This document shows, in pieces, positions 1 through 38,655 of a stretch of DNA of 38,655 nucleotides. How positions within the stretch are numbered: the first letter of the stretch is position 1; each line of letters opens with the position of its first letter. Source of the DNA: a virus; IMG/VR virus record IMGVR_UViG_3300020027_000020, positions 1 to 38,655 of that record. One strand, 5' to 3'. The position numbers were made by a program, and so were the translations under genes. The notes beneath the pieces were generated by a model. The model was given only the letters and a program-made list of their open reading frames with translations. It ran no database searches and had not been told where the DNA came from.

Positions 1-143
1 GGCCTCCCTCGCTTCTGCATGTCCTGCTCCCTGTGATCGGTTCTTCTACCACCCCTGCCCCCGTACCGGCGTGCGGTACGGGGGCGATGGAGCGGGGCCG
101 GTCAGTGGGTGCTAGCTCTACGCTCTGCTCGTTCGGCCTGCCA
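1..143. repeat. Terminal direct repeat, left copy
   Basis: Bases 1-143 align without gaps to 38513-38655. Positions 18-143 are identical (126 bases); the three differences are at 2, 3 and 17. The copy contains a hairpin (57-85) and the 3' end of the gene at 102-287. The repeat means the map is circular or the molecule carries a short direct terminal repeat. An assembly overlap of a circular or circularly permuted genome is as likely as a true packaging repeat. The three differences fall in the start of the gene whose complete copy is at 38323-38532, changing its second codon from Lys to Gln, which could be strain variation or end error. Confidence 0.9.
57..85 (-). terminator. Hairpin terminator after the 61-aa gene
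   Basis: A perfect 12-bp stem (57-68 with 74-85) closes a 5-nt loop. It lies 16 bases beyond the stop codon of the leftward gene 102-287 and before the next leftward gene, whose start is seen at 38532 across the circle junction. No U-tract follows, as is common in actinobacterial terminators. It may only attenuate, since the downstream genes have no obvious promoter of their own. Confidence 0.6.
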
Positions 144-287
144 GTCACCGAAGGAAGTCTGGTTCTCGATGCCAGCGATCCACGCAATCCGCCCATCCCG
201 GTCGTCGGTCTCGATGAGAACCGCCGCCCCCGACTCAAGTTGAGACACCATGTACGCGATCTCTCGCTCCGTCATCTTCTGATTCAT
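102..287 (-). CDS. Hypothetical protein, 61 aa
   Basis: I do not recognise this small acidic protein. The ATG at 287 is preferred over the GTG at 293 because GGGAG lies five bases upstream of the ATG, while the GTG would overlap it. It has no membrane segment or cysteine motif; it carries a run of acidic and arginine residues in the middle and a charged C-terminus. It is the first securely called gene behind the promoter at 493-521, so it is probably expressed with the small-gene operon that continues at 38532 on the circular map. Its 3' end is present a second time in the right terminal repeat (38614-38655). Confidence 0.6.
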   Translation of the reverse strand: MNQKMTEREIAYMVSQLESGAAVLIETDDRDGRIAWIAGIENQTSFGDWQAERAERRASTH

Positions 288-430
288 GTCCACTCCCTGT
301 GATCGGTGGTGTCACAACGGGAACGGTCCGGTCTGGGCTGGTGCGGCTGGTACTCACCTTGCCTCTGAGCCGACTTCCGTCCGGGGCGGAGTGGTCTTCC
401 GCGACTCAAGATCCAGGCTTTATACCGCAC
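284..430 (-). CDS. Possible 48-aa leader gene
   Basis: An open frame from GTG at 430 ends with a TGA that overlaps the ATG at 287 (ATGA), the same coupling used throughout this phage. It encodes a very basic peptide rich in Arg, Pro and Gln. Against it, there is no Shine-Dalgarno sequence and third-position GC is low compared with neighbouring genes. If it is not a gene, 288-492 is simply the untranslated leader between the promoter and the first ORF. Confidence 0.3.
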   Translation of the reverse strand: MRYKAWILSRGRPLRPGRKSAQRQGEYQPHQPRPDRSRCDTTDHREWT

Positions 431-492
431 TTAATCGGGGTAGCCACCACACTCCCGATGCCGTTCTGTTCCGTTCCCGTTGCGATGCCCTA

Positions 493-521
493 AGTAGACA
501 TCAATGAATCGATCGTGTCAA
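493..521 (-). promoter_or_regulatory. Leftward promoter with operator core
   Basis: Read on the minus strand: TTGACA (516-521), a 17-nt spacer and TCTACT (493-498). The spacer begins inside the 16-bp core TGACACGATCGATTCA (505-520). The stretch down to about 484 matches the promoters at 8133 and 34596 almost base for base. It starts 11 bases from the stop codon of the polymerase gene and should drive gene 102-287 and, across the circle junction, the small-gene operon from 38532 leftward. The shared core suggests control by one phage DNA-binding protein. Confidence 0.8.
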
Positions 522-531
522 GCGGATCGCC

Positions 532-3500
532 TCACTTCTCGTAGAGGGCGCCCCAGGTGGTGCCGAACACGAACGGCTTGCCCTGCCCGGCAGTGATGCT
601 GACCGGGATCGAGGCACCGGCCGGCGCCCACATGCGGGACATGGCCGACTGCACCGTACGGGCCACCTCCTCACGGTCCTTGCGCGGCACGCTGAGCACC
701 ACCTCGTCATGAACGATGACGCGCAGCATGGGCAGGATCTCCGGCGCCGTAGCGGCCAGCGTGAGCAGCCCCTCGGCAATCAGGTCACGGGTGGTGGACT
801 GGCCGTACATGGCCGGAGCCTGGGTGTACGCCCGGTCCGGGTCCACGCGCAGCTTCCGGCCGAACCCGTTGTCGATCAACGTGCCCTCTTCGCCCAGCGC
901 ACGCACCCGGTTCTGCCACTCGACCACCTTGGAGAACTCCGCGCGCATGTAGCTGTCCAGGTTCTGCGCCGCCTCCATCGTGACGCCTGCCGTGTTCTCG
1001 ACCATGCCGCGCATGCCGCGCCCGTACAGCCACCCCAGGTCCAGTGTCTTGGCTGGCTTGCGGTCGACGCCGGTCCGGTCGGCGATCTCCTGGTGGAAGT
1101 CGCGCGTGGGGTCGTTCAGCAGCGCGATGAGGTTCGGGTCCTGGGAGTGCGCGGCCACCGCTCGGATGTCGATCTGGTCAAGGTCGATGCTGACCAGAAC
1201 CTCCTCGTCTTCGGGCAGCAGGTAGTACCGCTCGCTGTCCGGCACGCCCTTCTTCAGGACCGTGAGGCCACAGCTCCAACGGCCCGTGGTCTGGAACGGC
1301 TCGAAGGTGTAGTGCACGCGGTCGACGATGACGTTGCCCAGCAGGCTCGCCGCGGTGGTGCGCAGCCCGTTCATGCCCTGGACCGCCTCGATCACCGGCA
1401 CGGCCGCGGGCACGTTCTTCTCGGCGTGGGCCAGCGCGTACGCCATCGTCTCCTTCTTCAGGGACAGCGACCCGTCCTTGCCCCGGGGCCAACTGGCCAC
1501 GGGGAACCCGAGCCCGGACAGCGCCGCCTCGAACGCCTTCTTCCCTGCCTCTGTGCGCTGCGGTGCGGCCGACTCCCCGCCACCCTTGGTCGTCAGGGGG
1601 AATCCGTACTCCTGCGAGAGCATCAACTTGCCCGCGGCCGAGCGCTCGGCGTCCTCCTGTACGCGTCCCTGAAGGGCGGGCAGGTCCACCTTGAACCCGT
1701 TGAGCGTGGTGCGCGCCGTGATGGCGCAGACGCGCGCCTCACGCGCCTCGTAGGGATCCCACGGGATGGCAGCGTCCAGCTCTGCGGTGACCTTCAGATC
1801 CTCACGCAGGTACTCGACGTAGCGTGGGTCGCTCGCCGGGATGTGGTCCCACCCGCCGAACTCCTTTGCCAGTGCCTCGCCGAGTCCCGACTTGCCGGGC
1901 CGACCGAGGTAGCGCTCCGACAGGGCGTCCATGCTGTAGCGCTTGAAGCCGGGCCCGGATGCCGTCTCGTAGCTGGTGGGCGGGTCGTTCTGGAATGCGG
2001 CGATGCGCAGATCCCGGCCCCCGATGATCGTCTCCTCCACAGGGACGCCGTGGTGCCAGTCCATGGCGATCGAGTCGAAGAAGAAGTTGTTCACCCCGAC
2101 CAGGGGCAGCGCTTTCATTCCCCGGGTGACAGTCATCAGGTCCGGCGGGGAGGCAGTCACCACCCGATCACCGACGCCGACCAGCTTCACGTACTCGCCG
2201 ACCGGGGCGGAGAACAGGTCGTCGGCGCTGCCTGTCTCGATGTCGAACGGGACGAAGCCCTTGATCACTTCCGCACTGTCGCGAAAGTGATCCGGCTCGG
2301 GGTCCGCGTCGGGCTCGGACGGGCCCTCGAACGGGGAGCCCCCGCCGGCAGGACCTTGACCGTTTCCACGGTTGATCGCTGCGCCGAACCAGCCGCGCAC
2401 CTGTCGGCCACCGGCAGACTTGCGGCCGGTCGTCACCTTCCTGCCCTTGATCGCCTCGTGCCCGCCGAACCGGGACGCGAACGTCTTGTCGTTCCACGGC
2501 CGGTGGCCCGCGTCGCCCGCCCACGTGTTGAAGGCGGTCAGCATCACGGACGACTGAGTGAAGTCCTCCGGGTTGAAGACCAGGCACTCATCACTGAAGC
2601 CGATGATCTGGTCCGTCTCGGCGCGCCATTCACGGGTAGACCGCTCGATCTCCGGCGGGTTCTCCATCATCTGACGGTCACGGGCGTACCACTTGACCGC
2701 CCCCGCCACCATCCAGCTGAGCGCCGCCGCGCGGACGTCGGGATTGTGGTGTGCGTACTGAAGGCTGGGGTCTCCTTGCCGGTCTGTGGCCAGCGTGAGC
2801 GCCTTGCCAGGCTTGCGGAAGGTATACGGGAAGGAGAGCAGGCACAGGCGCCTCCAGGTGCCGTGGTCCGTCTCCGTAACGATCGGCCGGTGGTTGGTGT
2901 TGATGAACAGGCTGTGCGTGGTGGCGAAGGAAACCGTGTCCTGACGGATGCGCCGGGCCGTGATCATCTCCGTGCCCAGGGTGGTCTTGATCCGCTGGGT
3001 GTTGAGGTGCCGTTCCTCGGGCGTCTCCTCAAGGACTGCGTACCGCGCACCCCGCAGATCCATGAGCTCGGTGGGGTGCGCATCGGGGGACGCCATGAGT
3101 ACGCGATCGGAGATGACGACTCCGTACCCGCCGAGCGCGCCGTACACCGCGTTCACGATGGTGGACTTACCGTTCTCGCCGGACCCATGGGCGATGACCA
3201 ACTGGTGGTCCGCCACCGGGTAGCCGGTAGCAGCCTGACCGATCCGGTCCTGATACCAGTCATGCACGCCATCGGGGAGCGCGGTCAGTGCCTTGTCCCA
3301 CATCGGGTGGGTGTAGCCGGGGCGGTACTCCGCGCCCGCGATCTTGGTCATCAGGTCGTCCGGGGAGAACGGGCGCAGCGCGCCGGTCGGCAGGTGCACC
3401 GTGCCGTTGAGAGCGGTCAGCAAGTCGGGGTCCGCATCGAAGTCCTCGGCCCGACGCTGCACGGAGTCGACGCCGCGAGACAGGTCCAGCAGCGCGCGCA

Positions 3501-4527
3501 GCCGGGACTTGCTCAGCACGCCGCGCCACCCGGAGATCTTCCCCGTCAGGTTTGCCGCCTTGTCCGCCGCCTGTGCGGCCAGCGCCCCGTCGTACCGGTT
3601 GCTCGCCCACTGCCGGATCGCTTCCACGGGCTCGACGTCGGAGACCTCACGCCACACCTTGCCGGTCCACGCCATCCAGCCGAGTCCGGCGGACCAGCAG
3701 TACTTCCCGGAGAGCGCCTCATCGGCCGCCTCTTCCACCAGGAACGCGTCGGTGAAGGACGCATCTGCCGCTACCGCTCCGGGCGCCGTAGCGGTAGCGG
3801 CAGCGGCCAGCGTGGCGGTGTCCCCGCCGGCCGCAAAGAAGTCGTCGACGCCCTTCACAGGCACGCCTGCCACCTCGGCGGGGACCACGATGTACTTGAC
3901 CTCTTTGGCCCCGCGGCTGCACAGCCACGCTCCGAGCCGCTTCATGGCCTGCTGCACGTTGCGGTTGCTCGATGCGTCGGCGTCGAAGCAGAGCACCATC
4001 ACGCGCCCCTTGAGGGGGATCTCCTCCCAGTCCCCGAGGACGCCGGTTCCCTGGCGCCAGTTGTAGACGCCGGAGACGCCGAGTGCGGCGCAGCCCTGGG
4101 AGACAAGTGAGTCGACCTTCTTCATGCCCTCGGTGACCCACAGGGGCGTCTCCTCAGGCCCGTCCTCGGCGTCGAGCTTGGCGCGGGTGAACGCGGGGAC
4201 GTCGATGCAGAGCGGCGCGCCCTTGGGCGTCTCGTACTTCCGTGGGACAGGGCTGCCGTCGACGCGCATCCGGAGCAACGGGGTCGCCGGTTTGATCTGG
4301 ACGCCGGCGAGCTCACCGTTGCGGCGGTGCATCGGGACGTACAGAAGGGGGTAGAGCCCCTCCCTGCCGCGCGTGTAGGGGGTGAAGCCGTCCCGCTCCA
4401 GGGTGGCGTCCTCCTCAGCGGTGCCCGTCATGGTCATGTACCCCCGTGCGGCGGCCACCTCGGGAAGGACTGCGGACTGCTCGATGACCTCGGCCATGTG
4501 CGCATCGTTCAACTGCGGAAAGTCCAC
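532..4527 (-). CDS. Toprim-SF3 helicase-exonuclease-DNA polymerase A fusion
   Basis: This 1331-residue protein probably carries out most of phage DNA replication. Visible in order: a Toprim/DUF3854-like part (VTEGMKK near 130-136 and FDAD near 180), a D5-type region, an SF3 helicase with Walker A GSGENGKST near 447-455, a 3'-5' exonuclease (FDIETG near 761, then a YLREDLKVT-type third motif), and family A polymerase motifs (motif A around DLDQIDIR near 1112, motif B with KTLDLGWLYGRG, motif C VIVHDEVV near 1271). No AEP or zinc primase motif was recognised, so priming is uncertain. The GTG start has GAAAGG nine bases upstream; an ATG at 4497 is an alternative. In many phages the helicase and polymerase are separate genes. 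No second polymerase is seen in the window. Confidence 0.92.
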   Translation of the reverse strand: MDFPQLNDAHMAEVIEQSAVLPEVAAARGYMTMTGTAEEDATLERDGFTPYTRGREGLYPLLYVPMHRRNGELAGVQIKPATPLLRMRVDGSPVPRKYETPKGAPLCIDVPAFTRAKLDAEDGPEETPLWVTEGMKKVDSLVSQGCAALGVSGVYNWRQGTGVLGDWEEIPLKGRVMVLCFDADASSNRNVQQAMKRLGAWLCSRGAKEVKYIVVPAEVAGVPVKGVDDFFAAGGDTATLAAAATATAPGAVAADASFTDAFLVEEAADEALSGKYCWSAGLGWMAWTGKVWREVSDVEPVEAIRQWASNRYDGALAAQAADKAANLTGKISGWRGVLSKSRLRALLDLSRGVDSVQRRAEDFDADPDLLTALNGTVHLPTGALRPFSPDDLMTKIAGAEYRPGYTHPMWDKALTALPDGVHDWYQDRIGQAATGYPVADHQLVIAHGSGENGKSTIVNAVYGALGGYGVVISDRVLMASPDAHPTELMDLRGARYAVLEETPEERHLNTQRIKTTLGTEMITARRIRQDTVSFATTHSLFINTNHRPIVTETDHGTWRRLCLLSFPYTFRKPGKALTLATDRQGDPSLQYAHHNPDVRAAALSWMVAGAVKWYARDRQMMENPPEIERSTREWRAETDQIIGFSDECLVFNPEDFTQSSVMLTAFNTWAGDAGHRPWNDKTFASRFGGHEAIKGRKVTTGRKSAGGRQVRGWFGAAINRGNGQGPAGGGSPFEGPSEPDADPEPDHFRDSAEVIKGFVPFDIETGSADDLFSAPVGEYVKLVGVGDRVVTASPPDLMTVTRGMKALPLVGVNNFFFDSIAMDWHHGVPVEETIIGGRDLRIAAFQNDPPTSYETASGPGFKRYSMDALSERYLGRPGKSGLGEALAKEFGGWDHIPASDPRYVEYLREDLKVTAELDAAIPWDPYEAREARVCAITARTTLNGFKVDLPALQGRVQEDAERSAAGKLMLSQEYGFPLTTKGGGESAAPQRTEAGKKAFEAALSGLGFPVASWPRGKDGSLSLKKETMAYALAHAEKNVPAAVPVIEAVQGMNGLRTTAASLLGNVIVDRVHYTFEPFQTTGRWSCGLTVLKKGVPDSERYYLLPEDEEVLVSIDLDQIDIRAVAAHSQDPNLIALLNDPTRDFHQEIADRTGVDRKPAKTLDLGWLYGRGMRGMVENTAGVTMEAAQNLDSYMRAEFSKVVEWQNRVRALGEEGTLIDNGFGRKLRVDPDRAYTQAPAMYGQSTTRDLIAEGLLTLAATAPEILPMLRVIVHDEVVLSVPRKDREEVARTVQSAMSRMWAPAGASIPVSITAGQGKPFVFGTTWGALYEK

Positions 4528-4562
4528 TGGTGCTAGCCTTTCAGTGCGTGTAGCAAGGTGAT

Positions 4563-4599
4563 GAACGCCCGACGGGAGTAAGAGGCCCGTCGGGCGTTC
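4563..4599 (-). terminator. Strong hairpin between HTH gene and replication gene
   Basis: A perfect 14-bp stem (4563-4576 with 4586-4599) with a 9-nt loop lies in the 193-base gap between the replication gene start (4527) and the upstream HTH gene stop (4721). It could end transcription from the HTH gene or attenuate entry into the replication gene. I found no convincing -35/-10 pair for the replication gene between it and 4527, which favours attenuation or an unusual promoter. Confidence 0.6.
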
Positions 4600-4637
4600 T
4601 GCTGTGCGAGGGTGCCTGACCTGCTGAAATTCGCGAT

Positions 4638-4724
4638 CTAGTCGGGTAAGACAGCAGATCCGGTGAAGCCCTAGAGGATTTACCTTACGCGAGTTTTACT
4701 GGATCTGCTGTCTTACCCGACTAG
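4638..4724. repeat. Long inverted-repeat element, copy 1
   Basis: A perfect 24-bp inverted repeat (4638-4661 with 4701-4724) surrounds a 39-nt spacer. The arms read CTAGTCGGGTAAGACAGCAG followed by ATCC. The right arm ends on the TAG stop codon of the HTH gene at 4721-4912. A second copy with the same spacer length and about two-thirds identity in the spacer, in opposite orientation, lies at 25534-25621. The function is unknown; candidates are a replication or recombination site, a MITE-like insertion, or a structured RNA/terminator. Confidence 0.9.
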
Positions 4725-4912
4725 GCGCTTTTCCGGTGCCGCTTTTGGATGGATTCGATCTCCTCTCGTACGTACCAGGGGCGCCCGTTCGCCGGGTCCC
4801 GGTCTTCCGTGATGCGGCCGCTCTCCGCCCACCGCTTGATGGTGCGGATGTTGACGCCGGCCAGCGCGGCCGCGTGCTTCTTCTTGATGAGGGTGCGTGC
4901 TTGCGTCTCCAT
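4721..4912 (-). CDS. MerR/excisionase-like HTH protein
   Basis: A 63-residue DNA-binding protein. The pattern AALAGVNIRTIKRW followed by GRPWYVREEI fits the small winged helix-turn-helix fold of excisionases and MerR/AlpA-like regulators (HTH_17 type): a recognition helix, then a wing and a final helix. The ATG at 4912 is chosen because the longer frame from 4957 has GGAG directly against its ATG and a less plausible N-terminus; the chosen start has only a weak G-rich upstream region. It is divergent from the HTH genes beginning at 4997, across a promoter/operator region, so it is a candidate regulator of that switch. No integrase is present, so a true excisionase role is unlikely. Confidence 0.75.
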   Translation of the reverse strand: METQARTLIKKKHAAALAGVNIRTIKRWAESGRITEDRDPANGRPWYVREEIESIQKRHRKSA

Positions 4913-4930
4913 GCCCCCGAGGATACGGCG

Positions 4931-4982
4931 TGATGCCCGACATTGACACTGGCGCATCTCCGTGACACGATCGATTCATTCA
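4931..4982 (+). promoter_or_regulatory. Rightward early promoter with overlapping operator
   Basis: TTGACA (4943-4948), a 17-nt spacer and CACGAT (4966-4971) precede the gene at 4997. The 20-bp sequence 4963-4982 equals 8134-8153 exactly, but here the operator core covers the -10 and start site instead of the -35 and spacer. An upstream box, atgcccga plus two bases directly before TTGACA, recurs at the 9984 promoter. This layout supports repressor binding rather than shared promoter sequence alone. Confidence 0.7.
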
Positions 4983-4996
4983 ACCAGGAGGAACGC

Positions 4997-5242
4997 ATGA
5001 CGCTCATCATCCCGCCCCTCACCACCGACCACGTCGACGTGCTGATGATCCTCGCCCGCGGCGGCACCCGCCAGGAAGCAGCCGACCACCTCGGCATCAG
5101 CCTGCCGACGCTGAGCCGGATCCTGAACAACACCTACCGGGTGGCGGGGACCGTGAACACCACGTCCACTGTCGCGCGGCTGCTCATCTCCGGCCACCTC
5201 GTCATGACGGATGCCGACTTTCCCGCCGTGGACCGCACGTGA
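4997..5242 (+). CDS. Small LuxR/GerE-type HTH protein
   Basis: An 81-residue protein with a GerE-like helix-turn-helix: GTRQEAADHLGISLPTLSRIL near residues 30-50, followed by a helix pattern ending GTVNTTSTVARLL. It lacks any receiver or ligand domain, so it is a stand-alone DNA-binding module. The ATG at 4997 has AGGAGG upstream at good spacing. It is the first gene of the rightward unit and is followed by a paralogue with a GTGA overlap. Position right behind an operator-controlled promoter suggests autoregulation. Alternatively the fold could mediate sigma-factor-like or anti-host regulation; no target is visible. Confidence 0.7.
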   Translation: MTLIIPPLTTDHVDVLMILARGGTRQEAADHLGISLPTLSRILNNTYRVAGTVNTTSTVARLLISGHLVMTDADFPAVDRT

Positions 5243-5595
5243 TGACCGCCACCGACGGGGCCTGCACCTACGGAGAGGACCGCTCGATCGGTTCTGGGTG
5301 CATCAAGCCGGCGGGGCACGTCGGTACGCACCTTGTAGCCGAGGGCGACAGCCCGCCTGTGCGGACCCTCAAGCCGCGGCTGACACCCACCCAACTCACC
5401 CTGGCGGAGTTGCTGGCCGAGGGTTGCACCCGGAAGTACGCGGCGTGCCTGACGCGCACCAGCACGGGCACTGTGGACCGCCTCATCACGCAGATGATCA
5501 CGATCACCGGCACCACCAACGTCGCGTCCCTGGTCGCGTACCTCGTGCACCTGGATCTGATCCGCCCGAACTTCCCGACGGAGGAGACACAGTGA
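5239..5595 (+). CDS. Second LuxR-type HTH protein, paralogue of the preceding gene
   Basis: A 118-residue protein. Its second half matches the preceding protein: a TPTQLTLAELLAEG-type helix, a TxxTVDRL helix-turn-helix, then ITGTTNVASLVAYLVHLDLI. The N-terminal 45 residues carry CxxG and a GHVGTH-like segment that may bind metal or be a remnant of another domain. It starts at GTG 5239 (or the adjacent ATG at 5242), overlapping the previous stop. Both genes probably arose by duplication. Role inferred as DNA-binding regulator; the target is unknown. Confidence 0.65.
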   Translation: MMTATDGACTYGEDRSIGSGCIKPAGHVGTHLVAEGDSPPVRTLKPRLTPTQLTLAELLAEGCTRKYAACLTRTSTGTVDRLITQMITITGTTNVASLVAYLVHLDLIRPNFPTEETQ

Positions 5596-5834
5596 GTATC
5601 CACCCGGTCGTACTTGCCGACCTGAAGCTGTCCCAGGCGCGCGCCACCCTTGACCTGGAGCGGACCCGAGCGCGTCGTGAGGCGCTCCCCAACAGCACCT
5701 ACACCCACACCACGGCGATGCGCCTGCACAAGACGGAGAAGCAGCAGGCCGCGGTAAAGGGGTCCTGGGATCTCGTCGTCGCGTCGGTCGAGGACGAGTT
5801 CGAGGTCGACGAGAGAACGGTTCCGGGTGAATGA
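5592..5834 (+). CDS. Hypothetical helical protein, 80 aa
   Basis: A charged, mostly helical protein, rich in Arg, Leu, Glu and Lys, with no recognised domain. The GTG start at 5592 overlaps the previous stop (GTGA) and has GGAGGA upstream at good spacing. It ends in an acidic segment, and its stop overlaps the next ATG. It belongs to the coupled early series 4997-8129. Confidence 0.65.
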   Translation: MSIHPVVLADLKLSQARATLDLERTRARREALPNSTYTHTTAMRLHKTEKQQAAVKGSWDLVVASVEDEFEVDERTVPGE

Positions 5835-6076
5835 GAACGCCGGAGCAGCGCCGGAAGTGGCGCAAGGACATCAAGGCGCGCGCCGAGTTGGACCCCTCCA
5901 TGCGCGACCGGGCCGGACACGGCAAGTGGTACACGTACAGCGACCTCGGGTGCAGCTGCCGGCCGTGCATCGACGCGGGGAACGCGCGGTCGGTGGCGCG
6001 TACCGCACACCGGGCGGGGCGCTCGTGCGGATCACTGTTGTGCGTCAGGTGTGTGCTGGGTGGTACCCAATCGTGA
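5831..6076 (+). CDS. Small Cys-containing protein, 81 aa
   Basis: A basic protein with a GKWYTYSDLGCSCRPC segment in the middle and CVRC near the C-terminus. The pairs of cysteines suggest a zinc ribbon. The ATG overlaps the preceding stop (ATGA). Function is not recognised; small zinc-ribbon proteins of this kind are common in actinophage early regions and may bind nucleic acid. Confidence 0.65.
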   Translation: MRTPEQRRKWRKDIKARAELDPSMRDRAGHGKWYTYSDLGCSCRPCIDAGNARSVARTAHRAGRSCGSLLCVRCVLGGTQS

Positions 6077-6101
6077 ACCGAGTCATGAAGGAGTGGGAGT
6101 A

Positions 6102-6224
6102 GTGGGGATGTACCGAGATGGGCGCCGAGCGGCTGCGGCCCGGCGCCGGAGGAATCGAGCGAACAGGAACCTGATCTTCGTGGTCGGTCTGTTTCTCCTG
6201 GTCGTGTGGGTGATGGCGCGATGA
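6102..6224 (+). CDS. Small single-pass membrane protein, 40 aa
   Basis: The frame from GTG 6102 (or ATG 6108) encodes a strongly Arg-rich N-terminus followed by one hydrophobic segment, NLIFVVGLFLLVVWVMA. The stop overlaps the next ATG (ATGA at 6221). AGGAG lies eight bases before the GTG, and GGGAG eight bases before the ATG, so both starts are possible. A positively charged cytoplasmic tail plus one helix fits an inner-membrane peptide of unknown role. Confidence 0.55.
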   Translation: MGMYRDGRRAAAARRRRNRANRNLIFVVGLFLLVVWVMAR

Positions 6225-6487
6225 CCGAGTGGACCGAGACGCGAGACGACCGAGAGCTTCAGGGGCCTGGCCGGTACGTCGGCATGGCGTACCTCAACGT
6301 GGTCGGGCTGCTCCCCGGTCAGGACGTCTGCTACGCCACGCTGCTGGCCACCGCCGCGGCGTACGAGACGATCGGGGACGCCCTGAAGGAGAACGCAGAG
6401 GATCAGTTCCGGGGCGAGCACCCGGCAGCCACCGCCGTTCGCGGACAGGTCCACCTCGTGCAGTACAAGGTGGGCGACGATGACTGA
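6221..6487 (+). CDS. Hypothetical protein, 88 aa
   Basis: Not recognised. The protein has an Ala-rich helical centre (ATLLATAAAYETIGDAL) and an acidic C-terminus. It begins at ATG 6221 overlapping the previous stop and overlaps the helicase start by eight bases, so it is translationally coupled to both. It may be a helicase accessory protein by position only. Confidence 0.6.
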   Translation: MTEWTETRDDRELQGPGRYVGMAYLNVVGLLPGQDVCYATLLATAAAYETIGDALKENAEDQFRGEHPAATAVRGQVHLVQYKVGDDD

Positions 6488-8129
6488 GCTCAAGCTGCGC
6501 GACTACCAGACCGAGGCGATCGACGCCGTGTTCGCGGCGTGGTCCGACGGGATGCAGCGTCCTGCCATCGTGCTCCCCACCGGGGCCGGCAAGACGGTCG
6601 TGTTCTCGCAGCTGGTCAAGGAGTTCTTTCTCCGGCAGAGCAAGCGCGAGAACGCGATCGGAGACATGCAGGGAGCGTCTCGCGTCATCATCCTGGTGCA
6701 CCGCGATGAGCTTGCGGATCAGGCGATCGCCAAGCTGCGGTCCATCGCGCCGGACCTGAACGTCGGCAAGGTGAAGGCCAAGGACGACGACACAGATGCC
6801 GACGTCATGGTCTGCTCCGTGCAGACGCTGGCCACCCCCAGCGGGAGGCGGATCGCCCGAGTGCAGGGCGACCAGGGCATCTTCGGAGACGTCGGCCTGA
6901 TCATCACGGACGAGTGCCACCACGCCGCGGCTGCCTCGTACCAGAAGGTGTACGCCGCCTTCCCCGATGCGCTACAGCTCGGGGTCACGGCGACGATGGC
7001 GCGCGGCGACGGGGTCGGTCTCGGGTCCGTGTGGGAGGAGGTGGTATTCAGCCGCTCTCTCCTGTGGATGATCTCCCGGGGGTACCTCTCCGACGTCAAG
7101 GCAGTGCGCATCGACGTAGCAGGTCTCGACATGGGATCTGTGAAAACCTCGCGGGGCGACTACCAGGCCGGCCAGTTGGGCGAGGCGATGGAGGCGGCGG
7201 GCGCAGAGAAGGTCATCGCCCGCGCATACAAGGAGCACGCGGCCGACCGGCAGGGGGTGGTGTTCACACCGACCGTGGCCACCGCTGAGGAGACGGCCGC
7301 CGCGCTGAACATGGCCGACATCCCTTCGGCCGCGATCTCGGGGGAGACCCCGGGCCCGGAGCGACGACTCATCTTTGAGGAGTTCCGCACGGGGCAGGTG
7401 CAGGTGCTGGTGAACTGCATGGTGCTGACTGAGGGGTTCGACGCGCCGTGGGCATCGTGCGCCGTGATCGCGCGGCCGACGCAGTCCAACTCGCTGTACA
7501 TCCAGATGGTTGGTCGAGTGCTCCGCCCGTACCCCGGCAAGTCGGATGCCCTGGTACTTGATCTGGTCGGCGCCTCCTCCAACAAGCTGTGCACGCTCAT
7601 CGACCTTGAGCCCGGGGCCGTGATGTCGCTCAAGCCGGGCGAGTTGCTGGCCGACGCGGTGGTGCGGGAGGCGGAGGAAGCCAACGAGGTACCGCGGCAG
7701 GGCTCCATCGCGTTCGCCCTGAAGAACAAGGAGATCAGTCTCTTCGCCGCGTCGGACAAGGCGTGGTCGCGCACCCAGAAGGGCGTCATGTTCATCGGGT
7801 GCGGGGACACGACCGTGTTCCTGTGGCCGGGCGACGGGGCCTGGGACGTGTGCACGGTGACCAAGGGCGCGCCGAAGTGGGTGCGCACGCAGTACACCGG
7901 GCTGGACGTCGGCAGCGCGATGGCGTGGGGCGAGGCGGTGGCCGAGGACTACGAGACGTTCGGCGTCCACAAGGGCGCAGCGTGGCGGAAGAAGAAGCCC
8001 TCGGAGAAGGTCGTCGCTCTGGCCGGCCGGATGGGCATCCCGGTCGAGGGGCTGCGTGCAGGAGAGGTGTCAGACGCGATCGATATCGTCTTCAAGTCGC
8101 AGCTGTTCGACCGGCACGTCCCGCGGTAG
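6480..8129 (+). CDS. SF2 DNA/RNA helicase (RAD25/ResIII type)
   Basis: A 549-residue superfamily 2 helicase. Motif I PTGAGKT is near residues 35-41, motif II DECHH near 145, and motif VI QMVGRVLRP near 342. The N-terminus (KLRDYQTEAI) is the Q-motif region of the type III restriction/RAD25 helicase group. About 190 residues follow the helicase core with no recognised domain. No restriction nuclease or methylase lies nearby, so this is a phage DNA-processing helicase, probably acting with the RecB-like nuclease at 8531. It closes the early rightward series; a promoter begins four bases after its stop. Confidence 0.9.
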   Translation: MTELKLRDYQTEAIDAVFAAWSDGMQRPAIVLPTGAGKTVVFSQLVKEFFLRQSKRENAIGDMQGASRVIILVHRDELADQAIAKLRSIAPDLNVGKVKAKDDDTDADVMVCSVQTLATPSGRRIARVQGDQGIFGDVGLIITDECHHAAAASYQKVYAAFPDALQLGVTATMARGDGVGLGSVWEEVVFSRSLLWMISRGYLSDVKAVRIDVAGLDMGSVKTSRGDYQAGQLGEAMEAAGAEKVIARAYKEHAADRQGVVFTPTVATAEETAAALNMADIPSAAISGETPGPERRLIFEEFRTGQVQVLVNCMVLTEGFDAPWASCAVIARPTQSNSLYIQMVGRVLRPYPGKSDALVLDLVGASSNKLCTLIDLEPGAVMSLKPGELLADAVVREAEEANEVPRQGSIAFALKNKEISLFAASDKAWSRTQKGVMFIGCGDTTVFLWPGDGAWDVCTVTKGAPKWVRTQYTGLDVGSAMAWGEAVAEDYETFGVHKGAAWRKKKPSEKVVALAGRMGIPVEGLRAGEVSDAIDIVFKSQLFDRHVPR

Positions 8130-8132
8130 GGC

Positions 8133-8161
8133 TTGACACGATCGATTCATTCATGTCTACT
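8133..8161 (+). promoter_or_regulatory. Rightward promoter with operator core
   Basis: TTGACA (8133-8138), a 17-nt spacer and TCTACT (8156-8161). The shared operator core TGACACGATCGATTCA spans 8134-8149, and TAGGGCATC follows the -10 as at the two leftward sister promoters. It drives three micro-genes (8188-8472), ends at the hairpin 8481-8511 and may read through into the nuclease gene. Confidence 0.8.
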
Positions 8162-8187
8162 TAGGGCATCAAGAGAACGGAGCGCCC

Positions 8188-8259
8188 GTGAAGAACGTGT
8201 GCCCCTACTGCAAGCGCCAGTACCCGTGCATCTGCCGAAAGGGAAAGACAAATGGCTGA
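8188..8259 (+). CDS. Micro-protein with CPYC/CIC cysteines, 23 aa
   Basis: GTG at 8188 follows GGAG six bases upstream and encodes 23 residues with four cysteines (CPYC and CIC separated by a basic stretch) and a basic tail. The spacing fits a single zinc-binding knuckle. Its stop overlaps the next ATG. It is the first gene behind the 8133 promoter, which supports it as real despite its size. Confidence 0.5.
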   Translation: MKNVCPYCKRQYPCICRKGKTNG

Positions 8260-8407
8260 CAAGGAATACACCCCCGCGATCGTGGTCACCGACGCGGGCA
8301 CGCCGACCGGACAGTCCACCGTCACGGACCTTGCGTCCGGTAACAGCATCCTCGTCCCGACCACGACCGCCGGAATCTCGCAGGGGATCCGGGACGTCAA
8401 CAAGTGA
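8252..8407 (+). CDS. Hypothetical protein, 51 aa
   Basis: ATG at 8252 overlaps the preceding stop. The product is rich in Thr, Val and Gly, with no charged clusters or membrane segment, and looks like a small beta-rich protein. Its last codons overlap the GTG of the next micro-gene. Function unknown. Confidence 0.6.
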   Translation: MADKEYTPAIVVTDAGTPTGQSTVTDLASGNSILVPTTTAGISQGIRDVNK

Positions 8408-8472
8408 TCGGCTGGGTCGCGGTCATCGTGATCGGTGTCTGCCTGGTCATCGCAGGTACGTACAAGCACTGA
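8404..8472 (+). CDS. Micro membrane peptide, 22 aa
   Basis: GTG at 8404 overlaps the previous stop (GTGA). The product is essentially one hydrophobic helix (VIGWVAVIVIGVCLVIAG) with a short basic tail. It is too short for a standard holin, but it is a complete transmembrane peptide in an operon led by a strong promoter, ending eight bases before a terminator. Confidence 0.5.
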   Translation: MIGWVAVIVIGVCLVIAGTYKH

Positions 8473-8480
8473 CAGAAAGC

Positions 8481-8511
8481 GAGAGCGCCCCCGGTGAGTG
8501 GGGGCGCTCTC
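8481..8511 (+). terminator. Hairpin terminator after the micro-gene operon
   Basis: A perfect 12-bp stem (8481-8492 with 8500-8511) with a 7-nt loop starts eight bases after the stop of the 22-aa peptide and lies 19 bases before the nuclease gene. No U-tract follows. It likely separates high expression of the micro-genes from lower expression of the nuclease. Confidence 0.7.
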
Positions 8512-8530
8512 TCCATCGTAAGGGGAGATC

Positions 8531-9973
8531 ATGGCAGAGCGTAAGTGCGGGACGTGCCGGGAACCGGGGCACACGCGGGCGACGTGCCCGCAAGAGACCG
8601 AAGTCGGGGCGGTGACGATCACGTCGGTCCCGGTGCTGGATGCGTTCGCAGGGCCCGCTCCGATCTACACCGGGAGCAAGCCGGGTCCGTGGTTCAGCGC
8701 CGCGTTCCCCGGGATCTGCGAGAAGGGCGGAGAGGGGTTCGAGGCGGGCGACGAGGTGCGCGCCGACGGGGAGGGCGGGTACGAGTGCCGCGACTGCGTG
8801 ACGGACGCGGAGCAGCCTCCTGTGCCGACCGCGTGGGAGCGGCCGACCGCTGCGAACGTGAAGATGCCTGAGTCGGCGCCCGCCGCGGACCTCTTCACAG
8901 CTCCGGCTCCGGTCACGATCGTGGCTCCGGCGGAGCGCGACGACGACCCGCTCACCAACCGGTACGGCTACCTGATCAAGGACCCGCGCACCGGGGAGTA
9001 CAACCGGCACAAGAATGGGAACGTCAAGCCGTTCACGCGGACGTCCACCCTGGTGAAGGCCGCGTCGAACCAGGCGGGCATCACCGATTGGCAGCAGCGC
9101 AACGTGGTCATGGGGGCCGTGCTCCGGCCGGATCTGGTGGCTCAGGCACGCGGACTGAACCACGAGGAGCACAAGGATCAGTTGCAGGCGATCGCCCGCA
9201 TGCTCGGCGAGGCGGCGGGCAGCCGGTCGGGGTCCGACGCGGGGACGATGTTCCACACGATTACGGAGCATCTCGACGCCGGTACCGCGACCCTGGCGCA
9301 GGTGCCCAAGGAGTACCGGGAACTGGCCCGGAAGTACAAGGCGGCGCTGGATGAGGCCGGCTTCCGCGTCGTCCCGGACATGATCGAGCAGGCGGTATTC
9401 CTCGGCCAGTACGGCGGGATCGGTGGGCAGTTCGATAGGGTCCTCTTTCACGAGCCGACCGGCACGTACGTCATGGCCGACGTCAAGTCCGGCAAGTCGA
9501 TGGACTTCGGGTGGTCGGAGATCGAAGCTCAGGAGTGGGTCTACGCCACGGCGTACAACGAGTTCGGCACCTGGGACCACAAGGCCAAGGTGTGGCACGC
9601 ACCCAAGTACCGGGTAGCCACGGACTACGGGCTGGTCATGCACACGCCGGTGAAGGGCCCGAAGGCCGGACAGGTCTCCCTCCTGCGCACGGACCTCGCA
9701 CGGGGAGGCCGCCACGCGGAGCTGTGCGCCACTGTGAGGGCAGCGGACAGCGTTCGGGCAAAGCCGGTCGCGTGGTCCGCTCCGGACGACTGGAGCGCCG
9801 TTGGGCGCCCCGCGGAACGGGACTGGGACCGAGAGTTCTCCGACGTTCGGTCGGTGCGGGAGGCTGGTGTGTTGTGGCAGGAAGCAAAGGTCGCCGGGGT
9901 CGACCCGATGGAGCTCAACCACCTGGTGCAGCTTGCTCAGTCGACTCTCCGCGCGGCCGGCGTAAGCGGGTAG
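8531..9973 (+). CDS. RecB/Cas4-like PD-(D/E)XK nuclease with N-terminal zinc knuckle
   Basis: A 480-residue nuclease. Residues 6-19 form a CX2CX4HX4C zinc knuckle. The catalytic region shows FHTITEHLD (near 240), GGQFDRV (near 301), MADVKSGK (near 316-322) and AQEWVYATAY (near 334), the order of the RecB/Cas4 exonuclease family. A linker of about 100 residues rich in Ala and Pro lies between, with another cysteine pair (CRDC). ATG 8531 has GGGGAG upstream. It probably processes phage DNA ends for recombination or packaging together with the SF2 helicase and Hjc resolvase. The zinc knuckle suggests single-strand binding. Confidence 0.85.
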   Translation: MAERKCGTCREPGHTRATCPQETEVGAVTITSVPVLDAFAGPAPIYTGSKPGPWFSAAFPGICEKGGEGFEAGDEVRADGEGGYECRDCVTDAEQPPVPTAWERPTAANVKMPESAPAADLFTAPAPVTIVAPAERDDDPLTNRYGYLIKDPRTGEYNRHKNGNVKPFTRTSTLVKAASNQAGITDWQQRNVVMGAVLRPDLVAQARGLNHEEHKDQLQAIARMLGEAAGSRSGSDAGTMFHTITEHLDAGTATLAQVPKEYRELARKYKAALDEAGFRVVPDMIEQAVFLGQYGGIGGQFDRVLFHEPTGTYVMADVKSGKSMDFGWSEIEAQEWVYATAYNEFGTWDHKAKVWHAPKYRVATDYGLVMHTPVKGPKAGQVSLLRTDLARGGRHAELCATVRAADSVRAKPVAWSAPDDWSAVGRPAERDWDREFSDVRSVREAGVLWQEAKVAGVDPMELNHLVQLAQSTLRAAGVSG

Positions 9974-9983
9974 ATGCCCGATG

Positions 9984-10012
9984 TTGACATCGCGGGGCCC
10001 GCGGGATACGTT
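9984..10012 (+). promoter_or_regulatory. Rightward promoter before the tRNA
   Basis: TTGACA (9984-9989), an exact 17-nt spacer and TACGTT (10007-10012). The spacer holds an inverted repeat, CGCGGG-G-CCCGCG, that could bind a dimeric regulator. It lacks the TGACACGATCG operator but shares the atgcccga box before -35 with the 4943 promoter. It should transcribe the tRNA and the gene at 10400. The leader 10013-10116 contains a GGGAGCGG/CCGCTCCC inverted pair and no gene. Confidence 0.75.
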
Positions 10013-10116
10013 GTAGATGCACAAGGGGGAGCGGCTCCCATCCAACGCTCGGACAGAATCCGCTCCCCTCCCAAAGACTCCCACCGGACGCCTCGCAGTC
10101 GGCCGGTGACGGAGGT

Positions 10117-10187
10117 TCCGCAGTAGCTCAACGGCAGAGTGCCCACCATCCAGGTGGGAGATCCGGGTTCGAATCCCGGATGCGGAG
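10117..10187 (+). tRNA. Atypical tRNA, formal anticodon UCC (Gly?)
   Basis: A cloverleaf is visible: acceptor 10117-10123 with 10180-10186 (one G-A mismatch at the base), a GCTC/GAGT D-stem, a perfect anticodon stem CCCAC/GTGGG, a 4-nt variable loop, and a perfect T-arm CCGGG-TTCGAAT-CCCGG. The 7-nt anticodon loop is CATCCAG, so the formal anticodon is TCC (10149-10151), but position 33 is A instead of the near-invariant U. Position 73 is G and CCA is not encoded. G73 is unusual for Gly tRNA and more like Trp, yet a CCA reading would require broken stem pairs. Amino-acid identity is uncertain. Confidence 0.75.
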
Positions 10188-10399
10188 CGAGTCTACGACC
10201 CACCGTGAAGGGCAAACGGCTTCTGGCCAACACCCTGGATCGGGCGAAAGATTCGGTGAGGCTTCGGCTCAACTGGTCGGAAGAGTCATAAGCAGGGAAG
10301 TCCATCCCGAACCTACACCAAACGGACACGGCGCCCTGCCACTTTTGACGGGGCAGGGCGCCAACCACAGAACCCGACACAGAAACGGAACCCGAAACC
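10188..10399 (+). other. Untranslated leader between tRNA and gene 10400
   Basis: This 212-base stretch contains no convincing gene. A 28-codon frame from GTG 10205 lacks a ribosome site. The main feature is a hairpin at 10330-10362. The last 30 bases before ATG 10400 have no clear Shine-Dalgarno sequence, only GGAACCC. The region may be the 5' part of the mRNA released by processing at the tRNA 3' end. Confidence 0.5.
10330..10362 (+). terminator. Hairpin upstream of gene 10400
   Basis: An 11-bp perfect stem (10330-10340 with 10352-10362) with an 11-nt loop containing TTTT. It lies 38 bases before the start of the next gene. It could terminate the tRNA transcript, or act as a stabilising or regulatory structure in the leader of gene 10400. 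No separate promoter was found after it, which argues for a leader structure. Confidence 0.5.
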
Positions 10400-10906
10400 A
10401 TGACCGACCCGTTCTCCACCCCGGCTGTCATCGCATCGCAGTTCGCCTCAGCGCAGTCCTTCAAGGGACGTCTGGTGCTCATCGCGCCGACCAAGTACGA
10501 GACGGATGTTCCGAACGCCCGTGACGCGTCCAAGACAGCCGATCGTCTGACGGCCACCGTGACCACGGTCGACGGCCAGGGCCCGGTGCAGATCTTCTCC
10601 GACCGCAACGCAACGGGCAAGTACCTTGAGGGCCCCGAGCACAAGGGCGTGTGGTTCGGCCAGGAGCGCATCGTTGGGGCAGTTGCCCCGGACCGTACCT
10701 TCAAGCCCGGATCCCTGGTGCTCGCCAGGATCGACACGTACAAGAAGGACAAGGGCGCCGGGGTCGGTAACCCGTGGGGTCTCATCGACCCGACCGAGGA
10801 CGACAAGCGGATCGCCCGGGAGTTCCTCGCCAACCGTACGGTCGCTGCCGCGTCGCCCGCCACCGCCAAGGAAGAGAACCCGTTCGGTGGTGGAGCCCCC
10901 TTCTAG
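10400..10906 (+). CDS. Putative ssDNA-binding protein, 168 aa
   Basis: The first 120 residues look beta-rich (FKGRLVLIAPTKYE, then VTTVDGQGPVQI, then KPGSLVLARIDTY), consistent with an OB-like fold, and the protein ends in a flexible Ala-rich linker and the aromatic tail NPFGGGAPF, similar in style to SSB tails. It is the last gene of the replication/recombination block, facing the late genes across a bidirectional terminator. I infer ssDNA binding from fold appearance, tail and position; sequence-family recognition is weak. The start has poor ribosome-site similarity. Confidence 0.55.
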   Translation: MTDPFSTPAVIASQFASAQSFKGRLVLIAPTKYETDVPNARDASKTADRLTATVTTVDGQGPVQIFSDRNATGKYLEGPEHKGVWFGQERIVGAVAPDRTFKPGSLVLARIDTYKKDKGAGVGNPWGLIDPTEDDKRIAREFLANRTVAAASPATAKEENPFGGGAPF

Positions 10907-10964
10907 ACCATCCGGCCCGGTTGCACCCACGGGCCCCGAGAGAAGTGACGCTCTCGGTTCCACA

Positions 10965-10999
10965 GAGAAGCCCCACCGTCCCCCACGGTGGGGCTTCTC
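10965..10999. terminator. Bidirectional terminator between convergent units
   Basis: A perfect 15-bp stem (10965-10979 with 10985-10999) closes a C5 loop. It sits between the rightward gene ending at 10906 and the leftward gene ending at 11006. It is the strongest hairpin in the window and is well placed to stop both the early rightward and late leftward transcripts. Confidence 0.85.
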
Positions 11000-11005
11000 G
11001 CTGCG

Positions 11006-11221
11006 CTACTTCAGTAGTCCGGCGGACGCCTTGTCGCCGATGTAGCGCGCGGCGACCCCCTTGAGCAGCGCCATGGCAGCAGTGACCCCGGCGAATCCGG
11101 CGCCCTGCCACACGCTGAGGCTGGTCAGGTCGATCCCGTTGGTGACCAGGAAGGCGAGAGCGGCGCCGAGGAACGTCGCGGCAACGCGCTCCGCCAGGTC
11201 GAGCACGAACGTCTTGGTCAT
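11006..11221 (-). CDS. r1t-type holin
   Basis: A 71-residue protein with two hydrophobic segments (AATFLGAALAFLV near 13-25 and GAGFAGVTAAMALLKGVAA near 40-58) and the tail GDKASAGLL. The pattern of an N-terminal LDLAERV helix, two segments and a GDxxSA end matches r1t-like phage holins of actinophages. It would form membrane lesions that release the amidase. It is the last gene of the late leftward block, two bases after the last tail gene and far from the endolysin at 32115, which is encoded near the other end of that block. Confidence 0.8.
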   Translation of the reverse strand: MTKTFVLDLAERVAATFLGAALAFLVTNGIDLTSLSVWQGAGFAGVTAAMALLKGVAARYIGDKASAGLLK

Positions 11222-11223
11222 GG

Positions 11224-11799
11224 TCAGATCCTTGCTACGAGGAAGCCCGTGAGGCTTCGGGAGAAGAGCGGGAACACCGACCGTGTGCCCGCCACGTTGG
11301 TGGTGAGGATGGCACGGATGGAGTTACCCGTGCCGGTGCCGGTCATCTCCTGCATCCCGGTCACGGAGATGGTGCGGTTCCCGTCGGCGTTGTTCGGCAT
11401 CTCCGTGGCTTTGGCCGACGCGACCAGGAACGTGGAGTACAGCTCCAGGGACACCCACCCGATGTTCAGCCACTGTGGGTAGGACACCGTGGCCGTGAAC
11501 ATCCACATGCCGTGGATGTTCGGGATGAACGTGTCGCGCGGCATGGAGGTGGAGCCGGCCGCCAGCGCCCCGCCATTGTTCTCCTCCAGGACGTCGTACG
11601 ACACGGTCGCTGTGGCGCCCGCGCCGTACGCCTGCCGGGCCGACGCGGTCGCCCGGAACATGACGCGCTGCTGGACCGTGTCCTGTACGGACTTGAGGTC
11701 GGCGTCGTACGCCTCGGCCAGCGCCTGCAAGTCCTCCGTGATCCGCATCGGGGAACTCGGGTCCGGGTACGGGTACCCCCGGTTCGGTGTGACGCCCAT
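11224..11799 (-). CDS. Minor tail protein, beta-rich C-terminus
   Basis: A 191-residue tail-tip or fibre component. The N-terminal 45 residues (GYPYPDPS, then DLQALAEAYDADL) match the starts of the proteins at 11801 and 13158 and look like a trimerising helical module. The rest resembles a jelly-roll/C1q-like domain with alternating hydrophobic strands. ATG 11799 has GGGAGG upstream; the longer frame extends into the previous gene and is rejected. Probably part of the receptor-binding apparatus. Confidence 0.65.
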   Translation of the reverse strand: MGVTPNRGYPYPDPSSPMRITEDLQALAEAYDADLKSVQDTVQQRVMFRATASARQAYGAGATATVSYDVLEENNGGALAAGSTSMPRDTFIPNIHGMWMFTATVSYPQWLNIGWVSLELYSTFLVASAKATEMPNNADGNRTISVTGMQEMTGTGTGNSIRAILTTNVAGTRSVFPLFSRSLTGFLVARI

Positions 11800-11800
11800 G

Positions 11801-12394
11801 TCAGAATCCTCCCCCGCCGTTGCTGACCTTGGTGGCCCAGAAATTCCGGTCCTGAATGTTGATGCCCGCCGCGCTGTTCTGCCGGACCACGACCGTGACG
11901 TCCACCGTGGTGATGCCGTCGGCGTAGACCATCGACTGGGGGTTGATGTATGTCTGGCCCGGCGTGGTGTCGAGGTTGCTGGACACGCCGCGCATGGTCT
12001 GCACACCGCCGCCGACGCCGGCCGAGTTGACGATGGTGGCGCTCACCCCGTACGTGCCGAGGGTGTTGGACAGGGCTATGGACGCTCCGACCAGGTAGAT
12101 GCCCTGGTCGATGAGCTGGATCCGGGTGGCGTTCACCCCGATGTTCGCCATGTTGTCGTTGTCGAAGTCCTCCGCCGCCCACACCACGGTGACGTTGGTC
12201 GCCGGGGCCACGAGCTGATTGGCGATCCCGGAGAGCTTGCAGGTGGGGCGCGTGGACGCCGCGGTCAGCCGGTCTTCAAGCTGCTGCACCAACGTGTCCA
12301 TGTCGGTGGCCATGTCCTGAAACTGTGCCTGGGTGGTGGAGATCGCGTCGGAGTACAGCGGGTAGCTGATTCCGAGGGGCGTGTTGGCGGGCAT
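11801..12394 (-). CDS. Minor tail protein, 197 aa
   Basis: It starts with GISYPLYSDAIS and a DMATDMDTLVQQLEDRL helix, the same module as its two neighbours, followed by a Thr/Val/Asn-rich beta domain ending in a Gly-rich tail. The start ATG overlaps the stop of the upstream gene. Probably a fibre subunit or a decoration of the tail tip. Confidence 0.65.
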   Translation of the reverse strand: MPANTPLGISYPLYSDAISTTQAQFQDMATDMDTLVQQLEDRLTAASTRPTCKLSGIANQLVAPATNVTVVWAAEDFDNDNMANIGVNATRIQLIDQGIYLVGASIALSNTLGTYGVSATIVNSAGVGGGVQTMRGVSSNLDTTPGQTYINPQSMVYADGITTVDVTVVVRQNSAAGINIQDRNFWATKVSNGGGGF

Positions 12395-13158
12395 CAGACC
12401 TCATTCCGGCGGAGAGTGGCGAAGTCCCATACGACGCCGGTGGTGTTCATCGCGGTGGTGCGGAGACCCATTCTGACGTAGCCGTTCACCGGGGCCGTCA
12501 CCGTGCCGGACAGGGGCGTGAACGGCGGTGCCTGGGGGAGCGCGGTGGCCGCGGCGATGAGGGAATCGGCGGACGACGTGGTCGGGTACAGGTCGGTGGT
12601 GTTGGCGAACCACAGCGCGTACAGCCCGGCGTTCACCGGGTCCGGGGTCTCTGCCCCGAACGAGGCGCCCGCGTAGACGGAGAGCGTCAGGATCTCCCCG
12701 AGCTGCACCGGCACCGGCGCGGAGTACAGGAAGCTCTCAGCGGAGACAGCCGAGTTGGAGAGGACAAGCGCCGAGTTGCCCCCGTCGACGGACACATCGT
12801 CCGTGACCGTGGCCGACGACGTCGAGGTGATGTTGTAGAGCGTCCACGTGACCGGGAACGTGCCGTCCGGGGAGTCCTCGAAGGATCCGTTCGTGAGCAG
12901 GTTCTCGCCGGCCCCGGCGATGCGGCCGAGGATCTGCCACGAGGAGTCCTGCCGCACAACGGAGACGAGATCGCCCGCGCGCGGGAGGTCGGCCGCGGAC
13001 GGGTTGACGCCGAACGGCAGGACGTAGCTCGCGCGGAAGGCGGTGCCCCCGACCACGACGATGGCTGACCCGAGGGTCGCGCTTGCGATGGTGCCGGTGC
13101 GCACCTGGGCAGACGGGCCCGACGACGCAGCGATCGTCTGGGTGCTGACGTTGGTCAT
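12394..13158 (-). CDS. Minor tail protein with CBM-like domain, 254 aa
   Basis: The N-terminal 85 residues form a small beta domain (AGDLVSVVRQDSSWQILGRI). From NLLTNGSFEDSPDGTFPVTW onward it looks like a carbohydrate-binding jelly roll of the type that begins 'N-x-S-F-E', ending at VVWDFATLRRNEV. Such domains bind cell-wall glycans, so this is a candidate receptor-binding protein. ATG 13158 overlaps the upstream stop and has GGAGAAG upstream. Confidence 0.7.
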   Translation of the reverse strand: MTNVSTQTIAASSGPSAQVRTGTIASATLGSAIVVVGGTAFRASYVLPFGVNPSAADLPRAGDLVSVVRQDSSWQILGRIAGAGENLLTNGSFEDSPDGTFPVTWTLYNITSTSSATVTDDVSVDGGNSALVLSNSAVSAESFLYSAPVPVQLGEILTLSVYAGASFGAETPDPVNAGLYALWFANTTDLYPTTSSADSLIAAATALPQAPPFTPLSGTVTAPVNGYVRMGLRTTAMNTTGVVWDFATLRRNEV

Positions 13159-13727
13159 CAGAACTTCTCCAACTGGACGCACCACAGGCGGGACGTGTAC
13201 GTGTAGGCCAGTGCGGCGGCGGAGCTGTGGCGGCCCTGTGTCTGGAGCGCCGTGTTCGGCTGCGTCACGGAGAGCACGGCGACCGACTGCCCGATCGCCG
13301 TGTTGGTGTTGACCGCGAAGCCGGGCGTCTGGAAGTTCGACTCGGCGACACCGTTGAGCAGGAAGCGGGTCCGGACCGACGTGATGCCGACTGCGGTCAT
13401 GGAGATGTACGCCGCGATCCAGTACCGGCCGGGCTCGTTGATGTTCACCCAGCCGTTGGAGATGTCCGCCATCCCGTTGCCCTGGGAGATCGAGGCCGAG
13501 CTGTAGAAGGGGGTGACGTTCTGGCCGACAGCCGCGACCGCCGCGCCGCTGGCCACGCGAACCGCGTCCGGGGTGAACACCCAGTCGAACGCCAGATCGT
13601 AGACTCCGTCCAGCGCGGTGTCGGCCGCGATCGCCAGATCGTAGAAGTCCGCGATGTCCGAGGCGTCCTTGCGGAGCGGCGGATCGCACTCCGGGTAGGG
13701 GATGTCGTAGTTCAGCGTGGTGCCCAT
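13158..13727 (-). CDS. Minor tail protein, C1q-like domain, 189 aa
   Basis: The N-terminus NYDIPYPECDPPLRKD and DLAIAADTALDGVYDLA is the most complete version of the module shared with 11224 and 11801. The C-terminal 120 residues (FYSSASISQGNG, then NEPGRYWIAAYISM) resemble a C1q/TNF-like beta sandwich. ATG 13727 is two bases after the upstream stop. The ribosome site is weak (GACGAG). Confidence 0.65.
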   Translation of the reverse strand: MGTTLNYDIPYPECDPPLRKDASDIADFYDLAIAADTALDGVYDLAFDWVFTPDAVRVASGAAVAAVGQNVTPFYSSASISQGNGMADISNGWVNINEPGRYWIAAYISMTAVGITSVRTRFLLNGVAESNFQTPGFAVNTNTAIGQSVAVLSVTQPNTALQTQGRHSSAAALAYTYTSRLWCVQLEKF

Positions 13728-13729
13728 CG

Positions 13730-14824
13730 TCACTCGTCCGTCCCTGTCGTGGTCCCGATGGACCTGGTGGTCATCGACATGGTGTTGCCCGTCACCAGGG
13801 GGTACGTGATGCCGTCGATGATCTGGTCTGCCGAGTATCCACGGTAGCCGAGACGCACCGTGTCGCCGGGCTCCATGGTGTAGTCCGGGACGACGCCGGC
13901 GGTCCACTGTTCGGCGAGAGCGGTGACTGCGGCAAGCTGTGCGCGCGCGGCCGTCTGCGCCTGGGCCACGGTGAGCGGCGTCTGAATCTTGGTGACCTGT
14001 ACGACGCGGCCGAACTTGCCCCCGAACTCCGTCGGCGACCCGGGCGTGATGTCGCGGGCGATGCGGCGCACTGGCTCGGTTCCGTCCATGCGCTCTGCCA
14101 CGACGACGACGCTGTTGGCGGTGCCGTCGCGGGTAATGGCGGTGGTGGCCGTGGACATGAGCCCCTGCGGTCCATCGAGGAACTGTTGCACCACGGGCCC
14201 GAGCTGGTAGTTGAACGGGCGCACCACGAACGAACCGTCGCCGAGTGCGTACCAGCGCCCGCCCACCGCCTGCGCCAGGTCGTCGAGCGCCTGCCCGCGG
14301 TCCTCATCCCACACCAGCTGCGGGGTGGGGGCGTCGGTCGTGGCGTCCGTACCGAACACGGCCTGGGGGATCGCGCCCAGGATCAGGCGCCGGATCTCGT
14401 CGAGGATCGTGGCGGTGGTCGACTTCTCCGGCGCTTCGAACCGGCACGCCACCACGTCGGCCGCAAGGTCGTCGATGTTGAACGACACGCCACCGTTCGG
14501 CTGACGGGCGGCGTTCCACACGCGGCCCGTGATGAGCGGGAAGAGTTCCTCGCTGCCGTCACTGAACCCGGTGCCCGCCCAGATGCGGACGACCGACTGA
14601 TACGGGGATAGCGGGGAGGTGGCGGTGCGCGGCCACCACTCGTCAGGCAGGGTGAACGACGCGGTGCGGGTGACCCGGTTGGTGAGCTGCGCCGACACGG
14701 ACCCGCTGACCACGGGCACCCCCGTGGCGAGGACGTTCCCGTCGATGTCCATCACGTCGATGCGCGCGACCCTGTGATGCGGCCCGTGCAGGGACGACTT
14801 GTACAGATCGGATGAGGTCAGCAT
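13730..14824 (-). CDS. Tail-tip protein, DUF5047-like, 364 aa
   Basis: The order of elements (a start describing a vector and its derivative such as RIDVMDIDGNVL, then SVSAQLTNRVTRTASFTLPDEW, then a long beta-rich body) matches DUF5047-type actinophage tail proteins that follow the distal tail protein. It probably forms part of the baseplate hub. ATG 14824 overlaps the upstream stop. Confidence 0.65.
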   Translation of the reverse strand: MLTSSDLYKSSLHGPHHRVARIDVMDIDGNVLATGVPVVSGSVSAQLTNRVTRTASFTLPDEWWPRTATSPLSPYQSVVRIWAGTGFSDGSEELFPLITGRVWNAARQPNGGVSFNIDDLAADVVACRFEAPEKSTTATILDEIRRLILGAIPQAVFGTDATTDAPTPQLVWDEDRGQALDDLAQAVGGRWYALGDGSFVVRPFNYQLGPVVQQFLDGPQGLMSTATTAITRDGTANSVVVVAERMDGTEPVRRIARDITPGSPTEFGGKFGRVVQVTKIQTPLTVAQAQTAARAQLAAVTALAEQWTAGVVPDYTMEPGDTVRLGYRGYSADQIIDGITYPLVTGNTMSMTTRSIGTTTGTDE

Positions 14825-16284
14825 CAGATAGTCACTCGCAGGTTGTCGAAGGAAAGGATGACCGGCAGGGGGTTGGTGACCGCGCCGATGCCCACGCGGA
14901 GACCGGCGTCCCCGGCGGCGACCAGATCGGCGTCAGTGGTGGTGGTCTGCCACGCGGCCGGCTCGGAGCCCAGCGTCGGCCACACCTTGGCCATGAGGCT
15001 GGTCCCTACCAGGGCGAAGCGGATCGTGTACCGCACGTTGGCGACGTAGCTGAATCCCGGCAGCACCGTGGTCAGCTGTGTCTCGGCCGCTGCCACCCGC
15101 TTGCGCAGCGTCAGGGTCATCACGCCGGTGGTGTCGGCGATGGAGACGCGGGCCATGTAGAGGTTGGCGGTGGTGTTCTCTCGCGCGCACAGACCCACCG
15201 TGTAGGTGGAGCCGGTGGGGATCGAGGCGGCGGAGAAGTCGATGCGCTCGCTCACGTCGGCGCCCGGGACGGGGATGACCGCGTTCATGGTCACGTTCGC
15301 GACGGAGAAGGACATGAGTCCGGTCGTGCCGTTGACGTCGTAGTTGGCGGGCACGCCGCCCGAGGTGGCCCACGTCTGTCCGGTGTCGGTGACGCCCCAA
15401 CTGTCAACGACGGTGCGGGTGAACGTGTCGGTGATCAGCGGGAAGGGGCCGCCCCCGGGGCACAGGATCTCGCCGGACAGGAGGTCGGCGAACGTGCCGG
15501 GCGTGGCGGTGAAGTCGCCGTACGTGGGGAAGGCGTCCTGTACGGCGCACCAGTTCGCGCACGCGGTGCCCTGGGGCACGTCGACCGGCCGGTCGACAAT
15601 GACGAACGGGACCGTCCAGGCCCGGAGCGGGATCCGCTGGTCGCGTGAGATCCGCTGCATCTGGACCGGGCCCGGCTGGATGAAGTGGTCATCCCATCCG
15701 TAGATCGACGGGGCCTGGATGAGCAGAGGTCCACCTGCGGTGAAGAGGTCATACACCCGGTCGATGGCGTCCAGGGTACGGGTGAAGAACGTCAGTGAGC
15801 CGTTGAGGAACTTGCGGCGCGCCCACACATCCGCCGGGTACTCCGCGTTCAGGACGGGGAACAGCCCTACGTCCTCGTTCCATGTCTCGTCGCCGAAGCC
15901 GCCCCACACGAACTCGGGGTCGGGGGTGCCGCACTCCGGCGGGTGCACCGATTCGGTTACCTCACAGAAGTCCATCTCGATGTCAGCCCACGGCCGGCCA
16001 GGATCCTTGAGGTAGACCGCACCGGTCTCCGGGACCGCCGGTTCGGTGAAGGTGAGGACGGTCCCGGAGACGTTCCCGGTGGCGCGGTAGAAGAGCGGGA
16101 CGCCCAGCGGCGCCGTGGTGTCGGTGAAGATCGCCACCTCGCCGAGCAGCGCCACGTTCTGAGCGATGGTGATGTACGACCCCACGAGGCCTGTGGTGGA
16201 CCGCTCCATGGTGAAGGCGGTATCCGTGCCGGGGGACGCGGTGAAGTCGACGGTGAAGATGACGTACGTGTCCTGGGCTGGCAT
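14824..16284 (-). CDS. Minor tail protein with lectin-like C-terminus, 486 aa
   Basis: The first third carries small Ig-like strands (VIFTVDFTASPGTDTAF). The middle has a tail-protein region with several Cys (ECGTPDP, CANWCAVQDAF). The final 180 residues begin ITDTFTRTVVDSWG and end ILSFDNLRVTI, the signature of concanavalin/LamG-like folds in phage adsorption proteins. It follows the tape measure gene directly, the usual place of the distal tail protein, so it may combine structural and glycan-binding roles. Start overlaps the tape measure stop. Confidence 0.7.
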   Translation of the reverse strand: MPAQDTYVIFTVDFTASPGTDTAFTMERSTTGLVGSYITIAQNVALLGEVAIFTDTTAPLGVPLFYRATGNVSGTVLTFTEPAVPETGAVYLKDPGRPWADIEMDFCEVTESVHPPECGTPDPEFVWGGFGDETWNEDVGLFPVLNAEYPADVWARRKFLNGSLTFFTRTLDAIDRVYDLFTAGGPLLIQAPSIYGWDDHFIQPGPVQMQRISRDQRIPLRAWTVPFVIVDRPVDVPQGTACANWCAVQDAFPTYGDFTATPGTFADLLSGEILCPGGGPFPLITDTFTRTVVDSWGVTDTGQTWATSGGVPANYDVNGTTGLMSFSVANVTMNAVIPVPGADVSERIDFSAASIPTGSTYTVGLCARENTTANLYMARVSIADTTGVMTLTLRKRVAAAETQLTTVLPGFSYVANVRYTIRFALVGTSLMAKVWPTLGSEPAAWQTTTTDADLVAAGDAGLRVGIGAVTNPLPVILSFDNLRVTI

Positions 16285-18719
16285 CAGATACGCACTCCTT
16301 GGGCTGCGGTGCGCACGTTGCGCCTGTCGACCTGCTCCACGCGGGTGGTCACGAACTGGTCCACGGCCTCGTTCCCGATGGAGACGAACACGTTGGGCGC
16401 GACCATGGATCCGGACGCGGGGGCGGAGATGGACGACGGGGCGGCGAACGACGGCATGTTCATGGTGAGCCCCTGCAATTCGGCGCGCACCCGCGGGATG
16501 GACTTCTGGATACCGTTGATCAAGCCGTCCATGAGGAACTCTCCGGACGGGGTGAGGAGCTTCTTGTCCTTGTCGGCCGGCCCCTTCCAGTCGGGGATCT
16601 TGTTCGTCAGGTCGGTGAGCAGGCTGGTCACCTGGCCGATCTTGGACTGGATGCCGTTGACCAGTCCGCCGATGAGCGAGGCACCTTGGGCGAAGAGCAG
16701 GTTGCCGAGGTTGCCGAGGGCGTTCTGTAGGTCGCCGGGAATCTGACTGATCCGGTTCAGGGCCCGCTCGCGCATATCCAGTACGCCATTGACAAACGAC
16801 GTCGCGCCCTCGGCCACCTTGGCGCGCAGCTTCGCAACGTACCGGTTCAGGATTTCTTCCACCTTGTTGACCATGCCGTCAAAGAACGTGCGTACCTTGG
16901 CCGTCAGGTCTTGCACATTCTGCCGAGCGGCCTCGTTGCCGTTTCTGAAGTCGCCCTGCAACAGGTCAATGAACGCTTGAATGACAGGAAGGGTGATCTC
17001 TGTGAACACCTTGGCCATGAACGTAAGCGCCTTTGCCAACAACGCCAGTGCTCCGACCAACGCACCCGCAATGAGTGCGACTGCGGGTCCGGCTTTTTCA
17101 GCGATGATGATCAGAAACTTGTTGAATTCCTCTGCCAACGGGACGAGTTCAACCAGAAGCAGCCCGATTTGAACGCCCAGGTCGGTGAAGTCGGGGCCGA
17201 GAGTCGTCAGTGCGTTACGGATTGCGGGAAAGAGGGTGTCTGCGAGGGTCACCAAGGGGGTCAGGAGTTGTTCCAGAAGCGGCGGGAGGTTTTCCAGGAT
17301 CGGGGAAAGGGTGGACCCGATAATCTTGGCTACCTCCTCAATGGTCGGACCCATCGTTACGAATATGTCACCCAGCGCCTTGAACAACGGGGTGAGGATC
17401 GGCAGGATTCCGGAGATCAATTCTGCGGCGAGCTCAACGAGCGGAGACAGTGCCCCGACCAGTCGGCCCAATGACTCGGCCAGTGTGATCAGCACGGGGC
17501 CGAGCGCCTTCAGGATCTTGCCGAAAGAACCCCCCAGAGTCTCGATAAGCAACTGAGTGGGACCCGACAGTTTGAGCAACACGCCGGCCACGATCTCCAG
17601 GGCCTTAGCCAGCAGCGGACCGGCCGTCTTGTAGAGCACCGCCATGGTCTCGGCCAGCGCACTGAGCGCGGCCTGAAACTCATCGGTCCCGGTAACGTCC
17701 TCAAACCCCTGGGTCAGCGTCTCCAAGGTGCCGAAGAGACCCTGGCCGTCGATCGATACGGCGTTGATGATGTTGCCGATGCCGCCAAAGACGTTGCCCG
17801 CCACGCGCCCGAGCTGCGCGATAGCGTCCACGGCGTCATTGATCGCGCTCTCCAGTGCGCCCGACTTGAACGCGCCGGACAGACTCTTGCTGACGCTCTC
17901 GGCCACGCGGCCGACGGCTTCCGTGATGCGCTCGAACGACGGCCCCGCCGCCGCCGCCAACTGGCCGAACGCGAGGGTTACCTGCCCGGGGATGTCGACG
18001 AGGTTCTCAAGGCCGCTGGTGGCCGACTTCAGTGCGTGGCCGAGCACCCCCGAATCGGAGAGCGCCTGCGCCGCCTGTGAGACGCCCTTGCCCATCTGGT
18101 TGAGGGACCCTGCGGTGTCGACCAGGGAGCGCTTGAGATCCGGCAGGACATTGGTCGCCAGGCCCTTGACCTCGCCCGCGAAGCCCTTGAAAAGGGTCTC
18201 CTGCACATCGAGCTGAAGATCCTTGAACGCGTCCTTCATACCGATGATCTGCTGCGCGGTTTCACGCGCGGCGGGAGACAGGCGCTCCAGTGCCTCAGCC
18301 ACCTTGGCCGCGTCGGCGTCCGGCTTGAACGCCTCTGTGATCGCGTCCGAGACACCGAGCATGCCCAACTTGAGCGCACCCGACGCAAGCTGCATGGCCA
18401 GCAGGCCCGTGGTGGCGACTGCCGCTGCCGGACCCACCTGCTCCACCGCAGCGACCACGCCGGCCAGGAGCGGCGCGGCAGTGCCTGCGGCGGCCCCCGC
18501 GACACCTACCGCCTTGCCGAGGGACCCGAGCCCCCCTGCCACGGACGACAGCAGGCCCGTTGCGCGTTGCAGCGCCCCGTCCCGGTCGACGTCCACCCGG
18601 ATGTGAACCGGCGGGGCCGTGGCTTCGGCGATGTTGACGATGCGCCGGATGTCCCGCTGTAGGTCCGCGAGGGTGTTCGTCGCGTTGACGATCAAGTCAA
18701 TCTCGGCTTGCGATGGCAC
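16284..18719 (-). CDS. Tail tape measure protein, 811 aa
   Basis: The longest structural gene, after the two tail assembly chaperones and before the tail-tip genes. It begins with helices (LIVNATNTLADLQRDIRRIV), continues with several hydrophobic Ala/Gly segments near 60-110 and then long amphipathic repeats rich in Leu, Ile and Gly. From residue length, with about 1.5 angstrom per residue, the tail would be about 120 nm. It starts at GTG 18719 with AGAGG seven bases upstream. The part at about 16900-17650 has clearly lower GC than its surroundings, suggesting a replaced segment. Confidence 0.9.
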   Translation of the reverse strand: MPSQAEIDLIVNATNTLADLQRDIRRIVNIAEATAPPVHIRVDVDRDGALQRATGLLSSVAGGLGSLGKAVGVAGAAAGTAAPLLAGVVAAVEQVGPAAAVATTGLLAMQLASGALKLGMLGVSDAITEAFKPDADAAKVAEALERLSPAARETAQQIIGMKDAFKDLQLDVQETLFKGFAGEVKGLATNVLPDLKRSLVDTAGSLNQMGKGVSQAAQALSDSGVLGHALKSATSGLENLVDIPGQVTLAFGQLAAAAGPSFERITEAVGRVAESVSKSLSGAFKSGALESAINDAVDAIAQLGRVAGNVFGGIGNIINAVSIDGQGLFGTLETLTQGFEDVTGTDEFQAALSALAETMAVLYKTAGPLLAKALEIVAGVLLKLSGPTQLLIETLGGSFGKILKALGPVLITLAESLGRLVGALSPLVELAAELISGILPILTPLFKALGDIFVTMGPTIEEVAKIIGSTLSPILENLPPLLEQLLTPLVTLADTLFPAIRNALTTLGPDFTDLGVQIGLLLVELVPLAEEFNKFLIIIAEKAGPAVALIAGALVGALALLAKALTFMAKVFTEITLPVIQAFIDLLQGDFRNGNEAARQNVQDLTAKVRTFFDGMVNKVEEILNRYVAKLRAKVAEGATSFVNGVLDMRERALNRISQIPGDLQNALGNLGNLLFAQGASLIGGLVNGIQSKIGQVTSLLTDLTNKIPDWKGPADKDKKLLTPSGEFLMDGLINGIQKSIPRVRAELQGLTMNMPSFAAPSSISAPASGSMVAPNVFVSIGNEAVDQFVTTRVEQVDRRNVRTAAQGVRI

Positions 18720-18731
18720 GTCCCAGCCTCT

Positions 18732-19262
18732 CTATCCCATGCCCGGCATGCTGCGTGCGGCGTTGACCATCTCGTTCATGGACATGTCGCCCCACCCATC
18801 ATCCTCTACACCGAGAGGGGGCGTGCTGAGGGCGTGATCGAACTTGAGGCGCCCGCTGTCGTCGGTGTTCTCCCGCAGCATTACGTAGATCGCGCTGCAC
18901 CACTGAGCGGCCGTGAGCGCCCACGGATCGAGCCCTGCCAGGGTGGCGCGCCCCGCCACGTTGTGCGTCGCTGAGACGTCCAGCAGCCGATACGTCTCCC
19001 ACCAGTGGAACCCGGGCACGGCTGCCTTCATCAGCTCGTACGAAGCATCTGTCAGCTGTTTGGCCGTGATCTCCCCGGTCACCAGCTCGTTCAGGACGGA
19101 CTCGCGCGTGGCTTCCCGGGCAAGGTTAAGGAGGAGGGTGGCCGGATCCTGCGCCGACCCCAGCACGGCAACCCATTCGGCTGCGCTGCGGTACGGCACG
19201 ACGATGCGGACCCCGCACAGCTCTACCGCAACCGGGGCGCGGCTGTACGGGGACGCTGTCAC
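18732..19262 (-). CDS. Tail assembly chaperone, second gene
   Basis: A 176-residue protein between the first chaperone and the tape measure gene. It contains Trp-rich helices (AAEWVAVLGSAQDP and GFHWWETYRLLDV) and ends with DMSMNEMVNAARS, typical of the second chaperone gene of actinophages. It begins at GTG 19262, overlapping the previous stop (GTGA). No slippery heptamer is visible near that overlap, so expression is probably by coupling rather than by the frameshift used in lambda G/GT. Confidence 0.7.
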   Translation of the reverse strand: MTASPYSRAPVAVELCGVRIVVPYRSAAEWVAVLGSAQDPATLLLNLAREATRESVLNELVTGEITAKQLTDASYELMKAAVPGFHWWETYRLLDVSATHNVAGRATLAGLDPWALTAAQWCSAIYVMLRENTDDSGRLKFDHALSTPPLGVEDDGWGDMSMNEMVNAARSMPGMG

Positions 19263-19588
19263 GCGGGATCAGCCTTGCCGGTTGAACCGTTCATCACCTT
19301 GACCAGCAGGCCGAACAGTTCGGCCAGGGTGACGGTCCCCATGACCATGCCGTCGTCGATGAGGGCCCACTCCTTGGGGCCCACCCGGGACTCAAGGATG
19401 CGCATCAGACGGGACGAGTCGCGGGCGACTGCTTCCTGCGCGGCCTTGACAGCTTCGGCATCCTCAGGGTCCACCTCGGCCGTGGTGTCGAACATCGATT
19501 TGACCACGAGCATCTGCCCGTCTACGAGCGGCTTGCACTCGATCATGCGCCCCTGAAACCGCGTCTTGAAAGTCTTCTCTGTGTCCAT
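19259..19588 (-). CDS. Tail assembly chaperone, first gene
   Basis: A 109-residue protein with helical, acidic composition (AEVDPEDAEAVKAAQEA and SRLMRILESRVGPKEW), located two genes before the tape measure. It likely coats the tape measure during tail assembly. Only position and composition support the assignment. Confidence 0.65.
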   Translation of the reverse strand: MDTEKTFKTRFQGRMIECKPLVDGQMLVVKSMFDTTAEVDPEDAEAVKAAQEAVARDSSRLMRILESRVGPKEWALIDDGMVMGTVTLAELFGLLVKVMNGSTGKADPA

Positions 19589-19604
19589 GCGACCAGGGTA
19601 TCCG

Positions 19605-20012
19605 TCACGTGGTCCGGAAGCGGTACCCGCGCGCGAGAGCCGTCTCCCTCAGGGCCTGGTCCAGGAACGGCCGCGCGCGGGTACCGGGGTGGTGGACGAC
19701 GCGGGCGAACACCACCTGGCCGCCAACGCGGAAGCGGAGCGCCTGCCCACGGCGCGGCCGGATGATGTGGGGACGCGTCCCGTCGTTGACGAACGGGGCG
19801 TAGAAGACGTCCGACCCGATCGTGTAGACGGAGCGCAGCGTGAGCGTGCGGCGCGCCTCAACTCGGATCGACGCCCGCAGCCGGCCCGTGTCCACCGGTG
19901 CCAGGATCTTCGCCCGGTTCACCGCCTGCCGGGAAGCCGCTTCCAGCTCCCGGCGCGACGCGTCCCGGATCGTCCTGCTCAACGCTGCTTGGTCGAGCCG
20001 GACTCTTGCCAC
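19605..20012 (-). CDS. HK97 gp10-like head-tail protein
   Basis: A 135-residue protein with RAKILAPVDTGRLRASI and HHPGTRARPFLDQAL, the hallmark pair of HK97 gp10-like neck/tail completion proteins (APVDTGxLRxS, then GT-P-FL). It acts at the head-tail joint. It starts at GTG 20012 and overlaps the 3' third to half of the preceding gene by 155 bases in another frame. Confidence 0.85.
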   Translation of the reverse strand: MARVRLDQAALSRTIRDASRRELEAASRQAVNRAKILAPVDTGRLRASIRVEARRTLTLRSVYTIGSDVFYAPFVNDGTRPHIIRPRRGQALRFRVGGQVVFARVVHHPGTRARPFLDQALRETALARGYRFRTT

Positions 20013-20169
20013 CGTCGATCATCTCCGCTCGCACCAGCCCCATGGACTCCCACGCACACACGGTGTCGTCGTAGTCGGCAACGGCCGTGTCGCCCTTGTA
20101 CATGCCGTTGAACGAGATGAGCACCGTGATCCGTGCCCGAGGCACTGGGCTGGTCTTCTTACGCGCCAT
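19858..20169 (-). CDS. Small head-tail region protein overlapping gp10 gene
   Basis: The first 55 residues look like a real small domain (ARITVLISFNGMYKGDTA, then CAWESMGLVRAEM). The remaining 48 are Gly/Pro/Glu-rich and are read in a second frame through the start of the gp10-like gene. ATG 20169 is chosen over 20187; it overlaps the previous stop by 11 bases. The long overlap may be real, since no earlier stop exists, or may indicate a frame change. Proteins with this VLISFNG-type start occur near connectors in other actinophages as far as I recall. Confidence 0.6.
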   Translation of the reverse strand: MARKKTSPVPRARITVLISFNGMYKGDTAVADYDDTVCAWESMGLVRAEMIDGGKSPARPSSVEQDDPGRVAPGAGSGFPAGGEPGEDPGTGGHGPAAGVDPS

Positions 20170-20677
20170 TGCTGCACCCACAGTCATAGTCGATGGTCAC
20201 GGTCATGGTGCCGGTGAGGCAGTTCCCGTCGGGGCCGGCAGGGATGTACGTACCGGGCACCGTGCGCGGCTCGTATGGCAGCTGGTTGAACGACTCCGTG
20301 GCGCAGCAGATGGCCGCTTCCATGGCGCCCTGGTCCGAGTCCATCCTGAGCGCCGCTTCGGTCCACGCCGCGCAGGAGGGGCCCGCGCCCACGGTGCCGA
20401 ACGGGATGCACCGGGCGGTGCCCATCTCCAGTGTGATGCGGCGCGCCGTGCTGATGCAGTTGCCGGGCCCGTCGGGGTCGGCGAGGGAGTCGACTCCCGC
20501 CACGCGCACCCACGCGAGACCTGTACAGCACTCGTCCTCGGACGTGCCCAGCGTCGGGTTGACGCGGTCGCCGAAGCGCAGGCAGACCTTCTCGTCCGGG
20601 ATCGGGTACGGTCCGGCGTCGATCTGCTCCCCGAGGCACTGGAGCAGGATCTGAGCGAACTCGATGGGGCGGGTCAC
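20159..20677 (-). CDS. Cys-rich head-tail connector, 172 aa
   Basis: The N-terminal helices (EFAQILLQCLGEQI) and conserved Cys pattern (ECCTGLAWVRV, CISTARRI, AICCAT, DYDCGC) are typical of a connector gene found after the gp6-like protein in Streptomyces phages. It is placed in the order connector, closure, gp10-like, so it is probably the head closure or tail terminator protein. GTG start at 20677, overlapping the preceding stop. Confidence 0.6.
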   Translation of the reverse strand: MTRPIEFAQILLQCLGEQIDAGPYPIPDEKVCLRFGDRVNPTLGTSEDECCTGLAWVRVAGVDSLADPDGPGNCISTARRITLEMGTARCIPFGTVGAGPSCAAWTEAALRMDSDQGAMEAAICCATESFNQLPYEPRTVPGTYIPAGPDGNCLTGTMTVTIDYDCGCSNGA

Positions 20678-20778
20678 AGCTGCACCTGTCGTGGGTTGCG
20701 GACGTCGGGGGAGAGTACCTGCGGCCGCGAGCGCAGTCGGCCAGGGTTGTACGCACGGATGAACAGGTCCGCCTCCAT
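20674..20778 (-). CDS. Small protein, 34 aa, possible extension of upstream connector
   Basis: ATG 20778 gives 34 residues rich in Arg, Pro and Val, ending with a TGA that overlaps the next GTG. The frame stays open upstream through 20814 and is in frame with the connector gene that stops at 20815-20817; the residues between (QALLDAGLTGV) look like coding sequence. So this is either a separate coupled gene with its true start unclear or a readthrough extension. Function unknown. Confidence 0.5.
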   Translation of the reverse strand: MEADLFIRAYNPGRLRSRPQVLSPDVRNPRQVQL

Positions 20779-20814
20779 GACGCCCGTGAGACCGGCGTCA
20801 AGCAGCGCCTGGGG

Positions 20815-21486
20815 TCAGGCTACCTGTACCTCTACCCCGTTGCGGGAGAGGGAGATGAGCTGTTCCGGCAGGGCGCAGCCCTCACCGCCGCTGCACGCCT
20901 TGGCGAACTCGCATGCGAGCTTGCCCGCGGCGATGGCTGCCGACGCGGGGAGCGCTGCGCCGGGGCGGACTGTGACCGACCACGTGTTCTCTTCGGTGTC
21001 GGCGAGGTCGAGGTTCTGGCACTCCGGCCAGCACTCCCCGTCCGTGCGCACCAGGATCGTGCTGTCATCGAGACGGTAGGAGGACGGGTCGAGGATGACT
21101 CCGTCCACCATGACCTCGTCGATGGCGGACACCGGGTAGGGCATGTGCGCCTCGCACGTGGCCCGGCACCGGCAGACGCTCCCGCAGGCGCAGTTGCGCC
21201 ACACGCCGTTGTCGACGAACGGGATCATCCACGGGTTGCCCGAGCCCGATGAGGCGGGGGAGTCGACCGGGAAGGCGAGGTACCCACCGAACCATCCACA
21301 CCGCCTGCCGCAGGGGCGCAGCTTGACGGGACACTGGGCGAACTGACGGCCGGTAAGAGCGTCCAGGATCTCTGTCGCCCACGCGGCAGCTGCTGCCTGT
21401 ACGGCGGGGCTGTAGTCGTCCCATCCGGTGCAGCACGAGAGGTCCATCTCCCATGCACAGATGGACCCTGGTACTGGTGTGCTCAT
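20815..21486 (-). CDS. Head-tail connector (gp6-like), 223 aa
   Basis: A helical, Cys-rich protein: DDYSPAVQAAAAAWATEIL near 25-43, a cysteine cluster (CACGSVCRCRATC) near 99-111, and AIAAGKLACEFAKACSGGEGC near 185-205. The alternation of an N-terminal helix pair and the C-terminal ACEFAKAC helix is typical of gp6-like adaptor proteins in Streptomyces phages. It binds the portal ring to extend the neck. ATG 21486 has GAAGG upstream. Confidence 0.7.
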   Translation of the reverse strand: MSTPVPGSICAWEMDLSCCTGWDDYSPAVQAAAAAWATEILDALTGRQFAQCPVKLRPCGRRCGWFGGYLAFPVDSPASSGSGNPWMIPFVDNGVWRNCACGSVCRCRATCEAHMPYPVSAIDEVMVDGVILDPSSYRLDDSTILVRTDGECWPECQNLDLADTEENTWSVTVRPGAALPASAAIAAGKLACEFAKACSGGEGCALPEQLISLSRNGVEVQVA

Positions 21487-21501
21487 ACCGACCGCCTTCT
21501 G

Positions 21502-21678
21502 TTACGCGTCTCGGACTGCTGCTGTAAACGTGGCGTTGAGCCACACGGTCCCGTCCGCGCACACGCGCACGTACGTACTTCCTGCACCGATCATCGCGTG
21601 ATCGAAGAAGTCTGGATCGACCCCGTCGAGCTCGCACCACTGTTCCCTGGTCAGCCACTGGCACGCGACATTGGCCAC
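21502..21678 (-). CDS. Hypothetical protein, 58 aa
   Basis: GTG 21678 is selected because GGGAGG lies at good distance; the longer frame (from 21720) runs through a perfect hairpin. The product has a TREQWCELDGVDPDFFDHAM helix and a strand-rich end. The position between tail-tube and connector genes is unusual. Function unknown. Confidence 0.55.
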   Translation of the reverse strand: MANVACQWLTREQWCELDGVDPDFFDHAMIGAGSTYVRVCADGTVWLNATFTAAVRDA

Positions 21679-21694
21679 GTCGGTTCCTCCCGTA

Positions 21695-21729
21695 GGTGAC
21701 GCCGTGGGCTGGATACCCACGGCGTCACC
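21695..21729 (-). terminator. Hairpin within the late structural block
   Basis: A perfect 14-bp stem (21695-21708 with 21716-21729) and a 7-nt loop sit between the tail-tube gene stop (21742) and the ribosome site of the next gene. It probably reduces expression of connector and tail genes relative to capsid and tube, or protects the 3' end of the upstream mRNA. Confidence 0.65.
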
Positions 21730-21741
21730 TTCAGGGTAGGG

Positions 21742-22440
21742 CTACGGCGCGGGGAGAGCGACTGCCCCACACGCGGCGGTCGGGAGCGGGGCGGACGAGA
21801 ACTCGAAGTGGCCGTGCTGCGTCGCAGTGATCGCGGTGAGCAACGGCTCCAGGGTGGCGGGCGTCACGGCGTCGCGGCGGATGTCGTACGGGCCGACGTC
21901 CCACAGGGAGCCCGGCGACGTGCGCGCGGTCATCGAGATGGTGAGGGCTGCGTTGGCCCACGTGTACTCGTTGATCTGCGCCTGCACGACGAACGGGTAC
22001 AGCCAGTAGCCGTACAGCGGGAAGCCGTCCGGGTCGCATGCCTGGCCGGCGACGCCCGACCACACCTCCAGTGCGAAGTTAGCCGTGCCGAGGGTTGCCG
22101 TGTCCCAGCGGAATCCGGTCGTATTCGGCGCCACGGCGTCGTCGAGAACCAGGGGCGCGCCGGTGATGATGTTGATGGCGTCGGGGTCGACGACACACAT
22201 GTCGATCTGAAGGGTCAGCCACCGCAGCGCCGGATCCGACTGGTCGTCGGTGCAGATGTCGCCGTTGGCGTTGAGGACGGTGATGTCCTCCTGGTCCTGG
22301 TACACAGGGGTCGTGACGACCTGAATCGTGCCCGTGGTGACCAGGGAGCCGGTCGGGCCCGGGACCGGGGCCCCGCACTCGTCCAGCCGGGTGAGGCGCA
22401 GCGTACGGCCGCGCGCCAGGGATCCACACTGAGTGGGCAT
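21742..22440 (-). CDS. Probable major tail (tube) protein, 232 aa
   Basis: A beta-rich protein with repeating short strands (RTLRLTRLDECGAPV, TLQIDMCVVDPDAIN, YPFVVQAQINEYTW), and a C-terminus GHFEFSSAPLP. Composition, size and an adjacent strong terminator fit a highly expressed tube protein. Its place before the connector genes is atypical but occurs in some Streptomyces phages. ATG 22440 overlaps the upstream stop. Confidence 0.6.
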   Translation of the reverse strand: MPTQCGSLARGRTLRLTRLDECGAPVPGPTGSLVTTGTIQVVTTPVYQDQEDITVLNANGDICTDDQSDPALRWLTLQIDMCVVDPDAINIITGAPLVLDDAVAPNTTGFRWDTATLGTANFALEVWSGVAGQACDPDGFPLYGYWLYPFVVQAQINEYTWANAALTISMTARTSPGSLWDVGPYDIRRDAVTPATLEPLLTAITATQHGHFEFSSAPLPTAACGAVALPAP

Positions 22441-22655
22441 CAGGCACCTTCCTTACTGCGCCGCGTGCGCGGTCGCTTCGGCTGCTCTTCTGACTTGCCG
22501 AACAGATCGGCCACGTACGGGGCGACCAGGAACTCTCTGCCGCCCCTCTGGGAACGCACGTCGCGCACCGAGGTGGCCACCGCGAGGAGAGCGCGCGCCG
22601 TATCGGCCACGTCTCCTCTCGCGGGAACCACGATCACCCATCCCTTGGTGCTCAC
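22440..22655 (-). CDS. Hypothetical protein after capsid genes, 71 aa
   Basis: GTG 22655 overlaps the stop of the preceding gene. A short alpha/beta start (GWVIVVPARGDVADTARALLAVA) ends in a Lys/Arg/Pro-rich tail that could bind nucleic acid. Not recognised; placement suggests a head-tail joining accessory. Confidence 0.55.
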   Translation of the reverse strand: MSTKGWVIVVPARGDVADTARALLAVATSVRDVRSQRGGREFLVAPYVADLFGKSEEQPKRPRTRRSKEGA

Positions 22656-23518
22656 GCGGGCACCGCCGGTGCCGTAGCGACCGCCGGAGCGGCGATGGGC
22701 ACCTGGACCGCGACGACCTCGGGGCAGTCCCACGTGACCGCGTAGACGCGCTCGGCCACGACGTCCCACTGGTTGAGGGAGCGGTCCAGGGTCTGGCGCG
22801 GGTCCGGCTGCGGAAGGATCTCCGTGCGCCAGATCGTTGTCTTGCCTGTCATGAATGCCCAGACGAACCCGGCTGCGGGGGCCACGTCGGCGGGGCCGGT
22901 GACGCCGTACCCGGAACCGAACGACCAGACGGAGCCAAGGGGCGTGGTGAGGACGCCGCCGTTGCTGCGCTCCACCAGCTCGGAGTAGGCCGCTGCCGCG
23001 TACGCCTGGGTGTTCACGTGGATGGTGCCGACGTATCCGTAGGTGTCGTAGAACGCTTCCTCAAGCGCTGCGATGGCGGCGCCCGCACCCGCAGCCCCTG
23101 GGACGACGATCGTCGCTCCTGAGCCCGTCAGGGTGGGTGTGGCGGTGGTCAGCGCACCCCCGTCCCACACCACCTCCTCAACGAGCTGCTGTTCCCGCGT
23201 GCTGAGCAGCTGCCGGACTGCGGTGAGCATCTCCTCGCCGGTGCGCCCGACCGCGCCGCAGCGCTTGCGGGCGAGCACCCAGAACGGATCCGCCTCCATG
23301 AGGTCAGAGCCCTCATTGAACGGCTTGACCGGGTTGACCGTGCACGTCTGGTCGTACGTCGCACCGTCGCCGCAGTGATCAGCGAAGAAGCTGAGCCCGG
23401 ACGCGATGATGCGGGTGTCCATCGGCAGGATGGCGCCCGCTGCCGAGAACAGCCCGTACCGCAGCAGTCCTACCGGCGGCGCGGCGATCAACTGGTTGTT
23501 GTCGATGATCGTTGCCAT
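22652..23518 (-). CDS. Second capsid protein (possible pentamer subunit), 288 aa
   Basis: Located right after the main capsid gene with a terminator hairpin between. It shows features of a coat-like fold: PVGLLRYGLFSAAGAI at the start, REQQLVEEVVWDGG in the middle (compare the E-loop/spine region of HK97-like coats), GYVGTIHVNTQAYAAAAY, and GYGVTGPADVAPAAGFVWAFMTG near the end. Some Streptomyces phages are annotated with separate hexamer and pentamer capsid proteins; this pair matches that arrangement as I recall it. ATG 23518 has GGAGG upstream. Confidence 0.65.
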   Translation of the reverse strand: MATIIDNNQLIAAPPVGLLRYGLFSAAGAILPMDTRIIASGLSFFADHCGDGATYDQTCTVNPVKPFNEGSDLMEADPFWVLARKRCGAVGRTGEEMLTAVRQLLSTREQQLVEEVVWDGGALTTATPTLTGSGATIVVPGAAGAGAAIAALEEAFYDTYGYVGTIHVNTQAYAAAAYSELVERSNGGVLTTPLGSVWSFGSGYGVTGPADVAPAAGFVWAFMTGKTTIWRTEILPQPDPRQTLDRSLNQWDVVAERVYAVTWDCPEVVAVQVPIAAPAVATAPAVPA

Positions 23519-23541
23519 GCCCCCTCCTTTCAGGGTGAGGC

Positions 23542-23574
23542 GACGGGGGCCCGCATGGACGACGGGCCCCCGTC
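23542..23574 (-). terminator. Hairpin between the two capsid genes
   Basis: A perfect 12-bp stem (23542-23553 with 23563-23574) with a 9-nt loop lies 12 bases after the main capsid stop and 24 bases before the second capsid start. If it terminates in part, it would lower expression of the second capsid protein, as expected when hexamer subunits are needed in larger numbers than pentamer subunits. Confidence 0.7.
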
Positions 23575-23585
23575 AGTAGGAGGGG

Positions 23586-25343
23586 TTAGGCGGGCACCGG
23601 CGGGGCGGTGCAGCCCGTGGTGTTGGCGCCGGTCGGGCCCGCGACACAGCCGGCCACGGTGTAGAGGCGCAGCCCGGGGCACGGGTAGATGGGCGCGAAG
23701 CCCTCTTCCGCGAACAGGGCCGTGAACTGGTTGGTGGCCAGCGACGCGGCGTCGTAGACGTTGGTCAGCGTGACGACGTCCTGGCGGGCGACCGCGACGG
23801 ATCCGGCCGGGTAGGCGAGGAACTGGACCGACTGCGGCAGGGACGTCATGAACGGGGTCGTAGCGTCGCCGCCAGGACGTCCCGGGTTGAGGGCGCCACC
23901 GGTGATGAGACCGTCCTGCCAGCCGCGCACGAACTGCGGACGCACGCCGCGGGTCGAGAAGAGCGACGCGATCTGGGAGTCGGGCACGTTGAGCAGGTCG
24001 ACGCCGGTACGGCGGGAGAGGTCCGCGCGGATCTGGGCAATGACCCAGTGCGGGAGGACGATCTCCAGTGTCGAATTGAACGGCATCAGCTGCTGGTAGA
24101 CCAGGTCCTCACGCGCGAGTTCAACCGCGGCCAGCAGCGCGGCGGTGAACGAGTCGTCGCCGAATGCCGGGTTGGTGAAGACGGTCGCTGCGCCCGCGGT
24201 GGCGAGCATGTCGGCGAGGATGAGCCGGTTCATCTCCTGCTCGTGCGCGGCCAGGAGACCGTCGGACCACAGGTTGACCAGCTCGGGGTATCCCGCGGCC
24301 TGAAGGAAGCTGACCCTGATGCAGAGCGCCATGACGTCCAGGCGGCGGTCCGTGAAGTCGGGGCACGGGATGACGGAGCAGGTCTTGACCGTGTCCGCGA
24401 TGACCTGGGCTTCGGTGAGGAAGTTCGAGCCGCCACCGACCGCGACCGCGTTGGCGTAGATCTCCGCGAAGGACGGCTCGGCGGTGTAGTTCAGGCCGCC
24501 GCGCCGGGCGGTGACGGTCGGAAGGTCGAGGATGCCGGTGCTGCCGTCCCACAGGCGGCACAGGTCGTACACGTTCTCGGACGGGGCGCACCAGCCGGCC
24601 GCGGCGGTGAGGCTCTTGCCGCTGTCCACGTTGTGCTGGAACTGCTTCGCCAGGGAGCCGCCGTGCAGGCGCGACTCGGACCGGGCGTGGCGCAGCACCT
24701 CCATCTGGCGGTTGTTGTCGTCGCGCGCCTCGATGGTGAACTCGGCGCCGCGGTCACGCTTGAACTGCGCGATGGCCTGTCGACCGCCGCGGCCACCGCC
24801 GCTGCGCCCGTACTGCTGGGTGGATGCGATGAGGGCTTCGGAGACCTGGGTGAGGCCGTCGTACGCCTCGCCCGCGCTCTTGCCGACGAACCCGGCGGCG
24901 TCGCCGGAGACGTACGCAGTAATGCGGTTCTCACCGGACTTGGCGACCGCGGTGGGCAGGACGGCCTGTGCGGCCATCTGAGAGACGCTGGGGACAGAGG
25001 CGACCACAGGGGCCACCGCAGCCGGGGCAGGCTCCACAGCGGGCGCCTGCGCCACGGGAACGGCGACGGGGAGCGTGCGCTCCGGGAGGGCGCCGAAGGA
25101 GTCGCGCTGCGCCTGCACCTGAGCGGCGGTCGCAGTGATCTCGTCGAGGCGGGCACCGGCCACGGTCACGTGCTCGGCCATGAGACCGAGCTCGGCGATC
25201 TCTTCGGGCGTCAGGTCCCGCTTGGCCGCAAGCTCTGCGCCGCGGGTGCGGGCGCTTTCGTACGCGGTCTGGACCGCCGCGTCGTCGAGGCCGTCGACGC
25301 TGAACGCCGCCGGCTCGATCGGGGGGGTGATCTCTTCGGACAT
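23586..25343 (-). CDS. Major capsid protein with N-terminal scaffold-like domain, 585 aa
   Basis: The N-terminal 110 residues are charged and helical, then Ala/Pro/Val-rich, the pattern of a fused scaffolding (delta) domain. The remainder is an HK97-like coat: FAEIYANAVAVGGGSNFLTEAQV, VMALCIRVSFLQAAGYPELV, LEIVLPHWVIAQIRADLSRR, and a Phe/Leu-rich C-terminus. ATG 25343 has GGAGG seven bases upstream. A protease gene precedes it, consistent with scaffold removal. Cleavage is probably after the Ala/Pro/Val region. Confidence 0.85.
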   Translation of the reverse strand: MSEEITPPIEPAAFSVDGLDDAAVQTAYESARTRGAELAAKRDLTPEEIAELGLMAEHVTVAGARLDEITATAAQVQAQRDSFGALPERTLPVAVPVAQAPAVEPAPAAVAPVVASVPSVSQMAAQAVLPTAVAKSGENRITAYVSGDAAGFVGKSAGEAYDGLTQVSEALIASTQQYGRSGGGRGGRQAIAQFKRDRGAEFTIEARDDNNRQMEVLRHARSESRLHGGSLAKQFQHNVDSGKSLTAAAGWCAPSENVYDLCRLWDGSTGILDLPTVTARRGGLNYTAEPSFAEIYANAVAVGGGSNFLTEAQVIADTVKTCSVIPCPDFTDRRLDVMALCIRVSFLQAAGYPELVNLWSDGLLAAHEQEMNRLILADMLATAGAATVFTNPAFGDDSFTAALLAAVELAREDLVYQQLMPFNSTLEIVLPHWVIAQIRADLSRRTGVDLLNVPDSQIASLFSTRGVRPQFVRGWQDGLITGGALNPGRPGGDATTPFMTSLPQSVQFLAYPAGSVAVARQDVVTLTNVYDAASLATNQFTALFAEEGFAPIYPCPGLRLYTVAGCVAGPTGANTTGCTAPPVPA

Positions 25344-25533
25344 TGCGGAGCCTCCATAGGCACGCTGGGACGGGGTGGACACATCTCAGCGACCGGCTCT
25401 CAGCTCAGCATCGCGTTGTACGGGATCAGCATAGCGCGGGGGCGCCCGGCGGACCGTGGTGCACGCCGTATCCGACCAATTCGGACACGCGCAGTGGATC
25501 TTGAAACAGCTGAAAGGCCTGCTCAGACAGCAC
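25344..25533 (-). other. Capsid leader region without clear gene
   Basis: This stretch precedes the capsid ribosome site. Two tiny coupled frames are visible on the minus strand: 25426-25488 (GTG, 20 codons) and 25400-25432 (ATG, 10 codons). Neither has a good ribosome site. They could be leader peptides or chance. No -35/-10 pair meeting the pattern of the other phage promoters was found here. Confidence 0.4.
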
Positions 25534-25621
25534 CTAGTCGGGTAAGACAGCAGATCCTGTAATCCTCACGTAAGGCATTTCTATCTGGGGTTCACCGGAT
25601 CTGCTGTCTTACCCGACTTAG
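25534..25621. repeat. Long inverted-repeat element, copy 2
   Basis: A perfect 22-bp inverted repeat (25536-25557 with 25597-25618) around a 39-nt spacer, with arms identical to copy 1 at 4638-4724. The left arm keeps all 24 bases (25534-25557); one extra T at 25619 breaks the outermost pairs on the right. The spacer, when reverse-complemented, matches that of copy 1 at about 26 of 39 positions, including GGTGAA at one end and CCTTACG in the centre. So the two copies are inverted relative to each other. Confidence 0.9.
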
Positions 25622-25642
25622 TAACGGCTTGGTTACTCTGTG

Positions 25643-25816
25643 CTAGGCCTTTTTGCGGGGGATAGGCCGCACTGTGGCCCTTCGCCCCTTTGCGTTCTGT
25701 GCGATCCAGATGCGCGCCTCTGCCACGGTCTTTCCCGTGAAGACCGATTCACCCTCAATCGTCACCGCGTACTCATTGGTCGCACGGTTGCCGCCACCGC
25801 AAGATCCACAACTCAT
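25643..25816 (-). CDS. Small Cys-rich-start protein, 57 aa
   Basis: It begins MSCGSCGGGNRATNEY, then a small alpha/beta unit (YAVTIEGESVFTGKTVAEARIWI), and ends basic (RKKA). ATG 25816 has GAGAGG upstream and follows the protease stop by one base. Similar small CxxC-start proteins sit near capsid genes in Streptomyces phages. It may bind metal; the function is unknown. Confidence 0.65.
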   Translation of the reverse strand: MSCGSCGGGNRATNEYAVTIEGESVFTGKTVAEARIWIAQNAKGRRATVRPIPRKKA

Positions 25817-25817
25817 G

Positions 25818-26984
25818 TCAGTGCCCTCTCGTCTGCCACGCCCAGCGGGCGCGCTCTGCCGAACCATCATCCTTCGGCGCCACCTGCTCCGGCACCGGGC
25901 CCCGCACCGGCGTCACACCAAACGTGCCGATGAGCGACTGCTGCGCCCCGTTGGAGAACGCCACCCGCGCCCGCGGCACCGGGAAGCCGGGCGTGTTCAC
26001 GCTGCACACCGCAATCAGTTCCAGCTCACCGCCGATCGGCCGCCAGTCACCCGACACCGGCAGCGACATGAACTGGTCCACCCGGGCCTGGTCGGCGTAG
26101 GGGTTGATCCAGCCCGTGACCGCGATGCCGAACTCGTCGTCGTACGCGCAGACCTTGGCGACCGCGGAAGCGATGTCGTCGTAGTGCTGCTGCGCAGCCC
26201 TGAAGGGGTCACCAGGGGCCGCGTGGGACGGTCCGGTCACCAGGGACCCGACCGGCACTGTCGCGCCCTCCTGCGTCCGCTGAGCCCCCACGTGGAAGTG
26301 CGCGTACCCCGAGGCGCTGTACGGGGCCGTCACGCACCCCGGCAGACCGACGTGGCAGGTGTCGTGTGCGGCGATGTGGCCGAACACCCTGCCGTCCTCA
26401 GTGACCGTGAGAGGCGTCAGCTCCGTGAAGCCGGGGTCGGAGAACCAGCCCGCAGGCGGGAGCGCCTCAGCGGGCGCAGCACTGGCATACAGGGCGTCCC
26501 ATGCAGCTTCCTGTTCCGGCGTGTACACGGGGAACTGCTCTTCCTCCACAGCGGGTTCCATGTCCATCGGCTCGACAGGCCGTGGGTCCAGGGTCAGGGA
26601 CACGTCGGAGAACGCCGGGATGGCGACCAGGGTCGCACCGGCCACGCGCCATTTGGTGACGACGATGCGCTCCATCTCATCCATGACGTACTCAAGGTCA
26701 TCGAGGTCCACGGATGGGCCGATCACCCCCGCCTCCAGTTCCTCGATGACCTTGTAGGGGATGTCGTCGAGCATCGTCCCCGTGGCGGTCACCATGCCGT
26801 TGGCGAACTGGAGCGACTCCATGCGCGCCACGATGATGCTGCCGAGATGCCCGTTATCGCTCCTCTCCTGCCACGAGATGGGCAGCGGGAGCGTGCGCCC
26901 GGTCCCCGCCCCCTCCACCAGGATGCGTCCGTCACCGGTCGGCACGCCTGTGCGTGCCAGAACCGCGGACCAGGTTCGTGCCAT
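25818..26984 (-). CDS. Capsid maturation protease, 388 aa
   Basis: The first 140 residues have the layout of a prohead protease: LPLPISWQERSDNGHLGSIIVARMESL near 33-60, PSVDLDDLEYVM near 90-102, and VAGATLVAIPAFSDVSLTL near 114-132, where a Ser acts in the HK97-type fold. The second half (GRVFGHIAAHDTCHVGLPGC, SGYAHFHVGAQRT, GPSHAAPGD) is the His-rich extension found in actinophage proteases. It cleaves scaffold and coat during head assembly. ATG 26984 has AGGAG upstream. Confidence 0.85.
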   Translation of the reverse strand: MARTWSAVLARTGVPTGDGRILVEGAGTGRTLPLPISWQERSDNGHLGSIIVARMESLQFANGMVTATGTMLDDIPYKVIEELEAGVIGPSVDLDDLEYVMDEMERIVVTKWRVAGATLVAIPAFSDVSLTLDPRPVEPMDMEPAVEEEQFPVYTPEQEAAWDALYASAAPAEALPPAGWFSDPGFTELTPLTVTEDGRVFGHIAAHDTCHVGLPGCVTAPYSASGYAHFHVGAQRTQEGATVPVGSLVTGPSHAAPGDPFRAAQQHYDDIASAVAKVCAYDDEFGIAVTGWINPYADQARVDQFMSLPVSGDWRPIGGELELIAVCSVNTPGFPVPRARVAFSNGAQQSLIGTFGVTPVRGPVPEQVAPKDDGSAERARWAWQTRGH

Positions 26985-26986
26985 GG

Positions 26987-27790
26987 TCACTCCTCCGCTT
27001 GGAACTGTCGGTTGGTCCAGTCCAGTGTCTCGCCGAGGACGATCGGCAGGAGAGAACATCGACACTGGATCACCTCGTTGGCCGGCCCCGTCGGGTCACC
27101 CGGGAACATCAGCTGCGCCCCGCCCACGATGAACGGGGACGTGAGCAGCGTGCGCTGCTGGTCCGCCGCCCGGTGCGTCGGCCGGGTCCGGCTGTCCTCC
27201 GTGGCGAGCCACATCTTGAACGGCGCTATATCACCACGCGACTCAGCGTCCAGCTGCGCCCCTCGGAAGACGCCAGCGTTCACGGCGCCCATCGTCTCGG
27301 TCCGTGCCACCACCCGGGCCCGGTTCGGCCAGCGCTCGGAGCCGGTAGCGGTGAGCAGCGTGTCGATGGCTGCGGTGACTTCGGGGATGCCGAGCCCCTC
27401 CCGGATGCCGCGCTCCACCTCGGCGACGATGAGTCCATATACCTCATCCGGTATACGTACCAATCTGTTACCGGCGGCGTTCAAGTATGTGGACACATAC
27501 GGATCCAGCACCGGATCGCCCTGCCCGGTCACCCTTCTGAACGCCCGTCGCAGCGTCTCCCGGATGGTCGGCAGGATGCGTACGTCCACCTCGTTGGTCC
27601 AAAACACCTGGTGATCGGACACGCGCGCAGGGTCGACGTGCCCCTCCCCGCCCGTCACCGCCGGCCGCACCAGATCCAGGAACCTGGTCATGGATGTGAA
27701 CCAGGCACGGCCGGTGCGCGCCTCACCCTCGGAGATCAGGGCCAGTGCGCGCAGCCGGGCGGGCAGGAAGTCATCCGGCGGGGTGCTCAT
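26987..27790 (-). CDS. MuF-like head morphogenesis protein, 267 aa
   Basis: It follows the portal with a four-base overlap. Helical N-terminus, then the MuF minimal core: NRARVVARTETMGAVNAGVF near 158-177, ATEDSRTRPTHRAADQQ near 200-216, and NEVIQCRCSLLPI near 240-252. The EVxQCRC motif ends the core in this family. There is no extra toxin or enzyme domain after it. Located in the prohead interior, probably needed for DNA ejection or head assembly. Confidence 0.85.
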   Translation of the reverse strand: MSTPPDDFLPARLRALALISEGEARTGRAWFTSMTRFLDLVRPAVTGGEGHVDPARVSDHQVFWTNEVDVRILPTIRETLRRAFRRVTGQGDPVLDPYVSTYLNAAGNRLVRIPDEVYGLIVAEVERGIREGLGIPEVTAAIDTLLTATGSERWPNRARVVARTETMGAVNAGVFRGAQLDAESRGDIAPFKMWLATEDSRTRPTHRAADQQRTLLTSPFIVGGAQLMFPGDPTGPANEVIQCRCSLLPIVLGETLDWTNRQFQAEE

Positions 27791-29610
27791 CGGACCGTCC
27801 GCAGCACCACAGCCAGACCGTCACGGCTGTACGGCACGCCGTGCGTCAGCAGCGTCTGCGAGTACTCGCGCAGCCTTGCGCGCAGCATGGAGCGGTCCAG
27901 CCCCCACGCATCCGCCACACCGTCCGTGTTCGTGAACGAGCCGTCGAGCAGACCGCCCACGTCCGCCGCCGCGATCACCGTGTGCAGCTCGTGCCGCGGC
28001 GTGTCCTTGAACTGGCCCCGGTTCTGGTTGGTCAGCAGGCGGCCCCCCACCCGGTGCAGGGCGTCGAACACGATGAGCTCAGCCGCGGCCGTCAGACCGT
28101 CCGGCACGTCGTTCTGCGTGGCAGGCAGCGCGCGCGTCTCCCCAGCGGGTGCGCCCCCGTCGACGATCTCCCCACTGGGGGTGATCTCGCTCCCCGCCAC
28201 ACCAGCGGCAGCCGGTGCGATCTCGAACCCGAAGAGCTTCGCACTGATGGTCGGGTCGGCGGCCAGCGTCGGCGCGCCCTTGACCGCATCGGCCAGCCGG
28301 CGCAGCTCCAGTTCCTCGTCGGACGGGATGGCATCGTCCGGGATGCCGGACTGGTTGCGCCGGTAGTCGTCCGAGATCAGCTGGTGATCGTGAAGCCAGT
28401 TCAGATCCTCGGTCGCGTCCGGCCGCTTGACGATCGCAGAGGTGTCCCAGTCGATCACGTACCGCTCCGGGTTCGGCACCCCCATGGCCACGAGCGCGGG
28501 CCGGAACCAGTACTCAGTCAGGGAGTCGCCGATCCTCTGGAGCAACGGCTCGATGTAGATCTTGTAGGTGGACTCCTCAACCTGCCAGGCGCCCCAGTGG
28601 TTCGCCTCTGCCTGCGTGCCGGCCGCGACGTCCTTGGGCATGTCGAGGGTCACGGCCAGGCGAGAGATGCCGTCCTGTCGCAGCTCCACCACCTGTCCGT
28701 CCAGCGCGGTCGACAGGTCCATGTGCGACTTGGACGCGGGTTCGATCCACTCGCCCGGCATGGTCACCACGATGGGCGCCTGAGCCGCCGCGGTGCCTGG
28801 GTTGGACATGGACGCGGTCATCGACTCCATGACGAACGACGCGACCGACGACGCCAGATTCATGGCCGAGCCGTCAGGGTTGCGGCCCGGCGGGAAGTCA
28901 GCCTCTTGCGGGAAGAGCCAGATGCCGTTGGAGGAGAGCCGCGAGTCCAGCTTGGCCGCGATGTTCATCGAACTTTTCTCGATCTCCCGCAGGATCGGGA
29001 GAGCGGGGCGCACCGCGGTGTCCGCCTTGGACTGGTCGTTGGGGTGCGGAGACCAGACACGCACCATGCGGTCCTGTTCCCCGAGCTCGGTCGTGAGCAG
29101 CGTGGTCGGGTCGATGTACGTCCACGAGCCGCCCTTCTCCGTCACCCGCTGCCCGGACAGCGCGAGCCACTTGTCCGGCTGCGGCAAGCCGCCCACGGGG
29201 GGCGTCGGGCGGATGATGACGAACAGTTCTCCCGGTACTTGCCAGCACACCGCGATGGTCTGGAGAAGCTGTGCCCGGTGGGACGCACCGCCGAGCACCT
29301 GCGCCGCCGCGCGCTGTACCCGGTCGTCCTCCGTCGGCCCGGTGATGAGCTGCGTGTCAGGGTCCACCTCGGCGGCGAACGGCGTGGCCTGGCTACAGGC
29401 GTTGGCGATGAACGTGATGGGCGAGCGCAGCTCCCCGATGGCGTCGAAGAAGTACCACGCGTCGCGCTGCCAACTCTCCGTGGTCTGGCTGCTCCGGGCC
29501 CGGTTGACCCTGACGACGTCGGGACCGACCAGCGGCATGGCAGCAGCCATGACCGCCTTCGGGGGTGCAGTCTCGCCTTCATGGCGCCGGCGGAAAAGGG
29601 CCACTGTCAC
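27787..29610 (-). CDS. Portal protein, 607 aa
   Basis: Size, position after terminase and before MuF, and motifs such as QTTESWQRDAWYFFDAIGEL near 45-64, SWTYIDPTTLLTTELG near 155-170, and AEANHWGAWQVEESTYKIYIEP near 385-406 fit SPP1/HK97-like portals of actinophages. It forms the dodecameric ring at the packaging vertex. GTG 29610 overlaps the previous stop (GTGA) and has GGAG at good spacing; GTG 29604 is an alternative. The last 130 residues are less conserved in appearance. Confidence 0.88.
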   Translation of the reverse strand: MTVALFRRRHEGETAPPKAVMAAAMPLVGPDVVRVNRARSSQTTESWQRDAWYFFDAIGELRSPITFIANACSQATPFAAEVDPDTQLITGPTEDDRVQRAAAQVLGGASHRAQLLQTIAVCWQVPGELFVIIRPTPPVGGLPQPDKWLALSGQRVTEKGGSWTYIDPTTLLTTELGEQDRMVRVWSPHPNDQSKADTAVRPALPILREIEKSSMNIAAKLDSRLSSNGIWLFPQEADFPPGRNPDGSAMNLASSVASFVMESMTASMSNPGTAAAQAPIVVTMPGEWIEPASKSHMDLSTALDGQVVELRQDGISRLAVTLDMPKDVAAGTQAEANHWGAWQVEESTYKIYIEPLLQRIGDSLTEYWFRPALVAMGVPNPERYVIDWDTSAIVKRPDATEDLNWLHDHQLISDDYRRNQSGIPDDAIPSDEELELRRLADAVKGAPTLAADPTISAKLFGFEIAPAAAGVAGSEITPSGEIVDGGAPAGETRALPATQNDVPDGLTAAAELIVFDALHRVGGRLLTNQNRGQFKDTPRHELHTVIAAADVGGLLDGSFTNTDGVADAWGLDRSMLRARLREYSQTLLTHGVPYSRDGLAVVLRTVR

Positions 29611-29897
29611 TCACTCTCCTTTGACGCCAGGAACCCGGCGATGTAGCTGAACGCCAGAGCTGTGGTCACAGCTGTGAACGCCATGGTGTCACCCCACGCC
29701 CACCACGCACCCGCCACCGCGGCCCCGGTGTAGACCGAGCTGCACCAGTCGCACACCAGCAGATAGGAGACCAGCGACTCACGGGGCAGTCGGCGGATGA
29801 TCCAGTTGCGGGGCGCTTCGGTGATCCGGTCCGTGGTGACGAGGCGGGTGAGACGGGCGGTGGCCAGTGCGCAGACGGTGACGGTGATGATGTCCAT
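29607..29897 (-). CDS. DUF1360-like membrane protein, 96 aa
   Basis: The N-terminus TARLTRLVTTDRI followed by NWIIRRLP, VCDWCSSVYTGAAVAGAWWAW and a hydrophobic end fits the DUF1360 family (two to three membrane segments and a CxWC motif). It lies between terminase and portal. The role in a phage is unclear: possibly lysis or membrane exclusion. ATG 29897 is preceded only by a G-rich stretch. Confidence 0.65.
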   Translation of the reverse strand: MDIITVTVCALATARLTRLVTTDRITEAPRNWIIRRLPRESLVSYLLVCDWCSSVYTGAAVAGAWWAWGDTMAFTAVTTALAFSYIAGFLASKESE

Positions 29898-29911
29898 GCC
29901 CCCATCGTCCC

Positions 29912-31315
29912 CTATCGGCGCATGCCCGGGGCGTGCCGCCCGGCAAGCATCAGCGCGGGCGATGCGGCGGACGCCGGCCCCATGTCGAATCTCTTGGCGA
30001 GGTAGGTGTCGAGGTGCACGGCGGCGTCCACCCGGTCGGGGGACTTGGGGTCCTCTTCCGGGATCCACGTCGTGTACTGATCTTCGAGCTCACCGAACAC
30101 TCCGACGTGACAGACGCGGCCTTGCTCGTACCGCATCACCACCGGCTGCGCCCGCAGTTGCTTGCCCAGCGATGCCCATACGTCCTGGATGGGGGCGTTG
30201 CCCATGCCTCCGCGTTCGGTCCACGTCTTCTGCAAGACCTCCTTGACCCAGCCCTTACCGAAGTTGTCTTCGTACACGAGGACGTCGGCGTCGGTGAGGT
30301 GGTACAGCTCCCACGCCTTCATCGCGGCCTCGCGCGGCGTGTACTTCCCGGACGCGTCGTGCGTGATGTACGTCTTGGCGTCGGCACCGCGGCCCCCGGC
30401 GATGAGCCCGGTCTCGTCCCGGCGGCCGGTACCCGCCGGGTCCATGGCCACCGCGCGCAGCAGCAGATCGGGGCAGACCTCGACCCGGTTGGCGTCGATC
30501 ACGGCGCGGGACAGCAGCGCACCGGGGAGGTCTTCGAGGATCTCCGCGTCCAGCTCCTGGCGTCCCAGGGTGGTGCCCTCATACCGGGCGACGACTGCGC
30601 GCCGGAAGGTGGGGGCGAGGTTGGACAGGTTGTCGTACGTCGAGCCGCGCACCACGTACACGAGCGGGTCCTTGACCATCGCTTTGATGAGCGGCAGCGG
30701 GCGGGGCGTGGTGGTCACCAGCGCCTGCGGGTGAGGGCCGAGACGCAGCCCCATCTGAAGCATGTCCCATGCGTACTGGAGGCGGCGCCACGCGGCGAGC
30801 TCATCACCCCAGATGTAGTGGTGCTGCGGTCCACGCAGCCGATCCGGCTCGTCGGCCGAGTAGAGCATCTGGATCGCGCCGTTGGGGTAGGTCAGCTTCC
30901 TCTTGGACGGCTCGTACAGGGGACGGAACGTGGGCGGGGCGCACGCGATGATGCCGCTCTCCCCCTCGACCATGATGTCCCGGGTGTCGGCCGCGGTCGG
31001 CCCGACCAGCCCGCCACGCTCATGGTCGCGGGCCATGCGCCATGACCACTCGGAGCCGGTGCGCGTCTTGCCGAAGCCTCGGCCGGCCAGCACCAGAAGG
31101 GTGTCGCACTCCGCGTCGATGCCGGGGAGGTGCTGGTTGGGCCGGGCGTGGGGGCCCGGCCTACCCGGGTGTGGGGACCCGTCGCAGTCCTTTACCGAGC
31201 ACAGCCATGGGACGCGCCCGCTCTCACGGGCCTGCACCATCTGTTCCAGCGTCTCGGCCACGCGCTGTAGGGACGCGGGGTCGAGTGACGCGAGCTGCGC
31301 CCGGCTGATGTTCAT
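29912..31315 (-). CDS. Terminase large subunit, 467 aa
   Basis: ATPase motif Walker A GRGFGKT at 78-84, Walker B YIWGDE with the catalytic Glu at 172, and a nuclease Asp in AMDPAGTG near 292, followed by DVLVYEDNFGKGWV and PDRVDAAVH. This is the motor and headful or site-specific nuclease for DNA packaging, working with the small subunit encoded just upstream. ATG 31315 overlaps that gene's stop (ATGA). The N-terminal 60 residues include CSVKDCDGSPHPGRPGPH, possibly metal binding. Confidence 0.95.
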   Translation of the reverse strand: MNISRAQLASLDPASLQRVAETLEQMVQARESGRVPWLCSVKDCDGSPHPGRPGPHARPNQHLPGIDAECDTLLVLAGRGFGKTRTGSEWSWRMARDHERGGLVGPTAADTRDIMVEGESGIIACAPPTFRPLYEPSKRKLTYPNGAIQMLYSADEPDRLRGPQHHYIWGDELAAWRRLQYAWDMLQMGLRLGPHPQALVTTTPRPLPLIKAMVKDPLVYVVRGSTYDNLSNLAPTFRRAVVARYEGTTLGRQELDAEILEDLPGALLSRAVIDANRVEVCPDLLLRAVAMDPAGTGRRDETGLIAGGRGADAKTYITHDASGKYTPREAAMKAWELYHLTDADVLVYEDNFGKGWVKEVLQKTWTERGGMGNAPIQDVWASLGKQLRAQPVVMRYEQGRVCHVGVFGELEDQYTTWIPEEDPKSPDRVDAAVHLDTYLAKRFDMGPASAASPALMLAGRHAPGMRR

Positions 31316-31785
31316 CCCTCGGCCAGGTGTTCGAGGTGCTTCTCGATCTGCTCCATGACGCCGTTCGGCTTGTCCGATTCCTCGCGCAGCTGCATGGCCT
31401 GCTGCTGCGACTTGAGGGCCACGGCCAGCGCCTGCGTCCACCGGATGGACGGGTCCTGTCCCGGCTTCCACAGCTTCATGTTGCCGTGCAGGTGGGTCAG
31501 CAGATCCTGAGTGATCTCCAGATGGAACGACCGGACGGACGCCATCTGCGCGGCGTACCCGTCGACCTCGGCGGTCAGGACGTAGCTGTCATACGCGGCG
31601 CAGCGCGCCTGCCACTTGTTCTTGGTCGACCAGTTCCCCAGGTTGGAGATGCCGACCAAGCCGAGGTCGGCCGTGGCCTGCTTCAGGGAGCGGCCGCTGC
31701 CCAGCAGCATGTAGACACGGAACGCCCGGTACGCCTCACGGGTCTCGCCGGGCTGCTGCACCCAGGGGTGCTGATCTTCCGCCAT
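31312..31785 (-). CDS. Terminase small subunit, 157 aa
   Basis: An HTH-containing N-terminus (GSGRSLKQATADLGLVGIS, then LGNWSTKNKWQARC) followed by helices and an acidic C-terminus, the plan of phage small terminases. It recognises the packaging start and recruits the large subunit. It lies directly before the large subunit. AGGAG precedes the ATG. Confidence 0.8.
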   Translation of the reverse strand: MAEDQHPWVQQPGETREAYRAFRVYMLLGSGRSLKQATADLGLVGISNLGNWSTKNKWQARCAAYDSYVLTAEVDGYAAQMASVRSFHLEITQDLLTHLHGNMKLWKPGQDPSIRWTQALAVALKSQQQAMQLREESDKPNGVMEQIEKHLEHLAEG

Positions 31786-31797
31786 GACCGCTCCTTC

Positions 31798-32118
31798 CTA
31801 CGTGGTGGGCATCGTGAGGACTGCCCCGTTGCTTATCCACAGGATCGCACCTACCAGGACGGGGAAGCCCAGGCCGACCATGCTTGCCCGGGACCACCAC
31901 GTGATCCGCTCGTTGCCCCTGTCAGCCTCTGCGCCGACGTCGGCTATGCGGTGGGTCAGCAACTCGTTCACGGCCCGGAGCTGGTCGTGTGTGACCATCC
32001 CGTGCACCGTGCCTTCGAGCCGCGCGGTCGCCCGTGCCTGCTCATCCATCTTGGCGGACACCGTACGGATCATCTCGTAGATGGTCGGCTGCGAGGGATC
32101 GCCGACCGGCGTCGTCAC
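31798..32118 (-). CDS. XhlA-like membrane protein, 106 aa
   Basis: A helical, coiled-coil-prone N-terminal region (EMIRTVSAKMDEQARATARL, then THDQLRAVNELLTHRI) and one C-terminal hydrophobic segment (MVGLGFPVLVGAILWI). This layout fits the XhlA/hemolysin family acting with amidases and holins. It overlaps the amidase stop (GTGA) and so is expressed with it. Could act as a holin partner or antiholin to the r1t-type protein at 11006. Confidence 0.65.
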   Translation of the reverse strand: MTTPVGDPSQPTIYEMIRTVSAKMDEQARATARLEGTVHGMVTHDQLRAVNELLTHRIADVGAEADRGNERITWWSRASMVGLGFPVLVGAILWISNGAVLTMPTT

Positions 32119-32996
32119 AGTTCGTCCAGCTTGGCGCTCATCGCGGTGAGCTTGGCCAGCACGGCCGTGATCAGGGTGCGCTGCTCCGCGAGTTCGCCGC
32201 GCAGCTGCCGCGTCTCCTGAAGGGCGGTGGTGACCGTCGCCGTGGTGGTCGAGAGGTGGGACGCGGCGGTCCAGTACTCGTTGGTGTCGGCGTCCGGGGC
32301 GGTACTCGGCGCCGGCACGATGCCGTCCGTGGTCAGCACGGCCTTGGCGGTCTGGGTGGCATCCATGCCGGTGTCCTCCTGTGAGTCGTCGTTGTCGGCC
32401 AGGCGCGCGGCAACGTGGGTACGGAACGACGCCATGCCGAACGACGGATCCACCTTGCGGGTCGTGACTTCCTTATGCCCGGCGATGGACCCGGCGGACC
32501 ATCCGTGGAACCGGCAGCGCGCGGCGGCCCAGCGGACAGCCACGTCGTACTGCTTCTCAGGGTAGGGGTCGGTGCCGTCCCCGCGGTTCTCGATCTCGAT
32601 CCCGTACAGCTCCCGGTTGCCGTCGAACGGCTCGGCCCGGTCCGGCTTGAAGGTGCCGTTCAGCGGCATGGTCTCGTTGCCGATCGCGGCGTGCGCGTTG
32701 GCGGCGATGGTGCCCGCGTGGTTGGTGCGGCCGTTACCCACCAGGTAGAGCGTGCCGTCCTTCGCGAGGAAGTCGTGACACAGCGGGCCCGGCAGGGCGG
32801 CGTTGCCGTTGAAGCAGAAGTCAGCCATTCCGGTACCGACGCCGGCCGTGTGGTGGATGGTGAGTCCGTGGACCTCTCCCCACGCACCCTTGTGGTTCCG
32901 GTTGTGGGTCTTCCAGCCGGGCATCTCGACGATCTTGGTGATGCCCTCTGCCTTGAGTGCGGCGAGCCATTGCGCCCACGTCATGGGTGTGCTCAT
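32115..32996 (-). CDS. N-acetylmuramoyl-L-alanine amidase endolysin, 293 aa
   Basis: An amidase_2 domain: LTIHHTAG near 45-52 (zinc His), GIEIENRG near 132-139, and GHKEVTTRKVDPSF near 173-186 (second zinc His and Asp). It cleaves the bond between peptide and sugar in peptidoglycan. The C-terminal 95 residues lack a recognised wall-binding domain and end in a coiled-coil (QETRQLRGELAEQRTLITAV). ATG 32996 has GGGGA upstream at a slightly long distance. It heads the late leftward block, before the XhlA-like gene and terminase. Confidence 0.92.
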   Translation of the reverse strand: MSTPMTWAQWLAALKAEGITKIVEMPGWKTHNRNHKGAWGEVHGLTIHHTAGVGTGMADFCFNGNAALPGPLCHDFLAKDGTLYLVGNGRTNHAGTIAANAHAAIGNETMPLNGTFKPDRAEPFDGNRELYGIEIENRGDGTDPYPEKQYDVAVRWAAARCRFHGWSAGSIAGHKEVTTRKVDPSFGMASFRTHVAARLADNDDSQEDTGMDATQTAKAVLTTDGIVPAPSTAPDADTNEYWTAASHLSTTTATVTTALQETRQLRGELAEQRTLITAVLAKLTAMSAKLDEL

Positions 32997-33047
32997 ACGT
33001 GCCAGTCCCCTTTGTCCATTGGTGACACTGGCGCCCCATACTACGAC

Positions 33048-33084
33048 GAGAGCCACGCCCCAGGCAGACAAGGGCGTGGCTCTC
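33048..33084 (-). terminator. Hairpin between small-gene unit and endolysin
   Basis: A perfect 13-bp stem (33048-33060 with 33072-33084) with an 11-nt loop lies between the stop of the gene at 33120 and the amidase start at 32996. It probably ends the unit that begins at the 34596-34624 promoter. A TAGTAT hexamer lies just downstream of it on the minus strand but has no matching -35, so the late promoter is not identified. Confidence 0.7.
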
Positions 33085-33119
33085 AGGTGGGTCACAGGGA
33101 CGGACACACGGGGGTCAGT

Positions 33120-33494
33120 CTACGCGAGTACGTCCCTGCCGCAGACTCCGGAGCGGAGCGGCGGGCCCTCCCAGGTGCAGATCCCACCGTCGGGCAGGTC
33201 CTCGGACGTGAGCGGGGTGAGGCCGAGCCAGCCTTCGCCGTGCTCACGGCACAGCAGGACGCCGGTGCGGTCGGTGTTCCGGTAGGCCACGATGCGGTCC
33301 GTCTCTTCCGGATAGACGGGCGGCGCCACGATCCAGCCCGCCTCTGTCTCGGTCACCCGCTTGGAGATGGTCACGGCCGGCGGGCCCGCGCTGGGGATCA
33401 TCGCCCACTTTGCGACCTGCTTCAACAGCTCCGTGTACGAGACCCACTCACCGGGCCCCGGACGCAGCTGGTACGTAATCTCGATGTCAGCCAC
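33120..33494 (-). CDS. Hypothetical protein, 124 aa
   Basis: Not recognised. Alpha/beta composition with a start of EITYQLRPGPGEWVSYTELL, a strand region GWIVAPPVYPEETDRIVAY, and a Cys-containing end (GGICTW, GVCGRD). GTG 33494 has GGGGAGA upstream and overlaps the preceding gene by eight bases. Last gene of the unit driven from 34624. Confidence 0.6.
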   Translation of the reverse strand: MADIEITYQLRPGPGEWVSYTELLKQVAKWAMIPSAGPPAVTISKRVTETEAGWIVAPPVYPEETDRIVAYRNTDRTGVLLCREHGEGWLGLTPLTSEDLPDGGICTWEGPPLRSGVCGRDVLA

Positions 33495-33855
33495 GGTCGT
33501 TCTCCCCACCCAGCAACGGGGCCCACGTGTCCCGCACGGTGGCCGCGCACGAGATGAGCCATGCACGCACGGCCGGTTCGTCCGCTTCCGTGATCGGCAT
33601 CTCAGCTGAGCAGGCGATGGCCTTGCGTTGAAGGATGAAGAACAGGAGCAGCGTCTCGGTACCGTCCCATTCGTGGTGTCCCGGCTTCCTCCAGTCCCAG
33701 CGGTAGAGCAGGTTCATGTCCCGGTCACCGTCGTACAACGTCGTCTCGGTGAACTTGGCCCATGACGCGAACAGGTTGTGCAGCCCCGCCTTGTAGTGGT
33801 TGCCCTCGCTCGCGTAGTACGGGTGCTCGATCTCCCAAAGCTGGACGATCCTCAC
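33487..33855 (-). CDS. Hypothetical protein, 122 aa
   Basis: Trp- and Tyr-rich (HPYYASEGNHYKAGLHNLF, LYRWDWRKPGHHEW) with an acidic, helical C-terminus (ITEADEPAVRAWLISCAATV). No family recognised. GTG 33855 overlaps the previous stop (GTGA). Middle gene of the coupled unit. Confidence 0.6.
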   Translation of the reverse strand: MRIVQLWEIEHPYYASEGNHYKAGLHNLFASWAKFTETTLYDGDRDMNLLYRWDWRKPGHHEWDGTETLLLFFILQRKAIACSAEMPITEADEPAVRAWLISCAATVRDTWAPLLGGENDRG

Positions 33856-34046
33856 GACAGCACCGCCGCGAGGATCGATCCGAGCACGCACAGGCACAAG
33901 AGGAGGATCCCGCCGCAGCCCGTGCTCGGCTCGTTGTCGAAGTACCTCTTGTCCATCACCTCTCGGCGGGACCGGCCCACCTGCGGGTCACGGGGCGGTC
34001 GGCGCGTCCCGCCGAACGTGCTCTTCTCCCACTGTTCACGAGCCAC
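33852..34046 (-). CDS. Small C-terminal-anchored membrane protein, 64 aa
   Basis: A charged N-terminal half and a C-terminal hydrophobic segment, CGGILLLCLCVLGSILAAVL. GTG 34046 with GGGGGA upstream is chosen; ATG 33956 is another possible start that would keep the membrane part. Overlaps the neighbouring gene by 11 bases. Confidence 0.55.
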   Translation of the reverse strand: MAREQWEKSTFGGTRRPPRDPQVGRSRREVMDKRYFDNEPSTGCGGILLLCLCVLGSILAAVLS

Positions 34047-34344
34047 AATTGTGTCCCCCTGCCTTACACGCCGCGCACTTACTGTCGTCGTCCCCCTCGA
34101 TGTCCGGGTCGATGAGGTCTGCGGCCTTGCGCATGTCGTACTGCCTCTGCGGCCAGCCCTCCCATCCGTCAGCCTCTTCGCGGATCTCAGCCACTGCCTC
34201 GCGCCGTTCCTGGGAGCGGATCTTGTCGAGGATCTCGATCTGCTCCCACGTGAACCGGAGTCCCGGCATCCTGTCACCAGGTTTGTTCAGACCCAGGGAC
34301 ACGGCCAGTTCATCCACCAGCTTGACGATCTTGTCGTCATTCAT
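34036..34344 (-). CDS. Hypothetical protein with C-terminal Cys/His, 102 aa
   Basis: Helical and highly charged (KIRSQERREAVAEIREEADGWEGW), ending KCAACKAGGHNC, a likely zinc site. ATG 34344 overlaps the stop of the 23-codon gene (ATGA). Function unknown. Confidence 0.6.
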   Translation of the reverse strand: MNDDKIVKLVDELAVSLGLNKPGDRMPGLRFTWEQIEILDKIRSQERREAVAEIREEADGWEGWPQRQYDMRKAADLIDPDIEGDDDSKCAACKAGGHNCGS

Positions 34345-34415
34345 CAGTGCCCACACCCCTTCACCCATCCGCCGCACTTACCGCAGTACGTTCGCTCGTG
34401 CGGGTTGTCGCTCAT
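34344..34415 (-). CDS. Micro zinc-binding-like protein, 23 aa
   Basis: A 23-codon frame (ATG 34415) with YCGKCGGWVKGCGH, resembling half a zinc ribbon. It overlaps neighbours on both sides by ATGA. The G-rich upstream sequence is a weak ribosome site. Credible mainly from tight coupling. Confidence 0.5.
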   Translation of the reverse strand: MSDNPHERTYCGKCGGWVKGCGH

Positions 34416-34558
34416 GCCCCCGCCACCTTCCGGCATCCCTGGTCCGGCGTCCACGTCGGGTAGTCCGCGTCGGTCGAGCAGCACTCCGGGTGGCAGCGCG
34501 CCACCTCGGTGAATGCCGCGTCCTCTTCCGTCTCCATCTGGTGCAGTACGTCGCACAT
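34412..34558 (-). CDS. Small Cys-rich acidic protein, 48 aa
   Basis: The first gene behind the 34596-34624 promoter; ATG 34558 has AGGGGAC upstream. It contains CHPECCSTDADYPTWTPDQGC, a cysteine-rich possible metal site. Function unknown. Confidence 0.55.
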   Translation of the reverse strand: MCDVLHQMETEEDAAFTEVARCHPECCSTDADYPTWTPDQGCRKVAGA

Positions 34559-34595
34559 GTTCCGTCCCCTTGTCTCCGTCGTTCTCGATGCCCTA

Positions 34596-34624
34596 AGTAG
34601 ACACCCGTGAATCGATCGTGTCAA
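34596..34624 (-). promoter_or_regulatory. Leftward promoter with operator core
   Basis: On the minus strand: TTGACA (34619-34624), a 17-nt spacer and TCTACT (34596-34601), with TAGGGCATC following. The operator core TGACACGATCGATTCA spans 34608-34623. The -35 overlaps the stop codon of the upstream gene at 34621-34623. It drives the six small genes 34558-33120. Confidence 0.8.
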
Positions 34625-34935
34625 CCCTCTGCGATGTGGATGTGGGTGTGGTTCGGCCTGTCCGGCGGAGCACTCTTGTAGATCCACATCCCCTTCCGGC
34701 CTTCGAGAGGGGTCACGCCGAGAAGTTCGTGACCTGCACAGACGTCGCAAGAAGGGCGCCCCGGTGCCGGTGGGGGAGGGGCTGTGGAAGGGGCACCCCG
34801 GCGGACCCAGAAGACGAACCAGGCCCCGACCCCCAGGTACAGGATCGGGGCCCAGTAGCAGGCGTAGGCGACCACGAACCACAGTCCGGCCAGGCGCAGG
34901 ATCTGCGCCCAGTGCCATCGCCACGGCGCTCTCAC
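34621..34935 (-). CDS. Membrane protein with Cys motif, 104 aa
   Basis: Two adjoining hydrophobic segments near 10-45 (LRLAGLWFVVAYACYW and APILYLGVGAWFVFWV), a Pro-rich linker, a CDVCAGHELLG motif and a C-terminal soluble end with HTHIHIAEG. GTG 34935 overlaps the upstream stop. It closes the Spd-like group. Confidence 0.6.
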   Translation of the reverse strand: MRAPWRWHWAQILRLAGLWFVVAYACYWAPILYLGVGAWFVFWVRRGAPSTAPPPPAPGRPSCDVCAGHELLGVTPLEGRKGMWIYKSAPPDRPNHTHIHIAEG

Positions 34936-35444
34936 GATGCGCCCGGCAGCCACATGCCCGACATGTTGATGGCGGATGCGACCGGCACGGCCAGCAGCCC
35001 CAGCCACCCCCGCACGACGCCCGTCAGGACGCCGGCAAAGGCACCCTGGACGATTCCCTTGCGGCCGTACTCGGAGCGCCTGCACACCACGACACAGACC
35101 GCCGTGACCACCAGCACCATGGCCAGTCCGCCGTTGGTCAGGGCCGTGAGGGTCGTCGACTGCACCGACTGCCGGTCCCCGCCGACCCCGTAGATCAGGG
35201 CCCCGTCGCCGATCCAGGATCCGCCCCACAGGATGGCGTCCCCGAACCACCCGAGCAGGCCGCCGCTGAGCATCAGAAGGATGCCGTAGCAGTAGCCGAA
35301 CAGAAACGGCACGAGCCGCGGGAGGTGCTTCAGGGGCTTGTCCATGAGGGACTTGCGCCCGGGGTACCAGGTGCCCAGGTTCGTGATCACCAGGTACAGG
35401 CCGAGCACGAACGATCCGAGGGTGGCCCCGTCCTTGAAGGTCAC
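34932..35444 (-). CDS. Polytopic membrane protein, 170 aa
   Basis: Four to five hydrophobic segments (LGSFVLGLYLVITNLG, LVPFLFGYCYGILLMLSGGLLGW, LAMVLVVTAVCVVVC, and a Gly/Ala-rich last one), with short basic loops. It resembles the small hydrophobic spread (Spd) proteins of Streptomyces conjugative plasmids in size, topology and linkage, but no definite family motif is seen. GTG 35444 overlaps the previous stop; two in-frame GTGs at 35453/35456 are alternatives. Confidence 0.6.
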   Translation of the reverse strand: MTFKDGATLGSFVLGLYLVITNLGTWYPGRKSLMDKPLKHLPRLVPFLFGYCYGILLMLSGGLLGWFGDAILWGGSWIGDGALIYGVGGDRQSVQSTTLTALTNGGLAMVLVVTAVCVVVCRRSEYGRKGIVQGAFAGVLTGVVRGWLGLLAVPVASAINMSGMWLPGAS

Positions 35445-36537
35445 GGCGTCCACCACCCGAGCACGCGGAAGAACGTGAGCACGGCGAGCGAGCACACCAC
35501 GCCGCCGACGAACCAGGCCACGGCTCCGGTCCGGTCCTCCCGCGGCGAGGCGAGCACGACCCCGAACCCGGCGAGCACGGTGACCGTGCCCCATGCCAGC
35601 GCCCACCACATGTTGAAGCTCATGACGTGCTCCCTTCGTGCTCGATGGTCAGGGCCGCGCACAGGCGCTGTGCCCGCGGCGTGCCCACTCCGAGTTCCGA
35701 CTTGATGGCGCGCACGGTGGGCACGCCCGTGCCCTGTCCCATGAGCACACGTGCCCGCTCGACGAACGCCGTGTCCGACGGCAGGAGCACACCGCTGAGC
35801 ACGTGCTCCATCACCGTGTTCGTGAACCCATCGTCCGCGCTTGGTGTGCTCGACTCGGGCACGATGCCGAGCACACGTGCGGCCACGTCGTAGAACTCCT
35901 TGTCGCGTGCGATGTGCTCGTCCGTGTCCGGGGGATCGGGCACAAGGCGGAGCACGGGCGCGCCCGCGCCGTGCTCATCCCACTGGTAGGGGAACGGATG
36001 CGTGCCTGTCCACGGGCCGTCCGTGCTCGCCACGGGGTGCTCACGCTTCACGTGCTCGGCCATGGCCAGGAACGGGACCTCGTGCCAGCACAGCACGCAC
36101 GTGCTCGTGTGCGTGCTCGCCACGGACACGGCCTCTTCCGCGTGCTCATCGAACGTGCCCGGTGCGTCACAGGAGCGTGAGCACGAGTACGAGCACACGC
36201 ACAGGGTCTCGTCATCCGTGCCCGTGGCGTGCTCGCACGGGCACGGTGCATGCTCGGGTGCAGCGGGCACACTCACCGTGCCCGTGGCGTGCTCCGGGTG
36301 CTCGCGCTCTCCGGGCGTGCCCGGGTCGTCGGGCACACGCTCGTGCTCGTCGCCCTCGGCCCAGAGCACGCGTGCCCGTGCCTCGCTCGGTGTGCTCAGG
36401 GCGTGCACGCGCCAGAGCACAAGCGGAGCGATGGCGGACACGGCCGTGATGAGCGGCCACCCGACGTGGAGCACGCCGGCCGTGACCAGGTGGCTCGACG
36501 CGTTCACGCCGACCATGGCGAGCACGGCCGTGAGCAC
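35403..36537. repeat. Cluster of about 35 GAGCAC/GTGCTC hexamers
   Basis: I counted 35 copies of GAGCAC or its complement between 35403 and 36537 (examples at 35403, 35459, 35477, 35490, 35552, 35573, 35743, 35797, 35803, 36023, 36037, 36052, 36113, 36289, 36298, 36520, 36532), plus one at 36733. Fewer than one would be expected for this length and base composition. They occur on both strands, cross three genes, and in the largest gene fall in two of three frames (encoding Glu-His, Val-Leu or a shifted Ala). The signal is therefore at the DNA level. Confidence 0.9.
35441..35623 (-). CDS. Small two-span membrane protein, 60 aa
   Basis: Two hydrophobic segments (WALAWGTVTVLAGFGVVLA and AVAWFVGGVVCSLAVLTFF) with a short charged loop. 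Translationally coupled at both ends (ATGA with the 364-aa gene; GTGA to the next). Resembles small Spd-type membrane proteins of Streptomyces plasmids by topology only. Confidence 0.6.
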   Translation of the reverse strand: MSFNMWWALAWGTVTVLAGFGVVLASPREDRTGAVAWFVGGVVCSLAVLTFFRVLGWWTP

Positions 36538-36714
36538 CTCCCTGTGCGCCCGCAGAGCGCGCACGGCGTAGGCGTCGAGCGCGCCGGGCACAGCTGCGGC
36601 GATCCACTGGTTCATGCCGATCGCCCGTGCGAGCTCGTACTCCGCCGAAGCAGTGGCCACGAGAGCGAATCCCGCGGCCACCCACTTCAGCCAGTCTTTC
36701 CGGGTCTTGGTCAT
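35620..36714 (-). CDS. Spd/DUF2637-like membrane protein with C-terminal HTH, 364 aa
   Basis: N-terminal hydrophobic segments in about the first 105 residues (WVAAGFALVATASAEYELA, AAVPGALDAYAVRALRAH, VLTAVLAMVGVNAS, ITAVSAIAPLVLWRVHAL) match the spread/DUF2637-type proteins of Streptomyces plasmids. The middle is Cys/His-rich and contains a C2H2-like finger (CVLC, then AEHVKREH). The C-terminus (VPTVRAIKSELGVGTPRAQRL) looks like the small HTH ending in the same plasmid proteins. GAGCAC repeats give it many Glu-His pairs. A membrane-linked DNA-binding role is inferred. ATG 36714 overlaps the previous stop. Confidence 0.65.
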   Translation of the reverse strand: MTKTRKDWLKWVAAGFALVATASAEYELARAIGMNQWIAAAVPGALDAYAVRALRAHREVLTAVLAMVGVNASSHLVTAGVLHVGWPLITAVSAIAPLVLWRVHALSTPSEARARVLWAEGDEHERVPDDPGTPGEREHPEHATGTVSVPAAPEHAPCPCEHATGTDDETLCVCSYSCSRSCDAPGTFDEHAEEAVSVASTHTSTCVLCWHEVPFLAMAEHVKREHPVASTDGPWTGTHPFPYQWDEHGAGAPVLRLVPDPPDTDEHIARDKEFYDVAARVLGIVPESSTPSADDGFTNTVMEHVLSGVLLPSDTAFVERARVLMGQGTGVPTVRAIKSELGVGTPRAQRLCAALTIEHEGSTS

Positions 36715-37244
36715 GCCTTCTCTCCCGTGCACGAGCACCGGAACTGATCCCCGGCATTCTCGTAGAAGAGATTTCCGCAACCCACGCGGCCGTGGTAGGC
36801 GTGGTGGCATGTCGCACACTTCCGCAGTCCCGCCTCAGCGACCGGCTGCGGGGCGATCACGTTCATGTCCGCCGGAATCACCCGCAGCACACCGGCACGC
36901 TCGCCTGTGGCCAGCCAATGGGCGAACCCGTCCGCCCGGTCAAGGACGTCGTCGTCAGAGGCGAAGCCGCACTGGACCGACATACGCAGTGCCTCACGCC
37001 TCTGTCCGGCGGTCGGTCCCGACACCGCGACTCCCGCGGTGTCGGTCACCTGTCGGCCGCGCCACCTGTTGAGTCCGTCGACCAACTGATCCACCGCGTC
37101 CGCGGTCAGGTAACAGGAGATCGGGGGCTGCCCACCACCGTGCTTGGCGGTCAGGGTCATACGCTGGTCGGCGGTGGCAACCAGCTCGACCGAGTCTCCG
37201 TCCTCGTCGGTGTGCTTGAAGTAGTTCTCTGCGTTGTCGACCAT
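36711..37244 (-). CDS. Hypothetical protein with C-terminal zinc-like motif, 177 aa
   Basis: The acidic N-terminal domain (YFKHTDEDGDSVELVATADQ, then TADAVDQLVDGLNRW) is followed by helices and a Cys/His cluster (KCATCHHAYHGRVGCG, FRCSC). ATG 37244 has GAGGGA upstream. Function unknown; likely a metal-binding regulator or nucleic-acid protein. Confidence 0.55.
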   Translation of the reverse strand: MVDNAENYFKHTDEDGDSVELVATADQRMTLTAKHGGGQPPISCYLTADAVDQLVDGLNRWRGRQVTDTAGVAVSGPTAGQRREALRMSVQCGFASDDDVLDRADGFAHWLATGERAGVLRVIPADMNVIAPQPVAEAGLRKCATCHHAYHGRVGCGNLFYENAGDQFRCSCTGEKA

Positions 37245-37246
37245 GA

Positions 37247-37516
37247 TCAGCGTCCCTCTCTTCCACATGCGGCGAGCAGCAGCGTGGCGAATGCCTCGGG
37301 TCGGTCCAGCTTGGCGTCGGCCGCGGCGGCGATTCCCTCACGGCCGGCCAGCCGGGCCGTCGTGCACTGGGCGTCCTTGTCCGCCTCTGTCCCCGCGGAC
37401 CACGCGCCCATGAACACGCGGGTCTCATCCGCGGTGGGCTTGTACGGGTCCTCGGCGCCGCACGCGGCCAGGGTCAGCAGTGCGGCAGCGGCGACGATCG
37501 TTCTGGTGACTCTCAC
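37247..37516 (-). CDS. Phage-encoded lipoprotein, 89 aa
   Basis: A signal peptide VTRTIVAAAALLTLAAC with a lipobox LAAC (Cys19) followed by a small helical domain with one more Cys pair. It should be exported and lipid-anchored. Such proteins in phages sometimes block superinfection at the cell surface; that role is inferred. GTG 37516 overlaps the preceding stop. Confidence 0.75.
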   Translation of the reverse strand: MRVTRTIVAAAALLTLAACGAEDPYKPTADETRVFMGAWSAGTEADKDAQCTTARLAGREGIAAAADAKLDRPEAFATLLLAACGREGR

Positions 37517-38088
37517 AGCGTGGGCTCCTTGGTCTTCTTGACCTGACTCGGAAGGATGAACGACGCGCACCCGCAGCTGCGGTCCTCTTTGCCGCGGTCC
37601 CAGCACCCGGTGCCCCTGGCGTGTGCGTCGTGCCGGTGCTCACAGGTGCCGCAGAGGGCGTTGGGGTGGAGGTGCGGACGGAAGTCGGTGAAGTCGCGGG
37701 GCCCGTCACCCGTCAGCTCCCGGAAACAGACCTTGCCCCGGATGCGGTAGGCGACGATCGGATACGCGTCCCCGTGCAGGGACACCCGGTCTGCCACCTG
37801 CCGGACCGCGATCCGGTCGGCAGGCGAGAGCAACGGGTTGCTGATCTTCGCCTGAATCCACAGGGTGTGCGGGTCACCGACCGCGACGACGTCGATCTTG
37901 CCCCGGCTGCCCGAGCTGCGGAGCACGTCGTACCCGAGCTCGCCCAGGTGGTGCATGATCTGGAGCTCGAAGTTGGCACCCTGCCGCGTGGTGTTCTTGG
38001 CCTTGCGCGTCTTGGACGATCGCCGCTTGGCGGTCTCGGCAACGCGCTTCTGAGTGGTCTCCTTGATGACCTCGATGTCCCAGGTCAT
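37513..38088 (-). CDS. Hjc-type Holliday junction resolvase/nuclease, 191 aa
   Basis: After a basic N-terminal 35 residues comes GANFELQIMHHL (Glu41), LRSSGSRGKIDVVAV (Ser-Arg-Gly and Asp66) and LWIQAKI (Gln79, Lys81), the order of archaeal Hjc-like PD-(D/E)XK enzymes. The C-terminal part has a Cys/His cluster (CGTCEHRHDAHARGTGC, CGCASF) that likely binds zinc. It resolves branched DNA before packaging. Glu of the ExK motif is Gln here, as in some relatives. Confidence 0.8.
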   Translation of the reverse strand: MTWDIEVIKETTQKRVAETAKRRSSKTRKAKNTTRQGANFELQIMHHLGELGYDVLRSSGSRGKIDVVAVGDPHTLWIQAKISNPLLSPADRIAVRQVADRVSLHGDAYPIVAYRIRGKVCFRELTGDGPRDFTDFRPHLHPNALCGTCEHRHDAHARGTGCWDRGKEDRSCGCASFILPSQVKKTKEPTL

Positions 38089-38204
38089 CGGTCGCCCCGC
38101 AGCACGCGCCACAGCGCGACGCTGAGAGCGGCCAGAATGGCGAGGATGTAGACGCCGAGGCAGCCAACCAGCCCCCATACGAACCACGTCAGTGCGTCGG
38201 TCAT
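38085..38204 (-). CDS. Small membrane protein, 39 aa
   Basis: ATG 38204 overlaps the upstream stop. One long hydrophobic segment (WFVWGLVGCLGVYILAILAALSVALW) with a basic tail. Not recognised. Confidence 0.55.
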   Translation of the reverse strand: MTDALTWFVWGLVGCLGVYILAILAALSVALWRVLRGDR

Positions 38205-38326
38205 GACTTGTCTCCCTTGCTGAGGAGGGCGCGGAACATGCCCCACGTGATGAACACGGTGATGGCGAGGATTAGCCACGCACCCGCTCCGGCTGCCGTG
38301 TAGACGATGACGTTCCATGCGCTCAC
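38201..38326 (-). CDS. Small membrane protein, 41 aa
   Basis: GTG 38326 overlaps the previous stop (GTGA). A single hydrophobic segment (AGAGAWLILAITVFITWGMF) followed by a Lys-rich end. Forms a tandem with the 39-aa membrane protein, similar in size and topology. Confidence 0.55.
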   Translation of the reverse strand: MSAWNVIVYTAAGAGAWLILAITVFITWGMFRALLSKGDKS

Positions 38327-38532
38327 GCCTTAACCGCCTTGCATGCCGTGCCGGGCAGGCGGAGCCACAGGGGCCCTTCCACCGGGCGCCACGGGCGCGG
38401 GTCGTGCGGCGCCCTCGGTACGAACTCCACGGGCCGGTTACGGACACTGTCCGGTGCCGCCTCGGCCACGATGGTGCAGCCCATCTGCTGCGCCCTGTGC
38501 AGTGCCCGGCTGGCACTCCCTCGCTTCTTCAT
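38323..38532 (-). CDS. Hypothetical basic protein, 69 aa
   Basis: Rich in Arg and Pro (ASRALHRAQQMGCTIVAEAAP, RAPHDPRPWRPVEGPLWLRL). ATG 38532 has AGGGAG six bases upstream. The left repeat (positions 1-20) holds the beginning of this gene with Lys2 changed to Gln and a further change after codon 5. First gene after the hairpin on the circular map. Function unknown. Confidence 0.6.
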   Translation of the reverse strand: MKKRGSASRALHRAQQMGCTIVAEAAPDSVRNRPVEFVPRAPHDPRPWRPVEGPLWLRLPGTACKAVKA

Positions 38533-38655
38533 GTCCTGCTCCCTGTGATCGGTTCTTCTACCACCCCTGCCCCCGTACCGGCGTGCGGTACGGGGGCGAT
38601 GGAGCGGGGCCGGTCAGTGGGTGCTAGCTCTACGCTCTGCTCGTTCGGCCTGCCA
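38513..38655. repeat. Terminal direct repeat, right copy
   Basis: Same sequence as 1-143 except for three differences. It includes the start of gene 38323-38532, the hairpin (38569-38597) and the last codons (38614-38655) of the gene whose complete copy is at 102-287. Joining the ends gives a circle of about 38,512 bases with the leftward operon unbroken. Confidence 0.9.
38569..38597 (-). terminator. Second copy of the 12-bp hairpin
   Basis: Identical to the hairpin at 57-85, carried in the right terminal repeat. On a circular map it is a single hairpin between the 61-aa gene and the 69-aa gene. Confidence 0.6.

Follow-up and report, generated by a model that had tools for sequence, protein, structure and literature searches.

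A soil phage gene that probably encodes a one-chain replicase with a DnaG-like primase core, a D5-type helicase and a proofreading family A DNA polymerase

The window, which is the whole analysed stretch of 38,655 nucleotides, contains a putative fused replicase gene at 532..4527 on the minus strand, which starts with GTG at 4527 and stays open for 1331 codons without interruption. The original prediction of one uninterrupted frame that combines parts resembling a primase, a helicase, an exonuclease and a polymerase is borne out by the translation, Pfam and fold matches, with the amendment that the gene lies on the minus strand; a plus-strand reading of the same positions contains a stop and was rejected. 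No stop or frameshift was found between the helicase and exonuclease regions. The window also encodes a divergent DEAD/ResIII helicase (6480..8129, plus strand), with a similar ORF in 28 of the 31 fused loci, and a phage exonuclease (8531..9973, plus strand; phrog_466). A weak match identifies a RusA/Hjc-like resolvase gene at 37513..38187 on the minus strand, a homologue of which directly follows the fused gene in locus L002. The fused gene accounts for the only PolA match in the IMG/VR record, and no further primase or polymerase was found among 20 other ORFs scanned with PHROGs. A megablast comparison of phages with the initial 20 kb of the window gave no match. The source is probably a soil phage with an actinobacterial host. 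Because relatives of the primase-helicase part also occur in bins named Acidobacteria and Armatimonadetes, an Actinobacteria-only reading is not claimed.

The chain begins with a DnaG-type primase (RNA polymerase domain) core (residues 3-252; 3772..4521, minus strand), assigned by fold match, Pfam and conserved residues. Pfam places DUF3854 inside this core at residues 126-236 (E 1.1e-16), and the Toprim catalytic Glu and Asp-x-Asp correspond to E133, D182 and D184, which are kept in all 40 aligned relatives. In the predicted structure, residues 3-252 fold like the N-terminal subdomain and Toprim domain of DnaG RNA polymerase domains (2au3, 5guj, 5w33 and 1dde), with Z scores of 13.4-15.0 over about 210 residues. 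The Toprim-like part of the original prediction is a DnaG-type primase core, and the remark that the classical motifs of a primase went unrecognised is corrected by the DnaG-like fold of the first 250 residues and by the invariant Toprim acidic residues. The N-terminal zinc-binding domain is absent and only four scattered Cys are found in residues 1-260, and hence the region is named a DnaG-type core and not a complete DnaG. A profile of the N-terminal part found nothing among PDB sequences up to E 1. Comparisons by hhalign with E. coli DnaG (E 0.046) and T7 gp4 (E 0.017) place the Toprim motifs in register but are not significant (controls, E 0.22 and 0.89), so that residues 3-252 are related to DnaG by the fold of the structural model only. 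No AEP primase match was found in the fused protein in Pfam up to E 1.

Residues 252-706 (2410..3774, minus strand) constitute a D5-type SF3 helicase composed of D5_N, DUF5906 and a C-terminal helical part, with Walker A at residues 448-456 (3160..3186, minus strand), the K454 of which is present in 40 of 40 rows. D5_N (PF08706) matches residues 274-414 (E 8.4e-17; 62.2 bits against a cut-off of 22.4), DUF5906 matches residues 447-560 (E 1.8e-8), and the NCBIfam model of the P4-type primase C-terminus, TIGR01613, scores 154.9 bits against a cut-off of 108.7. The predicted structure of residues 252-706 matches D5-type primase-helicases with Z up to 32.4, the N and C halves having been folded separately (N-half pTM 0.64). 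A Gly/Pro/Asp/Glu-rich linker (residues 716-757; 2257..2382, minus strand), at which the similarity between relatives changes, is unconserved and varies in length. It is followed by a 3'-5' exonuclease (residues 758-940; 1708..2256, minus strand), assigned by fold and by D762, E764, D818, Y906 and D910, and by a family A DNA polymerase (residues 941-1331; 535..1707, minus strand), which carries D1115, K1160, Y1168 and H1273-D1274-E1275 of motifs A, B and C. DNA_pol_A (PF00476) matches residues 1028-1317 above its cut-off (E 1.8e-23), and the C half matches the Klenow fragment by fold (E 1.4e-21). Pfam finds no PolB match in the protein, and no DUF927 up to E 1. In alignments of relatives, the catalytic residues are intact in every part of the chain (40/40 N halves and 32/32 C halves).

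Because a 1133-codon shadow ORF overlaps the fused gene on the plus strand, ORF length alone is little proof that the gene is real. The gene is judged real because of its full-length similarity to an ORF on a second, independent metagenome contig (70% identity across residues 6-1331) and to a homologue on a complete Streptomyces plasmid record (39% identity, 96% covered). Both metagenome ORFs are open through the linker. As judged by sequence comparison, the fused ORF is no artefact. A search for close homologues annotated as the common form found none, and the nearest homologues are likewise fused. Among 49 viral relatives obtained by a profile search, 31 are fused in one ORF and 11 are split, and 47 of 80 polymerase-side relatives are fused, with differing N-terminal modules. 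Fused forms occur in three Streptomyces records, namely the complete plasmid and two isolates. A single-sequence scan of GTDB genome contigs found no relative, and a profile scan found 15. The expectation that the halves are separate neighbouring genes in many phages holds for Dubu 34/35 and for phiC31 gp9a/gp11; the latter and like pairs also combine a primase with SF3 helicase and PolA but are encoded by two genes, with about 26% identity.

None of 2231 records in the phage collection covers 80% of the fused protein. The inference drawn from this count, an absence of such fusions from cultured phages, was wrong: Pas55 of the cultured Actinoplanes phage phiAsp2 (AY576796.1, 1415 aa) also carries an N-terminal DUF3854 and a C-terminal 3'-5' exonuclease/PolA in one ORF. 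Its C half is 35% identical to that of the fused protein, whereas its middle, helicase part, for which Pfam gives no match up to E 1, does not resemble the D5 helicase, which is why the coverage count missed it. The fusion in phiAsp2 has gone unremarked, the protein being annotated only as 'putative DNA polymerase', and the member from the Streptomyces plasmid pS1D4-14.2 is labelled 'phage/plasmid primase, P4 family'. The open-access literature searched yielded no paper on this combination of domains. Among the sequences compared, fusions of this kind are frequent in the family, and they are hardly described.

The primase-helicase slot of one polymerase family is filled by unrelated modules: D5, the phiAsp2 type and, in L148, Prim-Pol with a D5-like part. 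Trees of the N and C halves indicate that the halves were exchanged at the linker. One shared history of both halves was rejected by tree tests, as was one origin of the fusion (fused rows as a single clade in the N-half tree, p-AU 3.6e-8); these p-values are indicative, since the groups were defined with the first trees already in view and quick trees were used. Duplicate loci (L020, L054, L055 and L069) and short fragments (L047 and L050) were left out of the trees, and a further five rows, long outgroup ones or distant ones, were dropped before the N-tree tests. At least 13 changes between fused and separate forms are counted on the polymerase tree, which was made quickly, leaves 14 of 99 inner branches open and was read with labels unshuffled. 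Split forms occur within fused clades, and hence the covalent link is not indispensable. The tree patterns indicate that the fusion has been made and broken many times in this family.

Single-chain replicases have precedents, and the variant with this domain combination is new. The helicase of PREX, an apicoplast enzyme of Plasmodium and Toxoplasma, is of the T7 gp4/Twinkle (SF4) type, whereas that of the fused protein matches D5_N and P4-type SF3 models. PREX likewise joins primase, helicase, 3'-5' exonuclease and PolA on a single chain, with an identical order of parts (PMC8113025). GP55 of lactococcal phage 1706 also unites an SF3 helicase, a primase, a polymerase and a 3'-5' exonuclease, but it has a family B polymerase, a PriS-like (AEP) primase and another domain order; it is reported to perform all four steps in one chain and to make DNA de novo, and its full-length form is a dimer, not a hexamer (PMC12205980). 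The Pyrovirus DUF927-PolA polyprotein (OS3173), a putative primase/helicase joined to exonuclease/PolA, is described as a fusion in certain species, with separate parts in others (PMC7689252); it has a DUF927 module where the fused protein has DUF3854 and D5. TV-Pol of Sputnik (V13) likewise combines a family-A-related polymerase with a D5-like helicase (PMC2579912), but its polymerase family is distant, its helicase is C-terminal and it has no Toprim part.

The gene probably encodes a one-chain, self-contained phage replicase, although the individual activities, the assembly of a ring, work at the fork and the benefit of the tether are inferred from protein families. The N-terminal DnaG-type core would lay RNA primers on single-stranded DNA, and the D5-type SF3 domain would assemble into a ring, probably a hexamer, and unwind the duplex. 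A flexible linker of some 40 residues would tether the C-terminal exonuclease-polymerase, which would extend the primers and proofread, and the tether would hold the polymerase at the fork and set a 1:1 ratio. Such a chain probably arose when a primase-helicase gene and a polymerase gene, which lie side by side in related phages, were joined, and genes were fused, split and recombined at the linker many times. Domain matches above cut-offs, the folds, the intact catalytic residues, the recurrence of the fusion, the sole PolA in the record, the unrelated modules in the primase-helicase slot and the activity described for GP55 (PMC12205980) argue for this reading. Counted against it are the DnaG relationship by fold only, the missing zinc-binding domain, the separate folding of the two halves, the N-half pTM of only 0.64, the split forms within fused clades and the dimeric state of GP55.

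A chain cut in the linker after translation, with the primase-helicase and the polymerase acting separately, is an unlikely alternative, for which it speaks that the linker is unconserved and variable in length, that split forms are viable and that proteolytic processing is reported for PREX (PMC7689252, PMC8113025). However, the linker has no conserved cleavage motif in three aligned proteins, and a protease gene acting on it is not known. There is a similarly small chance that the Toprim part serves in binding or regulation and that the host primase supplies primers to a helicase-polymerase fusion. The absence of the zinc-binding domain fits such a role, as do DUF3854, which is described without a function assigned by test (PMC10079941), and seven contigs of about 40 kb that carry the primase-helicase without PolA, so that these relatives are taken to use host enzymes. 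However, the whole fold of the DnaG RNA polymerase domain is present, beyond Toprim alone, its three catalytic residues are invariant, and Prim-Pol occupies the same slot in L148.

It is less probable still that the fusion is nearly neutral, in that co-translated neighbouring genes fuse and separate at random and their covalent linkage has little effect. The repeated changes on the polymerase tree agree with this, as does the finding that 14 of 29 separate polymerases directly follow a primase and/or helicase ORF, in some cases almost without a gap (L108 and L035), but fused forms persist in large clades across low identity, and unrelated N-terminal modules are fused to one polymerase family. 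An assembly or sequencing artefact joining two genes, conceivable because the window is a metagenome record, has a negligible probability because independent fused homologues exist, one 70% identical and one on a complete plasmid.

If the one-chain replicase is as proposed, a large and overlooked class of self-sufficient replicases might, as a tentative generalisation, exist in phages that infect actinobacteria and other bacteria of soil. A single polymerase family, most members of which have an unusual His where E. coli has Phe762, would have been fused repeatedly to unrelated primase-helicases. In the present case, a D5 ring bearing as many as six primases and an equal number of proofreading polymerases might form a complete one-polypeptide replisome. 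Database labels hide this class. A single enzyme for priming, unwinding, copying and proofreading could serve isothermal DNA amplification. The benefit of tying a replicative helicase covalently to a polymerase is usually asked with engineered proteins; natural fused and split pairs in one family, non-homologous modules in one slot and exchange at the linker make the question directly testable, and it can now be asked why phages tie their replication enzymes together.

The gene at positions 532-4527 of the minus strand encodes 1331 codons without a stop, and the single uninterrupted frame claimed in the original prediction is open throughout, on the minus strand. Pfam assigns DUF3854 to residues 126-236, D5_N to 274-414, DUF5906 to 447-560 and DNA_pol_A to 1028-1317. 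AlphaFold2 models of the two halves, built separately, have a mean pLDDT of 88.8 and a pTM of 0.64 for the N half (residues 1-708) and a mean pLDDT of 88.7 and a pTM of 0.87 for the C half. The classical primase motifs had not been recognised in the original prediction. However, residues 3-252 form a DnaG-type core without a zinc finger by fold match to the RNA polymerase domains of DnaG from Aquifex (2au3; Z 15.0, rmsd 3.7, 213 residues aligned), B. subtilis (5guj; Z 14.9) and M. tuberculosis (5w33; Z 14.1). This relationship could not be demonstrated from sequence alone, either by profile comparison with PDB sequences or by pairwise profile alignments. Residues 252-706 resemble D5-type SF3 primase-helicases (9ivf_B, Z 32.4; 7om0_D, Z 27.7), and the C half resembles the Klenow fragment (1kfs; Foldseek E 1.4e-21, TM 0.71). 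E133, D182, D184, D228, D229, K454 and E501 are invariant in 40 of the 40 N halves aligned, as are D762, E764, D818, Y906, D910, D1115, K1160, Y1168, H1273, D1274 and E1275 in 32 of the 32 C halves aligned; all of these are catalytic positions. The architecture and catalytic residues of the fused protein are established, and the protein is likely to function as a replicase. In the nine-residue motif B region of the relative L002, near its residue 1180, the polymerase motif reads Y-R-R-G; the window protein has Y-G-R-G.

The fusion is real. The contig IMGVR_UViG_3300020034_000042 encodes a fused protein of 1373 residues with 70% identity to the window protein, and the linker region is open in both ORFs. 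A full-length homologue (39% identity over 96%), labelled 'phage/plasmid primase, P4 family', is encoded by the Streptomyces plasmid pS1D4-14.2, a complete linear plasmid of 98,815 bases with terminase, ParB and integrase genes. The combination of a fused replicase with these genes on a linear molecule resembles a phage-plasmid. Fused forms are present in two more Streptomyces isolates (L054 and L055).

The window, a whole IMG/VR record (38,655 bases, linear class, G+C 67%), surrounds the fused gene with tailed-phage genes for the major head protein, portal, terminase, tape measure and endolysin. The closest relatives whose host is known come from Streptomyces, from which we infer that the host is likely to be actinobacterial. 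In L002, genes of the right end of the window come directly after the fused gene. This gene order suggests that the two contig ends (34036-38655 and 1-532) adjoin and that the record is probably a circularly permuted, nearly whole genome. A tRNA-Gly (TCC) gene lies at 10117-10188 on the plus strand. A shadow ORF of 1133 codons lies opposite the fused gene (709-4110, plus strand), a caution that long ORFs in G+C-rich DNA need not be genes.

A profile scan of viral contigs gave 49 loci. The primase, helicase and polymerase parts share one ORF in 31 of them, and in one more, L024, the ORF runs from the primase into the exonuclease before the contig end cuts it off. Eleven loci are split, four end too early to be classified, and two have only the N-terminal part, with no match to the window-type helicase. 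In 13 contigs where the gene is split or partial, a search for PF00476 found a separate PolA in four and none in nine, two of which are short. The contigs L034, L037, L038, L039, L040, L049 and L053, about 40 kb in length, have the N-terminal primase part and no PolA match; they may use the host polymerase. In the fused ORF of L036 (33-5762, 1910 codons), the Walker A motif of the helicase part is interrupted by an intein-like insert.

From the polymerase side, 47 of the best 80 of 337 relatives are fused, a count from the top of a similarity ranking with a query alignment of mostly fused proteins, which is not a frequency for phages at large and overlaps in part with the 49 loci above. These best 80 comprise 28 separate polymerases, 23 Toprim, D5 and PolA fusions, 19 phiAsp2-like fusions, three fusions with D5 and no Toprim match, two D5 and PolA proteins ended by the contig end, three cut phiAsp2-like proteins and two cut, uninformative ones. 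In L148 (1758-6797, 1680 codons), one ORF joins a Prim-Pol (AEP) domain, a D5-like helicase and PolA, and the Prim-Pol domain PF09250 (E 2.4e-17) occupies the primase slot. The ORF of L099 (1947-6719, 1591 codons), which matches phrog_1156 (DNA primase) over residues 36-845, likewise joins an AEP-type primase, a D5-like helicase and PolA. For 17 of the 29 separate polymerases on the polymerase tree, the retrieved locus also encodes a primase and/or helicase; in 14 of these the ORF is directly upstream on the same strand, as read from the ORF list. In L166 (7939-7957) and L167 (8421-8538), the primase-helicase ORF overlaps the polymerase ORF, which is in another frame; this may reflect a true split, an assembly frameshift or programmed frameshifting.

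Pas55 of the Actinoplanes phage phiAsp2 (1415 residues) combines DUF3854 and PolA like the window protein, and its C half shares 35% identity with the window C half, but its middle part is dissimilar. Residues 2-1414 of Pas55 match phrog_17 ('DNA polymerase'), so a fused protein appears to be listed in the PHROGs library under a general label. Other known systems are PREX (PMC8113025, PMC7689252), GP55 (PMC12205980), Pyrovirus DUF927-PolA (PMC7689252) and TV-Pol with a D5-like helicase (PMC2579912). An AEP or DnaG domain is reported to precede most D5-like helicases in multidomain proteins (PMC2579912), DUF3854 is present in cyanobacterial Rep proteins (PMC10079941), and phage DNA polymerases show domain mosaicism (PMC10684548). 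No description of Toprim, SF3 and PolA in one chain was found in titles and abstract openings of mainly open-access literature. At the position equivalent to E. coli Phe762 (window residue 1164), numbered by our reading of the motif pattern, 87 of 102 family members have His and 10 have Leu, with no reliable reading in five; the window protein has Leu. His is also found there in the cultured phages prophiBWHA-1 and BabyGotBac. The viral PolA survey of PMC9069017 discarded sequences whose residue at position 762 was other than F, L or Y, and this filter may be the reason why the polymerase family was overlooked.

The two halves have distinct histories in quick trees, for which p-AU values are indicative and groups were named after the first trees were seen. 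The window and L002 cluster with L006, L007, L008 and L015 on the N-half tree, and with L046 and the separate polymerase L045 on the C-half tree. Forcing the former group together worsens the C tree by 528 log units (p-AU 0.0002), and forcing the latter together worsens the N tree by 181 (p-AU 1.6e-13). A single clade of fused proteins on the N tree was rejected (p-AU 3.6e-8). The N tree needs at least three changes between fused and split forms; the tree of 102 polymerases needs at least 13 between fused and separate forms, and 17 among module classes. Sliding identity to L046 is 25-65% as far as residue 720 but 62-92% beyond 780, and identity to L008 is 45-77% before the linker and 25-47% after it. 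The tree conflict and the change of identity at the linker point to a swap there: judged from these comparisons, the N and C halves of the fused protein have evidently been exchanged at the linker.

Follow-up and report, generated by a model that had tools for sequence, protein, structure and literature searches.

The 38,655-nt stretch of DNA analysed here (the window), a 38.6-kb tailed-phage record, carries two stem-loops with matched arms, and comparison with related phages indicates that both are likely to be sites of DNA replication that the phage's own P4-family primase-helicase (532-4527, minus strand) recognises. The two hairpins most likely represent paired start or control sites for genome copying. 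The original prediction had listed "paired origins or replication fork barriers" among several possible roles, and it is this proposal that the comparative evidence supports well.

Two stem-loops with identical arms

The copy nearest the primase-helicase gene (copy 1 or element B; 4638-4724, plus strand) has arms at 4638-4661 and 4701-4724, perfectly paired over 24 bp, around a loop at 4662-4700, and the second (copy 2 or element A; 25534-25621, minus strand) has arms at 25536-25557 and 25597-25618, perfect over 22 bp, around a loop at 25558-25596. The initial description of a perfect 24-bp repeat occurring twice therefore stands for copy 1 and has to be shortened to 22 bp for copy 2; the equal 39-nt spacers, the opposite orientation of the copies, and the 26 of 39 spacer positions that match in that orientation, GGTGAA and CCTTACG included, were all confirmed on re-measurement. 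The 22-bp arms are identical between the copies, so that one set of repeats is present at two cis sites. Perfect arms of at least 17 bp at comparable spacing occur nowhere else in the window, nor did any arise in 40 Markov-2 random sequences of the same composition, where the longest arms reached 14 bp. Chance origin of the pair is ruled out, and the pair is not peculiar to the window phage. Both elements have a GC content of 50%, against 67% for the genome.

A 140-nt terminal direct repeat (4-143 and 38516-38655) makes it probable that the window record is circular or terminally redundant. Copy 1 sits between a gene for a small MerR/HTH_17-like protein (4721-4957, minus strand; Pfam matches sub-threshold) and the gene for the 1331-aa primase-helicase-polymerase, about 110 nt upstream of the start of the latter; as predicted it abuts a stop codon, that of the small gene, which overlaps its outer end. 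The predicted placement of copy 2 was likewise borne out: it is flanked by a small conserved gene (25643-25870, minus strand), which many relatives also have upstream of element A, and downstream by the major capsid gene (23586-25382, minus strand). The window phage also has a tRNA-Gly (TCC) gene (10117-10188) and a dispersed promoter- or operator-like repeat, TTGACACGATCGATTCA, at 505-521 (minus), 4962-4978 (plus), 8133-8149 (plus) and 34608-34624 (minus), followed in three of its four copies by TGTCTACTTAGGGCAT.

Occurrence, position and orientation across phages

Nucleotide BLAST with the 161-nt region returned zero matches in phage and plasmid collections, a blank explained by the fast change of the arms, and searches of viral contigs for the exact arm patterns found one orthologue and two chance matches. 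Relatives were found by protein-guided searches. A capsid-guided search gave 33 loci, many with a stem-loop of 85-92 nt at the same place whose arms are different yet perfectly paired; changes are compensatory, on both sides of the stem, in 18 of 24 pairs. One locus considered as an empty site (L008) was rejected as such, the element being present with changed inner arms.

Exactly two stem-loops are present in all six of the near-complete ~40-kb relatives examined first. Whole records with two copies are G000, G001, G002, G004, G008, G014 and G011, the last a fragment, and a k-mer finder of paired inverted repeats returned exactly those pairs in five of these records and nothing in 60 random genomes; G002 and G008 had been missed by the first model searches, and each carries two copies with unrelated arms. 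In total, two stem-loops and never three occur in 21 phage records (22 counting a fragment), although, the phages being related, the number of independent cases is below 21, and possibly not all records are complete. One of the two is found within or next to the P4-family primase-helicase gene and the other in the late region, at a mean distance (the shorter way around the circle) of 0.45 of record length across the 21 two-copy records, with a minimum of 0.37; eight phages of 89-99 kb, each with two copies, place them 0.47-0.50 apart. A single copy, at the primase, is all that four circular phages of 78-84 kb carry; the family at large can thus dispense with the late-region copy.

With the primase half as query, 80 viral loci were recovered, and a strict stem-loop scan was positive within or beside the primase gene at 61 of them, including phages of very different layout, and negative at 19. 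No element was found near the primase of OscarSo, Wyvern or FuzzBuster within the stretch read. Angelica, a mycobacteriophage growing on M. smegmatis, has a stem-loop at ~47,085-47,211, which is not reported in those parts of the cluster K paper that we consulted (PMC3203893). An additional copy of the Angelica arm repeat occurs at 47002, upstream of the stem-loop (L206-L208, 47002-47209), and LuckyBarnes has a weak candidate near its genome end, an imperfect AT-rich hairpin with 33% GC (L180, 114-223).

The primase-side copies take several positions: of the 60 that are distinct, 29 are within the open reading frame of the gene, 20 follow its stop codon and 11 precede the gene. In the subgroup of the window, element B immediately precedes the primase-polymerase gene; in G002 and G008 it lies in frame within the linker of that protein. 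The in-gene copies are buried deep in the reading frame, some 2 kb away from its end. Orientation relative to the flanking genes varies among phages. Related RHH-like genes, recognised by eye and with no Pfam match, were seen in L008 (~4460-4900, minus) and L072 (6749-7294, plus); one relative has such a gene next to element A, and in G002 one occupies the position where element B is normally found.

These positions argue against a role in RNA. A structured RNA, RNase III site or terminator in the early and late transcripts would be in keeping with the compensatory changes and with the very stable RNA hairpin predicted by folding, a check suggested with the original prediction (z = -8.4 to -11). 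However, the orientation to neighbouring genes is inconsistent, and the 29 copies within coding sequence stand where a terminator or an RNA cleavage site would divide the message; coding-strand stem mismatches number 6 G-T against 9 A-C among 1239 stem pairs, giving no G-U excess; neither window copy has the consistent T-run of an intrinsic terminator; and Rfam at gathering score matched only the tRNA in the window, leaving the elements unmatched. Because half of the primase-side copies are in coding sequence, G-U pairs are not in excess and orientation varies, we favour a function of the elements as DNA, and consider the structured RNA of the original prediction quite improbable.

Orientation and placement also bear on two mobile-DNA explanations, both of which we consider highly improbable. 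Recombinase or invertase sites acting on the intervening 20.9-kb segment, as had been suggested, should be inverted, as they are in the window, G004, G014, G011 and G019-G021; but direct pairs are as common, being found in G001, G002, G023-G026 and every large phage. Between the window and G014 the entire structural module is flipped, element A included, and the breakpoints of module inversion are thus not at the elements. The suggested MITE-like insertion would be in keeping with the perfect terminal inverted repeats, the CTAG-like ends and the one copy in G002 that is in frame within a gene, yet the elements occupy two fixed positions per genome, never more, and the same position holds different arms in different phages. 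Exact-pattern copies in 296 Streptomyces genomes were at control level only, so that the arms are no more frequent than chance in the genomes sampled; this is a better test than a search of 199 Streptomyces genomes with an RNA model (R2), which came back empty but, with 22 candidates scored per genome, shows little.

The primase-helicase and its co-variation with the arms

The proposed reader of the elements combines DUF3854 (residues 126-236), D5_N (274-414), DUF5906 (447-560) and a family A DNA polymerase domain (DNA_pol_A, 1028-1317), and residues 370-683 match the P4-family primase model TIGR01613 with 154.9 bits against an NCBIfam cut-off of 108.7. By Pfam the archaeo-eukaryotic Prim-Pol domain is absent from the window primase, which has DUF3854 instead. 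At the C-terminal end of the helicase part, residues ~637-720 (2368-2619, minus strand) form a predicted winged helix with a mean pLDDT of 84, which superimposes on the P4 origin-binding domain (1KA8) with Z 8.6 and rmsd 2.2 over 76 aligned residues and also resembles ASFV primase and RFX domains. For the C-terminal domain of the primase-helicase, a fold resembling that of the P4 origin-binding domain is thus predicted, a likeness that alone is no proof of function.

Arms are matched within a genome and differ between genomes, with 8-mer similarities of 0.275 and 0.036, respectively, across 22 genomes, the within-genome match being weak in G001, G030, G033 and G034. Across the family they repeat with a period of 9 bp (identity 0.57 at lag 9 against 0.20-0.28 at all others); the repeat is clear in relatives and degenerate in the window, where 6 of 15 positions are identical at that lag. 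The loop retains TTAAC-like and ACGTGAGG-like motifs. Arm distance tracks distance in the primase C-terminal region best (Mantel r 0.69, 44 phages), though such correlations are inflated by shared ancestry, and in regression the C-terminal region of the helicase half has a standardised coefficient of 0.61, against at most 0.20 for other regions. Cleaner evidence for this co-variation is a swap between G001 and G002, where the backbone is ~94% identical and the primase-helicase half and both elements have been exchanged together. Next to element B of G001, at 34300-34386 (L070 14300-14386), we also noted an extra inverted arm copy, GTCTTATCCGTCTA, which may provide additional half-sites.

The same swap weighs on a further explanation, that the elements are operators of a phage regulator, a small HTH or RHH protein governing early and late genes, with the arms a binding palindrome that follows its specificity. 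The arms are indeed phage-specific, palindromic and common to both copies, and homologues of the window's HTH gene adjoin element B in G001 and G014, with a similar small gene in G004; the small HTH protein beside copy 1 could be the arm binder. Yet the HTH-side region is still 88% identical between G001 and G002 while arms and primase half differ, half of the primase-side copies are buried in a reading frame far from its end, and the stem-loops accompany the primase at those 61 of 80 loci, in phages of very different layout. We therefore regard operators as unlikely, and favour sites read by the primase-helicase.

As replication sites, the elements would work as follows. The C-terminal winged helix of the helicase half may bind half-sites in both arms, four per element, which in relatives lie two per arm and 9 bp apart; the palindrome would allow SF3 helicase rings to assemble on the AT-richer core, which would open or extrude as a hairpin, with priming to come next. 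The primase-side copy is probably the origin, because it persists where only one copy exists. We infer that the late-region copy could be a second origin, a partner site like P4 crr, or a fork-stalling site. More tentatively, and with rather less than even confidence, we suggest a two-site system widespread in tailed phages, in which a P4-family primase-helicase would read a phage-specific code of four half-sites in a perfect palindrome, with one copy at the primase gene and a second about half a genome away among late genes, the latter acting as a second origin or as a fork trap that sets when circle replication gives way to concatemer synthesis. For most actinobacterial phages the origin is, to our knowledge, not known. 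The analysis predicts origin and initiator from sequence in dozens of phages, Angelica among them, and points to a natural specificity code in which a protein domain would be matched to a 90-bp site; it also raises the question of why there are two sites on opposite sides of the genome.

Comparison with known replication sites

We found no description of the paired, palindromic, type-matched form of this element, which is probably of the P4 and pRN1 kind and joins the P4 crr and the pRN1 and BPP-1 stem-loops in a single picture. The arrangement of two sites for one initiator is known from SPP1, where oriL lies within the initiator gene and oriR among late genes, gp38 binds both, and a fork stall at oriR has been proposed (PMC6316719). 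The SPP1 oriR, in a moron-bearing gap among late head genes (PMC6316719), recalls the late-region copy. In contrast to the window phage, SPP1 has gp38 as initiator with a DnaB-type helicase, and its sites are direct repeats with an AT-rich unwinding element, a conserved perfect palindrome not being reported.

The single element resembles that of pRN1, where replication depends on a 100-bp stem-loop that adjoins a primase/SF3/winged-helix gene and remains functional when moved (PMC4234260). A stem-loop of ~100 bp adjoining a gene for primase, SF3 helicase and winged helix, with structure kept and sequence not, is common to pRN1, phage BIP-1 and its near-identical relative BPP-1, BIP-1 being the phage cited in PMC4234260, and the window likewise has its stem-loop adjacent to the replication gene. 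The arms of the BPP-1 stem-loop are a 9-bp tandem repeat, TTGCCTCGT TTGCCTCGT. Unlike the window primase, these primases are of the archaeo-eukaryotic (prim-pol) type, and a matched second copy is not described there.

The pair as a whole has parallels in P4, for which the facts on ori and crr come from the annotated P4 record. Alpha and the window protein share a P4-family primase, D5_N, an SF3-type helicase and a winged-helix domain of the origin-binding fold, predicted in the window protein, DUF5906 also being common to both. In each genome the short repeats recur at two cis sites, one of them adjoining the primase gene; P4 type-1 repeats are 9 bp apart and then followed by inverted ones, as in the family arms, the 9-bp repeat being degenerate in those of the window, and the relative spacing is similar, crr to ori being 0.42 of the P4 genome. 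The systems differ in that crr and ori are not perfect palindromes like the window copies, that alpha has no family A polymerase fusion, and that crr is immediately 3' of alpha whereas the window element is 5' of the primase gene. Two loci of G024 (L188 and L200) have arms that contain GGTGAACA, the half-site of the annotated P4 type-1 repeat.
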